From positions 1-64,000 of the forward strand of contig JAJPIQ010000081.1 in assembly GCA_021324685.1 (NCBI GenBank): 64,000 bases of DNA. Direction: 5' to 3'. This DNA comes from Bacteroidota bacterium. GTDB lineage: Bacteria > Bacteroidota > Ignavibacteria > Palsa-1295. The translations under genes were made by a program, and so were the position numbers. Positions 1 through 64,000 of this stretch are shown in pieces; positions within the stretch are counted from its first letter, which is position 1; each line of letters opens with the position of its first letter. The notes under the pieces were generated by a model that saw nothing but the letters and a program-made list of their open reading frames with translations, was not told the DNA's origin and did not search any database.

Positions 1-86
1 TACTTGAAGTCGAAGGCAGATGCGTTGGAGGCAAAAAAGACAATGGAAAAGCACGCGACAATGCAGAAAGAACAGTTTTTTTTCAT
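1..86 (-). CDS. exported protein, N-terminus only (runs off left edge)
   Basis: The minus strand from an ATG at 84-86 reads MKKNCSFCIVACF... and forms a clear signal peptide: two lysines, a hydrophobic core of about 15 residues and an ASA-type cleavage site followed by FDFK. The frame is open to the window edge, so only 28 codons are visible and the mature protein is unknown. It lies downstream of carB on the same strand, about 115 bases away. The plus strand is also open here (1-105), but that reading has no recognisable features and is probably a shadow. Function cannot be assigned. Confidence 0.6.
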   Translation of the reverse strand, partial: MKKNCSFCIVACFSIVFFASNASAFDFK

Positions 87-200
87 CGGGGTAAAAGCAA
101 GTTAAAGGAATAGTCCGACTGGATAGCCAGTCACAACCAACTTTAAAACTGCATCAAACTCCGCAATGGTTTCTGTGGGACAATGGCTTTTCTTCTCGAA

Positions 201-2015
201 TTAGCTGGGATATGTGCGTTTCAATTCTTTGTGTAATTCCTGCACGCTCCTAACCTCTCGCTTGCCTTTTCGCATGGAGCTTATCGCGCTGACGACGCTC
301 GCGGCAGCGGAGAGGGTGGTGATAAAGGGAACTTTGTGCTCGACCGCCGCCCAGCCGATTTGGTATTCGGCGATACGAGAAATTTCACCGCTGGGGGTGT
401 TGATGACGAGCTGGACCTCGTGGTTCTTGATCGCGTCAACGATATTGGGCCGCCCTTCACTGACCTTGCGGATCGATTCGGTCGGGATCCCGTGCTCCCG
501 AAGGAAGCGGGCGGTTCCGCTGGTCGCGATAATGCGAAATCCGAGATCGAAAAATCCGCGGATCACTTCGGTCGAGCGCGAGCGCTTGTCCTGGTCGCGC
601 AGCGAAACAAAGAGCGTCCCTTCAAGGGGCAATTTCATGTTTGCACCGGTGTGCGATTTCAGGATCGCTTCGCCGAAATCGGTTCCTACCCCCATGACCT
701 CACCGGTCGAGCGCATTTCCGGCCCTAAATACATCCGAACGCGTGGGAACTTGTCGAATGGGAAGACGGACTCCTTGATCGCAACGAACGGCGTTTTGCG
801 CTCGAAATCTTTCGTTCCGAGTTCTTTCAGCGTTTTGCCGACCATGACTTTGGCGGCGATCTTTGCAAGGGGGCGGCCCGTGGCTTTCGAAACAAACGGT
901 ACCGTGCGGCTCGCGCGAGGATTCACCTCCAGAACGTAAACGGTATCGTCCTTGAGCGCATATTGCACATTAATAAGCCCAACGACTTCCAGCGCCTGGG
1001 CAAGTTTACGCGTATAGTTCGCAATGACCTCGTAGTTCTTGTCCGAAATGTAATAGGGAGGAATAACGCTCGAAGAATCTCCGGAATGGATGCCAGCTTC
1101 TTCGATGTGCTGCATGATGCCGCCAATAATGACGGTCCCCGATTTATCGCGGACGGCATCGACATCGAACTCGTAGGCGTCTTCCAAAAATCGGTCAATA
1201 AGAATCGGATGGCTGGGGCTCACACCGCGGGCGTTCGCCATGTATTCGGCAATGGCCTCGGGCCGGTAGCAAATTTCCATGGCGCGGCCGCCAAGTACAT
1301 AGCTTGGGCGAACGAGGACCGGATAACCAACGCGTTCGGCCACACGCACCGCTTCTTCCGTTTCGAACGCCGTCCCGTACGGCGGGCATTTGATCTGAAG
1401 GCGGTCGATGAGTTCCCCAAAGCGCTTTCGGTCTTCCGCGACGTCGATCATGTCCGGCGCGGTCCCCAGAATTGGAACGCCTGCGGCCTCGAGTTGCTTC
1501 GCAAGTTTGAGCGGGGTCTGTCCGCCGAACGTGACGATGACTCCATCGGGCTTTTCGAAATCGAGGACGTTCATGACGTCTTCGAAGGTCAGCGGCTCGA
1601 AATAGAGCTTGTTGCAAGTATCGTAATCGGTCGAGACCGTCTCGGGATTGCAGTTGATCATGATCGTCTCGAAACCTTCTTCTTCGAGCGCGAGCGCGGC
1701 ATGGACACAGCAATAATCGAACTCGATACCCTGACCGATCCGGTTCGGCCCGCCGCCTAAGATCACAATCTTTTTCGTATCGGACCGATGCGATTCGTTC
1801 TCCTCTTCATACGTCGAATAATGATACGGCGTCTCAGCGGAAAACTCCGCGGCACAGGTGTCGACGGTCTTAAAGACGGGGAGCTGGCCAAGTTCTTTGC
1901 GCTTCGCGCGAACCTCTTCTTCACTCACGTGAAAAATTTCTGCAATCTGTCGGTCAGAGAAGCCGTCGCGCTTGGCGCGGTAAAGAAGATCGGAATCGAT
2001 GGTGAGTTGGGGCAT
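201..2015 (-). CDS. carB: carbamoyl-phosphate synthase large subunit, C-terminal half (split CarB)
   Basis: This 604-residue protein corresponds to about residue 480 to the end of a full-length CarB: the end of the oligomerisation domain (TVDTCAAEF, YSTYEEE), the second ATP-grasp domain that phosphorylates carbamate (GGGPNRIGQGIEFDYCC, NCNPETVSTDYD), and the C-terminal MGS-like allosteric domain (IIATSGTARFL, VINTPSGE), ending at VQELHKELK like other CarB proteins. The N-terminal carboxyphosphate-forming half is not in the 500 bases upstream or elsewhere in the window. Split carB genes of this kind are known, for example in Methanocaldococcus and Aquifex, and the length fits their C-terminal piece. 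I chose the ATG at 2015 because the residues upstream of it have no CarB character. The product makes carbamoyl phosphate for pyrimidine and arginine synthesis with CarA. Confidence 0.93.
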   Translation of the reverse strand: MPQLTIDSDLLYRAKRDGFSDRQIAEIFHVSEEEVRAKRKELGQLPVFKTVDTCAAEFSAETPYHYSTYEEENESHRSDTKKIVILGGGPNRIGQGIEFDYCCVHAALALEEEGFETIMINCNPETVSTDYDTCNKLYFEPLTFEDVMNVLDFEKPDGVIVTFGGQTPLKLAKQLEAAGVPILGTAPDMIDVAEDRKRFGELIDRLQIKCPPYGTAFETEEAVRVAERVGYPVLVRPSYVLGGRAMEICYRPEAIAEYMANARGVSPSHPILIDRFLEDAYEFDVDAVRDKSGTVIIGGIMQHIEEAGIHSGDSSSVIPPYYISDKNYEVIANYTRKLAQALEVVGLINVQYALKDDTVYVLEVNPRASRTVPFVSKATGRPLAKIAAKVMVGKTLKELGTKDFERKTPFVAIKESVFPFDKFPRVRMYLGPEMRSTGEVMGVGTDFGEAILKSHTGANMKLPLEGTLFVSLRDQDKRSRSTEVIRGFFDLGFRIIATSGTARFLREHGIPTESIRKVSEGRPNIVDAIKNHEVQLVINTPSGEISRIAEYQIGWAAVEHKVPFITTLSAAASVVSAISSMRKGKREVRSVQELHKELKRTYPS

Positions 2016-2274
2016 CGAGAGTAATAAACATCGAAATCGGCAAAAGCTCTCCGATTCATTTTTTTCTTTTTTTCGAGAACCTGGCGCGCAAAATGATGTT
2101 GAAAAGAGTGAATGATCGCGCGGGACACTCATATGCGATAGACCGGAGTCTTCATTTCCGTCTCTAATCCATAGAGCAAGCCTTAAGTGGTCCTGGCACA
2201 TGTCGCGAATGCGGTGCGCCTCGATCCTTTTGGTTTGTTTGACCGAAATAAGATTCGCACCTTATAGGTATAAA

Positions 2275-2336
2275 AGCCGAGTGTTACGCGCGCGATGTAT
2301 AAAGCCACGGCAGCTCTGCTGATCCGTGGCTTTTTT
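2275..2336 (+). ncRNA. possible small RNA ending in an intrinsic terminator
   Basis: A promoter-like pair TTGACC (2239-2244) and TATAGG (2263-2268), spaced 18 bases, precedes an intrinsic terminator whose stem is at 2302-2310 and 2324-2332. No open reading frame lies between them, so a transcript of about 60 nucleotides is possible. The terminator has no protein gene to serve on the plus strand, since carB runs on the other strand. This is inference from signals only; no known RNA family was recognised. Confidence 0.25.
2302..2336 (+). terminator. intrinsic terminator
   Basis: A 9-bp stem, AAGCCACGG paired with CCGTGGCTT, encloses a 13-base loop and is followed by a T-run (TTTTTTA). The T-run is on the plus strand only, so it stops plus-strand transcription. 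Confidence 0.75.
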
Positions 2337-2524
2337 ATTGGAGCTCTGATCTGTTTTTTTGACCATGTCTCGTCCCTGGCCGCAATATAGTTACCGCCCA
2401 GTTTTTCCGATGAAGAAAATTTTTGTATGCGAGGAGAGTCCGTTGGAATATCGATTGTGCAAAAAATATTCGTACGTTCAAATACGTATTACTCGTTATC
2501 AGAACATTATTTTAAAGGTACACT

Positions 2525-2692
2525 ATGACATCGAAAAATAAACGCGGATTTGCCGCGATGGAGCCCGACGAACAGCGTCGGATGGCAAGCAAAGGCGGCC
2601 GAGACGTTCATAATAAGGGGCGGAGTGGTTCGGAGCGATCCGACCGGAACGACGATCGGCGGCGGAGTTCGCGCAGCAGCCGGAGCCGCTAA
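2525..2692 (+). CDS. KGG-motif stress peptide with Arg/Ser-rich tail
   Basis: A 55-residue basic peptide. Residues 7-32 match the KGG family (YciG/Con-10-like general stress proteins): RGFAAM at 7-12, then an EQRRMASKGGR core and an HNKG end. The remaining 23 residues form an Arg/Ser/Asp-rich tail with SRSSRSR at the end, not part of the KGG motif. The gene has an AAAGG ribosome-binding site 7 bases before ATG and its own terminator directly after, so it is probably monocistronic. KGG proteins are linked to stress and stationary phase in enterobacteria and Bacillus; their molecular role is not established. Confidence 0.8.
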   Translation: MTSKNKRGFAAMEPDEQRRMASKGGRDVHNKGRSGSERSDRNDDRRRSSRSSRSR

Positions 2693-2706
2693 TCTGTCGA
2701 AAAAGG

Positions 2707-2760
2707 AATGCTTGCGAGCGATGCCGGCATGTTGCGGCTATTGTTCGCAAGCATTTTATT
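2707..2760 (+). terminator. intrinsic terminator of the KGG gene
   Basis: A perfect 11-bp inverted repeat, AATGCTTGCGA (2707-2717) and TCGCAAGCATT (2745-2755), is followed by TTATTTT. It starts 14 bases after the stop codon of the KGG gene. Confidence 0.8.
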
Positions 2761-2795
2761 TTAAGTACAAGAATTCATTTTTCTATAGCAAGATG

Positions 2796-3476
2796 TCATT
2801 TTAGATACTGGATGAGTTCTGAGAGTCGCTCGATCCGCGGCCCTTCCCAATCTTCTTCTGCGTTCTGCCGGTAATCGTTCAGGAGCCACGAAGGCCGGAT
2901 CATCACGACATCGAATCCCAGTTTCCTTGCGGCGGCAAGTTCGCCGTTGTCGCCATCGGCAACGAAGAGGCATTCCGCTGCCTTCACGTTCATTCGTTCC
3001 AATGCGCGTTCGTAAAACTCAGGCATCGGTTTGCGGAGCCGCTCGCTCGATGAAAACAGGGGGTGATCGATAACGGCCGCAAATTCAAGGTTCGGCCATA
3101 GCATAGGGACTTCGTCCGTACAATTCGAAAGAAGCCCGGTCCGGATTCCTCTGGACCGGATCGAGATTATCGTTTCCAGTGCGTCGGGTCGAGGGATGAG
3201 CCAGTTCCTCGTATAGTGAATTCGAATTTCTACAGCGCGATCGAGACCGGCAGCACGATACGGGGTCGAGCAGCAGGCCGCTGCGGCTGCAATGGATTCT
3301 TTTACCGTTGCATGCATGCCGCGCGCCCGATCGTGGAACGTTGTTTTCCAGCCTTCACGGTATTCCTGCGGCGATATGTTTAGCACGGATGCAATTTCGT
3401 GATGCAAGGCGTGCACTTCCGCTTCGGTCGGATTGTCGGTTAAGGTTCCAAACAGATCGAAAAGTACGGCTTTCAT
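2796..3476 (-). CDS. HAD-superfamily hydrolase (subfamily IA)
   Basis: A 226-residue protein with all four HAD motifs in order: nucleophile Asp7 in FDLFGTL, the Ser/Thr motif LLSNCTD near 117, the Lys of the RKPMPEFY segment near 149, and the acidic metal motif VADGDNGE near 172. The helical cap between motifs I and II is the size expected for subfamily IA. The second aspartate of the usual DxD motif is Phe here, as in haloacid-dehalogenase-like members, so a phosphatase role is likely but not certain. The substrate is unknown. The start lies 3 bases after the stop of the small upstream gene, so the two form an operon. Confidence 0.85.
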   Translation of the reverse strand: MKAVLFDLFGTLTDNPTEAEVHALHHEIASVLNISPQEYREGWKTTFHDRARGMHATVKESIAAAAACCSTPYRAAGLDRAVEIRIHYTRNWLIPRPDALETIISIRSRGIRTGLLSNCTDEVPMLWPNLEFAAVIDHPLFSSSERLRKPMPEFYERALERMNVKAAECLFVADGDNGELAAARKLGFDVVMIRPSWLLNDYRQNAEEDWEGPRIERLSELIQYLK

Positions 3477-3479
3477 TTT

Positions 3480-3737
3480 CTATTTAATTTCCAATAGCGA
3501 TTGAACCATCGAGATCAAAGCTTCCCGTTGAGGAGCAGTGTTCACGGGCAGGCGACGAAAGTCATCCCATTCTCGGACATCGGCAAATAGTCCCTCCGGG
3601 TCTTCATGGAAGTGAAGAAACGATTTAGATCCCCGGTAAAAACAGCCGCGAGATTTTTCTTTCAATCCGCCGATCCCACGAATGCTTTCGAGAAGGGGCT
3701 CCAGCCGATCGAGTGTGGCCGCCGTGGCATGCTTCAT
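3480..3737 (-). CDS. conserved small protein of unknown function
   Basis: An 85-residue protein with a sequence pattern I associate with a widespread uncharacterised family: MKHAT start, a helical LEPLLESIR segment, then GCFYRGSKSFLHFHEDPEGLFADVR and a VNTAPQR segment. The His-rich FLHFHED core could bind a ligand or metal, but no function is established. No signal peptide or membrane segment is seen. It is the first gene of a two-gene operon with the HAD hydrolase. Confidence 0.7.
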   Translation of the reverse strand: MKHATAATLDRLEPLLESIRGIGGLKEKSRGCFYRGSKSFLHFHEDPEGLFADVREWDDFRRLPVNTAPQREALISMVQSLLEIK

Positions 3738-3796
3738 AATTCTTTAACAGCCAAATAGCTCAAAACAGCCAAATTCAAGCGAAATTTCTTTATTGC

Positions 3797-3825
3797 TTGC
3801 ATTTCGAGAAAAAAATATGTAAATT
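3797..3825 (+). promoter_or_regulatory. candidate promoter of the exported protein at 3840
   Basis: TTGCAT (3797-3802) and TAAATT (3820-3825) are separated by 17 bases. Transcription would start around 3832, only about 8 bases before the ATG, which would give a nearly leaderless message. Confidence 0.35.
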
Positions 3826-3839
3826 ATAGATCTACAAAT

Positions 3840-4628
3840 ATGAAAATCGGTATACTGCTTGGATTTCTTCTGCTGGGCGCGTGGCCGTGTCAGGCGCAGC
3901 ATATTGAAATTCGAAACCAGCCATCTCACGTCGATGGCAATGAAATAACGCTTTCGCATATGGCGGAGCGGCGGATTGAACGGTTCCTTGGTCACATGTT
4001 CCCTATGCGACAAATGCGGCGCTATGCAAGAGAAGTGGACGACCGGCCGGCTCCCAGCCGTCCCACCGAGCGAAGTATTGCTTACACGGTCATTTCCCAA
4101 GAGGGCATGCGATTTATAGTTGCGGGCTATACGGCCCGATGGAACGAGCCCGTTAACGTCCTTGCCATCTATCGGATGGAACCTGCCGGGCCAAACCAGG
4201 TCTGGCGCTCTCGGCCGTGGCAAGCCAGTTATTCCGGGATAGAGTTTCGCGTTGCCATGGAAGGCGCGAGGAACATCGTTCTCTTCAAAGAAGGTGGCGC
4301 CGAAGACGGGTTTGTGCTGGCAGGAATTTTTTCTTTTCTTAACGAGCCGAGCGGCCTGCTTATTCGCGATCTTACTCCGTCACTGCCGTGGCTTCGAGCC
4401 GAAGCCCGGTTTCCATTTCATCCCCTGTATGCCCAGCGCGTTCAGCTCGAGTCCGGTGAAGACCATTCGCTTATTCTTACTGCAAGCGACGAAGCGTATA
4501 ACGTTAGCATGACCTCGTACGTACAGCCCCGAAGGGCGTGGAGGTACAATAGGACCCACGAACGGTTCGAATGCGTACGTTCCGAACATCCCGGGACAGG
4601 AATATTAAGCGATCGATCGAAACGCTGA
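3840..4628 (+). CDS. exported protein of unknown function
   Basis: A 262-residue protein with a signal peptide (MKIGILLGFLLLGAWPC, cleavage after CQAQ). The mature part has no motif I recognise; it has several Trp/Arg-rich segments and predicted short beta strands, such as FIVAGYTARW and GIEFRVAME. It stands alone between a divergent operon and the sigma-factor gene. Its 3' end overlaps, in another frame, the start of a possible VOC-gene remnant. Confidence 0.65.
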   Translation: MKIGILLGFLLLGAWPCQAQHIEIRNQPSHVDGNEITLSHMAERRIERFLGHMFPMRQMRRYAREVDDRPAPSRPTERSIAYTVISQEGMRFIVAGYTARWNEPVNVLAIYRMEPAGPNQVWRSRPWQASYSGIEFRVAMEGARNIVLFKEGGAEDGFVLAGIFSFLNEPSGLLIRDLTPSLPWLRAEARFPFHPLYAQRVQLESGEDHSLILTASDEAYNVSMTSYVQPRRAWRYNRTHERFECVRSEHPGTGILSDRSKR

Positions 4629-4630
4629 AA

Positions 4631-4729
4631 TGCCAGAAATCCGATATTCCGGAAAGTACGGGGCGTTTTGCCGTTTTTTCCGACCCCCAGGGAGCGATCA
4701 TCGGAATTTATCAGGTCCGCAGGAACTGA
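4631..4729 (+). pseudogene. remnant of a VOC/glyoxalase-family gene (C-terminus only)
   Basis: One plus-strand frame ends SDIPESTGRFAVFSDPQGA, then IIGIYQV and a stop at 4727-4729. The pattern of an IP, then GRFAV, DPQGA and a short hydrophobic end matches the last strand pair of VOC-fold proteins (glyoxalase, PhnB-like). Nothing upstream in this frame resembles the rest of the roughly 120-residue fold; it runs into the 3' end of the exported-protein gene. I read it as a decayed or truncated copy. A chance match is the alternative. Confidence 0.45.
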
Positions 4730-4846
4730 GTTTGGATGAACTTCCTTTCAAAGTACTGCCCCAAGGCATTTTAATTCATTGCCGCACTTCGGCAAAATAG
4801 CTACTTCGAACGTGAGCGCTCTTGCCCCAGGCCGCTCGCTCATGGT

Positions 4847-5815
4847 ATGGACTGGAAAAATATGTACGACGACGATGGATTCGTCGCGGATGAACCTGCC
4901 GGTACAATAGACGAACCCGTCTCATCGAGTTGGAATGATTTGCCATCCTCGTTGGAACCGGCGCACCTCGAACAACGCCCCGTTGCCAAACGGCCACGCT
5001 CGCGCGCAAAAAAAACGGAGGCAGATCCCGAACGGGAAGCGTTCGACCGCATCCTGCTCGATCTCTTCGAACAAATCGCAATGGAACGCTCGGAGTTGGC
5101 CTTTAACGAGCTGTACGAACGGTTTGCGCCAAACATTCGCGCGATCGTCCGGCGATTTGTTAAGACCGAGGAGGATACGCTCGATCTTGTACAGGAAGTG
5201 TTTTTAAAGGTCTGGCTCGAGGGAAGCGAGCTTTGCAAGGTCAATAAAAATCCGTCTGCATGGTTGTACACGATGGCCAAAAATCGTGTCTTTAGCGAAA
5301 TGCGAACTCCGCGATTCCAGAGTCGTCGCCTGACGGAATCGTTCGAAATCGAAAAGCACCAGGACCTATTCCTCGACGGTCGTACGCCGGATCGGGAACT
5401 CGACTTGCGCGAATCGCAGATGGAGATCCGCGGAGCGCTTCGCGAGCTTTCTCCGCTACAGCGGAAGGCCATCGAACTGGTCTATTTCGGAGGGCTAACG
5501 CAAAAAGATGCGGCCGAAAAACTTCAGGTCCCGGCCACGTCGATCGGTAACATTGTGCATGGGGCGATCCTGCAGTTACGGAAACTGCTCGATCCGCACA
5601 TCGGGGAACCGGTCAAGCCGCGGCCCTCGAAGAAGAAAAAAATGCGCGAACAACAGCGTAAGACCATGCTGCTGCCACATGTCGATCTGTTACTCGCGGA
5701 TATTCGAAACGATAAAGAGTTTTGGACTTTTAAAGAGCACGTCGATGAGAGCAATCCGTATGCGGCGTTGTTCAGAGAACCGGAGGGCAACGATCTCGTC
5801 ACGCCTAATTCGTAA
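4847..5815 (+). CDS. ECF-type RNA polymerase sigma factor with N- and C-terminal extensions
   Basis: A 322-residue protein. Region 2 lies at about residues 84-153 (AFNELYERFAPNIRAIVRR, DLVQEVFLKVW, AWLYTMAKNRV) and region 4 at about 190-250 (LRELSPLQRKAIELVYFGGLTQKDAA, then a helix-turn-helix). Typical ECF factors are about 180-200 residues. This one adds about 80 acidic and basic residues in front and about 70 behind, starting with a KPRPSKKKK stretch. No anti-sigma gene is adjacent; tldD follows after 33 bases. The C-terminal extension may regulate the factor, as in some ECF groups that lack anti-sigma partners, but this is inference. Confidence 0.88.
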   Translation: MDWKNMYDDDGFVADEPAGTIDEPVSSSWNDLPSSLEPAHLEQRPVAKRPRSRAKKTEADPEREAFDRILLDLFEQIAMERSELAFNELYERFAPNIRAIVRRFVKTEEDTLDLVQEVFLKVWLEGSELCKVNKNPSAWLYTMAKNRVFSEMRTPRFQSRRLTESFEIEKHQDLFLDGRTPDRELDLRESQMEIRGALRELSPLQRKAIELVYFGGLTQKDAAEKLQVPATSIGNIVHGAILQLRKLLDPHIGEPVKPRPSKKKKMREQQRKTMLLPHVDLLLADIRNDKEFWTFKEHVDESNPYAALFREPEGNDLVTPNS

Positions 5816-5848
5816 TTAACCCACCGGCCGGCAGGCCGCAACTGTAGT

Positions 5849-7465
5849 ATGGACCGACGCCTTTTTTTAAAAGGAGTTCTCGCCACGGGCGCGCTTACGC
5901 TGGGCGATCTCGATCTCAGCCTGGCACGTCGAGCTCGTGCCTTCGATAACCCACTTTCCACTCCATCGAAATCCGAGCAGGACCTTGCCGAGGCGCTCAT
6001 CGCGCAAGCCAGGTCGCTCGGCGCTACGTATTGCGACGTCCGCCTCGTACGGATGCTGGCGCAGTCTGTGAGCGCGCGGGATAATATCGTAACGGGTCTT
6101 TCCGATTCGGAATCCTACGGGCTGGGGATCCGCGTGATTAAAAATGGTACGTGGGGATTTTCTGCGACGCGAGAAGTCTCGCTCGATGCCGGAAAAACGG
6201 CAGCGCAGGAAGCGGTGACCATGGCAGAAAGTAATTCGAAACTGCAGCGCGTTCCGCTCGATCTCGCCCCGGTCGCAGCCGTGCAGTCCGAATGGAAGAC
6301 TCCCATTCAAAAAAATCCATTCGAAGTTTCTTTCAAGGACCGTGCTCAGTTCTTGCTCGACATGCACGCGCTTGCAGCCAGCGTCCCCATGGGCAATAAT
6401 CGCCTAACGCTGCACTCGAATTTACGCTGCGTACGCGAAGAGAAATATTTTGCCTCGAGCGAAGGCTCGAAGATATGGCAGGAAATCACGAGGATGGACC
6501 CTTCCACGTGGGCCATTGTGGCCGATCCAGCGAAGGGTGAATTTGCTTCCCGAGCGCTGTTTGTATTACCCCAGGGCCGAGGGTTCGAGTATGTGGAGCA
6601 ATATCCTTACAAAGACGAGATAAAACAGGCCGCCGCCGATGCGCACGAAAAGATTAGCGCAGTCTCCGTCGAGCCGGGGAAGTACGATCTCATCCTTCAT
6701 CCGACGCATTTGTGGCTCACCATCCATGAAACCGTTGGACATCCGACCGAACTCGATCGCATTTTAGGCTACGAGGCAAATTTTGCTGGAACAAGTTTTC
6801 TGACGCCGGACAAGTGGAAAGATTATCCCTATGGCTCCGATTATATGAATATCGTTGCGGATCGAACGCAGGATGGCGCGCTCGCAACCGTCGGGTTCGA
6901 TGACGATGGCGTTGCGGCCCAATCGTACCCGCTCATACAAAAAGGAGAGCTCGTTGCCCTGCAAACGACGCGAGAGCAGGCGAAAGCTAATGGCGAAACG
7001 GCCTCTCGCGGCGAAAGTTATGCCGAAGGGTGGTGGAACATTCCGTTCCAGCGGATGCCGAACGTTAGTTTGCAGCCGAACCCAAAGAAAAAGTCCCTTG
7101 ACGATATCGTAAAGGATACAGGCAAAGGCATTCTCATAAAAGGGAACTCGAGTTACTCGATCGACCAGCAACGGTATAATTTTCAGTTTAGCGGGCAGGT
7201 TGCCTTTGCGGTCGAAGATGGAAAGATCACCCACATGCTGCGTGACGTCGCCTATTATGGTAAGACGGAAAAATTCTGGAACGAACTCGATGCCCTGGGA
7301 GACCAAACAGAATATATGCTCGGCGGTGCCATGTACGATGGCAAAGGGGAGCCCATGCAATCGAATCCGGTCTCGCACGGATGTCCCGTCGCTCGATTTG
7401 CAAACCAGCGCGTGATCAATACACGCCAGCAGTCTGCCAATAGCCGGAAAGGAATGATGTCATGA
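5849..7465 (+). CDS. tldD: TldD-family metalloprotease subunit with Tat signal
   Basis: A 538-residue TldD homologue. The zinc motif HETVGH (HExxxH) is at residues 293-298, followed by PTELDR, as in the protease subunit of the E. coli TldD/TldE heterodimer, which degrades unfolded peptides and helps mature microcin B17. The N-terminus MDRRLFLKGVLATGALTL is a twin-arginine signal (RRLFLK), so the subunit is probably exported folded; E. coli TldD is cytosolic. The stop codon overlaps the start of the partner gene by 4 bases (ATGA), so the two are co-translated. Confidence 0.92.
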   Translation: MDRRLFLKGVLATGALTLGDLDLSLARRARAFDNPLSTPSKSEQDLAEALIAQARSLGATYCDVRLVRMLAQSVSARDNIVTGLSDSESYGLGIRVIKNGTWGFSATREVSLDAGKTAAQEAVTMAESNSKLQRVPLDLAPVAAVQSEWKTPIQKNPFEVSFKDRAQFLLDMHALAASVPMGNNRLTLHSNLRCVREEKYFASSEGSKIWQEITRMDPSTWAIVADPAKGEFASRALFVLPQGRGFEYVEQYPYKDEIKQAAADAHEKISAVSVEPGKYDLILHPTHLWLTIHETVGHPTELDRILGYEANFAGTSFLTPDKWKDYPYGSDYMNIVADRTQDGALATVGFDDDGVAAQSYPLIQKGELVALQTTREQAKANGETASRGESYAEGWWNIPFQRMPNVSLQPNPKKKSLDDIVKDTGKGILIKGNSSYSIDQQRYNFQFSGQVAFAVEDGKITHMLRDVAYYGKTEKFWNELDALGDQTEYMLGGAMYDGKGEPMQSNPVSHGCPVARFANQRVINTRQQSANSRKGMMS

Positions 7466-8808
7466 TCCTCGATTTGGACGAACTCGAAGGTTTATCGAAA
7501 AAAATTCTCGGATTTTCGAAGTCCGAGTGGGCCGAAGTTTCGGTCGAGAGCAATCATGAAGCGAACCTCCGCTTTGCAGCCAATACGGTATCGACCAGCG
7601 GCGCAAGCGAAAATACCTCTGCGACCATTACGGCCGTTAACGGCAAGCGGGCGGGGACGGTATCCACGAACGACCTTTCGGACGACGGACTTCGGCGTGC
7701 GATGGCGCGGGCCGAAGAGATCGCGTCGCTTGCTCCGGAGAACGAGGAGCTGATGGCGCCGCTCACCGCGAAACAAAATTATCTTCGCTCTTCGGCGTTC
7801 GATGCGCGTTCGACCGATTATGATTGGACTGCGGAAGAGCGGTCGAAGATCGCACAGGCTGCGATCCGGGAAGCTACCGCGCACAGTTTCGAGACGGCCG
7901 GGTTTTTAGAGTCGGGCGTCTATAACAATGCCTACCGGAATTCGAAGGGACTGTTTGTTGCCGACCAACATACGCGCAACACGTTTTCCCTTACCATGCG
8001 TACGGCGGATGGGAAATCGAGCGGCTGGAACAAGCGTGCTTCCCATTCGATGGGACAACTCGATTCGCAAATGGCGATCCTTCGAGCCAGTGAAAAATGC
8101 ACCGCCTGGCAGGACGCGAAGGATATCGATCCCGGGGTCTATAAAGTTATTTTGGAACCTTCTGCGGCAGCGGACCTGCTGCAGCAGTTTGTCTGGTCGC
8201 TGGACGCGCGCCCGGCTGAGGAAGGCCGCAGTGCATTTTCACGTCCTAATGGCACTACGGCACTCGGCCAGACGATTGTGAATGAAAAAGTTCACCTCTA
8301 CAGCGATCCGTCTCACCCACTGGTGCCATCCGGAATTTATGGCGAAAGCGGGCTGGCGGTACATCCAACCGATTGGATCAAGGACGGAAAACTCATGAAC
8401 CTTACCCGTGACCGGTTCTGGGCGAATAAAACAGGAAAGGATCCCATGCCCGGTCCGACAAACCTGATCATGGACGGCGGTGGAATGCTCCCCGAAGATT
8501 TTCTTACAACGGTCAAAGAAGGCCTGCTCGTAACCAGCTTCTGGTACATACGCGATCTGGACGACCCGACGCTGCTCAAAACCGGTCTCACACGCGATGG
8601 ACTCTTCTGGGTCGAAGACGGCAAAATCCTTTATGGAATTACAAATTTCCGATGGAACGAATCGCCGCTTACAATGCTGCAAAATGTGATGGACTTTTCC
8701 AAGCCCGTCGTCACTGCTCCGCGCGATGGATGGGACGGAATGCCGATGTGCGTGCCGATGCTATACGTCAGCGGCTTTAATTTTGCATCACAGTCCGACG
8801 CGGTATAG
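7462..8808 (+). CDS. tldE: TldE/PmbA-family partner subunit
   Basis: A 448-residue TldE/PmbA homologue without the HExxxH motif, as expected for the non-catalytic subunit. Family features include the N-terminal helical domain with a VSVESN/RFAANTVST region and the C-terminal GGGMLPEDFLTTVKEGLLVT and ITNFRWNESP segments. There is no signal peptide of any kind, although its partner carries a Tat signal, so co-export as a preassembled heterodimer is plausible. It overlaps tldD by 4 bases. No terminator is obvious before the convergent PBP gene. Confidence 0.9.
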   Translation: MILDLDELEGLSKKILGFSKSEWAEVSVESNHEANLRFAANTVSTSGASENTSATITAVNGKRAGTVSTNDLSDDGLRRAMARAEEIASLAPENEELMAPLTAKQNYLRSSAFDARSTDYDWTAEERSKIAQAAIREATAHSFETAGFLESGVYNNAYRNSKGLFVADQHTRNTFSLTMRTADGKSSGWNKRASHSMGQLDSQMAILRASEKCTAWQDAKDIDPGVYKVILEPSAAADLLQQFVWSLDARPAEEGRSAFSRPNGTTALGQTIVNEKVHLYSDPSHPLVPSGIYGESGLAVHPTDWIKDGKLMNLTRDRFWANKTGKDPMPGPTNLIMDGGGMLPEDFLTTVKEGLLVTSFWYIRDLDDPTLLKTGLTRDGLFWVEDGKILYGITNFRWNESPLTMLQNVMDFSKPVVTAPRDGWDGMPMCVPMLYVSGFNFASQSDAV

Positions 8809-8889
8809 GCTCAAGCTTCCGTTTGCGTCATAATTAGGATGGTACGATCTTAGACCTTTACCAATAGTCTGACGAACCGTACGGATTCG

Positions 8890-10992
8890 TCAATATTCGA
8901 TCGTTGGCCTCCGGACCGTATCGACTTTTGTAATCGCCGCGGGATTAGAGAGTGAATCCTGTTTTGTGGTATCGGCAGGGGCCGGAGCACCGGGGTAACT
9001 CGTATTGAAATATTCGATCCTGGGCTGGACTGCTTCATAGGCATATTTCATAAATTTTCCCCAGATGGGTGCGGCGGCGCGGCCACCCTGCCCGTTGGAA
9101 CTATTAAACGTGATCCGTTTATCGTCGAAGCCGACCCACACGCCGGCGGTGTATTCCGGCGTATAGCCGATGAACCAGGCATCGGCGTAATTCTGGGTTG
9201 TTCCCGTTTTACCGGCCGCGGGGTAATGAAAATAATTCAGGATGCGGGTCGCGGTTCCATGCTGCACGACGTCCTCGAGAGCCGACGTAATTTCATGGCA
9301 GATTTTCGGCTCCAACACATTATCGTATTCCGGTTTGCGTTCATAGAGAATTTTTCCGTTTCGGTCTTCGACCCGTATGATCGCATAGGGGGTTGCCCGA
9401 ACGCCATCGTTGGCAAAGACGGAATACGCGCTGGTGAGTTCGAGCGGCGAGACTTCGGCGGTTCCCAGTGCAATGGAAGGGTAGGGCGGGATCGTGGAAC
9501 GAATTCCAAGCCGCTTCGCCATTTTAACGACGTCCGGTACGGAAGTCAGTTCCTGAATGGCATGCACGGCAGCGAGGTTAACGGATTGTTCGAGCGCGTA
9601 ACGGATACTGATGGAGCCGCCCTCAAATTCGCCGGCAAAATTATGTGGATGCCATGAACCGATGGAGAGCGGTTCATTCGAGACACTCGATTCTGGCGTA
9701 TATCCATGTTCAAAGACGGAGGCATAGACAATGGGTTTGAATGAGGACCCCGGCTGCCGCTGAATTTGCGTGGCATGGTTAAGCCCGTACCGCACTTCTT
9801 TATAGTTTGAACTGCCGACCATGGCGACGATCTGACCCGTGGACTGATCGATACAGACCAGGCCGCATTGTAAAAGAAGTTCCTCCTCCTTTACGCTATC
9901 GACAAAGTCCTTATCTGCATAAAAGCCACGAGCGATCTTCGCGCGGTCTTCGTCCGAAGAAGCGGCACGATAGTCCGGCGTGTTTCGGACGGCTTTCATC
10001 AGGGCGGAGTCGAGCACGGCTTTATGCCGCGACCAGTTCCAGCCTTTGTTCACGACATTCTTTTGATAGTCGGCAATATGTTCGAGCACGGCACGGTTAG
10101 CCGCGCGCTGCATGGCGGCATTGAGCGTCGTGTAGACGACGAGACCGTCGCGATAAATATCGTACCCCTGAAGTTCCGGCATATGCTGCAGTTGCTGGCG
10201 CACCATCTCTGCGAAATGGGGTGCGATCCCCTGATAGCCGACATACGGCTTTACTTTGAGAGGGTCTTTTTTAATTTTTGCAGCTTCGGCCTGCGTAAGA
10301 AATCCGGCATTCACGGAATTATCGACGACCGTATTCCGGCGATTGACCGCAGCATCGTAATCGTCTTCCGGATCGTAATTTTCGGGACCTTTTAAAATGC
10401 CCACCAGGTATGCGCATTGTGCCGGTGTGAGCCGGTTGACGTCCTTCCCAAAGTAAGCCTGGCTTGCCGCCTGAATGCCATAGGCACCGCGACCGAAATA
10501 CGTGACGTTGAGATACATCTCCAGGATCTCGTTTTTCGTATGTGTCCGTTCGATCTCGACAGCCGTCACCGCTTCGCGAAGTTTTCGGATCGCGGTCTTT
10601 TCCTGGTTTAAGTATAGGTTCCGCGCGAGTTGCTGGGTGATCGTGCTCGCGCCTTGCCGCGTATGGAGCGTCATAAGATCGGTGGCGGCGGCGCGCACTA
10701 ACCCCCAGAGATCGATACCCCAATGATGATAGAAGTTCCTATCCTCGGTCGCAATCAGGGCTTTAATCAGGAAGGGCGGAACGTTGCGAAGATGAATATT
10801 CGTCCGGTTCTTGACGAAGAACTGGTCGATGGGCTCGCCATCGGTCGATATAATGCGGGTCGCGATCTCGGGGTGCGGCGTTTCGAGCTGCTCCATGCTC
10901 GGCAGGCCGCGCTCGATGTCCCACACAAGAAAGGCGAGAAACGCGATCGCGACAGCAACGGCGATGAGAATATATCGACGACGTTTGCTCAA
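8890..10992 (-). CDS. penicillin-binding protein 1A (bifunctional glycosyltransferase/transpeptidase)
   Basis: A 700-residue class A PBP. A short basic cytoplasmic tail and one membrane helix (residues 8-24) lead into the GT51 domain with the catalytic Glu83 motif EDRNFYHHWG and the QGASTITQQLARN motif at 113-125. The transpeptidase domain has SSFK at 416-419 (acylated Ser416), SVN at 470-472 and KTGT at 595-598. It polymerises and cross-links peptidoglycan at the inner membrane. The start is TTG at 10992, whose last two bases overlap the glyS stop (TTGA), so it is translationally coupled to glyS. Confidence 0.95.
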   Translation of the reverse strand: MSKRRRYILIAVAVAIAFLAFLVWDIERGLPSMEQLETPHPEIATRIISTDGEPIDQFFVKNRTNIHLRNVPPFLIKALIATEDRNFYHHWGIDLWGLVRAAATDLMTLHTRQGASTITQQLARNLYLNQEKTAIRKLREAVTAVEIERTHTKNEILEMYLNVTYFGRGAYGIQAASQAYFGKDVNRLTPAQCAYLVGILKGPENYDPEDDYDAAVNRRNTVVDNSVNAGFLTQAEAAKIKKDPLKVKPYVGYQGIAPHFAEMVRQQLQHMPELQGYDIYRDGLVVYTTLNAAMQRAANRAVLEHIADYQKNVVNKGWNWSRHKAVLDSALMKAVRNTPDYRAASSDEDRAKIARGFYADKDFVDSVKEEELLLQCGLVCIDQSTGQIVAMVGSSNYKEVRYGLNHATQIQRQPGSSFKPIVYASVFEHGYTPESSVSNEPLSIGSWHPHNFAGEFEGGSISIRYALEQSVNLAAVHAIQELTSVPDVVKMAKRLGIRSTIPPYPSIALGTAEVSPLELTSAYSVFANDGVRATPYAIIRVEDRNGKILYERKPEYDNVLEPKICHEITSALEDVVQHGTATRILNYFHYPAAGKTGTTQNYADAWFIGYTPEYTAGVWVGFDDKRITFNSSNGQGGRAAAPIWGKFMKYAYEAVQPRIEYFNTSYPGAPAPADTTKQDSLSNPAAITKVDTVRRPTIEY

Positions 10993-12485
10993 ACGGGCGG
11001 CGCAATCTTTTCCGTAATATACTCTTTCACCTGTCCGATCGGAAGCCGAACCTGCTGCATCGAATCGCGTTCGCGAATGGTGACCGTTTGATCCTGAAGC
11101 GTATCGGAATCGATCGTAACGGCGAACGGGGTGCCGACTTCGTCCATGCGTCGATAGCGTCGGCCGATCGCACCGGAATCGTCATAGAACGATTTCATCG
11201 ACGTCCGCAGATCGCGTTCGAGTTGCTGGGCAAGTTCGGGCATACCGTCTTTGTTTACGAGCGGCAGGACCGCGGCTTTGATCGGGGCCAGGAAGGGATG
11301 GAGCCGTAATACCACTCGCTGTTCACCCTCGACCGTCTCTTCATCGTAGCCATTGCACAGAAAAGCCATAAACCCGCGAGAGGCACCGGCTGCGGTCTCG
11401 ACGACATACGGGGTATATTTTTCCTTCGTCTCTTCGTCGTGGACCTGCAGGCTCTTGCCGGAAAATTCCTGATGGCGGGAAAGGTCGAAATCGGTCCGGT
11501 TATGAATGCCTTCGATCTCGCCATAGCCAAATGGGAACAAAAATTCAATATCGCCTGCGGCCTTGGCATAGTGCGCGAGCTTTTCGTGCGGTTTAAAACG
11601 AAGCTTGGACTCGGGCATTCCCAGATTGCGCCACCAGTTCCAACGGGTTTCCCGCCACGCCTCGAACAATGGCTCGTCCGTTCCGCGCTTACAGAAGAAC
11701 TGCATTTCCATCTGCTCGAACTCGCGCGTGCGAAAAAGGAAATTCTTGGTGTTGATCTCGTTCCGGAACGATTTTCCGATCTGGCAAATGCCGAACGGGA
11801 TTTTTTGGCGCGAGGCCTGCATCACATTCAGGAAATTCACGAAAATTCCCTGGGCCGTTTCGGGCCGCAGATAGACCGCATTCGCCGCCTCTTTCACCGG
11901 ACCGATATAGGTCTCGAACATCAGGTTGAAATTACGCGGCTCCGTCAGGGTTCCGGCGCGGCCGCAATTCGGGCAAGGAATCAGTTCCTGTTTCACGAGG
12001 TCTGCAAAGAGTGTACCGTTTTTTTCCACCATCGCCGTGATCATTTCGCCGAGTTCATCTTTCGAAAGATCGCGCGATTGCATCACGAGCGTTCGCGAAA
12101 TAGCACTCTCAATATTCGCAGCCTTCGAAATGGCCCGAAGACGCTTTTCCGACATCTCGTTGAACAAATGGTCCACGCGATACCGCGATTTGCAGGCCCG
12201 GCAATCGACCATCGGATCCGAAAAATTCTGCACATGGCCGGAAGCTTCCCAGACGCGCGGGTGCATGAGAATGGCGGCGTCGAGGCCTTCAACGTCGCCC
12301 CGTTTGGTCATGGCGCGCCACCACGCCTCTTTGAGGTTGCGCAGAAGTTCTACGCCGAGCGGGCCGTAGTCCCAGCAGCCGTTGAGCCCGCCATAAATTT
12401 CGGACGATTGAAAAATAAACCCTCGCCGCTTTGCCAGCGAGACGATTTTTTCGAGCAATGCCTGTGATGTAGATACCTGAGCCAA
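10989..12485 (-). CDS. glyS: glycyl-tRNA synthetase, alpha2 type
   Basis: A class II synthetase of the homodimeric type, about 498 residues from the chosen start. It begins with the family N-terminus (LAKRRGFIFQSSEIYGGLNG, WDYGPLG), has Cys pairs CRACKSRY and CPNCGRAG that may hold zinc, the motif 2 region FRNEI...LFRTREFEQMEMQ, motif 3 near ASRG...LRLHPFLAP, and a C-terminal anticodon-binding domain. The frame opens at an ATG at 12548, but those first 21 residues are hydrophobic and atypical. I prefer TTG at 12485, which gives an N-terminus of family length; the ATG at 12536 or 12548 remains possible. It heads an operon with the PBP gene. Confidence 0.93.
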   Translation of the reverse strand: MAQVSTSQALLEKIVSLAKRRGFIFQSSEIYGGLNGCWDYGPLGVELLRNLKEAWWRAMTKRGDVEGLDAAILMHPRVWEASGHVQNFSDPMVDCRACKSRYRVDHLFNEMSEKRLRAISKAANIESAISRTLVMQSRDLSKDELGEMITAMVEKNGTLFADLVKQELIPCPNCGRAGTLTEPRNFNLMFETYIGPVKEAANAVYLRPETAQGIFVNFLNVMQASRQKIPFGICQIGKSFRNEINTKNFLFRTREFEQMEMQFFCKRGTDEPLFEAWRETRWNWWRNLGMPESKLRFKPHEKLAHYAKAAGDIEFLFPFGYGEIEGIHNRTDFDLSRHQEFSGKSLQVHDEETKEKYTPYVVETAAGASRGFMAFLCNGYDEETVEGEQRVVLRLHPFLAPIKAAVLPLVNKDGMPELAQQLERDLRTSMKSFYDDSGAIGRRYRRMDEVGTPFAVTIDSDTLQDQTVTIRERDSMQQVRLPIGQVKEYITEKIAPPV

Positions 12486-12683
12486 GGAAGTAGCAATTAA
12501 AAAGCTATGCGTAACGAAAAAAGCTCGGTATGTCATTCCCGAGACCATTTGGCCGTTTCAACTTCCTTTGCGGGCAGGGCGGTCGCTGCCGATAGAGGGA
12601 AAAATGAGTCGCCGTGTAACCTTTTCTCTCCTCCTGGGTTCTTATCGCTGCGGCAATATCGCTATTTTTACAAGGCAGCGTCC

Positions 12684-13601
12684 ATGAGTTTCTTCAGTCT
12701 GTTTCGGACGGTTCGCTTCTTCGTCTTCGGAAGCATCGCAATTCTTGCGCTTTCCGCGCCACTCCGCGCGCAGGACTTACGAAAGTGGATGCCGAATGTG
12801 GGAGATACATTTTTTTACCAACAGAAACATCATGTACATTATGCAACTCTGTATGACATAAGTGATGATGACACAATGAAGCTTATTATTGATTCGATCA
12901 AATCCAGTTCAGACACAACCCCTATTGATTTGGTATTCGCTCATCACGTTGATAAAATGGGTGACGGTGAGAACTCCTTCTGGTTCACTCCTGCTGATTC
13001 CATAATTTCTGATCATTCTTTTGTGATTATAAGTGATGAGGTTGGATATTGGAGTCGAGCGACGAACGGTGCGCAATGCGAGCACTTTGATTTCTCAAAG
13101 AGTCAACAATTTGAAGACACTATTATGGGACAACCGATTAGTTCTTATTCTTCGGGTTGGTGTCAACCACTTTGCTTCAGTGGTATTGGCTCGATAAACT
13201 GTATGGCCACGTACTCTCGCGATCTGAGATGGTTTCTTTCCTTTCAAGGGTGGGATACCGGCACCATTAATTACGCGCATCCATCGACCTATAGCGATGA
13301 GGAGTGGACAGACAACCTTCTTTATGTTATTGAACCAAATTCTTCTGTTAAGCAAGAATCGATTTCTCACTTTTCGTGTAGCTTTTCGGATGGGTTTTTA
13401 TCCTTGACCGGAGTTCCTTCCCTATCAATAGTTGCTATGATAGATCCTCTTGGCCGCATCATTCATTCCTGGCAACTGCCTAAGGGAGATCGCGGACGGC
13501 AAATCTCGCTCAACGTGACCGATGTTCCGAGCGGAATGTATTTTCTGCGCGTTTTGGGAACCGGATTCGATGAGGTAAAAAAAGTAATGATCACCCACTG
13601 A
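12684..13601 (+). CDS. exported protein with type IX-like C-terminal sorting domain (paralogue 1)
   Basis: A 305-residue protein with a signal peptide (residues 1-28, ending LSAPLRAQ) and a mature start DLRKWMPNVGD. The last 60 residues form a sorting domain of the Por/type IX type A kind: LGRIIHSW, LNVTDVPSGMYFLRV, then GTGFDEVKKVMI. The central domain is unknown. I chose the ATG at 12684 because it begins the signal peptide; the frame is open further upstream. The central part of the gene is visibly richer in AT than its neighbours. It is followed after 1 base by a paralogue with the same ends. Confidence 0.8.
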   Translation: MSFFSLFRTVRFFVFGSIAILALSAPLRAQDLRKWMPNVGDTFFYQQKHHVHYATLYDISDDDTMKLIIDSIKSSSDTTPIDLVFAHHVDKMGDGENSFWFTPADSIISDHSFVIISDEVGYWSRATNGAQCEHFDFSKSQQFEDTIMGQPISSYSSGWCQPLCFSGIGSINCMATYSRDLRWFLSFQGWDTGTINYAHPSTYSDEEWTDNLLYVIEPNSSVKQESISHFSCSFSDGFLSLTGVPSLSIVAMIDPLGRIIHSWQLPKGDRGRQISLNVTDVPSGMYFLRVLGTGFDEVKKVMITH

Positions 13602-13602
13602 T

Positions 13603-14511
13603 ATGAAACGTGTCTATACTATTGCGCTTATTTTAACGGCGGTGTTCTCTACGGAGATTAATGCGCAAAATTTACGGCAATGGATGCCGAATGTAGGAGA
13701 TAGGTTCGTTTACCTGCAGCATTCTTTCACGATCGACTATGTGCATGGTTATCCAAACGGTCCGGGTGAAGACATGATAGATACAATATTTACAGAGATT
13801 GTAAGTATTGATTCAAATTATGACTTGGCGCATCAGCATCTTGTTGTAGAAAAGCAGTACCATTCATTTTTTCTGGATACCGTAACGATGTTCTATAATT
13901 TTTTCGTTGGCCAGAATGCGGGATCTGTTCATCCGTTCGACATAACGGTTTACGACGGATTCTGCACGTATTGTAGCGAGATTGGTTACGATTTCTCGAG
14001 GGCTACTGACACGGAAGTTACCTTCGATTCAGAAATTCTTACCGCCTATATTTTCCTGCACGATTCCATTACAAATCAAGGAGGACCGATTGGATTATTT
14101 CGCTCGACCGCAGTCTATTCTCCACAATTGCATTGGTTCTATTCCTTCAGCGATTCCAGCAATGAACCCACGCCAGATTACTCCTATGCGGCGGGTTCGA
14201 ACAAGACATCCTTGCTGTATGCAAGCACGTTTCCATCGAAGGTCGAAGAAAGGTCGATCATGGCGTCACTAGATTTAACGAATCAAACTGGCAATCTACT
14301 TCGTGTTACGCTGCAAAAATCAGATCGGGAACCAAGCCGCATTATTCTTCTCGATCCAGTGGGCCGCCCGATCCGCTCCTGGCAGATGCCGGTGGGAGCA
14401 GGTGAGAGGCAGCTTACGCTCAACGTTGCCAATGTCCCGAGCGGGATTTATTTTCTCCGCGTATCGGGAACCGGATTCGACGAAGTAAAAAAAGTAATGA
14501 TTGCGCAGTAG
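13603..14511 (+). CDS. exported protein with type IX-like C-terminal sorting domain (paralogue 2)
   Basis: A 302-residue paralogue of the preceding gene. It shares a signal peptide, the mature start NLRQWMPNVGDRFVYLQ and a nearly identical C-terminal end (VPSGIYFLRVSGTGFDEVKKVMI), while the middle has diverged strongly. The sorting domain predicts export across the outer membrane by the type IX system and possible surface anchoring. The function of the central domain is unknown. An intrinsic terminator follows the stop codon. Confidence 0.8.
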   Translation: MKRVYTIALILTAVFSTEINAQNLRQWMPNVGDRFVYLQHSFTIDYVHGYPNGPGEDMIDTIFTEIVSIDSNYDLAHQHLVVEKQYHSFFLDTVTMFYNFFVGQNAGSVHPFDITVYDGFCTYCSEIGYDFSRATDTEVTFDSEILTAYIFLHDSITNQGGPIGLFRSTAVYSPQLHWFYSFSDSSNEPTPDYSYAAGSNKTSLLYASTFPSKVEERSIMASLDLTNQTGNLLRVTLQKSDREPSRIILLDPVGRPIRSWQMPVGAGERQLTLNVANVPSGIYFLRVSGTGFDEVKKVMIAQ

Positions 14512-14514
14512 TGT

Positions 14515-14543
14515 AGAACATGCTTTAGCTTGTTCTTTTTTTT
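14515..14543 (+). terminator. intrinsic terminator of the paralogue pair
   Basis: AGAACA (14515-14520) pairs with TGTTCT (14531-14536) around a 10-base loop and is followed by a run of T to 14543. A second, overlapping inverted repeat (TGCTTTAGCTT with AAGCTAAGCA) may add structure. Confidence 0.6.
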
Positions 14544-14557
14544 AAGCTAAGCATACG

Positions 14558-15277
14558 CTACAATTGACACTCTTCGCAATAATACGTATATCGTTCCCTC
14601 TTTCCTAATTTTTTCGTCGTGAGTTTGCCGCCGCATTCGGGACAGGTCCCCTTATGATAAATCCGATAATGTTTTTTGAGGACATATCTCTTTTTCCAGC
14701 GATAAAAGAGATGAGAATAGGTATGCGCGTCCTCCACTACATCGGCCAGTTGCTTCCGCGAGAGGTCTTTTACTTTCGTTACGGGAGCGAGCTTTTGCCG
14801 AAAGAGGACCTCATTCTTTATAATGTTCCCAACCCCGGCGAAGATCTTTTGATCGAGCAGAACATCGGTAACGTACTCGTTCGGATGCTGACGGACTAAT
14901 TTTCTCACATAGGCGGCGTCCCACTGTCGGGACATCACGTCCACGCGCCAATCGTAGATCTTGTCCAGCGGTTCTTCGAGAATCTTGATCGAAGCGGAAT
15001 AAAAGTTCACCTCACCGTTTTCGAAGTTTAGGCGAAGTGTGGGACTGCGGTCTTTTCTCTGATCGATCCTATAGCTGCCCCATAAAAGAAAATGCGTTCG
15101 GGTAACAACATCTCCTATCCGCATGAGAAAATGTTTTCCCCAGGTTTTCGTCCATTGTAAACGATTTCCAATAAATTGTTCAGGGCCGCCGCGCCAGTTC
15201 CCTTCGGCGTGAAGCACAGCCTTCCCCACAAACCGTTTCATCTCCTGGCGAAGAATGACGAGCGAAGGACCTTCCAT
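14558..15277 (-). CDS. Fpg/Nei-family DNA glycosylase lacking the N-terminal catalytic proline
   Basis: A 239-residue protein of the Fpg/Nei base-excision repair family. It has the H2TH region (VTDVLLDQKIFAGVGNIIKNEVLF) and a C-terminal C4 zinc finger (CPECGG and YYCEEC). Family members start M-P-E-G-P, and the processed Pro is the catalytic nucleophile that attacks the damaged base. Here the only usable start gives M-E-G-P-S, so the proline is missing. A second ATG followed by CC lies 10 bases upstream but out of frame, and removing the 7 bases at 15276-15282 would restore M-P-E-G-P-S. The gene may be newly inactivated or the base calls may be wrong at this hairpin. Confidence 0.8.
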   Translation of the reverse strand: MEGPSLVILRQEMKRFVGKAVLHAEGNWRGGPEQFIGNRLQWTKTWGKHFLMRIGDVVTRTHFLLWGSYRIDQRKDRSPTLRLNFENGEVNFYSASIKILEEPLDKIYDWRVDVMSRQWDAAYVRKLVRQHPNEYVTDVLLDQKIFAGVGNIIKNEVLFRQKLAPVTKVKDLSRKQLADVVEDAHTYSHLFYRWKKRYVLKKHYRIYHKGTCPECGGKLTTKKLGKRERYTYYCEECQL

Positions 15278-15291
15278 GCCTGGGCATGGAA
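15272..15291. repeat. perfect palindrome over the start codon of the Nei-like gene
   Basis: Two 9-bp arms, TTCCATGCC (15272-15280) and GGCATGGAA (15283-15291), flank a 2-base centre. The palindrome includes the present start codon and an upstream out-of-frame ATG. It can be explained by a 7-bp insertion copied from the opposite arm of a shorter TTCC...GGAA quasi-palindrome. Confidence 0.8.
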
Positions 15292-15336
15292 AGGATTTTT
15301 ATGCCATACTATGCCATACATAGTAGGTGGGAAATA

Positions 15337-15921
15337 CTACCGGTCCGAAATAGGGTTACACGGTTTTACACTCAGGACCGGATGGATTTCACGACCGTTC
15401 TGAGCCATACCTGTGGGGGTAATCATGTGTGGCTCGTCAAAAAAACCAAGACCGGTCACCTGAATCAGGAGCGGCGTTTTGGGACGGACGGCAAAAAGTC
15501 CAGGCTTGCTGCCGAGTAGTGAAGCGATCGTTTCTCGAGCATCCTCATACTCCGTTCGAATCGCTTGCGGTGCGAGCGAAGTGGTGTCCGGAATTTCGGC
15601 AACCATTCGAACTTTCGTTCGCGGATCTTCGAGTACCAAATGATAATCGCCGTCGAATTCCTTTTTGACCTGCACAAGCTGCGCAGTGAGCGTATAAAGC
15701 GTTCGTTCGGAAGAAAGACGGGGAACGTCCTCATCCACGCGTGGAGAAGGCAACGCAAGCTGGTCTTCGATTGTCGTGGAAATGGCAGGGGAATCGATCA
15801 CGAATGAATCCGCGAGGGTTTTTACTTTCCAGCGAGTCGAATGGACGTGCTCGGAAAGTTCCACCCCGAGCAGCATAGCTCCGCCTGTGACGACCAGGAA
15901 CAAGACTTTGAGAATATTCAC
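15337..15921 (-). CDS. membrane-anchored or exported protein of unknown function
   Basis: A 194-residue protein starting at GTG (15921) with an N-terminal hydrophobic segment (ILKVLFLVVTGGAMLLGV) that could be a signal peptide or anchor. The mature part contains LYTLTAQLVQVKKEFDGDYHLVLEDP and a conserved-looking ITGLGFFDE...NGREIHPVLS end. A broken paralogue lies just upstream at 15972-16560 and shares the same order of segments, including GFFD and EIHPVLS. No known family was recognised. Confidence 0.65.
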   Translation of the reverse strand: MNILKVLFLVVTGGAMLLGVELSEHVHSTRWKVKTLADSFVIDSPAISTTIEDQLALPSPRVDEDVPRLSSERTLYTLTAQLVQVKKEFDGDYHLVLEDPRTKVRMVAEIPDTTSLAPQAIRTEYEDARETIASLLGSKPGLFAVRPKTPLLIQVTGLGFFDEPHMITPTGMAQNGREIHPVLSVKPCNPISDR

Positions 15922-15971
15922 TACGGAAAATGCAACAGCTTTAGGCTACATCTTAATTTCTGAAAAGAACT

Positions 15972-16560
15972 TCATCGCTCAAGAATTTCTGAGACGGGAA
16001 TCGAGAGTACCGGATGGATCTCATGGTTATTGGCGGTCGAGCCTTGATAGGGCACATAATGGCCCTGGTCGAAAAAACCGATTCCGGTAATTTGGACCGT
16101 AACAGGAGGGTGGAATCGGACGCCGGAATAATCGAGAGGTCTCGGGGCCAGGCTGTCCAGCATATGGCGTCCAACCAGAAACTCAGCCTTATATCGCGAG
16201 GGACCGTAAAGATCAGGGTCCGGGATTTCAGCGATCATTTCAGCGCCGGTCTGCAGGTCCTCGATCACACATTTATAGTCGTTGTCTAAATCCCGCATGG
16301 CTTTAACAAGCTTTGCTTCGAGGATATAACGTGTTTTCCCGGAATTCAGGCGTTTCCAGGACTGCCGAAACTGGCAGCGGAGAGCGGAGCGAAATTTGCT
16401 ACTGAACGGTAGTCTGTACGGCAAAAGAATCGGGCTGGAAACCATCTTCGAGCGTTTTTACCTCCCAACGACGCGAGTCGATATGCCGCCTGAATACCAG
16501 ACCGGTTCCGGCGGCCATCGCCGCAAAAAGGAATAGAATCGCGCTTCGAAAGAGGCACAT
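15972..16560 (-). pseudogene. broken paralogue of the gene at 15337
   Basis: An ATG at 16560 opens a frame (MCLFRSAILFLFAAMAAG, then RRWEVKTLEDGF) matching the N-terminus of the 15337 protein (STRWKVKTLADSF). It hits a TAG at 16399-16401. The same frame continues past the stop with similarity (LRSPLPVSAVLETPEFRE), then shifts by one base at an AAAA run near 16335. The new frame gives TRYILEAKLVKAMRDLDNDYK through GFFDQ and EIHPVLS to the stop at 15972. A 157-codon ORF starting at 16445 covers the second half, but its first 40 residues are out of the homologous frame. Two lesions suggest a pseudogene; sequence error is the alternative. Confidence 0.65.
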
Positions 16561-16741
16561 CAAATTCGTTTCGAAAGCGCGAAAATTACCTCTTGTTCAT
16601 GCTTTGATTTCGACGTTCATTTTTCGTAACAAATGCCCAATATATCGTCTAATCCTGCGTCATTGCTCCGTATCATGAAAGCGGGAAATAACTCGCGTTT
16701 TAGAACGTTCTCTGTCACCAATTGAAAATTTTCATACCGGA

Positions 16742-18223
16742 ATGACCTTTCGCACTTCGAATCTCCTTCGCGCCGGCGTTGCGCTTTGTCTCTTTTCGAT
16801 TTTCTTCTTAAGCACGAGCGCGGAAGCGCAAGCTCCGAGCCAATCTACGCCGCCGGCAACCAACGTGCCGATGACGCTCACCTTATCGGACGCCATCGCC
16901 CGCGCCATGGCAGAGAACTATACGGTGCAGACCACAGCGAACGATGCTCGCCGGAACGATATTGAGGTGACGCGTTCCAGAGACAACGCATGGCTGCCAA
17001 CGGCGGGGGCGTCCGGTTCCTGGGGCTACAGTTATTCGCTGGAACCGGCGTCGTCGCGAACACTCTCTGTGCTGCAAACAACACAAGTTTTCGTTCCAAC
17101 ATCGAACGGCGATTCGATCCTCGTCAACGGAGTGGCGCCGAACGCTCCCGTTATCCAAGTGATAAGTCCTGCTGGCGCGCATAAACTTGCATGGAACGCG
17201 ACGGCAGCATACAATATCTTTCATGGCGGTTCTGACGTTTCGCAAATAAGTGCCGCTGAGGCGAATTTCGGTGCGTCTCAGCATGCAGCATTCTGGACTC
17301 GGCAAGCAACAGCCTTTACGGTCACCCAGGATTACCTTGACATCCTTCGCAATAATGAGCTCGTTGTATCGGCCGATTCGACTTTAGCCGAGGCGCAAGC
17401 CCAGCTCACGCTCGTTCAGGGCCAATATAATGCTGGCGTGGTCCCTATCGGGCAAGTCTATACGCAAAAAGCAGTAGTCGAACAGGACTCGCTTGCGCTC
17501 ATTCAGGCAAATGTAAATTACCAGAATGCAAAAGCGACACTTCTATTTGCCCTGAACGTTGCTCCCAATCAATATATGAATTACGTCTTCAGTACGGTGG
17601 GTATCGACACGTCTACGGTAGGACGAGCTGCGGTCGACACGACCATTACGGATGCACAACTGAATGCTGTGATCGATCGTCGTCCGGATATTCTGGCTCA
17701 AGAACAAACGATCGACGCCTATCTTTTTAAAATAGATGTCACTCGCGGGTCGCTGCTTCCCTCGCTCGATGCCTCGGCGGGAATTTCCGGGGCTGGAACG
17801 AACACCGATCTGACCAAAGTCCAAATGAATAATGGATTAAGTGTCGGTCTCACGCTCTCCGTTCCCATTTTCGACGCAATGCAAACTCGATTGTTAATGC
17901 AGGAAGAGCAGGTCGATGTCGAGAATCAACGCGTGACCCTCCAGCAGGACGTTCAAGGCATTCGCAACGACGCGACGCAGGCCATCAATAATTTGAAAGC
18001 ATCGGATCAGGCGCTTTCGGCAACGGATGCCGCGCTGGCAGCAGCTGACGAAAGCCTTCGCCTTGCTTCCGAACGCCTGCGCGTCGGTGCTGGAACAGAG
18101 GTCGACGTGATCATTGCCGAAGCGGCAGTCGAGACGGCCCGAGTGAACCGGGTCAATGCAAAGTATAACTGGGTGTTGGCGCAGAAACAATTGGCCTATA
18201 CCCTTGGACAGTGGAATTTTTAA
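16742..18223 (+). CDS. TolC-family outer membrane efflux protein
   Basis: A 493-residue outer membrane factor. A signal peptide (cleavage after SAEAQ) is followed by the duplicated TolC-type helix-strand pattern, with long alanine/glutamine-rich coiled-coil helices (LSDAIARAMAENYTVQT..., ALSATDAALAAADESLRLASERLRVGAGTEVDVI). It forms the outer membrane channel for the pump encoded downstream: a MacA-like adaptor, an ABC ATPase and two permeases on the same strand with short gaps. A 10-bp palindrome AGAACGTTCT lies about 30 bases before the start and might be a regulatory site. Confidence 0.92.
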   Translation: MTFRTSNLLRAGVALCLFSIFFLSTSAEAQAPSQSTPPATNVPMTLTLSDAIARAMAENYTVQTTANDARRNDIEVTRSRDNAWLPTAGASGSWGYSYSLEPASSRTLSVLQTTQVFVPTSNGDSILVNGVAPNAPVIQVISPAGAHKLAWNATAAYNIFHGGSDVSQISAAEANFGASQHAAFWTRQATAFTVTQDYLDILRNNELVVSADSTLAEAQAQLTLVQGQYNAGVVPIGQVYTQKAVVEQDSLALIQANVNYQNAKATLLFALNVAPNQYMNYVFSTVGIDTSTVGRAAVDTTITDAQLNAVIDRRPDILAQEQTIDAYLFKIDVTRGSLLPSLDASAGISGAGTNTDLTKVQMNNGLSVGLTLSVPIFDAMQTRLLMQEEQVDVENQRVTLQQDVQGIRNDATQAINNLKASDQALSATDAALAAADESLRLASERLRVGAGTEVDVIIAEAAVETARVNRVNAKYNWVLAQKQLAYTLGQWNF

Positions 18224-18259
18224 TTAGGAAGTGTTTGGCTTCTTCCGGACCCCTCGAAT

Positions 18260-19633
18260 ATGATAGAAACCAGAAAAACAATTGCCCCCAATGTACTGAG
18301 TACGACCGGTACGCATTCACCCGCAGGCACGGTGAATGCGCGCGATACCGGTACGATGCTCGCAAAAAATCGCCGTAAGCGAAAACTGCGAACGTTATTC
18401 ATTGCTTTGGGAAGCTTAGTCGGTGTCATACTCCTTATTGCGCTGTTTGCGGGCGGGAAGGAAAAACCGCTTGTCGTTCAGACGCAGAAAGTCGGTCGGC
18501 AAACGGTGACAGAGATCGTGCAGGCAACGGGAAAAATCCAGCCGGAAGTCATGGTCAAGGTCTCGCCGCAGGTTCCCGGTGAGATCGTGGAGTTGCCCTT
18601 CAAAGAAGGAGCGTATGTGAAAAAGGGCGATCTGATTGCGAAGATCAAGCCGGACGTCTTTCAGGAACAATTCGATGCGGCCGAAGCCAGCTTTAATTCA
18701 TCGAAAGCACAGGCCGAACAACAGAAAGCGTCGATGATCCAGGCAGAAGCCGATCTCAAACGTGGAAAATTGCTGAACGCTCAGCACTTGCTGTCCGATC
18801 AGGATTTCGACGCCGTGAAATCGAAATACGAAGCGGCCATTGCCGGATACAATGCCGCTAACTATTCCGCGAATGCGGCGGCAAGCCAGATGCGTCAACT
18901 GCAGCAATCCCTCGATTGGACCAGCGTTCGCGCGCCGATGGATGGAACGATTACGAGCCTGATCTCGCAGCTCGGTGAGCGCGTGGTCGGGACGAGCCAA
19001 TTTGCCGGCACCGAAATGATGGACATCAGCGACCTTACCGTCATGAATGCCATGGTCGATGTCGATGAGAATGACGTCGTCAATGTAAAAGTGGGGGATC
19101 CGGTAAAAATTTCTATCGATGCATTTCCGGATCGGACTTTTACCGGCCATGTGATCGAGATCGCAAACAGCGCGAAACAAACCGGCACGGGCACGCAGGA
19201 CCAATCGACGAATTTCACCGTAAAAGTTCGCCTCGAAGACTTTGGGAATGCCGATCTTCGCCCCGGCATGAGTTGCACCGCTCGCATTGCGACGCAGACG
19301 AAAACGAATGTGCTTGCCGTACCGCTGATGTCGGTCACGCGCCGTGAAAATGACGATGAGCAAGCCTCCGATTCTATTCGTAAGGTGCGGGAAGCGAATA
19401 AAGGGACGTTCAATGGAGACGATACGATTTCCAATATCGTCTTCGTCGTCCAGAAAGGGGCCGCGAAAAAGGTCCCGGTCAGGACCGGCATTTCGGATAA
19501 TTCCTACGTCGAAATTCTGGGCGGTTTGCAGGGCGGCGAAGAGGTGATCACTGGGAACTTTCGAGCGGTTTCGAAGGAACTGGAAGATGGAATGAAGGTA
19601 AAGGTCGATAATTCGGGAGCGATAAAGCCATGA
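18260..19633 (+). CDS. MacA-like periplasmic adaptor (membrane fusion protein)
   Basis: A 457-residue adaptor. The N-terminus has a cytoplasmic part, one membrane anchor (residues about 47-65) and then the first lipoyl half ([43 protein letters not shown]). A coiled-coil hairpin, the second lipoyl half ([16 protein letters not shown]) and a beta-barrel with a membrane-proximal domain follow. It links the inner-membrane ABC permeases to the TolC-type channel. The ATG at 18260 was kept; the ATG at 18356 ([10 protein letters not shown]) is a reasonable alternative. Its stop overlaps the ATPase start by 4 bases. Confidence 0.9.
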
Positions 19634-20388
19634 CGGAGATATCAATGAATGGAGCGCAAGACGGAGCAGGCATTCATACGCCGGAAAATTCAGTCATCTA
19701 TTTGGAAAATATCCAAAAGGTGTATAAAATGGGATTGGAGTACGTTTATGCCCTTCGCGGAGTAACGATCGGAGTGCGCGCCAATGAATACGTCGCGATC
19801 ATGGGTCCTTCCGGGTCCGGAAAATCGACCCTGATGAACATCATCGGCTGCCTCGATACTCCATCGGAGGGGGATTATTTTTTTAACGGTGTGAACGTGG
19901 CTGGCTTAGACGATAATGCCCTGGCCGATATCCGTAACCGACAGATCGGTTTCGTTTTTCAGACCTTCAATTTGCTGGCCCGTAGCGATTCTCTTCATAA
20001 TGTCGAATTGCCGCTCATTTATGCCGGCATCGGGAAAGAGGAGCGCTATCAGCGTGCCATGCAAGCACTCGAGCATGTTCAACTCGAAGAACGTGCGCAT
20101 CACAAGCCGAACGAGCTATCGGGGGGTCAGCGGCAGCGCGTTGCGATTGCCCGTGCGTTGGTGACGCGGCCCAGTATTCTACTGGCGGATGAACCGACGG
20201 GGAACCTCGATTCGAAAACCGGCGAGGAGATCATGCGGCTCTTCAATGAACTCCACGATCAGGGCAATACGATCATCCTTGTTACGCACGAAGAAGACAT
20301 TGCCCGGCACGCCGAGCGGATCGTCCGTATTAAGGACGGCCTTGTCGAGCGCGACGAAATCGTAACCGATCGCGCTCTGGTGGGATGA
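19630..20388 (+). CDS. MacB-type ABC transporter ATP-binding protein
   Basis: A 252-residue ATPase of the MacB/LolD group: Walker A GPSGSGKS at 59-66, Q-loop [11 protein letters not shown], signature LSGGQRQR, Walker [14 protein letters not shown] and the switch His in LVTHEED. MacB proteins often carry the ATPase and permease on one chain; here they are separate genes. The start overlaps macA, and an internal ATG at 19645 is possible. It powers the FtsX-like permeases encoded directly downstream. Confidence 0.93.
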
Positions 20389-20391
20389 CGC

Positions 20392-21639
20392 ATGCCGCGA
20401 ATATTTGTTGAAAGTGCGGAAGGTATTCGGATGGCTGGCGCCGCACTGCGCGCCAATCCGTTGCGCTCGGCCCTTACGATGCTCGGAATCATTATCGGGA
20501 TCGTCACGGTCACTCTTATGAGTTCCTTCCTTACTGGACTTACCGATATGTTCCATGAGACCACGAGTTTTATGGGAACGGATGTTTACTATATCGATAA
20601 GTATAGCTGGATGGGAGGGAACTGGCTCCTGCAGCAAAATCGCCCCAAAGTAACGGCCGAGGATGCCTACCGCCTCAAACAACGGATGACGACGGCCAAA
20701 GCGATCAGCACGTCTACGACCCAGGACGTTACACTCAAATATAAAGCGAACGAACTCGACGATATTACGGCGGTGGGAGCGGATGCCGGTTATGAAGTGA
20801 CGAATTCGATGGAAGTGGCACAGGGCCGCTTCTTCGCAACCGAAGAACTCGAAAGTGCGCGCCCGGTCTGCATTATCGGTTATGACATCTGGGATAAATT
20901 ATTTCACAAAGGCGATGTCATCGGCCAGACGATTCGAGCGAATGGATATTCGCTCGAAGTGATCGGTGTTTCGAAACAGGTCGGTGGCCTCTTCGGCGAT
21001 TTTTCTATCGATAATCAGGTCGTTATACCGCTGCAAACGCTGTTCAATGCCTATGGGAACCCCGACCGTTCGCTCACGATCGAAGTCAAGGCGAAGAATG
21101 TGATGGACAAAGAAGACACGAAGGCCGAAGCCGAATACCAGATGCGGCTTTTGCGACATCTCAAGCCTTCGGACCCGGATAATTTTGGTGTCAATAGCGA
21201 AGATCAGTTCAATCAGACCTTCGATGCGCTTACGAATACGCTCACTTTGGTTGGTCTCACGATTACGGGACTCTCCCTGCTGGTCGGCGGTATTGGGATT
21301 ATGAATATCATGTTTGTGAGCGTCAAGGAACGAACGCGCGAGATCGGGATTCGCAAGGCGGTTGGCGCGCGTCGCCGAATGGTGCTTACACAGTTCCTCT
21401 CCGAGGCGTCGATGGTCTGTATTGTGGCGGGATCGATTGGGCTCCTGCTCGCTTATGCAGCTTCTGCCTATATTAATGCGCATGTCCTTTCTTCCGATTC
21501 TTCGGTCCATCTGCATTTCTCGATTATGCTCATTATCACCGGTCTTTTGTTGTCGACCGGGATCGGCGTGCTCAGCGGAATCCTTCCAGCCTGGCGCGCC
21601 AGCCGATTAGATCCTGTGGACGCGCTGCGATATGAATAA
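20392..21639 (+). CDS. MacB/FtsX-type ABC transporter permease (first of two)
   Basis: A 415-residue permease with one N-terminal membrane helix, a large periplasmic MacB domain and three C-terminal helices. The coupling segment NIMFVSVKERTREIGIRKAVGARRRMV is typical of FtsX/MacB permeases. It lies 3 bases after the ATPase gene and overlaps the next permease gene by 8 bases. Together the two permeases probably form a heterodimer that drives efflux or lipoprotein handling through the TolC-like channel. Confidence 0.92.
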   Translation: MPRIFVESAEGIRMAGAALRANPLRSALTMLGIIIGIVTVTLMSSFLTGLTDMFHETTSFMGTDVYYIDKYSWMGGNWLLQQNRPKVTAEDAYRLKQRMTTAKAISTSTTQDVTLKYKANELDDITAVGADAGYEVTNSMEVAQGRFFATEELESARPVCIIGYDIWDKLFHKGDVIGQTIRANGYSLEVIGVSKQVGGLFGDFSIDNQVVIPLQTLFNAYGNPDRSLTIEVKAKNVMDKEDTKAEAEYQMRLLRHLKPSDPDNFGVNSEDQFNQTFDALTNTLTLVGLTITGLSLLVGGIGIMNIMFVSVKERTREIGIRKAVGARRRMVLTQFLSEASMVCIVAGSIGLLLAYAASAYINAHVLSSDSSVHLHFSIMLIITGLLLSTGIGVLSGILPAWRASRLDPVDALRYE

Positions 21640-22867
21640 TGCGGAAAATATACGGCAGGCATTTAGCTCGCTGCGCGCTAACAAATTGCGTAGCGGTCTT
21701 ACGCTGCTCGGAATTGTCGTCGGGGTGTTCTCGATTATCGGTGTCATGACGGCGCTTGGTGCGCTGACCAGTTCCGTCGATACATCCCTTTCGCAACTGG
21801 GGGCGGAAACATTCACCGTAAAAAAATGGCCATCCATTCAGTTAGGAGGCGGGGATTGGAGAAAATACGCACGAAGAAAACAGATCACCTACGAAGACAT
21901 CAAGTTTGTTCGCGACAATACGAAATTACCGTTGGCGGTAAGCGCGGAAAATACCTTCGCGCCACTTTCCGTTGCCTATAGCGACGAAAAAAGCGATCCG
22001 CAATTTTCCCTCGTCGGTTCGGACGATAATTATGGTGTCAATCACAATCGCGATGTTGTAAAAGGTCGAATGCTTTCGACGGAAGATGTTCAATATGCCC
22101 GGGACGTCACGATTCTTGGCCAGGATATCGTCGATCGGGTATTTAAGAATGGCATCGACCCCATTGGAAAGACCGTCCGAATGAATGGTCACAATTATAC
22201 CGTGGTTGGAGTGTTCGATCGCAAGGGCGGCGGTATGGGCCAAAGCCAGGACGGTTTTGCCCTGATTCCGGTGACCAATGAAATTAAGTATTTTATTCAA
22301 CCCTCATTCACGTCATTGCAAATGACGGTCCGGGCGCGATCCAAAAAAGTCTTCGATGAAACGCAGGACGAGGTGATCGGCGCACTTCGCTCGGTACGCG
22401 GAGTGAAACCGGGCGATGAGAACGATTTTGAAGTCGAAAACAACTCGAGCCTGACAACTCAATTCGACTCGTTCTCTAAATATTTGTCCTATGCGGGCTT
22501 TGGCATCAGTGCGATTGCGCTCCTTGCCGCTTCGATCGGCATCATGAACATTATGCTCGTATCTGTGACCGAACGGACGAAAGAGATCGGCATTCGAAAA
22601 GCGATGGGTGCAACGAGATCGGCGATTGCATCGCAGTTCCTTACCGAAGCCGTTGTGTTATGCTGGATCGGAGGGCTCATCGGTATTGCGATCGGCATTG
22701 GGATCGGAAACATCCTGGCGATTTTTTTACATGCGAGTGTCTACGTTCCGACGACGTGGGTTGGTGTCGGTTTGGGCGTCTGCTCACTGGTCGGAATTGT
22801 ATTCGGACTTTACCCTGCGCTTAAAGCCGCAAATATGAGCCCTATCGACGCTCTCCGATTCGAGTAA
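21632..22867 (+). CDS. MacB/FtsX-type ABC transporter permease (second of two)
   Basis: A 411-residue paralogue of the preceding permease with the same architecture: N-terminal helix (SGLTLLGIVVGVFSIIGVM), periplasmic MacB domain, and three C-terminal helices after the coupling segment NIMLVSVTERTKEIGIRKAMGATRSAI. It is the last gene of the pump operon. The TetR-type regulator gene follows 69 bases later, with a palindromic operator candidate in the gap. Confidence 0.92.
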   Translation: MNNAENIRQAFSSLRANKLRSGLTLLGIVVGVFSIIGVMTALGALTSSVDTSLSQLGAETFTVKKWPSIQLGGGDWRKYARRKQITYEDIKFVRDNTKLPLAVSAENTFAPLSVAYSDEKSDPQFSLVGSDDNYGVNHNRDVVKGRMLSTEDVQYARDVTILGQDIVDRVFKNGIDPIGKTVRMNGHNYTVVGVFDRKGGGMGQSQDGFALIPVTNEIKYFIQPSFTSLQMTVRARSKKVFDETQDEVIGALRSVRGVKPGDENDFEVENNSSLTTQFDSFSKYLSYAGFGISAIALLAASIGIMNIMLVSVTERTKEIGIRKAMGATRSAIASQFLTEAVVLCWIGGLIGIAIGIGIGNILAIFLHASVYVPTTWVGVGLGVCSLVGIVFGLYPALKAANMSPIDALRFE

Positions 22868-22897
22868 CGAAATTATTTTTTGAATTATTAGTTGTCG

Positions 22898-22928
22898 TGG
22901 AAACCAAAATACCCATTTTGGGTTTCCA
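22898..22928. promoter_or_regulatory. candidate operator of the TetR-type regulator
   Basis: A long inverted repeat, TGGAAACCAAAAT (22898-22910) and ATTTTGGGTTTCCA (22915-22928), has a 4-base centre and one unpaired G. It ends 8 bases before the start of the TetR gene and is not followed by a T-run, so it is more likely a repressor site than a terminator. Its position predicts autoregulation of the efflux operon. Confidence 0.6.
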
Positions 22929-22936
22929 GAGCACTT

Positions 22937-23584
22937 ATGTCGCCGGCGCACACCACAACGGAAACCGATCAGGCACTTTGCGAGCGTATCGTCGAGGCGG
23001 CACGCGCGCTGTTCCTGGAACACGGCTACTCCAAAGTATCGGCCAGCGAAATTGCATCGGCGCTCGGCATCAGCAAAAAAACGCTGTACCGTAACTTTGA
23101 GACCAAAGAGGATATTCTTCGTGCCGTCGTTTTTCCGAAGTTAAAGGAGTCGTCGAAACGGCTCGATGCCGTGCTTTCGGACGGATCGTTATCGTTTCCG
23201 AAAAAGCTCGAGCAGGTCCTCGCGATCATGGGAACACAGCAGCAGCGCGTAACGCCCGTATTTATTCGGGATGTCGCGGTCCATGCGCCGGGCGTCTGGA
23301 AAGAAATTCACGAACACAAACAAGGACGGCTTAAAAAATTCGGAACGCTACTTGAAGAAGGGATTCGCCTGGGCTACTTTCGGTCCGATATTCCGGGAGA
23401 AGTCATTGTTCGGATGCATACCGCCGCGGTCGAGTCGATGATGACGCCGCAGGCCGTAGGGGAACTTCCGTGTACGTTGCAGGAAGTATTCCGGAACATC
23501 GTCACGATCCTGTTTGAAGGGATCTTAAGTGAAGGCAAGCGAAAGTCCTTCGTTCGGCCGAGCGTCGAATGGCCGGCAAAATAA
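22937..23584 (+). CDS. TetR/AcrR-family transcriptional regulator
   Basis: A 215-residue regulator. The N-terminal DNA-binding domain contains RIVEAARALFLEHGYSKVS and the helix-turn-helix SEIASALGISKKTLYRNF. The C-terminal domain is a ligand-binding and dimer domain without a family-specific signature. A TTG at 22892 would extend the frame, but the extension covers the operator palindrome, so the ATG at 22937 is preferred. It heads the EmrA-EmrB-TolC operon and probably represses it until a toxic ligand binds. Confidence 0.9.
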   Translation: MSPAHTTTETDQALCERIVEAARALFLEHGYSKVSASEIASALGISKKTLYRNFETKEDILRAVVFPKLKESSKRLDAVLSDGSLSFPKKLEQVLAIMGTQQQRVTPVFIRDVAVHAPGVWKEIHEHKQGRLKKFGTLLEEGIRLGYFRSDIPGEVIVRMHTAAVESMMTPQAVGELPCTLQEVFRNIVTILFEGILSEGKRKSFVRPSVEWPAK

Positions 23585-23638
23585 TTCAAATACATTTTAC
23601 TCTACCACGTCATCGCATTACCATCAAGAGGCATCGGA

Positions 23639-24757
23639 ATGGCTGAAACACGAACTGAACAACACCCCACGGCACCGGTCCGTACAGACGGGCATTCGAC
23701 CGACGGGCGAGGGAACGTTCCTGCGAATGGGCACCGCCCGGAAGTTGTAACGGAAACGACGACGAAGTCGAAAGGTCCCGTGCGTCGCCTCCTGCCGCTT
23801 CTGTTCGGCCTGATCCTGCTTGCCGCGGCGGCCTACGGCTGGCATATTATCCAGTTCAATAAAGTTCACGAAGAAACCGATGACGCGCAGATCGATGCCG
23901 ATATCAGCCCGATCATCCCGCGCGTCTCCGGATACGTCAAGGCGATATTTGTCAACGATAACGACCATGTCGATTCGAACGCAACGCTTCTTACGCTCGA
24001 TGCGCAGGACCTGATGTTGAAACGGACCGCCGCCGAGGCGGCCGTTACGAACGCCCAGGCTGCGGTTACGAGCGCACAAGCCTCCGCGACGGCCGCACAG
24101 TCGAATGTTGCCACGGCCGAAGTCAACCGCCAAAAGACTGCCGAGGACCTCGCTCGTGCCAAGGGTCTGGTCGCCGGCGGCGCGATGACAAAGGAACAGT
24201 ACGATGCCGTCCGGGCTGCAGCGGAAGCGGCGGAAACGCAGCTCAAAACGGTGAGCGATCAGGCCCTCGCCGCGAGTTCCCAGGTGGGCGTCGCTCAGGC
24301 ACAGGTCAAGCAGCGTCTGGCAGACCTCGATAATGCAAAGCTCCAGCTTTCTTATGCGACGATCGTCACGCCTGTCGCCGGGACCGTTGCCAAGCGTAAT
24401 GTCGAAGTGGGGGAATTCATTCAGCAGGGGCAGCCACTCATGGCGATCACCCAAAACGATATCTGGATCACGGCAAATTTTAAAGAAACCCAACTCTTCG
24501 ATCTTCGGCCCGGCCAGCGTGTCGAGTTCACGGCCGATGCGTACCCCGACTCCGTTTTTCATGGCACCGTCCAATCGGTCTCTCCGGCGACCGGTGCGAA
24601 ATTCTCGTTGCTCCCGCCGGACAATTCGACTGGAAACTTTGTAAAAGTGACGCAGCGCGTGCCGGTCAAGATTCTTGTCGATCGTGGCAATTACAGCAAG
24701 TCGCCGCTCCGGCCCGGCATGAGCGTGGACGTCACCGTCACAACCGGGAAGTGGTAA
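23639..24757 (+). CDS. EmrA-type adaptor of an MFS efflux pump
   Basis: A 372-residue HlyD/EmrA-family adaptor. One membrane anchor (about residues 46-64) precedes the biotinyl-lipoyl domain (ETDDAQIDADISPIIPRVSGYVKAIFVNDNDHV), a long alanine-rich coiled coil (residues about 135-225) and the second lipoyl half (ATIVTPVAGTVAKRNVEVGEFIQQG). EmrA connects the inner membrane transporter EmrB to a TolC channel. A small inverted repeat, GTGACG-TAAC-CGTCAC at 24776-24791, lies between it and emrB. Confidence 0.92.
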   Translation: MAETRTEQHPTAPVRTDGHSTDGRGNVPANGHRPEVVTETTTKSKGPVRRLLPLLFGLILLAAAAYGWHIIQFNKVHEETDDAQIDADISPIIPRVSGYVKAIFVNDNDHVDSNATLLTLDAQDLMLKRTAAEAAVTNAQAAVTSAQASATAAQSNVATAEVNRQKTAEDLARAKGLVAGGAMTKEQYDAVRAAAEAAETQLKTVSDQALAASSQVGVAQAQVKQRLADLDNAKLQLSYATIVTPVAGTVAKRNVEVGEFIQQGQPLMAITQNDIWITANFKETQLFDLRPGQRVEFTADAYPDSVFHGTVQSVSPATGAKFSLLPPDNSTGNFVKVTQRVPVKILVDRGNYSKSPLRPGMSVDVTVTTGKW

Positions 24758-24799
24758 TTTAAAGTAAATCCAATAGTGACGTAACCGTCACGGGTACGA

Positions 24800-26353
24800 A
24801 TGGCAGAACAGGGCTTCAGGAAGTGGATCATCGTTATCACCGTTATTTCAGCGGCGGTGATCGAGTTGATCGATACATCGATCGTAAACGTCGCGCTCTC
24901 GGATATGAGCGCGTCGCTGGGTGCTACGATCGAGGACGTCGCGTGGGTGATCACCTCGTATGCGATCGCCAATGTCATTATTATTCCCATGACGAGCTTT
25001 CTCGGGGGGCTCTTCGGGCGACGGAATTATTATACTGTTTCTATTCTCATCTTCACGGCCGCATCGTTCTTTTGCGGCCAGTCGCATTCCATTGTTGAAC
25101 TGGTCATATTCCGCTTTATTCAGGGCCTGGGCGGAGGGGCACTGCTTTCAACCTCTCAGTCGATTCTCTTCGATACGTTTTCGGTCGAAGAACGGCCCAC
25201 GGCAACGGCGCTCTTTGGCCTCGGCGTCGTGATCGGTCCCACGATCGGGCCGACCCTTGGGGGATGGATCGTCGATAATTTTAACTGGCCCTGGATCTTT
25301 TTTGTAAATATTCCGATCGGCATTACGGCAGCCATCCTTTCGTATACCTATGTAAAAGAGCCAAAACATGAGCGCCGGGTCCTCAGCATCGATTGGTGGG
25401 GGATCATTCTGCTGATTGTTGGTATCGCTTCGCTTCAGTATGTGCTCGAGCGCGGCGAAACGGAGGACTGGTTCTCATCAAGGACGATTGTGGTCCTGAG
25501 CGCCATTTCGTTGGTCTCTCTCGTCACGTTTATCTGGCATGAACTGACGACGGAACATCCCGTCGTGGAGTTGCATGTCCTGAAAAGCCGCACCCTGGCG
25601 TCCTGCGCATTCCTGACGTTTATTATCGGCTTTGGGCTGTTCTCGTCGGTATTTATCATTCCCGTTTTTGCGCAACGGCTCCTGAATTACGATGCGATGC
25701 AGACGGGATTGTTATTGCTGCCTGGGGCGCTCGTCACGATGTTTACCCTGCCGTGGGTCGGGAAGATAATGGAGCGCGGAGCGCCGTTGCAGCTCCTTAT
25801 CTTCCTCGGATTTACCCTGACCGCGCTTTTTACTTATCTTCTTTCGACGATTTCACTCGATGCCGGCTGGTGGACGTTCTTTTGGCCGCTGGTGATCCGC
25901 GGCATTGGCCTGCCGATGTGTTTCGTTCCCATTACGAACCTTGCCGTCTCCGGGCTTCATCCGCGCGATATTCCGCAGGGCGTGGCGATGAATAATATGA
26001 TGCGGCAATTGGGAGGCTCTTTTGGCATTGCGATCGTCAATACGTATCTGGCAAACCGTATGATGGTCAATCGGGTCAGCCTGATTTCCAATATCACGCA
26101 ATATGGCACCGCCACGCAGCAGCGTCTTTCGATGCTGACGCACGCCTTTATGGCAAAAGGGGCCACGCTGGTCCAGGCAAAGCAGCAGGCGCTCGCGGTG
26201 ATCGAAGGGATCGTCATGCAACAGACGATGCTCAAAAGTTATTTGGATGTTTTTATTTTCGTTACGATCTTTTTTGTGGCGTGCCTGCCGCTGATCCTCA
26301 CCATTCGCAAGGGGCGCGCAGCACCTTCGCCGGAACTCGCGGCGGCACACTAA
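24800..26353 (+). CDS. EmrB/QacA-type MFS drug transporter (DHA2, 14 helices)
   Basis: A 517-residue major facilitator protein. Helix 1 carries the DHA2 motif ELIDTSIVNVAL, helix 4 has RFIQGLGGGALL and helix 5 the antiporter motif GLGVVIGPTIGPTLGGWI. The length and hydrophobic pattern fit 14 membrane helices. It exports hydrophobic compounds using the proton gradient. It sits between emrA (42-base gap) and the TolC-family gene (12-base gap). Confidence 0.94.
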   Translation: MAEQGFRKWIIVITVISAAVIELIDTSIVNVALSDMSASLGATIEDVAWVITSYAIANVIIIPMTSFLGGLFGRRNYYTVSILIFTAASFFCGQSHSIVELVIFRFIQGLGGGALLSTSQSILFDTFSVEERPTATALFGLGVVIGPTIGPTLGGWIVDNFNWPWIFFVNIPIGITAAILSYTYVKEPKHERRVLSIDWWGIILLIVGIASLQYVLERGETEDWFSSRTIVVLSAISLVSLVTFIWHELTTEHPVVELHVLKSRTLASCAFLTFIIGFGLFSSVFIIPVFAQRLLNYDAMQTGLLLLPGALVTMFTLPWVGKIMERGAPLQLLIFLGFTLTALFTYLLSTISLDAGWWTFFWPLVIRGIGLPMCFVPITNLAVSGLHPRDIPQGVAMNNMMRQLGGSFGIAIVNTYLANRMMVNRVSLISNITQYGTATQQRLSMLTHAFMAKGATLVQAKQQALAVIEGIVMQQTMLKSYLDVFIFVTIFFVACLPLILTIRKGRAAPSPELAAAH

Positions 26354-26365
26354 CGCACATTCACG

Positions 26366-27682
26366 ATGAAATACCTGGGAATCGTTCTTATTCTTGGAGT
26401 TCTTGGAGCCGGTCTCACTTCGAATGTCCGGGCGCAAAGCGCCGATACGCTGACGCTTTCTGAAGCGATCCGAATGGCAATCCGGCAGGCCCCCACGCTG
26501 GCCGAAGGAGAAGCCGCGCTGGCCAGGGCAAAAGCCCAATATAACGAAATAGAAAGCTATGCGCTGCCGCAACTCGCCGGGAATGCGAGCTACGCGAGGA
26601 TCGATCCCGTCGTTACGATCCCGTTTTCGTTGCCGGGCCTGAATGAAGTATTCCAGACGCAGCCTAATAATAATTACAACGCCAACTTTCAATTGCAGCA
26701 GGCCATCTGGTCCTTCGGACGGTATGAGGCCGAGGACCGTGTTGCCCAAAGCGGAATTAAGTCGGCACAGGATCAACTCGATTCGTATCGCGCACAGGTC
26801 GCGTATCAGACGACGCAGATCTATTATGCGATCCTGACGACGGACGAGGGCATTGCCGTCGAGCAGCAGCAGGTAAGCGTGCTCCAGCAAAATCTTACCC
26901 AGGCCCAAACACGCGAAAAGCAAGGCACCGCGACGTCGCTCGATGCGCTCAACATTCAGGCCCGAATTTCGGCGACACAAAGCACGATCGAAGATATGGA
27001 GTCGACGCGCCGAAAGCAAGCGGCCATGCTGCGCCGATTGCTCGGTCTTTCCTCCACAACGAATATTACGGTCGCTCGACCTGGAACTTCGCCGTCCTTA
27101 CCGGAAGACCTTCTCGCGCTCGATACGCTGGCCGATCGCCAGCGGCCAGAGATTCTCGCCGCTAAAGATGCGGAAAACACGGCGCGGCTGCAAGTCGAGT
27201 CGGCCCGTAACAATAACGACCCGCTGCTTTCTACGACGATCACCGGCGGAGTAAAGAACGGTTATTTACCGAACCTCAATCAGATGAAGTTGAACTGGAT
27301 CGGCTCTGTCGATTTTCACTGGCCTATCCTGGACGGGGGACGAACGCATGCACAAGTCGATGAAGCCGAGGCCGATTATCAGGCAGCGCAGGCGCGCACC
27401 CGCGATGCGGAACTTGGGATCGAAAACGATGTCGATCAGGCGCTGGCCGATATGCAGGCAAGCCGCAAGCGGCTCGAACTGGTCAAGGTACAGATCGATG
27501 AGGCGCAGCAGGCCTATCAAATTGCCCAGGTCCGTTATCAAAATGGCGTGGCAACGAATTTAGACGTGCTCACCGCCCAAAGTGCGCTCGAACAGGCTCA
27601 GCTTCAGCAGGCGGAATTAATGTTCAACTTTGAGTTAAGCCAGTACAATTTGAACAAGGCGGTGGGAACTCCGCTATGGTAA
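26366..27682 (+). CDS. TolC-family outer membrane efflux protein
   Basis: A 438-residue outer membrane factor with a signal peptide (cleavage after NVRAQS) and two repeats of the TolC helix pattern (LTLSEAIRMAIRQAPTLAEGEAALARAKAQ..., VRYQNGVATNLDVLTAQSALEQAQLQQAELMF). It is the last gene of the regulator-adaptor-transporter-channel operon and completes the second tripartite pump. It is only distantly like the TolC protein encoded at 16742. Confidence 0.92.
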   Translation: MKYLGIVLILGVLGAGLTSNVRAQSADTLTLSEAIRMAIRQAPTLAEGEAALARAKAQYNEIESYALPQLAGNASYARIDPVVTIPFSLPGLNEVFQTQPNNNYNANFQLQQAIWSFGRYEAEDRVAQSGIKSAQDQLDSYRAQVAYQTTQIYYAILTTDEGIAVEQQQVSVLQQNLTQAQTREKQGTATSLDALNIQARISATQSTIEDMESTRRKQAAMLRRLLGLSSTTNITVARPGTSPSLPEDLLALDTLADRQRPEILAAKDAENTARLQVESARNNNDPLLSTTITGGVKNGYLPNLNQMKLNWIGSVDFHWPILDGGRTHAQVDEAEADYQAAQARTRDAELGIENDVDQALADMQASRKRLELVKVQIDEAQQAYQIAQVRYQNGVATNLDVLTAQSALEQAQLQQAELMFNFELSQYNLNKAVGTPLW

Positions 27683-27691
27683 CGGCATTCC

Positions 27692-29170
27692 TTAGTGGGC
27701 CGCATACATTACCTTCTGATAGCGAGGGATCGAACGAATATTGTCGAAATCGGGATCGGAAAGAACTTCTCCCCGCTTGCCGGGAGCGAACGTAAATAAT
27801 TTTTCGAGAATATCGAGCGCGGCATCGGCTTTTCCCTGCTTCGCATAGCAACAGGCGGCATTATAGTTGATCCGAACGTCCGTGGGATAGAGCCGAATCA
27901 GCGAGTCATAGAGGTGCACTGCCTCGTCGCTATGACCCGCCATATCGAGCGCGATCGCATAACTTCCGGTTAAGGCGACACTATCGGGGTAGACCGACAT
28001 CTTCTTTTTCGCCAGCCGAGCGGCGTGCTGGCCGAACTCTTTGCCATCTAAGCCCGCGCGCTCTGCCGCGATCCCGGCACTCAGGTAATAGGCGAGATTA
28101 CTCGAGTCGAGTTGGATCGCACGATTGAAGAGTTGCAGCGAACGGTTCTTATCGTTCGCGATAAGCAGGTTCGCCAGATGGGCGACCGCGGCGGCATCGT
28201 TGGGATGCGCGGCCGCATTCTGCTCCGCATTCTGAAGTTCCTGCTCCTCCGCCGTTACGGAGTGAAGGATACCGAAGAGATCGTTCACTACACGCTCCCG
28301 CACGGCAAAGAGTTCACTATTATTGCCGCTATAGGATTGTTCCCAGATTTCACCGCCTTTTTTGGTATCGATCAGCCGGGTCGAAACGAAGTTTACATCG
28401 TGCGATTTTCGGACGAGTCCTTCGATAATAAAGCGCGCCTTGAGTTCCTGTGCGATCGCAAGGGCATTCCAGCGCGTATCTTTATACGCGGACGAGATCG
28501 AAGCTCCGATCGTCGAAACGGTTTTCAGTGCGGAAAGATGGGTCAGCAGCTCGTCTGAAAAAATGTCGAGATTGTGCGTACTGTCCCGATCGAGATTGAG
28601 TGTGGCAAATGGAAGGACGACCACGCTCTCTCCGGACGGTGCGGGATCGGGCGCTTTTCGAATGAAGAAAAAAAGAGCGGCAATCATTGCCACGCCCGCA
28701 ACACCGGCGATCGTTTTCAAGCGCGCGCGTTTGATGCGAGCCCGAAGATTTTCCAGTGCGTCCTCTTCGTTATGCGCTCCTTGCAACCGAGCGACCTGAC
28801 TTCGGACGGCATGAAGGATCGCTTGTTCGTCGTGAAAATTCGTACGCTGGATCCCGGCCAGCGCATATTCGAGCCGGCCCGGAAGAGTGACCGTCCCGAT
28901 CTCGATCGGAAGGATCAGTTTCCCATTCTCGGCGGCTAAGGCGATCTCTTTCGCGACATTGGCAGAGGACACGGAACTGGCAGACAGCAGCGCGATAAAA
29001 ATTTCGCTGCGTTTGATATTCTGCACGATCTCGTCGGACCAGATCGAAGCTCCGGCAATCGCTTCCTGATCGATCCAGACCGAATAGTTCTCACGCCGTA
29101 AGAGGGTAAGCAGGTGGAGCGCCTGCTTCTCGTCCTCGCGAGAATAACTGATAAAAATTCCTGGGGTCAT
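27692..29170 (-). CDS. TIR domain / membrane helix / TolB-like / TPR protein
   Basis: A 492-residue protein from the ATG at 29170 (a GTG at 29206 would add 12 residues). Residues 4-95 are a TIR domain: GIFISYSREDEKQA, VWIDQEAIAGASIWSDEI and a VAKEI segment with Glu75 at the position of the catalytic Glu of TIR NADases. One membrane helix (about 153-170) follows, then a TolB/FlgO-like domain (VVVLPFATLN, ELLTHLSAL, GLVRKS) that is also found in adenylate cyclase-like proteins, and then about four TPR-like helices to the end. The TIR side would be cytosolic and the TPR side periplasmic. Ligand and output are unknown. It converges on the TolC gene. Confidence 0.85.
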   Translation of the reverse strand: MTPGIFISYSREDEKQALHLLTLLRRENYSVWIDQEAIAGASIWSDEIVQNIKRSEIFIALLSASSVSSANVAKEIALAAENGKLILPIEIGTVTLPGRLEYALAGIQRTNFHDEQAILHAVRSQVARLQGAHNEEDALENLRARIKRARLKTIAGVAGVAMIAALFFFIRKAPDPAPSGESVVVLPFATLNLDRDSTHNLDIFSDELLTHLSALKTVSTIGASISSAYKDTRWNALAIAQELKARFIIEGLVRKSHDVNFVSTRLIDTKKGGEIWEQSYSGNNSELFAVRERVVNDLFGILHSVTAEEQELQNAEQNAAAHPNDAAAVAHLANLLIANDKNRSLQLFNRAIQLDSSNLAYYLSAGIAAERAGLDGKEFGQHAARLAKKKMSVYPDSVALTGSYAIALDMAGHSDEAVHLYDSLIRLYPTDVRINYNAACCYAKQGKADAALDILEKLFTFAPGKRGEVLSDPDFDNIRSIPRYQKVMYAAH

Positions 29171-29253
29171 GACGAAAGAGATGGCACCGTTCCACGACTG
29201 TAACACTTCGGTTTCGAACGTGAGTTCACATGCTTCATGTCATTAAAATGTTG

Positions 29254-29261
29254 TATCTTTG
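29254..29261 (+). promoter_or_regulatory. Bacteroidota-type -7 promoter box before the TPM gene
   Basis: TATCTTTG matches the TAnnTTTG -7 consensus of the main sigma factor of Bacteroidota exactly. No good TTTG box is seen 19-20 bases upstream. The start codon is only 6 bases downstream, so the transcript would be nearly leaderless. Confidence 0.45.
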
Positions 29262-29267
29262 CAGCGC

Positions 29268-29726
29268 ATGGACCATCCTGAACACGCCACCCAGGCTTTT
29301 CCCAAAGAGGCGCTCGAACGCATTGCGCACAAAATTGCGGATGTCGAAGAGGCCACCGGCTCGGAAATACGCGTTTCCATTCGAGATTTTCGAGATGCAA
29401 GCGAAGCCGGACTTTCGATGAAAGAGTTGGCGCAGCAAGAATTTGGGACCCTCCGCCTGCACCATAACGATGCGCGGTACGGTATCTTGCTCCTCGTGCT
29501 CTATCACGAACGAAAATTTTACGTTTATGGCGACGAAGGGGTCCATCGCCACGTCCATCCGGAAACATGGAACGATGTAGCAAAAACGCTGACCAAATAT
29601 TTTTCCGAAGGAGCCTATGAAGCCGGTGTGATGGAGGCCGTTGAACGCATCGCACACCATCTCAAAAATAAACTTCCTAAGCCGTCAGAAAAACATGAAA
29701 TGAGTGCTGAAGTGACGGTCCGATAG
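29268..29726 (+). CDS. TPM-domain protein (YgcG/TLP18.3 family)
   Basis: A 152-residue protein with a single TPM domain: ALERIAHKIADVEEATGSEIRVSIRDF, then ELAQQEFGTLRLHHNDARYGILLLVLYHERKFYVYGDEG and a C-terminal helix (GVMEAVERIAHHL). The family is linked to membrane protein quality control and, in plants, photosystem II repair. This copy lacks the signal peptide and membrane anchor common in the family. The ATG at 29268 is preferred to a TTG at 29259 that lies inside the promoter-like box. Confidence 0.8.
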   Translation: MDHPEHATQAFPKEALERIAHKIADVEEATGSEIRVSIRDFRDASEAGLSMKELAQQEFGTLRLHHNDARYGILLLVLYHERKFYVYGDEGVHRHVHPETWNDVAKTLTKYFSEGAYEAGVMEAVERIAHHLKNKLPKPSEKHEMSAEVTVR

Positions 29727-29898
29727 CGATCCCGCTGGACGATCCTCAGGTGGGGAACTCCAGGATTTTTACAGCGAGGTTTATAGGGCTCCTCGCCAAG
29801 AAGCCCTGTTCATAAGGCGGCGCCTGCCGAACTATTTATTCGCAGCAAATGGACGCCGATGGATTTCATCAGGGTCGAATCTTTGTTATAGGGCACTG

Positions 29899-30807
29899 AT
29901 GAACTCGCGCTCCGGCATGCTCCTGAAACACTCCCGAATCGCTCTCGCACAAATTGGTTCTGTCCTCGGGGACCTGAAACGAAATGTAGAACGGCAGCTC
30001 GAATACTGTGAGAAGGCGATCGGCCTACGAGCGAACGGGATTATTTTTCCCGAGCTGTCGCTCACCGGTTATACGCTTCGCGACCTTAATTTCGAATGTG
30101 CCATTTCGCGGAACGATCCGCTTCTCGATCCGATAAAAAAAATAAGCAGGAAAATTTCGATCGTTGCCGGCGGGGTCGAACGCGATGAGCGAGGTGCTGT
30201 CTATAATACGGGGTGGTTGTTCGAGGATGGCGAGATCGTCCATGCGCACCGCAAAGTCTATCCACCGACGTATGGGTTATTCGAAGAAGGCCGTTACTTC
30301 ACGGCAGGAAAGGAAGCGGCGGCATTTAGTTCTGAGCGGCTCGGCCGAGTCGGCCTCCTCGTATGCGAAGATTTATGGCATCCGGCGCTGCCCTATATCG
30401 AAGCCATGAACGGCGCTCAAATGTTGATCACGATCGCGGCCAGCCCGACGCGTCTCGATACCGGAGAAGAGGCCCATACACGTTCGGAACCTGAAAATTA
30501 TACGATCAATCGCGAGCACCATGCTGCGTACGCAAGGCTCCTCGGAATGTTCGTGGTCTTCGTCAATCGGGTCGGCGTTGAAGACGGGGTAAATTTCTGG
30601 GGCGGTTCCGAAGTCGTCGCCCCGTCCGGAGAAACGATCGCACGAGGGAAGTTTTTCGAAGAAGACCTGATCGTAACGGACATCGATCCCGATCTTGTGC
30701 GTCAGGCCCGTCAATATTCGCGTCACTTTTTGGACGACAACCCACTTCTGGTTCAGCAATGGCTCTCAAAGATCACGGGAGTTGAGGTAAAGGCGATAGA
30801 AGAATAG
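29899..30807 (+). CDS. carbon-nitrogen hydrolase (nitrilase superfamily)
   Basis: A 302-residue amidase with the full catalytic triad: Glu52 in FPELSLTGY, Lys119 in HRKVYPPT and Cys156 in VCEDLWHP. The pattern resembles the glutaminase domain of NAD synthetase and related amidases more than N-carbamoylputrescine amidase, but the substrate cannot be read from the sequence. An alternative start is the ATG at 29917 (MLLKHSRIALAQ). A TATAGG box at 29887-29892 lies just before the start. Confidence 0.88.
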   Translation: MNSRSGMLLKHSRIALAQIGSVLGDLKRNVERQLEYCEKAIGLRANGIIFPELSLTGYTLRDLNFECAISRNDPLLDPIKKISRKISIVAGGVERDERGAVYNTGWLFEDGEIVHAHRKVYPPTYGLFEEGRYFTAGKEAAAFSSERLGRVGLLVCEDLWHPALPYIEAMNGAQMLITIAASPTRLDTGEEAHTRSEPENYTINREHHAAYARLLGMFVVFVNRVGVEDGVNFWGGSEVVAPSGETIARGKFFEEDLIVTDIDPDLVRQARQYSRHFLDDNPLLVQQWLSKITGVEVKAIEE

Positions 30808-31000
30808 TGCGGATCGCGCGGGTCGTAAAAGCGACTGCCACGAGCACACAACCAGCTTAGCGCGTGTCCACTCGGACCCGAAAATCGTTGGAAAGAAAGT
30901 TCGCTTGCCGTTGTTATAGGGCGCGCAAAATGAATTCCGGGCACCGGCCACGCTCTCACGTTGCGGTTGTGCCCTTGTTTTTGACTCAATTCTCAACAGA

Positions 31001-32329
31001 ATGGCAACTATTACGAACGACCTCCCGAAAAAAACTGCCACGATCTCCCCTTCGGTCTATAAAGAACCGGCCCCCATCCTCGATAAGGACAATCCACTTG
31101 AATCGATGATGCAGCGCTTCGATCGCGCGGCCGAAATTCTCTCGCTCGAACCGGGAATTTATCAATACCTCAAGACGCCCGTCAAATCCGTCATTGTTTC
31201 GATCCCCATCCAAATGGACGATGGTTCGGTCCAGGTCTTTGACGGCTATCGCGTGGTCCACAACGACATTTTGGGTCCCAGCAAAGGTGGCATTCGCTAC
31301 GCGCCGGATGTCAACCTGGACGAAGTAAAGGCGCTGGCCGCCTGGATGACATGGAAATGCGCCGTTGTCGATATTCCGTTTGGCGGCGCCAAAGGCGGAG
31401 TGCGCTGCGACCCTCGGCACCTCACCATGCAGCAGCTCGAAAAGATCACTCGCCGCTATACGGCCAACATGCTCGATGTGTTCGGACCCGACCGCGACAT
31501 TCCCGCTCCGGACGTCAACACGAACGAGCAGATCATGGCGTGGATCTTAGACACCTGGTCGATGCACATGAAGCGTACGGAGCCCGGCGTCGTGACCGGC
31601 AAGCCGCTCGTCCTTGGCGGAAGCAAAGGGCGAAAGGAAGCGACCGGCCGGGGAGTGATGCACTCCGCCCTTCGCGGAATGGAAAAATTAGGAATTAAAC
31701 CGAAGGACGCGACGGTCGCAGTCGAAGGATTTGGAAATGTCGGTTCGATCTCGGCCGTTTCGCTGGCCGCGGAAGGCGCTAAGATCATTGGCATTTCGGA
31801 TATCAGCGGCGCCTATTATAATGCTTCCGGTATCGACGTTGCCGACGCGATCCATTATTCTGAAACGCACGATCTCCTGCTCGATGGCTGGAAAGGCGGC
31901 GAGAAAATTACGAACGAGCAACTCCTTACGCTCGATTGCGATGTTCTTGTTCCTGCGGCCCGCGAAGATCGCATTACGAAGCGTAATGCGCACAACATTC
32001 AGGCGAAGCTTATCGTCGAAGGAGCCAATGGCCCCACGACGGCCGGCGCAGACCCGATTCTCGAGTCGAAAGGCGTGCTGGTCGTTCCGGACATTCTGGC
32101 GAACGCCGGCGGCGTAACCGTTAGTTACTTCGAGTGGGTGCAAAACCGGATGGGATATCACTGGACACTCGAAGTCGTCAACGAACGTCTCGAAGAGACC
32201 ATGAACACGGCGTTCGACCGTGTGTACGATACGTCGCTCAAGCACAAAGTCTCCCTGCGCCTCGCTTCGTACATCCTTGCGATCGATAAAGTCGCCCGGA
32301 CGCTGCGCCTGAGAGGAATTTACGGATAA
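31001..32329 (+). CDS. gdhA: glutamate dehydrogenase
   Basis: A 442-residue member of the Glu/Leu/Phe/Val dehydrogenase family. The dimerisation and substrate domain has GPSKGGIRY and the catalytic Lys131 in PFGGAKGGV; the Rossmann domain has VEGFGNVGS; the C-terminal part has EGANGPTT and NAGGVTVSYFEWVQN. It interconverts glutamate and 2-oxoglutarate with ammonia. The length fits hexameric NAD(P)-type enzymes. It appears monocistronic, and a dispersed repeat follows the stop. Confidence 0.95.
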   Translation: MATITNDLPKKTATISPSVYKEPAPILDKDNPLESMMQRFDRAAEILSLEPGIYQYLKTPVKSVIVSIPIQMDDGSVQVFDGYRVVHNDILGPSKGGIRYAPDVNLDEVKALAAWMTWKCAVVDIPFGGAKGGVRCDPRHLTMQQLEKITRRYTANMLDVFGPDRDIPAPDVNTNEQIMAWILDTWSMHMKRTEPGVVTGKPLVLGGSKGRKEATGRGVMHSALRGMEKLGIKPKDATVAVEGFGNVGSISAVSLAAEGAKIIGISDISGAYYNASGIDVADAIHYSETHDLLLDGWKGGEKITNEQLLTLDCDVLVPAAREDRITKRNAHNIQAKLIVEGANGPTTAGADPILESKGVLVVPDILANAGGVTVSYFEWVQNRMGYHWTLEVVNERLEETMNTAFDRVYDTSLKHKVSLRLASYILAIDKVARTLRLRGIYG

Positions 32330-32340
32330 CAATCCATTAC

Positions 32341-32430
32341 TGTCATCCCGAGCGAAGCCCGCATCGGCGGGCGAAGTCGAGGGATCTCTTGAAAAAACGC
32401 AATCGCTGTAATGATAGAGATGCTTCGACT
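32341..32430. repeat. dispersed intergenic repeat (TGTCATCCCGAGCGAAG type)
   Basis: The segment from 32341 starts TGTCATCCCGAGCGAAG, contains a GCCCGC...GCGGGC hairpin and continues CGAAGTCGAGGGATCTC. The part at 32415-32430 (AGAGATGCTTCGACTC) resembles the opposite end of the same kind of element. Such repeats occur between genes in many bacteria. The first codons of the ORF at 32411 overlap it. Only one copy is in the window, so its family status rests on recall of similar elements. Confidence 0.6.
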
Positions 32431-32992
32431 CTGCACGGATTCGCAATGGCGGATCCGTGCTCCGCTCTGTATGATGGTGATGCTGTTGGTGTTGTTTGTG
32501 TTCTCTGTCGATCCTGCCCATGCACAGCTCTCGCATGCGGATTCCGTGCTCGCGCATTCCATTCCTTCCATTCTGCCCGCGAATCAAAACTCACCCTGGA
32601 TCGTGACCGGCGATAGCACACTCTCGCCGCTTCTATCGCTCGTTCCCAGTCCTTCCGGACTGGATCTGCCCATTTTTTTTATCGAACAGCTTACCGCTAC
32701 CGTGAGCGGAACGAAAACGAACTCTACCATGGACATCTCGGTGCAGGGTGCGCTTATTACAACAGCGCCGAATAGTTCTCGGACGCCGAATAGTTCTCGC
32801 CGGTTTTACGAACGCACCATCGATACGCTCCTTACCGATCGCGATTGGGACGTGCTCGAAACCAATGGCGACCGCTACGTACACTTCGTGACGACTTCCG
32901 AAAAAAGCGTTTGGTCGAGCGTGCTCGAACCGGCACTCGTCGTCCTTGGGGCGGCGGCCATAGTTGCACTCTTTTTTCTCGTTCGCAGTTAA
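32411..32992 (+). CDS. exported protein with C-terminal membrane anchor, unknown function
   Basis: A 193-residue protein with an N-terminal signal segment (MMVMLLVLFVFSVDPAHAQ, cleavage near residue 39) and a C-terminal membrane helix (VLGAAAIVALFFLV). The middle holds a duplicated PNSSR motif (APNSSRTPNSSRR) and RFYERTIDTLLTDRDWDVL. The first 7 or so codons fall inside the dispersed repeat, so the true start may be the ATG at 32471, although a charged region before the hydrophobic core favours the longer form. BamD follows. Confidence 0.6.
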   Translation: MIEMLRLCTDSQWRIRAPLCMMVMLLVLFVFSVDPAHAQLSHADSVLAHSIPSILPANQNSPWIVTGDSTLSPLLSLVPSPSGLDLPIFFIEQLTATVSGTKTNSTMDISVQGALITTAPNSSRTPNSSRRFYERTIDTLLTDRDWDVLETNGDRYVHFVTTSEKSVWSSVLEPALVVLGAAAIVALFFLVRS

Positions 32993-33012
32993 TAGCCCTT
33001 TCATATACTTTC

Positions 33013-33795
33013 GTGACGCTACGCCATCCGATCTTTTTTTTCGCCGGCCTTCTGCTGATGCTATGGGGCTGCGGTTCCAGCAACGATGAGATGACCAAAG
33101 CTGCCCCGCAAGGCTCTTCCGATCAGCTTTTTGCCGATGGGAAGGCCGCCTATGCGAAAGAAGACTGGCAGGAAGCCATCCGTATCTTCGAACAGGTCCG
33201 CCTGCAGGCCCCGGCTTCTGCGATCGCCGCGGAGGCGACATATCTCGAAGCAATGTCCCGCTATAACCAGGAGATGTACGCAGGCTCTGCGGTTGATTTT
33301 CGTGCCGTCCGAAGAAATTACCCGAATTCGCCTTTCGCGATCCGTGCGCAATATATGGTCGGTGAAAGTTATTACCAGATTTCGCCACGGCCGGATCTCG
33401 ATCAGTCTTACAGCGTCCTTGCACTTTCGGAATTCCAGAACTTTCTGCACGATTATCCGAACGCCCCTGCGACGCTCTTAGACAGCGCACAACAGCGGAT
33501 CGTTGAAATTCGCACGAAGCTCGCAGAAAAATACTTCCTGTCCGCAAAACTTTACGATAAACTCGAAGATCCGAAATCGGCGGCGATCTACTACCAACGC
33601 GTGCTCGATAATTTTTACGATACTCCTCCGGCCCCGGAGTCGGAACTTCGTGTGGCCGAGATCGACTTCGACCGAAAGCAACTGGACGATGCGCGGAAGG
33701 CCCTCGAAGCCTTCGATGCGAAATACCTTGCGATCGCAACGCCGGACGAGCGTGAGCGAGCATTGAAACTCCATTCGAAACTTCCGGCTCCCTAA
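33013..33795 (+). CDS. bamD: outer membrane assembly lipoprotein BamD
   Basis: A 260-residue lipoprotein starting at GTG (33013). The signal peptide ends in the lipobox LWGC, with the lipidated Cys followed by GSS. TPR-like helices follow: LFADGKAAYAKEDWQEAIRIFEQV, SAVDFRAVRRNYPNSPFAIRAQYMVGESYY and LALSEFQNFLHDYPNAP, which are typical of BamD/YfiO. It is part of the BAM complex that inserts beta-barrel proteins into the outer membrane. The frame is open far upstream, but that part overlaps the previous gene. The stop overlaps the next start (TAATG). Confidence 0.9.
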   Translation: MTLRHPIFFFAGLLLMLWGCGSSNDEMTKAAPQGSSDQLFADGKAAYAKEDWQEAIRIFEQVRLQAPASAIAAEATYLEAMSRYNQEMYAGSAVDFRAVRRNYPNSPFAIRAQYMVGESYYQISPRPDLDQSYSVLALSEFQNFLHDYPNAPATLLDSAQQRIVEIRTKLAEKYFLSAKLYDKLEDPKSAAIYYQRVLDNFYDTPPAPESELRVAEIDFDRKQLDDARKALEAFDAKYLAIATPDERERALKLHSKLPAP

Positions 33796-34304
33796 TGGCA
33801 CAGCAACAACCTCAGCGGACGGCAAAAACGCCTTCGGCTTCACAAGTCGAACTGACGGAACTGGTCCTGCCGAACGACACGAACCAGCTTGGGAACTTGC
33901 TTGGCGGCCGCCTTATGCACTGGGTCGATATTGCCGCCGCGCTCGCCGCGCAGAAACATTCCGGAAGGGTGTCGGTCACGGCCAGTGTGGATGAAATGAC
34001 GTTCCTGCTGCCGGTAAAACTTGGCCAGGTCGTTCGTCTGCATGCGAGCGTAAACCGTGCGTTTCATACGTCGATGGAGGTCGGCGTGCACGTCGATGTC
34101 GAAGATTTTCGCACCGGCGACGTTCGGCACGTGAGCACGGCGTATCTCACGTTTGTCGCGATCGATGAGATCGGACGCGCCGTTCGCGTTCCGGAACTCT
34201 TACCCGAGACCGAAGACGATAAACGCCGTTTCGCGGATGCCGAAACGCGCCGCGCCCATCGCCTGCAAAAGCGCGATGAAATGGTCCATAACGATCGTTC
34301 CTGA
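33795..34304 (+). CDS. acyl-CoA thioesterase, hotdog fold (YciA-like)
   Basis: A 169-residue hotdog protein: TELVLPNDTNQLGNLLGGRLMHWVDIAAALAAQKHS is the long central helix region with the catalytic Asn and Asp positions of YciA/BFIT-type thioesterases, followed by VTASVDEMTFLLPVKLGQVVRLHASVN. It hydrolyses acyl-CoA. It is translationally coupled to bamD by a TAATG overlap and followed at once by an ABC ATPase gene. Confidence 0.9.
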   Translation: MAQQQPQRTAKTPSASQVELTELVLPNDTNQLGNLLGGRLMHWVDIAAALAAQKHSGRVSVTASVDEMTFLLPVKLGQVVRLHASVNRAFHTSMEVGVHVDVEDFRTGDVRHVSTAYLTFVAIDEIGRAVRVPELLPETEDDKRRFADAETRRAHRLQKRDEMVHNDRS

Positions 34305-34305
34305 T

Positions 34306-34950
34306 ATGGCGCTCGAGTCCCTTTCCATTCGCGCGGAGGGCGTCCAAAAACGTTTCACTCAGCGTCCGATTTTCAAACCGGTTTCGTTTGAAGCTCGCCC
34401 GGGTGAGATCGTCTCGATCACGGGCCCGAACGGCGCGGGCAAGAGCACACTCGTAAAGATCGTGGCAAACGTCCTTACACCTTCCAAAGGATCGTGCGAG
34501 TGGCGGGATGGAACGAAAAAACTGGATGCGGAAGGCATTCGGCGAAGCGTCGGCTTTGTCGCGCCCTATTTGGAACTCTATGATGAACTGACAGCGATCG
34601 AACAGGTGCAGTTCGTGGCCGAGATGAAAGGGGAGCGTATGAACGAAGAAGCTGCGCTCGAGATCGTTGAGCGGTTCGGATTGTCCACGTCCATTGCAGC
34701 CAGCGATCGTCGATTGAGAGCTTATAGTTCCGGTATGAAGCAGCGCGTTCGATGTGCAATGGCGTTTGCGAATGCGCCGGCAGTGTTATTGCTCGATGAA
34801 GCAACGTCCAATCTCGACGATGCGGGTACGGAACGGGTGCTCCGCGAAGCCGAACACGCCGCCCATAACGGGAGCATCGTGTTTATTGCCACGAACGATG
34901 CGCGGGAGCGGGCGATCGCTCACCGCGAAATACGGATCGAAGCATTGTAG
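34306..34950 (+). CDS. ABC transporter ATP-binding protein (CcmA-like)
   Basis: A 214-residue stand-alone ATPase: Walker A GPNGAGKS at about residues 43-50, a shortened signature YSSGMKQR, Walker B VLLLDEATSNLD. The small size and degenerate signature resemble CcmA of the haem exporter, but no CcmB/CcmC-type permease is near. The ATG at 34306, directly after the thioesterase stop, is preferred over upstream starts that overlap that gene. Tgt starts right after its stop (TAGATG). Confidence 0.85.
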   Translation: MALESLSIRAEGVQKRFTQRPIFKPVSFEARPGEIVSITGPNGAGKSTLVKIVANVLTPSKGSCEWRDGTKKLDAEGIRRSVGFVAPYLELYDELTAIEQVQFVAEMKGERMNEEAALEIVERFGLSTSIAASDRRLRAYSSGMKQRVRCAMAFANAPAVLLLDEATSNLDDAGTERVLREAEHAAHNGSIVFIATNDARERAIAHREIRIEAL

Positions 34951-36102
34951 ATGCAGTTCACACTCGAGCGGACCGACGCCGTTTCCAAAGCCCGCGCTGG
35001 TATCCTCTGGACCGTGCATGGCGAAATTCCCACGCCGGCCTTTATGCCGGTGGGAACGAATGCGACGGTCAAGGCGCTGACCGCGGAGGAGGTCTGGGCA
35101 ACGGGCGCGCGGATGGTCCTGGCGAATGCCTACCATCTCTATCTTCGCCCGGGGACCGAAATTATTGCGAACGCCGGGGGGATTCACCGGTTTGCCAACT
35201 GGAAGGGAAGCGTACTTACGGACTCCGGCGGGTATCAGGTCTATTCGCTCGCCGATTTGCGAAAAACGACCGATGAAGGCGTCCATTTCAAAAGCCATCT
35301 CGACGGCTCCGCCCATTTTTTTACGGCCGAAAAGGTGATCGAGATCCAGCGCGCGATCGGCGCCGATATCGTCATGCCGTTCGACGAATGTCCGCCCTCC
35401 AATGCCGATCGGAAAACGATCGAACGTGCCGTGCACCGCACGATTGCCTGGGCCTCGCGCTCCATGGAACATTTTTCCAAACATGGCGCCCGACACGGGT
35501 ACGAACAATCGTTGTTTCCCATCGTCCAGGGAGGGACGCACCGCGACCTCAGGGAATTCTGCGCTGTGGAACTAATAAAAATGGGTGCCGAAGGCTATGC
35601 GATCGGCGGTCTCGCGGTCGGGGAACCGAACGAGACGATGTACGAAGTGACGGACTGGACGACCGACGTCCTGCCCCCGGAAAAACCTCGCTACCTTATG
35701 GGCGTGGGAACTCCGCTCGATCTGCTGGAGTCGATCGCGCGCGGCATCGATATGTTCGATTGCGTGCTTCCGACCCGCAATGCCCGCAATGCGCAGCTCT
35801 TTACCCGCGATGGGAAGATCAATATTACCAATGCCAAATGGAAGCGAGATTTTTCGCCGATCGACGAAGAGACCGATTCCTATGCCTCGAGGAATTTTTC
35901 AAAGGCCTATTTGGCCCATCTTTTTAACGCGAACGAGATCCTCGGCCTGACGCTTGCGACCCTTCACAACGTTGCATTTTACGAACAGCTTGTGCGGGAA
36001 GCGCGGGAGCGGATTATGAATGGGACGTTTGCTCCGTGGCTTGGCGAATTCAAATCGCGATACCAAAAATCCAGCGTTGCAGTCTCCGATGAAAATTCGT
36101 AA
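34951..36102 (+). CDS. tgt: tRNA-guanine transglycosylase with altered zinc site
   Basis: A 383-residue Tgt. Catalytic residues are present: Asp91 in LTDSGGYQV and nucleophile Asp270 in MFDCVLPTRNARN, with the substrate motifs MPFDECPP and IVQGG. The C-terminal zinc site is not: the E. coli pattern E-C-D-C-Y-T-C (Cys302, 304, 307) reads E-T-D-S-Y-A-S here (Thr308, Ser310, Ser313), while the fourth ligand His339 remains in LHN. The surrounding helices (NFSKAYLAHLFNANEILGLTLATLHN) are well conserved, so the loss looks specific. The enzyme inserts preQ1 at position 34 of GUN tRNAs. It overlaps the Nudix gene by 14 bases. Confidence 0.93.
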   Translation: MQFTLERTDAVSKARAGILWTVHGEIPTPAFMPVGTNATVKALTAEEVWATGARMVLANAYHLYLRPGTEIIANAGGIHRFANWKGSVLTDSGGYQVYSLADLRKTTDEGVHFKSHLDGSAHFFTAEKVIEIQRAIGADIVMPFDECPPSNADRKTIERAVHRTIAWASRSMEHFSKHGARHGYEQSLFPIVQGGTHRDLREFCAVELIKMGAEGYAIGGLAVGEPNETMYEVTDWTTDVLPPEKPRYLMGVGTPLDLLESIARGIDMFDCVLPTRNARNAQLFTRDGKINITNAKWKRDFSPIDEETDSYASRNFSKAYLAHLFNANEILGLTLATLHNVAFYEQLVREARERIMNGTFAPWLGEFKSRYQKSSVAVSDENS

Positions 36103-36586
36103 TCAGGGACGCGGGATCGTCGTCAATGCAAAAGGGGAAATCCTTTTTGTGAAGCACAGGGATGAGGTTCCCGCATCTCCCGGAGAGCCGGACCGACTCG
36201 AATATTGGGTGCCACCCGGTGGCGGCGTCGATGTCGATGAAACCTTCGAAGAAGCCGCCGTTCGTGAAGTGTTGGAAGAAACGGGGATTGTGATCGACGA
36301 GGTTGTGCGGTTCATGCACACGGTCGAAAAACCGCTCCGATTTGGTAACGAAATGCGACTCATGCACGCGCAATATTTCTTGATGCGAATCCATCACGAT
36401 GGCGCCGCCGCATCAGTCCGCGATCCGGGCGAAGGCATCATCGACGTGCGATGGTGGAGCGATGAAGAGATGGCGCGCTCCGGTGAGGTTTTTCGGCCAT
36501 TGGGCATTGAAGCCATGTGCGTGGATGCGTTAGTCGAATTGGGATTCGTACGTCGTGGGCTCTCATACACGGAGGGGAAGCAATAA
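36089..36586 (+). CDS. Nudix hydrolase
   Basis: A 165-residue Nudix protein with a complete Nudix box: GGVDVDETFEEAAVREVLEE, then TGI. The N-terminal strand VVNAKGEILFVKHRD is typical. The substrate is a nucleoside-diphosphate derivative that cannot be named from sequence. The start overlaps the 3' end of tgt by 14 bases, which suggests co-transcription. The 172 bases after it contain no gene. Confidence 0.88.
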   Translation: MKIRNQGRGIVVNAKGEILFVKHRDEVPASPGEPDRLEYWVPPGGGVDVDETFEEAAVREVLEETGIVIDEVVRFMHTVEKPLRFGNEMRLMHAQYFLMRIHHDGAAASVRDPGEGIIDVRWWSDEEMARSGEVFRPLGIEAMCVDALVELGFVRRGLSYTEGKQ

Positions 36587-36758
36587 GTTTGAACATCACT
36601 TCTGGATGCCAGGGATAGTCGGTGCAGACTGTTGCCAAAGAAAATCTTAAATGTTCGATATCATGCAGGCGAAAACTGCCGCTACCGGTTTTGAATGATT
36701 TTGGGGAAATTTTGGTTACCCCAAACTATCTCAGAGAAGCATTCATTTTAACCATTCC

Positions 36759-37109
36759 ATGACGATTTTTTCTATTTTTACCTCCGCCCCGTTACTGATG
36801 GCCCCCGCCAGCGGCCCGAATGGCCAGTCGGGCGACCCGACGCCGTCCTTCATTATGTTGGGCGCGATGGTCCTCATTTTTTACTTTCTTATTTTCCGGC
36901 CGCAAAAAAAACGGCAAAAAGCGCGCGAAGCATTGGTCCAGCAGATCGAAAAGGGCGATAAGGTCGTGACCGCCAGCGGTATCCACGGAACCATTTCTCA
37001 GATCGAGGATACGACCGTTCTTCTGCAGGTCTCGGACAACACCAAGATCCGCATCGAAAAATCGGCGATCGGTAACGTAACGCCGAAGAACGCCGAGAAA
37101 GCAGCGTAA
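36759..37109 (+). CDS. yajC: preprotein translocase accessory subunit YajC
   Basis: A 116-residue protein with one membrane helix (SFIMLGAMVLIFYFLIFRPQKKR) followed by the YajC core QIEKGDKVVTASGIHGTISQIEDTTVLLQVSDNTKIRIEKSAI. YajC associates with SecDF and the SecYEG channel. The SecD and SecF genes that often follow are not here; ribBA comes next after 21 bases. Confidence 0.93.
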   Translation: MTIFSIFTSAPLLMAPASGPNGQSGDPTPSFIMLGAMVLIFYFLIFRPQKKRQKAREALVQQIEKGDKVVTASGIHGTISQIEDTTVLLQVSDNTKIRIEKSAIGNVTPKNAEKAA

Positions 37110-37130
37110 GCGGAGCGCCATCGGGAAAGC

Positions 37131-38339
37131 ATGATGCTGAATACCATCGAAGAAGCTTTAGAAGAGATCCGCCGTGGCAAGGGCGTGATCGTGGTCGACG
37201 ACGAAGACCGCGAGAACGAAGGCGATTTCATTGCGGCGGCCGAAGCCGTGACGCCGGAAATGATCGCGTTCATGCTCAAGCGGACCAGTGGGATTATTTG
37301 TGTGCCGCTCACCGAACAGCGCGCGAAGGAACTCGATCTCGCGATGATGGTCGAGATCAACACCGCGCGGCATGGAACGCCATTTACCGTCAGCGTCGAT
37401 TACCTCAAGGGAACTTCGACCGGCGTCTCCGCTGAGGACCGCGCCCGAACGATCTTCGCGCTCACAGAACCCAGTTCGCTTCCACGCGATTTTGCTCGGC
37501 CCGGACATATTTTTCCGCTTCGGGCCGCCGAGGAAGGCGTGCTGCGCCGCGCCGGGCATACCGAGGCGGCGGTCGATTTGGCGCGTTTGGCTGGCTTTAA
37601 ACCGATCGGCATTCTTTGCGAGATGGTCAACGACGACGGTTCGATGGCCCGCATGCCGGAACTCCTGAAGATCGCGAAAGAAACGGGAATGAAGATCATT
37701 TCCGTGCAGGACCTCATTGCCTACCGCATGCACAGCGAACAGCTGATGCAAAAGATCGTCGAAGTTTCGCTCCCGACGGAATACGGGGAGTTCAGGCTGC
37801 ATCTTTACGAAAACAAAGTCGATAAAAAGGAACATATCGCGCTGACCAAAGGCGATATCGCGAACGGAGAACCGGTCCTTGTGCGCGTTCACTCCGAGTG
37901 CTTCACCGGCGATACGCTTGGCTCCATGCGCTGCGATTGCCAGGACCAGCTCCATGCGGCCATGATGATGGTCGAAAAAGAGGGCCGCGGCGTGGTCGTC
38001 TATATGCGGCAGGAGGGTCGCGGGATCGGGCTCGCGAATAAGCTCCGCGCGTACAAACTGCAGGAAGAGGGCGCCGATACCGTCGAAGCAAACGAGCGGC
38101 TCGGGTTCAAGGCCGACCTCCGCGATTACGGACTCGGGGCGCAGCTCCTGGCCGATCTTGGCGTGAAAAAAATGCGGCTGATGACGAACAACCCGAAGAA
38201 AGTGGTCGGGCTTTCCAGCTATGGCCTCGAAATTGTCGATCGGGTTCCCATTGAAATCCCTGCCAACCTGAAGAACGCCGGTTACCTGGAAACCAAGCGC
38301 CAGAAGTTAGGGCATATTTTGACGGGACTCCGGTCCTAA
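37131..38339 (+). CDS. ribBA: bifunctional riboflavin biosynthesis protein RibBA
   Basis: A 402-residue fusion. Residues 1-200 are 3,4-dihydroxy-2-butanone-4-phosphate synthase ([49 protein letters not shown]). The rest is GTP cyclohydrolase II with zinc ligands in [15 protein letters not shown], the [20 protein letters not shown] segment and a C-terminal [11 protein letters not shown]. Together they supply both precursors of riboflavin. No FMN riboswitch was seen upstream; an intrinsic terminator follows. Confidence 0.96.
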
Positions 38340-38403
38340 GGTCTTTGTGCGGGAACAGAATTGCCCAAAACGGTGCTTGTAGGGTGAATTAGAAGTTTTT
38401 CAA

Positions 38404-38457
38404 GAGAAGGTATCTTGCTACCAGCGTTGGTGCAGCGGATGCCTTCTCCTTTTATTT
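38404..38457 (+). terminator. intrinsic terminator after ribBA
   Basis: GAGAAGGTATC (38404-38414) pairs with GATGCCTTCTC (38438-38448) with one G-T pair. An inner ACCA/TGGT pairing is in the loop, and CTTTTATTT follows. It lies between ribBA and greA. Confidence 0.7.
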
Positions 38458-38469
38458 GAGGGCGCCGGC

Positions 38470-38964
38470 ATGGCCGGCATAAAAAGAATGGACAAGTCGA
38501 AAATTTACTTGACGCGCCAGCGGCTTACGGAACTCGAGGAAGAGGTCCGAAAGCTGCGTATTCACGGCCGCCGGGACGTCGCGCAGCGCATTGCCGAAGC
38601 GCGCGCGCAGGGGGACCTTTCTGAAAATGCAGAGTACGATGCCGCTCGCGAAGAGCAGGGCCTGCTCGAGCTCCGTATCCACAAAATGGAAGACATGCTC
38701 GCGCGATCGGCCGTCATCGACGAGTCGAACATTCCGACGGACAAGGTCGGAATTATGACCCGCGTCTCCGTGCTCAACACCAAGACGAATAAGAAGAACG
38801 AATACCAGATCGTGTCGGCCGAAGAGGCCGATTTCGAAGGCGGAAAAATTTCCATGTCGTCGCCCATCGGCCGCGCACTGCTGAATAAAAAAGTGGGTGA
38901 CGAAGTGCAGGTAAAAGTTCCAGCCGGGACCCTGGAACTCAAAATCGTATCGATAGGAAAATAG
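38470..38964 (+). CDS. greA: transcription elongation factor GreA
   Basis: A 164-residue GreA. The N-terminal coiled coil (KIYLTRQRLTELEEEVRKL, then EARAQGDLSENAEYDAAREEQ) carries the conserved acidic tip, and the C-terminal FKBP-like domain has MTRVSVLNT and ISMSSPIGRALLNKKVGDEV. It rescues backtracked RNA polymerase by stimulating transcript cleavage. A GAGG sequence precedes the ATG at 38470; an ATG at 38488 (MDKSKIYL) is the alternative. Confidence 0.95.
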   Translation: MAGIKRMDKSKIYLTRQRLTELEEEVRKLRIHGRRDVAQRIAEARAQGDLSENAEYDAAREEQGLLELRIHKMEDMLARSAVIDESNIPTDKVGIMTRVSVLNTKTNKKNEYQIVSAEEADFEGGKISMSSPIGRALLNKKVGDEVQVKVPAGTLELKIVSIGK

Positions 38965-39020
38965 GAAAACGTTCGGTCTTTTTCCTTTTGATATTTCCTT
39001 AAATTCTCATTCAGTGAGTT

Positions 39021-39104
39021 GCCCAAGTGGCGTAATTGGTAGCCGCAGCAGACTCAAAATCTGCCGTTCGCAAGGACGTACCGGTTCGAGTCCGGTCTTG
39101 GGCA
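39021..39104 (+). tRNA. tRNA-Leu (anticodon CAA)
   Basis: An 84-nucleotide tRNA. The acceptor stem GCCCAAG (39021-39027) pairs with CTTGGGC (39097-39103), with discriminator A. The D-arm holds GGTAG, the anticodon stem GCAGA/TCTGC encloses loop CTCAAAA with anticodon CAA, a long variable arm (class II) follows, and the T-arm is ACCGG-TTCGAGT-CCGGT. CCA is not encoded. Confidence 0.95.
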
Positions 39105-39412
39105 CGAAAGAGGAATGTGGGCTGGATGCCGCGAGCCGAACCATTCCATGGGGTGTCTGTTTTAGGATCTGCCTGTTTTGTTAATCAGCTCGATTGTATG
39201 GCATGTGTGTTCGATTCCCCGTTTGCACCTAATCGCTCTTTGAGGTGAAGTAAGAGAGCGTCTTTTCGCATGTGCGAAAAAGGCTCCGATAGGGAAGCTC
39301 CGTACGCGTAAAATCGATGGAATGCAAAGCACGATTTGAACGCAAAGCTCTTTAGCATCGCAGCGTTTTTCTAACTTACAGTCTTTTCAAACCTTATGTC
39401 TCGATCAAAACT
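39105..39412. other. 308-base intergenic region after tRNA-Leu
   Basis: No gene is supported. Short open frames here overlap the tRNA or lack any recognisable feature. It contains a perfect 8-bp palindrome (39263-39280) listed separately, and should hold the promoter of the lipoprotein gene at 39413. Confidence 0.5.
39263..39280. repeat. perfect inverted repeat upstream of the lipoprotein gene
   Basis: TTTTCGCA (39263-39270) and TGCGAAAA (39273-39280) flank a 2-base centre. No T-run follows on either strand, so it may be a protein-binding site rather than a terminator. It is 133 bases before the next start codon. Confidence 0.4.
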
Positions 39413-40642
39413 ATGAAAAGAGTAATTACCTGTGCGGCATTATCGTTAGCATTCTTATCGTCGTGCACTACTACCGGTCAATTATCGGGATCCGGATTGG
39501 CCGCATTAGGTTGCGTGCTCCAGGCCGAAGGCGGGACTAGTGTCTCGAATACCCCGCCATCGACTATTTTTCCTCCGAACAGTCCCAAGCAGGTGCCACT
39601 GTCGGTGCACGGATCGAAATCGATTCCCGGCCCGGCACAGACGATCGAACTGCGCGGCTGGCTGACTCGAGTCGACATGAGTTGCAACGGAGTAGATCCC
39701 GATTGGCATTATAATCTTGCGATCGATCCAAAGTGGGCAATAGACCATCTCGGCATCGATATAACCCAACTCATCCTGCCCGGAAACATCAACGAATTTT
39801 CCGACGACCTCGTCCCTACCAATACCGAGATAACATCCGGCGCTACCACCCCCGACGGGCGCACGATTAGCTGGGCAATGGTCGGCAGACCCACCATCCA
39901 TGTCGAATTAAATGGGTGGAGACCCTCTGATCACCCAGGCAAAACGCCGCCGTCGGACTGGGGATGGTCGAATTCGAATGGATGCCCGGGAGTTGTATGG
40001 GCATTCAATCCAATTAATCCTCTCGCATGCGCGGCGCCACTTCGGGTGGGAATGTATGTTCGGATCGTGGGCTCGCTCATTACCGACGAACCGCACGATC
40101 AGTCCGCCGGAGTTCCCACGTGGTGGGTAAATAGCTTTGGGGAGAGTGCACCCGGAGAGCAAGGGCAGGCAGGTCCCGATGCATTGAATGCCCTTCAGTT
40201 AGACTGGGCCGGGGGGCTTAACAGCTATGATGCTAATAATCCTGCCCGATGGTCTGAAATTCATCCTCCCGATATTATTGCCGACATCGATACGTCTTCG
40301 CCGATTATGCCAACCGAAACGTTTGAGGGTGTCACGGTCATGTCAAAAAATTGTATTGGAGGATATCCGGGAGCAAGTTGTACCCCTACGACCCTGGACG
40401 TGGATATCGCTCCTCCCAGCAATATGCCGGTCGGACATAACGGAGTCAATTGTACGGAGATCGTAAGTAGATTTACGAATTTTAGAACGATCATCGATGG
40501 CAATAATGGCAGTAGCAATAACAGCGGAGCGAAAATTACCTTTTTCTCCGATCATGTACATGTGCATGTGACCGTACAGGGCCAGACCGCATGGGGAGCC
40601 ATGGGTAAATTCGTGGCTTTTTACCGGGTGTCGTGGAAGTAG
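39413..40642 (+). CDS. large lipoprotein of unknown function
   Basis: A 409-residue protein with a lipoprotein signal peptide: MKRVITCAALSLAFLSSC with lipidated Cys18 followed by TTT. No known domain was recognised. Visible features are a Pro-rich linker (about 47-75), many Trp and Gly residues in the centre (NGWRPSDHP, DWGWSNSNGCPGVVWAF), several Cys pairs that could form disulphides, and a His-alternating strand HVHVHVTV near the C-terminus (FFSDHVHVHVTVQGQTAWG). It lies 78 bases upstream of the solenoid-oxidoreductase gene on the same strand, so a shared function is possible but unproven. Confidence 0.7.
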   Translation: MKRVITCAALSLAFLSSCTTTGQLSGSGLAALGCVLQAEGGTSVSNTPPSTIFPPNSPKQVPLSVHGSKSIPGPAQTIELRGWLTRVDMSCNGVDPDWHYNLAIDPKWAIDHLGIDITQLILPGNINEFSDDLVPTNTEITSGATTPDGRTISWAMVGRPTIHVELNGWRPSDHPGKTPPSDWGWSNSNGCPGVVWAFNPINPLACAAPLRVGMYVRIVGSLITDEPHDQSAGVPTWWVNSFGESAPGEQGQAGPDALNALQLDWAGGLNSYDANNPARWSEIHPPDIIADIDTSSPIMPTETFEGVTVMSKNCIGGYPGASCTPTTLDVDIAPPSNMPVGHNGVNCTEIVSRFTNFRTIIDGNNGSSNNSGAKITFFSDHVHVHVTVQGQTAWGAMGKFVAFYRVSWK

Positions 40643-40720
40643 GGAAGAAAATCGAGGAGCAACGTTGAGGAACAGTTCCCACCTATTCATTTTCATTTAA
40701 AAACCCGTACAGGAGACGTT

Positions 40721-43573
40721 ATGTCATGGACGAATGGAGCCATTAGCGGCGGAGTCGTTACCCACTCCGATACCGGGAATATTCACATTACCGGGAACAT
40801 CGATAGCGGTGCCGTTGTCACGCTCGCCACCACGGGTGGAACGATTATTATCGATGGCAAAATCGACGGTGGCAGCACCGTGAACCTCACAGCGTCAGGG
40901 GACATTCAAATTGGCGCCGCCGGTGGCAACCGGGACAACCTTAAGATTGACGGAGGAAGCACGGTCACGGTCATGTCCGGTGGGGCGGTCTCCTTAGGGG
41001 GAAAGATCGATCACAACAGCAATGTCTCCATGGTGGCCAATGGTGGATCGATCACGATCGGCGGGAAGATCGATCATAACAGCGTCGTTGAGTTTACCGC
41101 TTCGGGCGATGTCCTCATCGGTGCGGATTCGACCCTCGGCGGTGGCGACCGAAAAATTGACGGAAACAGCAACGTCGCGGTACAAGCGGGGATTAGGATC
41201 CATCTTTTCAACAAAATCGACGGAGGGAGCATCTCTGGCGCTCACTCCACGGTAGACTTCAAAGCTTGCGGAGGCATTGCCATCGACGACAAGATCGACG
41301 GCGGTTCGGTCGTCCGCCTGGCGGTCAATTCCGGAACTATCACGATAGGAGACAAAATCGGTGGAGGGGGGACCAACGTGACCTTTTGGCCGCCCACGAG
41401 TCTCCTGGTCACGAACGGAATTGATTCCCATGCGATCGTCACCCCTTTGAACTGGGTCGGCGCCTTTTCATGGTGCAGCCCATCCGGCACAACCGGCGGA
41501 GCCGGGCAACAAGGATACTATTGGCAAAACTGGCCCATGACATTCGGCTACGTCACTCCGAATCGTGTGTATCCGCGAACGGTTGCCGATGTGGTCGCCG
41601 CGGTTAAGCAGGCCGCGCTGAATGATCTTCCGGTAAAAGCGATCGGCGGCGGATGGTCTTTTTCGGACGCGTCGTTACCGATGACGAATCAGGCAGATGT
41701 CGACGCAGTATCCATCTTGAAGCGAGGAGCAAATGGAACTCAGGATTTCCACAACATCCTGCAGGGGTTAAATAACGGTACCGTTTTGCCGGCCGATTTT
41801 CAGCCGGAAGTTGTCGATAGCGACCTGGCGGGTTCCCAAACGTATGACCAGACCACACTCGAGGAGGTCACTGCCAGTGGAGCCAATCTTCCCCTGGCCA
41901 GCGAGACGATGCTCATCGACACACGCGGATTAGCATCGAGTTTACAGGGCCAGTTGCACTCCATCCTGTCCGATCCAGCGCGCCGGTCCACCAAACATTA
42001 TTTCCACGTCGAGGCAGGAATCACGATGGAAGACCTGGACCAGCTTCTGGACCACCAGAATCCCAGACTCGCGCTGCAAGCCTCCGGAGGGTCGGTCGGA
42101 GCGACGTTAGCAGGTACCCTGGCATCCGCAACCCACGGCGCCGAGTTTCAATGGCCCTTATTGATCGATTGTGTTCGCGCGATTCATCTCGTGGCTCCGG
42201 ACGGAAAAGAATGGTGGATCGAGGGAGATGTGCCGATCGCAGATTTTACGCGTCTTAGAAGGACCTACCCGAATATCAGCAGGAATCGCTTCGTTTCGGG
42301 TTCCCGGCATTTGTCCGGACTGAGTGCACAGGACATCTTAAACGCCGTCATCGTTTCGATGGGGACCATGGGAGTGGTCTACTCCGTCGTGCTGGAAGTT
42401 GTTCCGCAGTTCGGCCTCCAGCAGATTTGCGTGGCAATACCGTCGTTACCGTTTTTTGTGAATTCCTGGGAGTTTTTACTCCTGCGAGCGGGGACGAATG
42501 TGGCCGAGATTCGTAGCGGAAGCACCGCGGCGAATATCAAAGTGCTGAACTTCCTGCTCGACGGTGCGGCGAACGGGACGGGCATTGCCTATAATTCCCA
42601 TAGCACTGAGAATGTATTTTGCGACCTCGCGATTAATCCGCTCAATCAGGACTGCTGGATCACCAACCGGCGGGTGACTCCATCGATACCGATAGATGGG
42701 AACAGTCCCGCCACGGACTGGTTGGGTGCCCTCAATCAAACGCTCGGGGGCCGAGCTCAGGGCGATGTGATGGGCAGCATGACTATGGGTCGAATCTTCG
42801 ACTTCCTCAATTGGGCCAAGGACGTGGCGAATCCGTTCGACGACCTCAACGATATTCAACAAGCCGGTCGGCTCGGAACTTTCCTAACTTCGTTTCCCGA
42901 CATTCTTGTGGCGGCGGCGGCGACCCTGAGCGCACAGGCGGTGGCCAACGGTGCCAATGAGCCAAACAATCCGGACCGGGGGCAGCAGTTTTTGGCAGAT
43001 GCGCTCTCCGGGTTTCTCCACGCCGTCCAGGGTACCGTCAACGGCGCGACGGGAGATACGACCGCCGTGTCGTACAAGATCTGGGGCTTCGGATGGCCAG
43101 CTAACGGGTTCCCTGGAAGAGGTCTGGAGATTGCGCTGCCGCGGGAGACAGCATTTACGTTCCTTCAAACCGTCCTGTTCGATCAGGTATTAACGAATAC
43201 GATTCAGGCGGGCAACATGCCTCTGATCGGCTACATTTCGGTGAGAGTTTGTCCTCAGACAAACACCCTGATGGGAATGCAGCAGTTCAGTCCCTATTCA
43301 ATTATGATCGAAGTCGTGGGCTACCGGTCCCCGGAAGCAAATTTTGTGATGAACCAGATACAACAACTGGCATTGCAGGCACAAAATGTCATGCTTCATT
43401 GGGGGCTGGAAAACGATCAGGTGACGGCTGCGAATCTGGCGATGATGCCCGTATCGAATCCGCTATCCGGTACATCGGAAACTCGGCTTTCCGCATTCCA
43501 GAAAGTTCGGCAGTTACTCTCGGGCGGGAACACGAACTTCGAGAATAATTTCGTAAACCGCCTAAACCTGTAA
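40721..43573 (+). CDS. beta-solenoid repeat domain fused to FAD-linked oxidoreductase (PCMH/VAO type)
   Basis: A 950-residue protein with ribosome-binding sequence AGGAGA before ATG and no signal peptide. Residues 7-241 are about ten imperfect repeats of 20-29 residues on the pattern KIDGGSxVxLxAxGGxIxIG (Lys at 47, 75, 95, 116, 145, 165, 191, 212), as in right-handed beta-helices. From about 275 a PCMH-type FAD domain follows: FGYVTPNRVYPRTVADVVAAV, GGGWSFS at 309-315 and SVGATLAGTLASATHG ending at 473, then MGTMGVVYSVVLEVVP. At the site where sugar-lactone oxidases have GSGHS with a flavin-linked His, this protein has Trp, so the FAD is probably not attached there. The C-terminal 350 residues would form the substrate domain; the substrate is unknown. 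Confidence 0.82.
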   Translation: MSWTNGAISGGVVTHSDTGNIHITGNIDSGAVVTLATTGGTIIIDGKIDGGSTVNLTASGDIQIGAAGGNRDNLKIDGGSTVTVMSGGAVSLGGKIDHNSNVSMVANGGSITIGGKIDHNSVVEFTASGDVLIGADSTLGGGDRKIDGNSNVAVQAGIRIHLFNKIDGGSISGAHSTVDFKACGGIAIDDKIDGGSVVRLAVNSGTITIGDKIGGGGTNVTFWPPTSLLVTNGIDSHAIVTPLNWVGAFSWCSPSGTTGGAGQQGYYWQNWPMTFGYVTPNRVYPRTVADVVAAVKQAALNDLPVKAIGGGWSFSDASLPMTNQADVDAVSILKRGANGTQDFHNILQGLNNGTVLPADFQPEVVDSDLAGSQTYDQTTLEEVTASGANLPLASETMLIDTRGLASSLQGQLHSILSDPARRSTKHYFHVEAGITMEDLDQLLDHQNPRLALQASGGSVGATLAGTLASATHGAEFQWPLLIDCVRAIHLVAPDGKEWWIEGDVPIADFTRLRRTYPNISRNRFVSGSRHLSGLSAQDILNAVIVSMGTMGVVYSVVLEVVPQFGLQQICVAIPSLPFFVNSWEFLLLRAGTNVAEIRSGSTAANIKVLNFLLDGAANGTGIAYNSHSTENVFCDLAINPLNQDCWITNRRVTPSIPIDGNSPATDWLGALNQTLGGRAQGDVMGSMTMGRIFDFLNWAKDVANPFDDLNDIQQAGRLGTFLTSFPDILVAAAATLSAQAVANGANEPNNPDRGQQFLADALSGFLHAVQGTVNGATGDTTAVSYKIWGFGWPANGFPGRGLEIALPRETAFTFLQTVLFDQVLTNTIQAGNMPLIGYISVRVCPQTNTLMGMQQFSPYSIMIEVVGYRSPEANFVMNQIQQLALQAQNVMLHWGLENDQVTAANLAMMPVSNPLSGTSETRLSAFQKVRQLLSGGNTNFENNFVNRLNL

Positions 43574-43840
43574 CGGCTGAAATCTGTAACGGACCGATTA
43601 GTCGAGGAACTTTATCCATACTTTCTGGAGGCTACCCTCGCCGATCTCCAAAACGAAGGTCAGCATAGAGCCACATAATTTACGGTGGAGCGTTAGGCAA
43701 CTTATCTTTTTTATAGGATAACGGCTTCGCTGTTCATGTATAACACCGTTAACACACATATACAGAAGATCTTTCTGAAAGAAATTTAAGGCGATGCCAT
43801 TCGAAACGGAGCTGGGCCGGCTCCTGTTGGGCGGCGGCGT

Positions 43841-44977
43841 ATGGCAAAGGTCTTATTAGGCATGTCGGGCGGGCTCGATTCCTCGGTGGCAGCGGCGCTG
43901 CTTCGGGAAGAAGGGCACGAGGTCATTGGCATGACCATCAAGACCTACAATTATTCCGATGTGGGCGGGAATTCGCAGGCGGGAAGCACTGTGCCACGCG
44001 ATACAAGTTGCTGCTCACTCGATGGGATCAACGATGCCCGGCGCGTGGCGGCGAAGCTCGGGATCCCGCATTATGTGGCCGATATGACCGAGGAGTTCGG
44101 CAGCGAGATCATCGACTATTTTACCGATACGTATCTTTCCGGAAAAACTCCCAATCCCTGCGTCAAGTGTAATCGCGAGATCAAGTGGGCGGCAATGCTG
44201 CGGAAAGCCGATGCGCTCGGGTGCGAGTTTATTGCGACCGGCCATTATGCCAGACTGCGGGAAGTAAATGGCCGGACGGTCATTTCCCGAGCGGCCGATG
44301 CCGTGAAGGACCAGACCTATGCGCTCTGGGCCGTCCGACAGGAGCACCTGAAGCGTACGAAGTTCCCGCTCGCCCCGTACACGAAGGCGGAGAGCCGCGA
44401 GATCGCGCGAGCGCATGGACTTGCCGTTGCGAACAAGCAGGAAAGTTACGAGATCTGTTTCGTGACCGATAACGACTATCGACGGTTCCTTCGCGATCGC
44501 GTCGGCACGGTACGGGACGGTCGCGGTGGCTCAATGGACGATCGCCATGCGTTTCAGGATGGGAATTTTGTTTTGCATGGCGAGCCCGTGGGGCGTCATG
44601 ACGGCGTACCGTTTTATACGATCGGTCAGCGCAAGGGCCTCGGGCTTAGCCTCGCGTCGCATCCGGAACCGCTGTATGTCACCGGACTCGATATTCTTCG
44701 GAATGAGGTGATCGTCGGCGACGATGAAGATCTCTTCGGGAACGAGCTTACGGCGCACGATGTGAACCTGATCAAGTACGATGCGCTTCCCGACGAAGGC
44801 ATGAACGTTGTTGCGAAGATCCGTTATAAGGACGAGGGTGCTCTCGCCCGTATCGTGGCGCTCCCGGACGGCCGCGTCCATGTTTTATTCGAAGAGCCTC
44901 GACGGGCGATCACCCCCGGACAGTCCGTTGCGTTTTATGAAGGAGACGATCTTGTGGGCGGCGGAATTATTTCGTGA
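43841..44977 (+). CDS. mnmA: tRNA-specific 2-thiouridylase MnmA
   Basis: A 378-residue MnmA: the PP-loop GMSGGLDSSVA at 7-17 activates U34 with ATP; the catalytic cysteines are Cys107 in NPCVKCN and Cys206 in YEICFVTD. The C-terminal beta-barrel has GQRKGLGLS and EEPRRAITPGQSVAFY. It makes 2-thiouridine at the wobble position of Glu, Gln and Lys tRNAs. The last codons (GGGIIS) are the first unit of a degenerate 18-base tandem repeat that continues past the stop. Confidence 0.96.
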   Translation: MAKVLLGMSGGLDSSVAAALLREEGHEVIGMTIKTYNYSDVGGNSQAGSTVPRDTSCCSLDGINDARRVAAKLGIPHYVADMTEEFGSEIIDYFTDTYLSGKTPNPCVKCNREIKWAAMLRKADALGCEFIATGHYARLREVNGRTVISRAADAVKDQTYALWAVRQEHLKRTKFPLAPYTKAESREIARAHGLAVANKQESYEICFVTDNDYRRFLRDRVGTVRDGRGGSMDDRHAFQDGNFVLHGEPVGRHDGVPFYTIGQRKGLGLSLASHPEPLYVTGLDILRNEVIVGDDEDLFGNELTAHDVNLIKYDALPDEGMNVVAKIRYKDEGALARIVALPDGRVHVLFEEPRRAITPGQSVAFYEGDDLVGGGIIS

Positions 44978-45068
44978 ATCGAAATTATTTTCGCTGTCGA
45001 AATTATCTGAACTGGAATTATTGTTTGAAGCAGGATTATTGTTTGGAACGGGATTATTGCCCGGAGCA
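44963..45068. repeat. degenerate 18-base tandem repeat at the 3' end of mnmA
   Basis: Six units start at 44963, 44981, 44999, 45014, 45033 and 45051, each beginning G(G/A)(A)ATTAT, with lengths of 18, 18, 15, 19, 18 and 18 bases. The first unit lies in the last codons of mnmA. The last two units are the most alike (GGATTATTG...). No spacers are present, so it is not a CRISPR array. Confidence 0.65.
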
Positions 45069-45085
45069 TGATGTAATTATTTAGA

Positions 45086-45571
45086 ATGAAAGCTTGCCTG
45101 GTCGGTCTTTTTCTTTGTCTTGCGATCCTCTCGAACGGTTGCAACGGGAACATCACGAATCCCTATACGCCGCTGAACCCGGGGTCGCTCACGGCCGATT
45201 ACCCGGACGGAACGGAATTTATTTCTTCGGAAGGCCATGTCGCCAACGATGGGACCGATTATGTGGTCACGGCGACGCAGGACGTCAGCGGGGCACCCGC
45301 CGATGAGATCACGATGCAGATCCCGATCCCAGCGAATTCGACGGTGCCGTTTACCGTGAGTTCCTTGCCGGACGATGCGATTGTGACCTATTACGATGCC
45401 GTGACCGGGATCACGTACGAGGCGAACTCGACGCAGGGAAGCTGCACGATTACCGTGACCCAAATCTCGCCGACCTTCCAGGGGACCTTCTCGGCGCGGA
45501 CGACTTGTAGCACGACGTTAGACAGCGTTCGGACGCTGCAAAATGGAGCATTCAATGCGAATTACCAGTGA
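45086..45571 (+). CDS. small lipoprotein of unknown function
   Basis: A 161-residue protein with a lipoprotein signal: MKACLVGLFLCLAILSNGC, lipidated Cys19. The mature part is Thr/Asp/Pro-rich and predicted mostly beta (YVVTATQDVSG, ITMQIPIPANSTVPFTVSS, SCTITVTQISPTFQGTFSARTTCS), with one Cys pair. It has no recognisable family. It follows mnmA after the tandem-repeat segment and appears to be transcribed in the same direction. Confidence 0.65.
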   Translation: MKACLVGLFLCLAILSNGCNGNITNPYTPLNPGSLTADYPDGTEFISSEGHVANDGTDYVVTATQDVSGAPADEITMQIPIPANSTVPFTVSSLPDDAIVTYYDAVTGITYEANSTQGSCTITVTQISPTFQGTFSARTTCSTTLDSVRTLQNGAFNANYQ

Positions 45572-45677
45572 TTCCCGCTGAACTCAGGCTAATTATCTTC
45601 ATTTTTCTCTTAAAATTACCGCTTCAGAGCATTCTGGCCTGAAAATTGATTCAATCTGTCTGTTTTTTCTCTATCCG

Positions 45678-45715
45678 TATTTTTTAGTTTTTAAGCTATT
45701 TTTTAGCTTTTAAGC
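45678..45715. repeat. two 19-base direct repeats
   Basis: TATTTTTTAGTTTTTAAGC (45678-45696) is followed directly by TATTTTTTAGCTTTTAAGC (45697-45715), with one mismatch. The junction also forms an AAGCTA/TAGCTT hairpin. It lies in AT-rich DNA 45 bases before the next ORF and may influence its transcription. Confidence 0.5.
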
Positions 45716-45759
45716 TCAGAAATGACAGGACAATTCATAAATATTAGAAGAATAGTCCA

Positions 45760-46218
45760 GTGATCTATGGAATTGCTGCTCCGCCCGGAACTACGAAGAC
45801 CGTGGGTTCCTCGGTCGACCGCTATGCCGAATGGCTCCGCCGGCGCAGCGTTCATTCTTTTGTACTCGACCCTGCCGTGACGACGAAGTTTCAAAATCCA
45901 TATGGCGCGTGTAATTTTATTGTGACCTGGGATGGTGAGGACGTGCGAGAAGTACTTTCCGCCATTCGTTTTGCACGTGAAGCCGGAGACCGGTTCATAC
46001 AGGACAAGCTTATCGAATACATTTTGAACATTCCCTTTCGGAATCCGCGACCTGCCGATATTCCGGCGTTTGTAGGCAAGCCGGTCTGGGCCGTCGATAA
46101 GCACGGCCGAGCGCTCGTCGGAATGCCGGGATCGGAAACCATCATCGATGTATCCGAGCTGCGCGAGCTGGCCCATCATACCGGTCCGATCACGTCGCAT
46201 CCGTCTTCCTCGAGTTGA
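45760..46218 (+). CDS. protein of unknown function upstream of KirBac
   Basis: A 152-residue soluble protein starting at GTG (45760). It has plausible protein composition, with helical segments SVDRYAEWLRRRSVHSFVLD and EDVREVLSAIRFAREAGDRFIQDKLIEYI and a C-terminal strand-rich part (PVWAVDKHGRALVGMPGSETIIDVSELRELA). No family was recognised. A longer antisense frame (45703-46233) looks like a shadow. The potassium channel gene begins 36 bases after the stop on the same strand. Confidence 0.5.
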   Translation: MIYGIAAPPGTTKTVGSSVDRYAEWLRRRSVHSFVLDPAVTTKFQNPYGACNFIVTWDGEDVREVLSAIRFAREAGDRFIQDKLIEYILNIPFRNPRPADIPAFVGKPVWAVDKHGRALVGMPGSETIIDVSELRELAHHTGPITSHPSSSS

Positions 46219-46254
46219 GAACGGGTTGAGCACTTCGCGCTGTTTCTCTCGCTT

Positions 46255-47184
46255 ATGGCAGCGAGGCGCTTCGAAGATTTAGGTATTGGGACAAAGGCCG
46301 CGGAGGCCCGCGTCCGGCTGCTCAATCGCGACGGGACCTTCAATGTTCGCCGCAAGGGCCTTCCGTTCCTGACCTGGTTCAGCGGGTATCATTATCTTAT
46401 TTCGATCCCATGGTGGAAGTTCAACCTGTGGATCGTTTTTTCCTATGTTCTTATCAATGCGTTTTTTGGATTGATCTATCTTACGATCGGGACCGAGGGC
46501 CTGGTCGGGATCGATGGACATTCGATCGCAGAACGGTATCTCCAGGCAGTGTTCTTTAGTACGCAGACATTCACGACCGTCGGCTTTGGGCGCATTGCGC
46601 CCGTGGGAATCCTTTCCAATGTTGCCGCGGCTCTGGAATCGCTGACGGGTCTGCTCTCCTTCGCGTTTGCGACCGGTCTCGTCTATGGGCGGTTTTCTCG
46701 GCCGATCGCGAAGGTTATTTTCAGCCAACAGGCGGTCATTGCCCCCTACGAAGGGAAAACAGCGTTTATGTTCCGCGTTGCGAACCAGCGTTCGAACCAG
46801 TTGATCGATGTGGGAGCAACGGTAACGTTAAGCCGTGTAGAACTCGATAGCCGGGGGGAGAAAAGGCGGCAATTTTATCCGTTGGAGTTAGAGCGATCCT
46901 CGGTAACGTTCTTTCACCTGAGCTGGACGGTCGTCCATCCCATCGACGATCACAGCCCGCTCTATGGAGTGACCAAGGAAGAATTGGACGCTTCGGACGC
47001 AGAATTTTTAGTGCTGCTGAAAGCCTTCGACGATACCTTTTCCCAGACGGTCCACACCAGAACGTCGTACAAGAGCAGGGAAGTGATGTACGGCCATAAG
47101 TTCAAGAGCATTATTCGGACCGGTCGCGATGGCATGACGGAGATCGAACTCGACAAGATCCACGATCACGAGGCCATTGTTTAG
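46255..47184 (+). CDS. inward-rectifier potassium channel (KirBac type)
   Basis: A 309-residue channel. Slide-helix and first membrane helix lie at about 50-78 (WWKFNLWIVFSYVLINAFFGLIYL), the pore helix at about 94-107, the selectivity filter TVGFG at 108-112, and the second membrane helix at about 120-145, ending in the Kir signature GRFSRP. The cytoplasmic immunoglobulin-like domain follows (FMFRVANQRSNQLIDVGATVTLSRVE, LSWTVVHPIDDHSPLYG). It conducts potassium across the inner membrane as a tetramer. It converges on the crotonase gene with a 4-base overlap. Confidence 0.93.
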   Translation: MAARRFEDLGIGTKAAEARVRLLNRDGTFNVRRKGLPFLTWFSGYHYLISIPWWKFNLWIVFSYVLINAFFGLIYLTIGTEGLVGIDGHSIAERYLQAVFFSTQTFTTVGFGRIAPVGILSNVAAALESLTGLLSFAFATGLVYGRFSRPIAKVIFSQQAVIAPYEGKTAFMFRVANQRSNQLIDVGATVTLSRVELDSRGEKRRQFYPLELERSSVTFFHLSWTVVHPIDDHSPLYGVTKEELDASDAEFLVLLKAFDDTFSQTVHTRTSYKSREVMYGHKFKSIIRTGRDGMTEIELDKIHDHEAIV

Positions 47185-48038
47185 CCCGGCCGTTTTCGGA
47201 TCTTCTTATAGTTCACCGGCCGCTTCTCATTGAAGGCGCTGATCCCTTCGGTTACTTCGTCGGAGAGATTATGGATCGAAAGCCAGTCCCGCGCATGGCC
47301 GATCGTCGTATGCCACGAAAAGTCCTTCCAGAAATTGAGATTCTGCTTCGTGTAACGAAGGCATTCTGGAAGTTTATTATAGAGCTTTTCGCAGAGCCGC
47401 GCCACGGCACGATCCAAGTCCGCTTTGGGAACGACTTCGTTCACCAAGCCCCACTCGAGCGCCTTCTGGGCAGGGATCTCTTCACATAAGAAAAGGATTT
47501 CGCGAGCGCGGCGATCGCCGACCATAATGGGAAGCCACTGTGTGGCTCCGGCGGCGGCGACGCTCCCGCGGGCCGCGCCGACCTGCCGGATGATCACATG
47601 ATCGGCCGCGATCGCGAGGTCGCACGAGATATTGACTTCGTTACCGCCGCCCACGACCATGCCGTTCAAACGGGCGACCGTCGGTTTCCCGATATTGCGA
47701 AGCCGCTCGTGCATTTCGATGAAGACCCGCATCCATTTGTAATAATCGTTCGGGTTCCCAACGAAAAACTCTTCCTGTTCCCGCAGGTCCGCACCGGTCG
47801 AAAAGGCCTGATCCCCGGCGCCCGTCACCACGAGGACGGCAACATCGTCATCCCAGGACGCATCTTCGATCGCGACCATCATTTCGCGCAGCGTCGTCAG
47901 GTTCAGGCAATTCAGGACCTCCGGGCGATTGATCGTCAGCGTTGCGACATATTCGTTCTTTTCGTACAAAATGTGCGAGAACTGAAAGTTCCGCTTTTCA
48001 TTGTATGGGCTAAGTTCCTGAGAAGATTTTTTTGGCAT
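47181..48038 (-). CDS. enoyl-CoA hydratase/isomerase family protein (MenB-like)
   Basis: A 285-residue crotonase-fold protein: VATLTINRPEVLNCLN, the oxyanion-hole segments FSTGADLREQEEF and ARLNGMVVGGGNEV, and GDRRAREILFLCEEIPAQKALEWGLVNEVVP, which resembles MenB (naphthoyl-CoA synthase). The region equivalent to the MenB and crotonase active-site helix reads RGSVAAAGATQWLP, without an obvious acid, so the exact reaction is uncertain. It is encoded 2 bases after the EthD-domain gene, so the two form an operon. Confidence 0.85.
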   Translation of the reverse strand: MPKKSSQELSPYNEKRNFQFSHILYEKNEYVATLTINRPEVLNCLNLTTLREMMVAIEDASWDDDVAVLVVTGAGDQAFSTGADLREQEEFFVGNPNDYYKWMRVFIEMHERLRNIGKPTVARLNGMVVGGGNEVNISCDLAIAADHVIIRQVGAARGSVAAAGATQWLPIMVGDRRAREILFLCEEIPAQKALEWGLVNEVVPKADLDRAVARLCEKLYNKLPECLRYTKQNLNFWKDFSWHTTIGHARDWLSIHNLSDEVTEGISAFNEKRPVNYKKIRKRPG

Positions 48039-48040
48039 GG

Positions 48041-48367
48041 TTATAAGGAGATTTCTTCCGTACGGCCGACAATCATCGAGACCAGCGGCCCGGCAAAACC
48101 CATCAGGTCTTTGGCGGCCGCGCGGCTATGGGGCTGCTTCATGCTGGCGTTCAGGGCCTCGGCATCGTCAAAATACATCGTGCAGACGACATGCGGTGCG
48201 GCCGCGAGCGTTTCATTCCCAGGCGTAAGCATTTTTTCGACCCAGGTGACTTCCATTTTGCGAAGCCCTTCCATTTTGGCGGCGAGTGGCGTGTGAACGT
48301 CCCGGTAATGTGCATCGAATTCCTCTTTTTGCTCCGGTGCGCGATAGATAGCGGTAAGTGTATACAT
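48041..48367 (-). CDS. EthD-domain protein
   Basis: A 108-residue dimeric alpha/beta-barrel protein of the EthD type: YTLTAIYRAPEQKEEFDAHYRDVHTPLAAKMEGL at the start and CTMYFDDAEALNASMKQPHSRAAAKDLMGFAG at the end. EthD-like proteins accompany degradation pathways of ethers and other organics; the biochemical role is poorly known. The coupling to a crotonase gene suggests a joint role in acyl-CoA or aromatic metabolism. Confidence 0.85.
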   Translation of the reverse strand: MYTLTAIYRAPEQKEEFDAHYRDVHTPLAAKMEGLRKMEVTWVEKMLTPGNETLAAAPHVVCTMYFDDAEALNASMKQPHSRAAAKDLMGFAGPLVSMIVGRTEEISL

Positions 48368-48437
48368 TGTGCAAAACTACGAAGAATTTCTCTCGATGCC
48401 GAAATTCTCCGTATGAAAGCAGGGAACGGAAACGGCG

Positions 48438-49079
48438 CTATGCCGTGCGGCGCGTTCGCGATTTGGAGGCCTTCAGAAGACGCTTCAGCGCATTCTTTTG
48501 CGTTTCCTTTTTCTTTTTCTGCTGAGGGGCCTGAGAGCGAGAACCATAATCCAGGATCGGTTTCATCGTCCAGTCTTCATCGGCGTATTCGTCCTTATGT
48601 TTGAAGAGCAGCCAGTTGCGTTTGCCTTCGTCTTCCGCGCGCCCATGCATTTCGACCATATGGAACTCTCCGTTCAGCTTTTTCCCATGGAGAAGGATCG
48701 TAATTTTCCCCGCCCGGATCTGGTCCACGAGCGGATCGCCGATTTCTTCGTAGGTTCCCTTGTCCCAGATGCGAACTTCTCCGGCGCCGTATTCGCCCTC
48801 CGGGATCGCTCCTTCGAACCTTCCGTACTCGATCGGATGGTCCTCCACCATCACGGCCAGGTGCTTGTCGTGTGGGTTCATCGAAGGCCCTTTGGGAACG
48901 GCCCAGGACTTCAGGACGCCTTCGGCTTCGAGCCGAAGATCGAAATGCAGGCGCGTCGCGTGGTGCTCGTGGATCACGAAGCGGTGCCCGGCGCCTTTGT
49001 GCTTCTGTCCTCGAGGCTCTTTGGTTTTCGAAAAGTCTCGTTTTTTATAGTATGTTCGGAGTTCCGATGATCGTGGCAT
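48438..49079 (-). CDS. stand-alone DNA ligase D 3'-phosphoesterase domain protein
   Basis: A 213-residue protein equal to the N-terminal PE domain of bacterial LigD, without polymerase or ligase domains. The metal and catalytic motifs are present: HHATRLHFDLRLE (His, His, Asp, Arg) and VEDHPIEYGRFEG (His, Tyr), plus SWAVPKGPS and GAGEVRIWDKGTYE. PE enzymes remove 3'-terminal ribonucleotides and phosphates to heal ends for non-homologous end joining. A basic tail (about 185-213) may bind DNA. The ATG at 49079 is preferred to an upstream start at 49142. No Ku gene is in the window. Confidence 0.9.
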   Translation of the reverse strand: MPRSSELRTYYKKRDFSKTKEPRGQKHKGAGHRFVIHEHHATRLHFDLRLEAEGVLKSWAVPKGPSMNPHDKHLAVMVEDHPIEYGRFEGAIPEGEYGAGEVRIWDKGTYEEIGDPLVDQIRAGKITILLHGKKLNGEFHMVEMHGRAEDEGKRNWLLFKHKDEYADEDWTMKPILDYGSRSQAPQQKKKKETQKNALKRLLKASKSRTRRTA

Positions 49080-49241
49080 AACCTCTGCACGCTTAGAACA
49101 CATTCCTATGCCATGCGGCGGTTCGATGCCGAAACGGCCCATGCATGCGAGTGTGAGCGAAAAGAATTCGTCTTGCCGGTAAAGAATTTAACTCATCGGC
49201 GGAAGATGGTGCTCTCACGTTCTCTCAATTACCTGAAATCT

Positions 49242-50300
49242 ATGAAACACATTGTTGCTATCTTTTTATTGCTTATCGTAGCGAACGTTGCGGTAGCTCA
49301 GATTACGATCACGGCACAAGATTACATCACCCAGGATTCCGGAACCCGAATTGCGACGGATTATACGGCCTCGAGTTTTGCAGATTTTCAAGTGTTTACC
49401 GCGGCCGCAACCGATGGACAAATGTGGGACATTTCCGCTAAGACGTTTAAGGCCGGATTACGGTTACTTGCGCCGCAACTTTATCCTTTTTCGAGCGGAT
49501 TTCCACTCGCCACGGACCCCCATCTTGCGGCTTCGACGCATGTTCTGGAACTGAATCAGGGCAACCCAAACGGTTACCAATATTTTCGTATCGATTCGAC
49601 CGGTCGTTGGCTGATCGGGTCGGTCACCGATAGCTTCCAAGCACACGTCATACAAACGATCTACTACCCTCCGGAGCAGTTAGACAAATTTCCGCTCACG
49701 TACGGAACATCCTGGGAAACTTTGGACACGTTGGACCAATATAAACGCCCGGCGGGTGAGACGATCGTTCAGTCGGCCCAGTTCGTTGTGGACGGATTCG
49801 GAACGTTAAAAATTCCCACTGCGATCGAGGTCCCGGTTCTGCGACTGAAAACGACCGTCACGACGACCACCGCAAACGGAGATTCCATCAAACTCAGTAA
49901 GCACGTGACCTTTCAATGGATGAGTCACGATGGGGCCTATGTTCTGGCGATCGCTACGGATTCGAATCTGAACCCCCTGGATGTCGAGTATTGGGTGACC
50001 GCTCGTGCCGGCAATTTCGTAACGGAAACGAACCCCAACGCGCTCGTACTGGGAGCCAGTCCTAATCCGGTAACCAACGGCTCGATCGATCTTTCTTTTC
50101 ATTCCGATCGAGCCGGTCTGATCCAGATTTCGGTCATGGATGGTCAGGCTCGCAGCGTCATCATGCTCAGGAATGCTCGAGTAGCGCTCGGGGACAACAC
50201 CATTCCCCTCGATGTACGGGCGCTGCCGAATGGAGTGTATTTCGCACGGATCATTACGCAAGGTCGAACGATAGTGCAGAAGTTCATCGTCACGCAGTGA
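49242..50300 (+). CDS. exported protein with type IX C-terminal sorting domain
   Basis: A 352-residue protein. The signal peptide MKHIVAIFLLLIVANVAVAQ fixes the start at 49242. The central domain is beta-rich and unknown. The last 80 residues are a type A sorting domain: ASPNPVTNGSIDLSFHSDRAGLIQISVMD, then IPLDVRALPNGVYFARI and a basic TIVQKFIVTQ end. It should be exported by the type IX system. It converges on the DUF72 gene with an 11-base overlap. Confidence 0.8.
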   Translation: MKHIVAIFLLLIVANVAVAQITITAQDYITQDSGTRIATDYTASSFADFQVFTAAATDGQMWDISAKTFKAGLRLLAPQLYPFSSGFPLATDPHLAASTHVLELNQGNPNGYQYFRIDSTGRWLIGSVTDSFQAHVIQTIYYPPEQLDKFPLTYGTSWETLDTLDQYKRPAGETIVQSAQFVVDGFGTLKIPTAIEVPVLRLKTTVTTTTANGDSIKLSKHVTFQWMSHDGAYVLAIATDSNLNPLDVEYWVTARAGNFVTETNPNALVLGASPNPVTNGSIDLSFHSDRAGLIQISVMDGQARSVIMLRNARVALGDNTIPLDVRALPNGVYFARIITQGRTIVQKFIVTQ

Positions 50301-51027
50301 CGAGTTCTCGTAAGGTCAGCGCATTTTTCGGCGCGTGACCGCCGACATCGTTATCGAAATAAACGTAAATGTTCTTTACATGGCGTTTCCATTCTCCGAT
50401 CTCCTCGGCCCATTTACGCAGTATTCCTTTTCGATAATTACCGCGATACTTCAATCCCGGTCCGTGCAGTCGAATGTAGATGAAATCGGTCGTAACTTCG
50501 TGCGGCGTTTCGAATCCGCCGAGATCGTAGATGCAAAAAGCGGCATTGTACTTTTTTAGCAGGCGATAGACCTCCTCCGTCATCCAGCTCGGATGGCGGA
50601 ATTCGAACGTGCATTCCCGCTTCGGCAGCCGTTTCAGGAATTGTTCCAAACGTTCGAGATTGATCCCGAAGGATGGCGGGAGCTGAAAGAGCAGGGGACC
50701 TAACTTTTTTCCCAGTCCTCGGGCCGCCGAAAGAAAATACGTAAGCGATTCTTCGGCATCGTGTAATTTTTTATTGTGCGTGATATACCGGTTCACTTTG
50801 ACGGCGAAGAGAAATCCTGCCGGAGTTTTCTTTTTCCAGTTTTCGAATGTTGCGCGAGGTGGCTGGTGATAAAAACTGCTGTTCAACTCGACCGTATCGA
50901 AATGCTTTAGATACTCCTCGAACATGCGGCCTGGCGGAGTATGCTTCGGATAAAAAAGACCCCACCAATGGCGATATTGCCAACCCGAAGTTCCAATATG
51001 TATGTTTGCCGGCAGCCGTTGCGTCAT
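50290..51027 (-). CDS. DUF72-family protein (YecE-like)
   Basis: A 245-residue TIM-barrel-like protein of the DUF72/YecE family: IHIGTSGWQYRHWWGLFYP at the start, VELNSSFYHQPPRATFENWKKKTPAGFLFAVKVNRYITH, then LFQLPPSF, FEFRHPSW and FIYIRLHGPGLKYRGNY. The family is widespread and its biochemical function is not established. It reads in the same direction as the CNNM gene, 48 bases after it. Confidence 0.9.
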   Translation of the reverse strand: MTQRLPANIHIGTSGWQYRHWWGLFYPKHTPPGRMFEEYLKHFDTVELNSSFYHQPPRATFENWKKKTPAGFLFAVKVNRYITHNKKLHDAEESLTYFLSAARGLGKKLGPLLFQLPPSFGINLERLEQFLKRLPKRECTFEFRHPSWMTEEVYRLLKKYNAAFCIYDLGGFETPHEVTTDFIYIRLHGPGLKYRGNYRKGILRKWAEEIGEWKRHVKNIYVYFDNDVGGHAPKNALTLRELVTA

Positions 51028-51075
51028 CCCTGAAGTCCCGGATTTCGCATGGAAGCAATAAAAAATTACGCCATC

Positions 51076-52449
51076 TTACGATTCCTGTTCCTTGTTCTCG
51101 AAAACGGCGAGTGGTTCGATCTTGATCTGCTCGAGCTTATGCCGCTTTTTTCGAGTGACCGTAAAGCAGAGGCCACCGGCTTCGATCTTGTCGCCGATGT
51201 TCGGGATGCGCCCCGCATGTTTTTGGACATACCCGGAGATCGTCTGGTAATCGCCACTCTCTTCGAGCGCGGGGAGGCGTCCATCGAAACGGGCATTGAA
51301 ATCGGCGACCGCCATGGTGGGATCGATATAAATGGCCCCCTCTTTTTCGATCACCTCGTCGGACTCGCCAATGTCGGACTCATCGCGGATTTCGCCCACC
51401 AGTTGCTCCATAATATCTTCGAGCGTTACGATCCCCTCGACCCCGCCATGTTCACTGACGACGATCCCCATGTGAATCCGATTTTTTTGGAATTGTACGA
51501 GCAGGTCCGAGATCGGCTGGGTCTCACTGACAAAGAGGGCCGGCCGCAGCGTGCGGGTGATCAGGGCAAAAAATTCCTCTTCGCTTTCACGACTCGGAAC
51601 GCTCATCCGCTCGAGTTGCGAGATCGCTGGAATGATGTCCTTCACATGCAGGACCCCGACGATCTCGTCCAGCGAATGGCGGAACACGGGCAGCCGTGAA
51701 TAGCCTTCGTCCTCGATGATATGCAGGAGTTCCCTCGGTTCGAGTTCGAGATCGAGTGCGACGACTTCGGAACGATGGACCATGATCTCGCGGACAACGG
51801 TTTCGCCAAAGTCGAAGAGCGATTCGATCATCGTCCGCTCCCGGCGTTCGACGACCCCGGCTCTTGTACTTTCCAGGATCACGCCCATCAGTTCCTCGCG
51901 CGTATGGCCGCCTTCTTCCGAGGCTTTCGGAAGGCCGAACGTCCGAAGCGCGAGATTGACCATTTTATTCAACGACCAGATGAGCGGGCGAAAAATGCGG
52001 TAATAGATCGTGAGCGGTCGCGCCGTTTTCAGCGCGGCTTCGACTTCGAAATTGATGGCGATCACCTTCGGTACTTGTTCGCCCAACACGATATGCAGGG
52101 AGGTGAGTACTAAGAATCCGATCACAAAACTGACCGATGCTGCGACGGAGGGAGCGATGGCGAAAAAATCGAACGCGGGTTCCAAAATGCCGGACATGAG
52201 CGGCTCACCGATCCAGCCCAGTGCAAGGCTCGCAAGGGTAATTCCGACCTGCGTCGCCGATAGGAACGAATCGAGATTGTCCCGTACGCGCTTGGCGGCC
52301 AGCGCCTTTGGATCTTTTTTTTGGATAAGATCGTCGATCTGCCCTAAGCGCAGTTTTACGGCTGCGTACTCGGCGGTGACAAAAAAACCGTTCAGTAAAA
52401 CAAGGATCAGGACCAGGAAAAGCTCGCCGACAGTCGTCATGCGCTTCAA
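51076..52449 (-). CDS. CNNM/CorC-type membrane protein with CBS pair (hemolysin family)
   Basis: A 457-residue protein. Residues 5-165 form the DUF21/CNNM membrane domain with three to four helices (ELFLVLILVLLNGFFVTAEYA, QVGITLASLALGWIGEP, VLTSLHIVLGEQVPK). A CBS pair follows (MVHRSEVVALDLE to LHVKDI, then MGIVVSEHGGVEGIVTLEDIMEQLVGEI), and a C-terminal CorC/HlyC domain (FNARFDGRLPALEESGDYQTISGYVQ). Related proteins move or sense magnesium; the 'hemolysin' name is historical. Confidence 0.92.
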   Translation of the reverse strand: MKRMTTVGELFLVLILVLLNGFFVTAEYAAVKLRLGQIDDLIQKKDPKALAAKRVRDNLDSFLSATQVGITLASLALGWIGEPLMSGILEPAFDFFAIAPSVAASVSFVIGFLVLTSLHIVLGEQVPKVIAINFEVEAALKTARPLTIYYRIFRPLIWSLNKMVNLALRTFGLPKASEEGGHTREELMGVILESTRAGVVERRERTMIESLFDFGETVVREIMVHRSEVVALDLELEPRELLHIIEDEGYSRLPVFRHSLDEIVGVLHVKDIIPAISQLERMSVPSRESEEEFFALITRTLRPALFVSETQPISDLLVQFQKNRIHMGIVVSEHGGVEGIVTLEDIMEQLVGEIRDESDIGESDEVIEKEGAIYIDPTMAVADFNARFDGRLPALEESGDYQTISGYVQKHAGRIPNIGDKIEAGGLCFTVTRKKRHKLEQIKIEPLAVFENKEQES

Positions 52450-52522
52450 AATTACGGAATTTTTGGCGACGGGCGGATGAGCGGGAAAAAACAGACTATG
52501 CCGTCACCACAGCGCTTCGGAT

Positions 52523-53494
52523 TTAATTTGTTCCGCCAAGCGAGGGTTCGGCACCGATATGCAGGCCATGGTCGATCGTGATCGAAACCGGGAACGTCAG
52601 GTAAAACGCACTGCTGGGGTAAAACCGCCACGCCGGAGCCGGGAAATGCCAATAGCCGAGCGCATGTAAGATAAAGTTCAGAAACCCCGAGCTCGAAGGA
52701 GGAATAATTTTATCGAGATCGTAATCGAGCGAAAGATACCACGCCTTACGGCGCAGATCGAAAGGGTTTCCGCTTGTAAGGTCGACCGAATTGATATCGT
52801 AGCCGCTTATTGCGAGCGCAAGATTGATCCATTGGGGCCAATACGGCTTCAGCGATTCGGGCAGCAGTCCATGAATATCGGCGGTCAGATAGTAGGTCTG
52901 GCCGCCATAGTCCTCGATCGCATTCACGGTCTGGCCCTGGATATCCGGCTGGTCTTTTATCAGCTTGTTGGTAGGCGTGTAGAACCATTTATACCGAAAA
53001 TTTTGGAGTATGGGAACCCGCTGATTTAAAAGGTAAAACGTGGCGCCGGCGATATCGCTTTTCGCATCCCCGCGGGAAAACCCCCATCCGGATGCGAACC
53101 CGTCCTCGATTTCAACGTAATATTCGAAGAGTGCCCCGGAAAGCGCACCGAACAGGGCGGACTGTGAGCTGTCGAGCCCGGCCCAGTGATACGCCTGATC
53201 GAAAAAGAAAGAACTATAATATCCGCCGAATGTATGACCGAGCTTATCGAAATCGGCCTGGTAATCCGCATCTTCAATCACATGGAATTTTGTCCGCTCA
53301 TTCGCCCACCAGGCATTATTTTGATAAATATGAAGAGCCACGATCCCTGCCGTCAGCGCTCCGGCGGTAATGCCGACGCGAGACCAACTGAGCGGAGCGG
53401 GTATCGAATCGGTGGAGTGACGAATGGAATCCTGCTGCGCGAAGCATGGACCGGCTAAGCAAAGCGTGAGAACGGCGATGACAAGGGAGCGCAT
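52523..53494 (-). CDS. exported DUF2279/YfiM-like protein
   Basis: A 323-residue protein with a signal peptide (MRSLVIAVLTLCLAGPCFAQQ) that fixes the start at 53494. The DUF2279-like core includes FDKLGHTFGGYYSSFFFDQAYHWAG, ALSGALFEYYVEIEDGF and GFSRGDAKSDIAGATFYL, with a membrane-associated helical pattern. The C-terminal part has beta segments (AWYLSLDYDLDKIIP, FYLTFPVSITIDHGLHIGAEP), perhaps an outer membrane or lipid-facing region. It starts 4 bases after the stop of the next upstream gene in the metal-pump cluster. Confidence 0.75.
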   Translation of the reverse strand: MRSLVIAVLTLCLAGPCFAQQDSIRHSTDSIPAPLSWSRVGITAGALTAGIVALHIYQNNAWWANERTKFHVIEDADYQADFDKLGHTFGGYYSSFFFDQAYHWAGLDSSQSALFGALSGALFEYYVEIEDGFASGWGFSRGDAKSDIAGATFYLLNQRVPILQNFRYKWFYTPTNKLIKDQPDIQGQTVNAIEDYGGQTYYLTADIHGLLPESLKPYWPQWINLALAISGYDINSVDLTSGNPFDLRRKAWYLSLDYDLDKIIPPSSSGFLNFILHALGYWHFPAPAWRFYPSSAFYLTFPVSITIDHGLHIGAEPSLGGTN

Positions 53495-53498
53495 AAGT

Positions 53499-54095
53499 TC
53501 AGAGCGGATTGATAAAACGAATTCCAGCGGTGATTCCGTAATACATTCCCGGGCCAACGCCGAGAAACAGTTCCGGAGTGACGATCCCACTCAGTTCTAA
53601 TTGCGTGGCTCGGCCGAGTGGGACCAATGCCCCGGCCTGTAACGGGAGGCTGACCGATACCCGGTCGTCGAATGTATCGAAGCCAAGACCGGGAAGAAAA
53701 AATAGATGGGTCGATGCAGCCCTTCCATTCCGGCAGGCCGGTTCCCAGCGAACGCCGACGTTGAATCCATAACTTTCGAACCGAGTGTCAGAGAGGTCGA
53801 GCGCATGAAAAGATCGATAAACCAGCATCATGCTGGCGACGGCCGTGAGCCCCGGTTCGAGATGGGCTTCGTAATAGGGGCTTAGCAGCGGACGAATCCC
53901 GGTTCCCACCGGCGGCGCGTCAAACGGATTTTGAATAGCAGGGGACGCTGTTCCGAGGTCGTTGCCGGCCACCCCAATGCGAAGGCCAAACGCATCGTAT
54001 ATTCTGCCGTTCGCAATATTGGAATCGACCTGCGCCTGTGCAGGTCCTATCGCTACGGCGGTTAGGAGCAGAGAACAAAAATAAAGTTTGTACAT
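53499..54095 (-). CDS. exported beta-rich outer membrane-like protein
   Basis: A 198-residue protein with a signal peptide (MYKLYFCSLLLTAVAIGPAQAQ) that fixes the start at 54095. The mature part alternates hydrophobic and polar residues with aromatic ends (YGFNVGVRWEP, VSVSLPLQAGALVPLG, GPGMYYGITAGIRFINPL), suggesting a small beta barrel of about eight strands. It follows the RND pump gene after 16 bases and may belong to the same operon. No family was recognised. Confidence 0.7.
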   Translation of the reverse strand: MYKLYFCSLLLTAVAIGPAQAQVDSNIANGRIYDAFGLRIGVAGNDLGTASPAIQNPFDAPPVGTGIRPLLSPYYEAHLEPGLTAVASMMLVYRSFHALDLSDTRFESYGFNVGVRWEPACRNGRAASTHLFFLPGLGFDTFDDRVSVSLPLQAGALVPLGRATQLELSGIVTPELFLGVGPGMYYGITAGIRFINPL

Positions 54096-54111
54096 TAAAA
54101 ATGAAGCTTGG

Positions 54112-57100
54112 TCAACGAATACGCCGTAAAAAGAATTTTCGCCGCGGTTGGTCAATTCGAAATACCTGATACATGATGGGCAGCAGGATCAAATTGATAA
54201 AAGCCGTTAGCAATAGTCCGCTTACAATCACGACCGCAAGCGGCTTTTGTGTTTCGGAGCCGATGCCGGTCGAAAGTGCCGCGGGCATCAGCCCGATCAT
54301 CGCGAGTACGGCCACCATAACGATCGGTCGAACACGCTGCGCACAGGTATGTTTCAAAAGCTCGGATGTGGTCTCGAATTCATCCCGATGAAATTTTACA
54401 TACGTGAGCAACACGACGCCGTTCATGATGCTTACGCCGAAGAGAGCAATGAAACCGATCCCGGCCGAGATCGAAAAATGGAGACCCGTGATGAGTAGCC
54501 CCAAAATTCCACCGATCGTAACAAAGGGAACGTTCGCAAGGCTGAGCAAGGCATATCCCCACGAGTCGAACGTCGTGTAAAGAAGAATTAAAATGAGCAG
54601 CAAACTAAGCGGCACCACGATCGCAAGCCGGTTCATGGCCCTCTGTTCACTTTCGAACTCGCCGCCCCAAACCGGATAGGTTCCCTCCGGGAACGTCACG
54701 TTCTGTGCGACCTTTGCCCGTGCTTCGGCCACGGCACTTCCCATGTCGCGATCGCGCACGCTGAACTTTATTGCGAGATACCGGCCGTTGGACTCGCGAT
54801 AAATGAAGGCCGCTCCGGGCTTGACGCTGATATCCGCAACGGAGGACAACGGTATTTTTGCACCGTTCGAAGTCGAAACCAGGAGTGCTCCGATTTTTTC
54901 CGGCGCATCCCGGAACTCGGGCGCCAGCCGAACGACGACATCGAAATGCTTTTCGCCTTCGTAAAATTGAGTGGCCACGTGGCCACCGATCGCCGATTCG
55001 ATCAGGTCCTGCACGTCGCTGACGTTTGCGCCATATTGCGCCGCGCGGAGTCGATCGACGTGCACCTCGAGCGTCGGCTGCCCGATCTCTGAAAACACAC
55101 CGATATCCGTAATACCTCGAATATGGCTCAAAATATCTCGGACCTGTTCGCCTTTTTGTTCGAGCACAAAAAGATCGGGGCCGAAAAGCTTCACGTTCAG
55201 TTCTCCTTTGACTCCGGACACCCATTCTTCCACATTGTCGGAGATCGGCTGTGAGAAATTAATGTCGGTTCCCGGAATAGCCGCGAGCCGGCTGTTGATA
55301 TTGGCGATGAGTTCGTCCTTCGATTCGCGGTGTTGCCACTGGTCCTCGGGTTTGAGATTGACGAAAAATTCCGCATTGAAAAATCCCGTCGCATCCGTGC
55401 CATCGTCCGGTCGGCCGAGCTGGAGGAGTACATACTTTACTTCCGGATAGCCCTGGATAATCCTCATAATGTGCTGGGCGCTCGAATCGGCCGTCGAAGG
55501 GCTCACGCTGATCGGCATCGATGCCCGGATCCACAGCGAACCCTCGTTCAGGTGCGGCAAAAACTCCGTTCCCAGGTATTGGCTGAGGAACAGGCTAAGG
55601 GCGAGTACTCCCGCCGAAATCCCGAGGACCCATTTGCCGTTTCTCAATGCGCCGTCCAGCCACCGGAGATACTTGCGGTTTAGCCAGTCGAAGATCGAGC
55701 TTTTTTCGTGCAATTCGCCTTTTAAGAGATCGTGCGCCAACACCGGCACGAGCGTTAGGCTGAGCAACATCGCCCCGACGAGCGCGAAACCGAGCGTGTA
55801 AGCGAGCGGCGAGAACATCCGGCCTTCGATCTGTTGGAACGAAAAGATGGGGATCATCGCCGCAATGATAATTACGATCGAGAAAAAGATCGGCGAGCTC
55901 ATTTCGATCGCGGTCGTCCGAATGAGCGATTCCCGCGGTCCGCTCTCGGGTTCATCGCCGCGGGGTGTGCCGCGATCGCTTCCGTGGACGTGCTGCAGTG
56001 CCAGGCGCGCAAAAATGCCTTCGACCATGATCACGGCGCCATCAATGATAACGCCAAAATCGATCGCACCGAGCGAGAGGAGATTCGCCGACATCCCAAA
56101 GGCATGCATCAGGATAAAGGCAAAGAGCAAGGAGAGCGGAACGACGATGGCCGCAATGAAGGCACTGCGAATGTTCCCAAGAAAAATAAAGAGGATCGCC
56201 ATGACGAGCAGCATGCCGACGATCAAATTGTGGAGCACCGTGTGCGTGGTCAGGCTTACGAGTTCGGCGCGGTCATAATAGGGGACCAGTCGTACGTCTT
56301 TGGGAAGGATCGTGGCATTGATCTGTTTTGCTTTTTCCTCCACACGCTCGATCACGGCGGACGCGTTCTCGCCACGCCGCATGATCACGATGCCTTCGAC
56401 CGCATCGGAATTGTCCGGGGTCTCCACTTTGCCGAGCCGCACCGCATGGCCGATCTCGACATCCGCCAACTCTGCGATCTTCACCGGTACTCCGCCCATC
56501 GTCGCCACGACGACGTTCGAAATATCTCCCAGATTTTCGAACAGTCCGACACCGCGGAACACATAGCCCTGATCTCCCTGCTCGATGAGGGAACCGCCGG
56601 CATTCGCATTGTTGGCCGCGAGCGCATCCGAGACTTGTTTAATGCCGATCCCATAATACGCCAGCTTTTGCGGGTCGACCGTGATCTCATATTGCTTCGT
56701 GGGACCGCCGAAACTGGTGACATCGACCACCCCCTGAACAGATTTCCATTGCCGCTCGAGGACCCAGTCCTCGAGCGATTTGAGTTCCATGGAGGAGCGC
56801 GTCTTGCTGACCAGCGTATATCGGTAAATTTCGCCGGTCGGTCCGCTTTGAGGGGCGAGCGACGGGCTCACCTGGTCCGGCAAGCTCGCGTTCTGCAGGT
56901 TTTGCGTGACGTAAGTGCGCGCGGCGAAATCGTCCGTCGCATCGTCGAAAGTGAGATAGACGGTCGAGAGCCCGAAGAGCGAAGTCGAGCGAATCGAAAT
57001 GAGGTGCGGAATGCCGTTCATTTCGGTCTCGATCGGGATCGTGACAAACTTTTCGAGCTCTTCCGCGCTCCGGCCCGGCCATTGGGTAATGATCTGCACG

Positions 57101-57237
57101 CGGGTATTCGTGAGGTCCGGGTACGCGTCGATGGGGAGCTGCAGGAACGAATATACTCCGGCCACGACGAGCAGGAACGTCGTAAAATAAACGACGATCC
57201 GTTCCCGGAGTGAAAGTTCAACGAGTGTTTTCAGCAT
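54112..57237 (-). CDS. heavy-metal RND efflux transporter (CzcA/CusA family)
   Basis: A 1041-residue HME-RND transporter with 12 helices and two large periplasmic loops. The helix-4 signature LGAIDFGVIIDGAVIMVE is closer to CzcA-type divalent-cation pumps (DFGxxxDGA) than to CusA. Other features are ITQWPGRSAEELEKFVTIPIE, GGPTKQYEITVDPQKLAYYGI and a C-terminal MNGVVLLTYVKFHR segment. It moves metal ions from the periplasm or cytosol outwards, driven by protons. The adaptor lipoprotein is encoded 11 bases upstream; no outer membrane factor gene is in this cluster. Confidence 0.93.
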   Translation of the reverse strand: MLKTLVELSLRERIVVYFTTFLLVVAGVYSFLQLPIDAYPDLTNTRVQIITQWPGRSAEELEKFVTIPIETEMNGIPHLISIRSTSLFGLSTVYLTFDDATDDFAARTYVTQNLQNASLPDQVSPSLAPQSGPTGEIYRYTLVSKTRSSMELKSLEDWVLERQWKSVQGVVDVTSFGGPTKQYEITVDPQKLAYYGIGIKQVSDALAANNANAGGSLIEQGDQGYVFRGVGLFENLGDISNVVVATMGGVPVKIAELADVEIGHAVRLGKVETPDNSDAVEGIVIMRRGENASAVIERVEEKAKQINATILPKDVRLVPYYDRAELVSLTTHTVLHNLIVGMLLVMAILFIFLGNIRSAFIAAIVVPLSLLFAFILMHAFGMSANLLSLGAIDFGVIIDGAVIMVEGIFARLALQHVHGSDRGTPRGDEPESGPRESLIRTTAIEMSSPIFFSIVIIIAAMIPIFSFQQIEGRMFSPLAYTLGFALVGAMLLSLTLVPVLAHDLLKGELHEKSSIFDWLNRKYLRWLDGALRNGKWVLGISAGVLALSLFLSQYLGTEFLPHLNEGSLWIRASMPISVSPSTADSSAQHIMRIIQGYPEVKYVLLQLGRPDDGTDATGFFNAEFFVNLKPEDQWQHRESKDELIANINSRLAAIPGTDINFSQPISDNVEEWVSGVKGELNVKLFGPDLFVLEQKGEQVRDILSHIRGITDIGVFSEIGQPTLEVHVDRLRAAQYGANVSDVQDLIESAIGGHVATQFYEGEKHFDVVVRLAPEFRDAPEKIGALLVSTSNGAKIPLSSVADISVKPGAAFIYRESNGRYLAIKFSVRDRDMGSAVAEARAKVAQNVTFPEGTYPVWGGEFESEQRAMNRLAIVVPLSLLLILILLYTTFDSWGYALLSLANVPFVTIGGILGLLITGLHFSISAGIGFIALFGVSIMNGVVLLTYVKFHRDEFETTSELLKHTCAQRVRPIVMVAVLAMIGLMPAALSTGIGSETQKPLAVVIVSGLLLTAFINLILLPIMYQVFRIDQPRRKFFLRRIR

Positions 57238-57248
57238 GTTCCGGACGG

Positions 57249-58358
57249 TTACTTTTGATCGGCCTGGAGTTCGTCGTTCAGGAACAAGGCTTTATCTCCC
57301 ACGACGGTATCGCCGTCCTGTAAGCCGCCCGTAATTTGCACGCGGTCGGGCTCCGTTTGCCCGATCGTCACTTCCTCTTTTCGAAAACTTCGATCGCCAA
57401 TTTTGCTGAAGACGTACGTCTTCCCGTCGGCATCGTAAAAGACGGCCGCCGCGGGAACGAAAAGTCCGAGGCCATCCGGATGATAGACCGTCGCTCGAAC
57501 GAACATCGCCGGTTTGAGCAGGCCGCCGGAATTTGGCAGCGTACAACGGACTTTCGTCGTGAACGACGTCGGGTCGACCATGGGAGCGATATTCTCAATG
57601 CGAGAGACCAGCGGGTGGTCTTCCAGTCCGGCCGCTTTGAGCACGACAGAATCGCCCACATGGAGCGCGCGGAGCTGGTCCGGATACGCATCGAGCGATA
57701 TCCAGAGGTTCGATGTGCTGCCAATCGTAAAGGCGAGCGACGAACCGTCGTTTCGCATTTGGGAACCGGGCTGGGCGAGCCGTTCGACGACGATCCCATC
57801 GATCGGCGCCGTGATATGGAACGTCATCGCGCTCGAATGTTCGTTGCCGCCTAACAGCCGGAGGGCGCTAAGGCTGCGATCGTATTCGGCTTGCGCCTGT
57901 GCACGATCCGTTTCGGCTTGCTGGACGTCCTGCGGCGCGACGAGCTTTTCCGTAAACAGCTTTTTTTCACGCTCGAGCTTGTCGAGCGTTAACGCGAGCG
58001 ATTCCTTCGCTTTTTGAAAATCCGAGATCGCAGTCGCAACATCGCTGCTGTACACATCGGCCAGCGTTTCGCCTTTTTTCACCGCGTCTCCTTGCGTCAC
58101 ATACAGACGGCTGATCACGCCATTGACCAGCGGATAAACGCGCGTAAGATGGTTCGGGTCGAAGTCGATCCGGCCCGAAAGGGAAGTGATCGCCTCGATC
58201 GGCTGAATGTGGGTGGTCGCAAGGCTCACGTGCTCGGCCATCGGTTTGGCAAGCGAGATCACGTCGTTCGTCGCTCTCGATTCTTCGATCGTGGCCGGCG
58301 TTTTATTCGAGCAGGCACTGAGGGCAAAAAGCAAAAAAAACGGAAAGGTCCTACGCAT
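57249..58358 (-). CDS. RND adaptor lipoprotein (CzcB/CusB family)
   Basis: A 369-residue adaptor. The ATG at 58358 is chosen because a perfect AGGAGG sits 6 bases before it and it starts a lipoprotein signal (MRRTFPFFLLFALSAC, Cys16). The lipoyl half (LVNGVISRLYVTQGDAVKKGETLADV) leads to a coiled-coil hairpin, and the second half (FHITAPIDGIVVERLAQPGSQM) and the barrel domain follow. It couples the RND pump to an outer membrane channel, which must come from elsewhere, for example one of the two TolC proteins encoded in this window. An inverted repeat lies about 80 bases upstream. Confidence 0.9.
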   Translation of the reverse strand: MRRTFPFFLLFALSACSNKTPATIEESRATNDVISLAKPMAEHVSLATTHIQPIEAITSLSGRIDFDPNHLTRVYPLVNGVISRLYVTQGDAVKKGETLADVYSSDVATAISDFQKAKESLALTLDKLEREKKLFTEKLVAPQDVQQAETDRAQAQAEYDRSLSALRLLGGNEHSSAMTFHITAPIDGIVVERLAQPGSQMRNDGSSLAFTIGSTSNLWISLDAYPDQLRALHVGDSVVLKAAGLEDHPLVSRIENIAPMVDPTSFTTKVRCTLPNSGGLLKPAMFVRATVYHPDGLGLFVPAAAVFYDADGKTYVFSKIGDRSFRKEEVTIGQTEPDRVQITGGLQDGDTVVGDKALFLNDELQADQK

Positions 58359-58436
58359 GGAATACCTCCTAAAAGTTCCTAAAATCATGATTGAACGGTG
58401 CGTCCCGGGCATGGCGCGCATGCGACCGGGCGACGC

Positions 58437-58457
58437 CGGGAATTCAAAAAATTCCCG
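58437..58457. promoter_or_regulatory. inverted repeat upstream of the metal-pump operon
   Basis: CGGGAATT (58437-58444) and AATTCCCG (58450-58457) flank a 5-base centre. There is no T-run after it on the minus strand. At about 80 bases before the adaptor start codon it is a candidate operator for a metal-responsive regulator; no such regulator gene is adjacent. It could instead be a weak terminator for the gene at 58533. Confidence 0.4.
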
Positions 58458-58532
58458 CATGCCGCGAACGACGAACTCCGAACGTAAATCCGGTCCGTTA
58501 TTCGTGGAATGGTTTGGAGAAGGGGAGGGACC

Positions 58533-59033
58533 CTAAATCTGGAGGCACCCGTAGGTGATCGTGCGGTCGAGCGTAGTGAGGGCGCTCTCTTCCTCGATCT
58601 TCGCTTGCGTGTAATACGAGACGATGTCGTAGGTCAGGGTATCGGTCGTCGCACCATCGAGTACGGTCGGGCTGTCCTCATCTTCGATGATCGTCGTGCC
58701 ATGAAATCGTGGTTGCCGATGCTGCGAGAGCTGCTTTGGGCCGCCATCGTATTTCGCAAGCTGAAAATAGTTAATATGCGGGGCGACCGCATCCGGGACC
58801 ACGCTCGTCGCGTCCGTAGCGGAGTCGAGGATGAGGGGATTGTCCTGAAACCGGATCTCGCCCCGGATCGCCGCATACAGAATATCGGCATTGATCGTGT
58901 CGAGGAAGAAGACGAGGACGGTAAAGAGCGCACCTAACTGCGCGAGATGCGCGGCAATGCGCTGCATGCGGCGGAGTTCGCGCGCCGGCCGGCCGGTGGC
59001 AATATGTCGAAAGGCAGAGATCACGACGGTCAC
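58533..59033 (-). CDS. membrane-anchored protein of unknown function, coupled to lnt
   Basis: A 166-residue protein starting at GTG (59033), whose bases overlap the lnt stop by 4 (GTGA). The frame is open further upstream, but that part is a shadow of lnt. A single membrane helix lies at about residues 27-46 (HLAQLGALFTVLVFFLDTIN). The rest is predicted soluble and acidic (FQDNPLILDSATDATSVVPDAV, IIEDEDSPTVLDGATTDTL), with a C-terminal ITYGCLQI. No family was recognised. Translational coupling suggests co-expression with lnt. Confidence 0.6.
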   Translation of the reverse strand: MTVVISAFRHIATGRPARELRRMQRIAAHLAQLGALFTVLVFFLDTINADILYAAIRGEIRFQDNPLILDSATDATSVVPDAVAPHINYFQLAKYDGGPKQLSQHRQPRFHGTTIIEDEDSPTVLDGATTDTLTYDIVSYYTQAKIEEESALTTLDRTITYGCLQI

Positions 59034-60754
59034 GTGAACCGGGCATCGCGTTTCACAAGTTCCGCGTCCCGGTGAGGGGCTACGCTTTGCGGCGCCGGCC
59101 GTCTCGGCCGCATCATCCACATTCCGAAGACGAGGACGAGCACCACCGCAGATAGAATGGTGGCCGGAATTGCGATATAATCCCCCCATCGAACATAGAG
59201 CGTTTTTCGCTCGATGAGCGGCACACGCGTCGTGATCGATCCGGAAGTGAAGAGCGGAAGCTCGGCGGCAAAGCGGCCACGGTCGTCGATCGCGGCAGAA
59301 ATTCCGGTGTTTGCAGAGCGGACGACCCAGCGGCGGCACTCGATGGCCCGCAGGACCGCAAACTGCTCGTGCTGATACGGCCCTGAACTGCGGCCGTACC
59401 AGCCGTCGTTCGTAATCACGGCCAGAAGGTTTGCTCCACCGGCCACAAAATGACGGACAAAGCTTGGATAGATCGATTCGTAACAGATGGTCGGTGTGAT
59501 CCGAAGGGAATCGCCGCCCGCCTGCCTCTGGAGCGGCATCGCTAACGGCTGGTAGCCTTCCCCGTAATTCCAACTCCCAATGCCGACGTTCCATTGGAAC
59601 CATTTTCCAAGGAACGGAAAAATTTGAATGAACGGGATATGTTCGCCCAGCGGAACGAGCTTTTGCTTGTGATAGACTTCCCGGCGCATTCTGCCATTGG
59701 AATCTTCATAGACGAGCATGGCCGCATTCCAACTCCGATAATAGACGCCGGGAACTCCCGCGAAGTTGGCGTCCGCCGGGATCGAATCTCGACCGGTAAG
59801 ATAGTCCTGGCGGTCCGGGAACCCCGTTAGGACAGGATGTTCGATGCCGGCGATGAATTGATAAAATTCACCCAGTTCATAGGACTTCGCCGGCGTTGTG
59901 ATGAAGAACGTGATCGCCGTTTCGGGCCAGACCACGAGATCGGTGGAGTCCTGCGTAGCGTGCAACGCCGTTTCGGTCGCATGAAAGTTCGTATCGAGCG
60001 TCCGCTGTTCGTCCGTGTACCATTTTGCCCATGGATCGATATTCGGCTGAACGATCGTCACCCGCAGGGAAGCGTGAGAGACTTCCTGGCCCTGCAGTGC
60101 GTGAAATCCATAAAGATAAGGGAGTACAATTAAAAGTGCCGATACGGCCACATGAACGGCAATATTCTTTTTTTGACTGGCTTTCATTCGACCCTGTGAC
60201 TGCAAAAAGATCTGAAAGATCTGGACATTGACTAAGACGATCAGAATGCTGAGCAAATACGGCCCCGTGAATTCAATGAACTGATCGAATGCGAGATTGT
60301 AGGTCTGCGTATTATAGAGATTGAGCCACGGATATGCGAGATCGCCGAAGGAATGGGCATACTCGAAGCCGGCCTGAAAAATTGGGAGCGAATACAGCGC
60401 CGCCGTCCGACCGAACCGTCGACGAACAATATCGTAGAGCAACCACGGGACAACGAGAAAAAACGGATGAACGAGAGCCAGCAGCACACCACCGACCATA
60501 AGGAAGGAATCGACTTCGCCCATCGACTTCCATCCGCCGACCCAATAATTCGAGATGAGCCCCAGGACAAACATCGCGAGCCAGGCTGTCCAGAATGCTT
60601 CCCGGAGGCGCCGGCCGCCTTCGAGCGCGATAAGGAGTGGCACCAGAGCAACGAATGCAAGCATCCCGCCCGCAAGGCCCGTCGGAGGAAAGGCGAGGCC
60701 GAGCAGCAGCCCGGAAAGAATCGCTGACAAATACCGGTTACGGCGAGAAAGCAT
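59030..60754 (-). CDS. lnt: apolipoprotein N-acyltransferase
   Basis: A 574-residue Lnt. Six or more membrane helices in the first 200 residues precede the nitrilase-like periplasmic domain with the full triad: Glu in VVWPETAI, Lys in YHKQKLVPLGE and Cys in ICYESIYPSFV. A C-terminal membrane helix follows. It adds the third acyl chain to lipoproteins such as BamD and the adaptors encoded nearby. The ATG at 60754 is preferred to a TTG at 60766, which lies in an inverted repeat. Confidence 0.94.
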   Translation of the reverse strand: MLSRRNRYLSAILSGLLLGLAFPPTGLAGGMLAFVALVPLLIALEGGRRLREAFWTAWLAMFVLGLISNYWVGGWKSMGEVDSFLMVGGVLLALVHPFFLVVPWLLYDIVRRRFGRTAALYSLPIFQAGFEYAHSFGDLAYPWLNLYNTQTYNLAFDQFIEFTGPYLLSILIVLVNVQIFQIFLQSQGRMKASQKKNIAVHVAVSALLIVLPYLYGFHALQGQEVSHASLRVTIVQPNIDPWAKWYTDEQRTLDTNFHATETALHATQDSTDLVVWPETAITFFITTPAKSYELGEFYQFIAGIEHPVLTGFPDRQDYLTGRDSIPADANFAGVPGVYYRSWNAAMLVYEDSNGRMRREVYHKQKLVPLGEHIPFIQIFPFLGKWFQWNVGIGSWNYGEGYQPLAMPLQRQAGGDSLRITPTICYESIYPSFVRHFVAGGANLLAVITNDGWYGRSSGPYQHEQFAVLRAIECRRWVVRSANTGISAAIDDRGRFAAELPLFTSGSITTRVPLIERKTLYVRWGDYIAIPATILSAVVLVLVFGMWMMRPRRPAPQSVAPHRDAELVKRDARFT

Positions 60755-60759
60755 GATCG

Positions 60760-60840
60760 ATGACAAATAACAAATTGCGAATAAGAAGAATCATACGACG
60801 TACGATCTCTTTTTGATTCCGTTCAATTTTTATTTGTCAT
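60760..60840. repeat. long inverted repeat between lnt and the nucleotidyltransferase gene
   Basis: ATGACAAATAACAAATTG (60760-60777) and CAATTTTTATTTGTCAT (60824-60840) are inverted copies with one gap, separated by 46 bases that also contain a GAATCA/TGATTC pairing. The 81-base segment could fold into one long hairpin and resembles a small palindromic intergenic element. Confidence 0.6.
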
Positions 60841-60849
60841 GGGTCTTTT

Positions 60850-63369
60850 CTATTCCTTTTTTCGCCACTCTTCGACTTTTTCGCCGAATTGTTTGGAGAG
60901 CGAATCGGCTTCCGTTTGCGACTCGGCATCGACAAGCACGGTGCAATACGGACGTTCCTTTTCGGGGAGTATGAGCACCCAGGCATCGCCGTCGTTCTGA
61001 GGATAGAACTTGATTCCGTCGATGAGCACTTTTTTCATGTCGCGCGAATAGTCCATCGCCTGCCGCATGACCTTGCCGAGTTCTTCGGTCGGGCAAAAGA
61101 CCTGTTTGCGAGCTTGCGCATGCCGCGGCATGTCGCGCGCGACGTCCCCCAGGTTCTTTTCGAGGACGGCGAGCATTTCGAGCGTTTTGGCAACGGTGAA
61201 CATTCCATCGACCGCAAAGAAATATTCGGGAAAGATCGCTCCGCCCAAGGTTCCGCCGACGAAGCTGACGTTCTCTTCGCTTGCGGCGCGCATCATATCG
61301 GCATGCGTATTTTTCGTGTATATTAGTTCCGCCCCATAGGTGCGCGCCAGTTCTTCGACCTCGCTCGTCGCCGAAACCGGCACGGCGATCTTGCCGATCG
61401 TGCGGCCGCGTTTTGTCTCACTCTCGAGGAATAATTTCGTGAGCAGCGTGAGCAGGCTGTTGTTCAAATAGATCGCTCCGTTTTCATCGACCATTCCGAC
61501 GCGCTCGCCGCCGGCGTCGAGAATAAACCCAATTTGATAACCAAGCGATTTTACGACGTTGGCCAGGTGCCGCGTCGAGCGGTCGAACTCCTCGCGGCCG
61601 CGCGTGAGGCGGGAAGGTTCCAGGTACGCATTGATCGAGACGACCTCGCTGCCGAACACGCCGAGGATATTCGGGAAGATCGTCGACGTGATGCCGTTGG
61701 CATAGTCGATCGCGATCTTGAAATGAGCGTGCTCGATCCGTTCCACATCGAGCGCGTTCGTGAATCGCTTGGTGTAGATCTCGCCGGTATGAGCCGGGAA
61801 CTCGATGGTCCCCACCTGGTCGAACGGCGCGCGCGGGAAGTCCTCGCCGAAAAAATAACGCTCGATCGCTTTGCCCTTGCTCGAAGAGAGATCATACCCA
61901 CCCGAGTCGAAGAAGATCATGTCCGAACGGCGGCGGTCGATCGGATTTTTCCGGATGTGGACTCCGCCCGAGTGGCGCGCGTCGCGAAGGTGGTGCCGCG
62001 TAAGAGGGATCGGCGTCTGCTGCATATCGACGATGTTCACCCCCGCGCTCATGAGGCCGCTCACCATCGCGCGCGAAAGCACGCGGGAACCGGGATCGCT
62101 GTCGCGGCTGAGCACGATCCGCTGACCCATGCCGACCTGTGCGCCAAGCGATGCGCCGACCTTCGCCGCAAACTCGGGGATCAGTTCGATGTTCGAGGTC
62201 CCGGAAATCCGGGAGTTCGTAAACAGCTCGCGGTTCCAGCGGTCCTCCCAGACGAGGCTCGTTTGCAGCGTCGCTCCGGCCTCGACCCGCTTGCCGGGCC
62301 AGAGTTTAACGTTCGGAAGGATATGCGCGCCGTCGGCGACCTGGGAACCTTCGCCGATGAAAACGTTCTCGTCGATCGTCGCGCGGTCCCCGACAAAGAC
62401 ATTGAAGCAGGCGACGGCGTGGCTCACGCTGGCGTTCCGCCCGATCCGGGCGCCGTCCCACAGGATCGAATTTTCCACGATTGAGCCGGCCTCGATATGG
62501 CATCCCGCGCCGACGATCGAATTCGTGACGATCGCTCCTTCTTCGATATGCGTCGCATGCGCGACCGCATTTTCGCCCCGGAAGCGCGCGCCCTGGACCT
62601 CGCAGTCGCGCTCCAGGATCACGCCGTTCTTTCGTTCCCCTTCGATCTCGATATCGACCAGTCCCATGAGGGCGTCCATGTGGGCCTCGTGATACTCCGA
62701 GAGGTTCCCGACGTCGCGCCAGTAGCCTTCGGCGATATAGCCGGCGAGCGCGCCCGGTTTTTTCAGGAGTAGCGGGAAGAGGTCCTTGCTGAAGTCGAAC
62801 TCGCGTTTATAGGGAATTTCGGCGTAGGCTTCGGGTTCCAGAATATAAATTCCCGTATTGATCGTGTCCGAAAACACTTCCCCCCACGACGGTTTTTCGA
62901 GGAAGCGGGTGATCTCCGAATCGGGATTCGTCATGACGATCCCGAATTGCAGCGGGTTCTTCGCGTGCGTCAGGACGATCGTCGCCAGCGCTTTTTTTCG
63001 TTCGTGGAATTTTAATGCCGCCGAAAGATCGAAATCGGTGAGGATGTCGCCCGAAATGATGAGCACGCGGTCGGTCATGCCGAGCTGTTCCGTGGCATTT
63101 CGAACGCTGCCGGCCGTGCCGAAATCGGCTTCGGCTCGGACGTAATTCATGCTGCATCCGAACGCGGAGCCATCGCCAAAATGCGACGTAATGGCCTCCG
63201 GGTGAAAATAGAGGAGCGAAGTAAGCTCGGTCATCCCATGTTTTTTCAGGAGCCGGACGATGTGTTCCATCATCGGCCGGTTCATCATGGGGACCATCGG
63301 CTTCGGAAGGTTCATCGTCAGCGGGCGCAACCGCGTCCCGAACCCTCCGGCCATGATGATCGCGTTCAT
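60850..63369 (-). CDS. mannose-1-phosphate guanylyltransferase-like protein with degenerate phosphohexomutase domain
   Basis: An 839-residue fusion. Residues 1-235 are a nucleotidyltransferase (MAGGFGTRLRPLT at 6-18, FLEKP at 156-160, DTINTGIYILEP). Residues 245-375 are a left-handed beta-helix of hexapeptide repeats. From about 385 to the end is an alpha-D-phosphohexomutase fold, but its active-site motifs are lost: the phosphoserine loop TASHNP reads HIRKNP (471-476), and the magnesium loop DGDxDR reads DAGGER (618-623). Fusions with an inactive mutase part are known in Actinobacteria and Cyanobacteria. The product probably makes a nucleotide sugar for polysaccharide or glycan synthesis. 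Confidence 0.88.
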   Translation of the reverse strand: MNAIIMAGGFGTRLRPLTMNLPKPMVPMMNRPMMEHIVRLLKKHGMTELTSLLYFHPEAITSHFGDGSAFGCSMNYVRAEADFGTAGSVRNATEQLGMTDRVLIISGDILTDFDLSAALKFHERKKALATIVLTHAKNPLQFGIVMTNPDSEITRFLEKPSWGEVFSDTINTGIYILEPEAYAEIPYKREFDFSKDLFPLLLKKPGALAGYIAEGYWRDVGNLSEYHEAHMDALMGLVDIEIEGERKNGVILERDCEVQGARFRGENAVAHATHIEEGAIVTNSIVGAGCHIEAGSIVENSILWDGARIGRNASVSHAVACFNVFVGDRATIDENVFIGEGSQVADGAHILPNVKLWPGKRVEAGATLQTSLVWEDRWNRELFTNSRISGTSNIELIPEFAAKVGASLGAQVGMGQRIVLSRDSDPGSRVLSRAMVSGLMSAGVNIVDMQQTPIPLTRHHLRDARHSGGVHIRKNPIDRRRSDMIFFDSGGYDLSSSKGKAIERYFFGEDFPRAPFDQVGTIEFPAHTGEIYTKRFTNALDVERIEHAHFKIAIDYANGITSTIFPNILGVFGSEVVSINAYLEPSRLTRGREEFDRSTRHLANVVKSLGYQIGFILDAGGERVGMVDENGAIYLNNSLLTLLTKLFLESETKRGRTIGKIAVPVSATSEVEELARTYGAELIYTKNTHADMMRAASEENVSFVGGTLGGAIFPEYFFAVDGMFTVAKTLEMLAVLEKNLGDVARDMPRHAQARKQVFCPTEELGKVMRQAMDYSRDMKKVLIDGIKFYPQNDGDAWVLILPEKERPYCTVLVDAESQTEADSLSKQFGEKVEEWRKKE

Positions 63370-63517
63370 AATAACGTGCTAAAGTAAAGTGTAACGGTGG
63401 TAAAGAAAAGTAATCCTGCTAATAAATTTGAACGTTCTTCCGTCCGGAATTCGTGAACTTGCTGACCGTTAGGGGAGTTAACCATTGCCTGTTGAAATCC
63501 GTGCTCATTTCAAGATT

Positions 63518-63973
63518 ATGAAACCTTTCTTCCGCAGTCTCCCGGTCGTTCTGCTTGCTTTTTTTGTGATCTCGCCCGCGTATGCGCAATTTTCGCGCCC
63601 GGTCGTCGTGCTCAAAGGTAGTGTTCTGACATCCGATCAAAAACCGGCGACGGTCCGGCTTTCGATTCACGAGACCGGAGCCTCGGACGCCGATGACGAT
63701 ACCGCGCATGAGATCACGACCTGCGCCATTCAGGAAATGACCGCCGGCAATGCGAATTCCGAATCGGGCCGCTATCTGCTCATCCTCAAGCCCGGCAAAA
63801 AATATTGGGTGCATATCGAAGGGACCTTTGTCCAGTCGTTGGACACGCTCGTCCAGATGCCGAAGACCGATAAGCCGCTAACCATCGAGCAGAATTTCAC
63901 GGTCAACTGGCGCCCGGATAATACTCCGCTCGGCGCCAATGGCGTCGCCGCCGATCCGGCAAAGAAAGAGTAA
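63518..63973 (+). CDS. exported protein of unknown function
   Basis: A 151-residue protein with a signal peptide (MKPFFRSLPVVLLAFFVISP, cleavage after AYAQ) that fixes the start at 63518; a TTG at 63485 would extend it. The mature domain (VVVLKGSVLTSDQKPATVRLSIHETGA, then GRYLLILKPGKKYWVHIEG) looks like a carboxypeptidase regulatory-like/CNA-B-type beta sandwich, as found in OmpA-family proteins of Bacteroidota. An AAGGAGAG sequence at 63987-63994, with AT as the last two bases of the window, suggests that the next gene starts at the edge. Confidence 0.7.
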   Translation: MKPFFRSLPVVLLAFFVISPAYAQFSRPVVVLKGSVLTSDQKPATVRLSIHETGASDADDDTAHEITTCAIQEMTAGNANSESGRYLLILKPGKKYWVHIEGTFVQSLDTLVQMPKTDKPLTIEQNFTVNWRPDNTPLGANGVAADPAKKE

Positions 63974-64000
63974 TCCGAATCTTCGCAAGGAGAGATTGAT

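Follow-up and report, generated by a model that had tools for sequence, protein, structure and literature searches.

The closest described systems to the protein studied here belong to the L-galactonolactone dehydrogenase and alditol oxidase branch of the VAO/PCMH flavoenzymes. In GalDH, residue 113 governs oxygen reactivity, as alanine at this position keeps O2 out and glycine lets it in (PMC11099136). For the alditol oxidase AldOAb, the substrate residues are Glu327, Arg329, His350 and Lys382 (PMC10771423). We analyzed a 64,000-nucleotide stretch of a Bacteroidota genome (hereafter, the window; contig JAJPIQ010000081.1), in which a single gene joins an enzyme of this branch to an N-terminal beta-solenoid made of KID repeats. 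The enzyme part has an ordinary VAO/PCMH fold, and it is the KID solenoid at its front that is unusual. A ribosome-binding-like AGGAG lies just 5' of the open reading frame, and no in-frame alternative start was found upstream. The gene and its domains are as follows.

40721-43573, + strand: KID-solenoid/FAD oxidoreductase fusion gene, ATG start, 950 aa; the ORF is exact and complete
40721-41455, + strand: N-terminal beta-solenoid, aa 1-245 (AlphaFold2, periodicity against shuffles, homology to the relative L021)
41519-41677, + strand: first half of the PCMH FAD-binding domain, aa 267-319, with W312 in GGGWSFSD (alignment with relatives and PDB chains)
41678-41896, + strand: clade-specific insert inside the PCMH domain, about aa 320-392 (alignment with relatives)
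41897-42430, + strand: second half of the PCMH domain, about aa 393-570, with the gatekeeper-equivalent G456 and ATHG at 470-473 (Pfam and profile alignment)
42431-43570, + strand: substrate ("cap") domain of the GalDH/alditol oxidase type, aa 571-950 (alignment, PDB profile, Foldseek)

Pfam FAD_binding_4 (PF01565) matched residues 424-499 (E = 4.7e-13), and solenoid-free relatives of about 500 aa from the same phylum aligned over the whole enzyme part, from a WxN motif (residue 268) to the F..NF..R..L end. Searching the PDB with a nine-sequence profile returned xylitol/alditol oxidase 2vfr as the best match (E = 1.7e-36), with GalDH 8qnc (E = 9.6e-32) and DprE1 also detected. The AlphaFold2 model of residues 256-950 is of modest confidence (pLDDT 58, pTM 0.65), and Foldseek aligned it to GalDH 8qnr (E = 7e-11), DprE1 and AldO 2vfr with probability 1.0 and both domains covered. 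The PCMH FAD domain of the VAO/PCMH superfamily is therefore present (PF01565, Foldseek), as is the second, substrate-binding cap domain (Foldseek over both domains, and a third profile segment that aligns to AldO with the HWG motif). The first-pass annotation had described a long unknown domain at the C-terminus. Because Foldseek aligns both domains to GalDH, DprE1 and AldO, this part is, as judged from alignments and the predicted model, the substrate domain that is normal for aldonolactone/alditol oxidoreductases, made larger by inserts, among them a mainly helical one (about residues 656-800); the alignment to the ~500-aa relatives together with the fold match rules out an unknown domain. 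R842, E864 and HWG (893-895) fall within the substrate domain. The insert in the PCMH domain is shared with L021 and missing from the ~500-aa relatives. The sugar 1,4-lactone oxidase model TIGR01678 scored 54.6 bits, below its cut-off of 396.8, and PF04030 (ALO, D-arabinonolactone oxidase) was not reported for the protein.

The solenoid comprises about 11 coils of 20-21 residues each (KIDGGS...IxIG), with the consensus KIDxxSxVxLxAxGxIxIG; the first-pass annotation had recognized the periodicity correctly and put the count at about ten. Nine KI[DG]-type coil starts are located at residues 26, 47, 75, 95, 116, 145, 165, 191 and 212, and coils with an inserted loop (those starting at 47, 116 and 165) extend to 26-29 residues. 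Residue autocorrelation peaked at lags of 20-21 (0.18-0.19), which was equalled in none of 2000 shuffles, and the KI[DG] count was 8 in the protein versus a maximum of 4 in shuffles. For residues 1-260, AlphaFold2 run on the window sequence plus a single homologue confidently predicted an all-beta solenoid (mean pLDDT 85.7, pTM 0.87) in which the beta-coils, with three short strands per ~20 residues, are stacked as a rod. Along with the periodicity and the FAD_binding_4 match, this supports the original proposal of a beta-solenoid and a PCMH-type FAD domain in one protein.

A Foldseek search of the solenoid against the PDB gave no significant neighbor. The best hit was tapirin (E = 0.08), and the loose beta-helix likenesses (tapirin, pectate lyase and tailspikes) are mostly extracellular polysaccharide-binding beta-helices. 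Nothing was found at E ≤ 0.001 among viral models, no Pfam family covers the solenoid, and a Pfam search at E values up to 10 detected no bactofilin domain in the protein. An ice-binding solenoid was considered and dropped, as the coils, inspected by eye, have no regular outward T-x-T ladder. Neither the KID repeat nor the fusion was found in the family libraries searched, and the literature searches made returned no paper on the repeat or on such fusions, in line with the initial remark that the architecture was an unfamiliar one.

The same domain order is found end to end in L021, a protein encoded by an Acidobacteriaceae MAG (DAHXOQ010000083.1). It shares 50% identity with the window protein and is its sister in the tree (support 96), and its N-terminus is homologous to the window solenoid (42% identity). 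L021 is 1014 aa long with more coils and different inserts, and its gene has another genomic neighborhood. In another genome of the same order (L038), an enzyme of the same type is followed by KIDQHS coils at the C-terminus. The L038 gene (L038:5632-8400, - strand) is decayed or mis-assembled, its FAD enzyme and KIDQHS solenoid being read in three frames with two frame shifts. A KID-coil profile was run on 629 genomes, i.e., 178 from the class of the window, 258 from the order of L021 and 193 from the class of L022. Strong matches occurred in only three (the window, L021 and L038), always with the FAD enzyme, so the KID coils do not belong to a common, described fusion. In these comparisons the fusion is rare, not unique, and the solenoid can be attached to either terminus of the enzyme. 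Exact-peptide scans of genome and viral contigs with the whole protein revealed no close relative, tblastn searches of plasmids and phages with the solenoid or the enzyme gave nothing useful, and scans of viral contigs detected no KIDQHS coils.

Other enzymes of this group carry different modules. In an Acidobacteriia MAG, L023:4848-7979 encodes a Trp-clade FAD oxidoreductase (see below) with a PLL-type seven-bladed lectin domain (E = 2.7e-21). L080:3111-7610 encodes a FAD oxidoreductase of 1500 aa; WRWCxKCQGLF repeats lie inside this protein, and Ig-like domains of the choice-of-anchor D/ASH kind lie at its C-terminus. At the place of the window protein's PCMH insert, L080 carries a longer stretch peculiar to itself.

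The position of the flavin-linking histidine is filled by W312 (GGGWS). This substitution had been noted at first; it is real, and it is a trait of a whole clade, not a peculiarity of this protein. On one side of a 51-sequence tree (branch support 98), all 22 rows have Trp at this site, whereas the other side has His in 23 of 29 rows and Trp in one. This side, hereafter the Trp clade, includes bacterial FAD proteins of about 500 aa (L005, L009, L013 and L017) with full-length homology and the GGxWS motif; they lack both the solenoid and the inserts of the window protein's subgroup. Our searches brought no characterized member to light. The histidine that binds FAD covalently in sugar 1,4-lactone oxidases being replaced by Trp, a covalent flavin was rejected, and since the Trp marks a clade, non-covalent FAD is likely.

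Gly456 aligns with residue 113 of 8qnc (GalDH A113G), so that Gly and not Ala occupies the gatekeeper position. This is compatible with O2 use and suggestive only, because alditol oxidase is an oxidase with a gatekeeper Ala; use of O2 by the window protein is plausible. In the profile alignment, Glu327, Arg329, His350 and Lys382 of AldOAb correspond to S840, R842, E864 and L896, meaning that Arg alone of the substrate set is kept, together with the THG and HWG motifs. As the other positions are Ser840, Glu864 and Leu896 here, they do not allow the substrate to be deduced. From the conserved sequence features, FAD binding and sugar-alcohol-like chemistry are likely.

The fusion gene lies in an accessory segment of 4.7 kb, directly 3' of a tRNA gene, with the following features.

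39021-39105, + strand: tRNA-Leu(CAA) (ARAGORN and Rfam)
39106-43840, no strand assigned: accessory segment carrying the fusion and lipoprotein genes, from tRNA-Leu(CAA) to mnmA; absent in the congener G004
39413-40642, + strand: predicted lipoprotein of 409 aa with a lipobox-like LSSC, 78 bp upstream of the fusion gene in the same insert (from sequence)

In G004, a genome of the same genus, the order is greA, tRNA-Leu(CAA), a short spacer and mnmA, without the segment, and the fusion gene was found in none of the 12 other genomes of the family. Horizontal gain of the gene is the simplest reading, with loss in the other genomes possible, and the tRNA gene is likely the integration point. A tRNA-3'-end-like stretch near the start of the segment (39200-39232) may be an integration remnant. 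The 409-aa lipoprotein has no Pfam or NCBIfam match and no clear homologue among the related loci compared, and a shared origin with the fusion was not found. Elsewhere in the window, the tgt ORF (34951-36102) and the nudix-type ORF downstream (36020-36586) overlap by about 80 bases (36020-36102), and a small lipoprotein gene (45086-45571; sub-threshold DUF6252 match) is kept beside mnmA in several family members.

We consider it probable that the window protein is a horizontally acquired, non-covalent flavin oxidase acting on a carbohydrate-like substrate, with the solenoid as a swappable binding or positioning module. The enzyme part would be a non-covalent FAD-dependent oxidase of the VAO/PCMH superfamily, in the Trp clade of the L-galactonolactone dehydrogenase/alditol oxidase branch. 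Acting on a polyhydroxylated substrate, carbohydrate-like or otherwise, it would oxidize a carbon of the alcohol or hemiacetal type and pass the electrons to O2, working as an oxidase and not a dehydrogenase. The KID solenoid would be an independently folding accessory module, exchanged in the course of evolution for a PLL-type lectin propeller or for Ig-like domains, and would bind or position the substrate, or a surface bearing it, instead of building filaments. The fusion gene would have arrived next to tRNA-Leu by horizontal transfer. Binding or positioning is the most likely role for the solenoid in our analysis, on the indirect grounds that other members of the clade bear a lectin or Ig-like domains and that the solenoid occurs at either end; what its ligand might be is a guess, because the solenoid has no significant structural neighbor. 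This reading draws on only three KID solenoids, one of them in a frame-shifted gene (L038). Somewhat unlikely, in our estimate, is the more specific proposal that the KID solenoid represents a new glycan- or polymer-binding beta-helix family, which, placed before or after the non-covalent flavin oxidase, directs this enzyme to a polymeric substrate.

The solenoid could instead mainly self-associate, with bactofilin- or FapA-like stacking into dimers or larger complexes, and so cluster or stabilize the enzyme. The three short strands per ~20-residue coil recall the solenoids of those proteins, and the L038 solenoid gave a sub-threshold FapA match (E = 0.14), but the lack of a Pfam bactofilin match and of any significant structural match argues against this, and we regard it as unlikely. 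In addition, one end of the rod is capped in every case by the enzyme fused to it (the window protein and L021 have the solenoid at the N-terminus, L038 at the C-terminus), so that end-to-end stacking could give dimers and long filaments are unlikely. That the solenoid is a passive stabilizer or spacer, whose coil number drifts neutrally, would fit the unequal coil numbers and inserts of the window protein and L021. It is rather improbable given that K-I-D-x-x-S is conserved across phyla and in L038, and that the enzyme, judged by its wide distribution, works without any such module.

Non-classical export, with the solenoid anchoring a surface enzyme or adhesin to the envelope or matrix, would agree with the domains typical of secreted proteins in relatives (choice-of-anchor D, PLL lectin) and with the mostly extracellular, polysaccharide-binding nature of the weak structural neighbors. 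However, the N-terminus of the window protein is hydrophilic, with a Kyte-Doolittle maximum (15-residue mean) of 0.95 versus 2.01 in the adjoining lipoprotein, and neither a signal peptide nor an anchor of the kind expected of an exported adhesin is apparent. When the N-terminal sequences of L021, L023 and L080, and those of the ~500-aa relatives, were read, no obvious signal peptide was seen either, making export quite improbable. The first-pass annotation was right about the missing signal sequence and found it odd for a solenoid protein; since the relatives of the enzyme family that were checked also lack one, there is no paradox, and the protein would be cytoplasmic at synthesis.

The apparently undescribed repeat module and the swapping of modules are additions to a well-studied flavoenzyme branch. 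The Trp clade, wide in bacteria and with the covalent-flavin His uniformly replaced, offers a natural test of the role of the His-FAD bond, as well as of what the attached modules bind.

Compared with known systems, the solenoid resembles those of bactofilin and FapA in being all-beta with short coils of about 20 residues, and differs in having no significant sequence or structure match to them, in its fusion to an enzyme and in its own consensus. The enzyme part shares with GalDH and the gulonolactone and arabinonolactone oxidases (PDB 8QMY-8QNR; TIGR01678) the two-domain VAO/PCMH fold over its whole length and the R (of E-x-R) and HW motifs. Like GalDH it has no His for covalent FAD, and like GULO/ALO it has Gly at the oxygen gatekeeper. 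It differs from this branch in having Trp instead of Leu at the His site, Ser in place of the Glu of E-x-R, large inserts, the N-terminal solenoid and a low NCBIfam score (55 versus 397 bits). AldO (PDB 2VFR, 8OT8), the best PDB profile match, has the THG and HWG motifs and the substrate-site Arg in common with the window protein; AldO has a covalent His-FAD, the Glu/His/Lys substrate residues and no accessory module, whereas the window protein has Ser840, Glu864 and Leu896 at those substrate positions.
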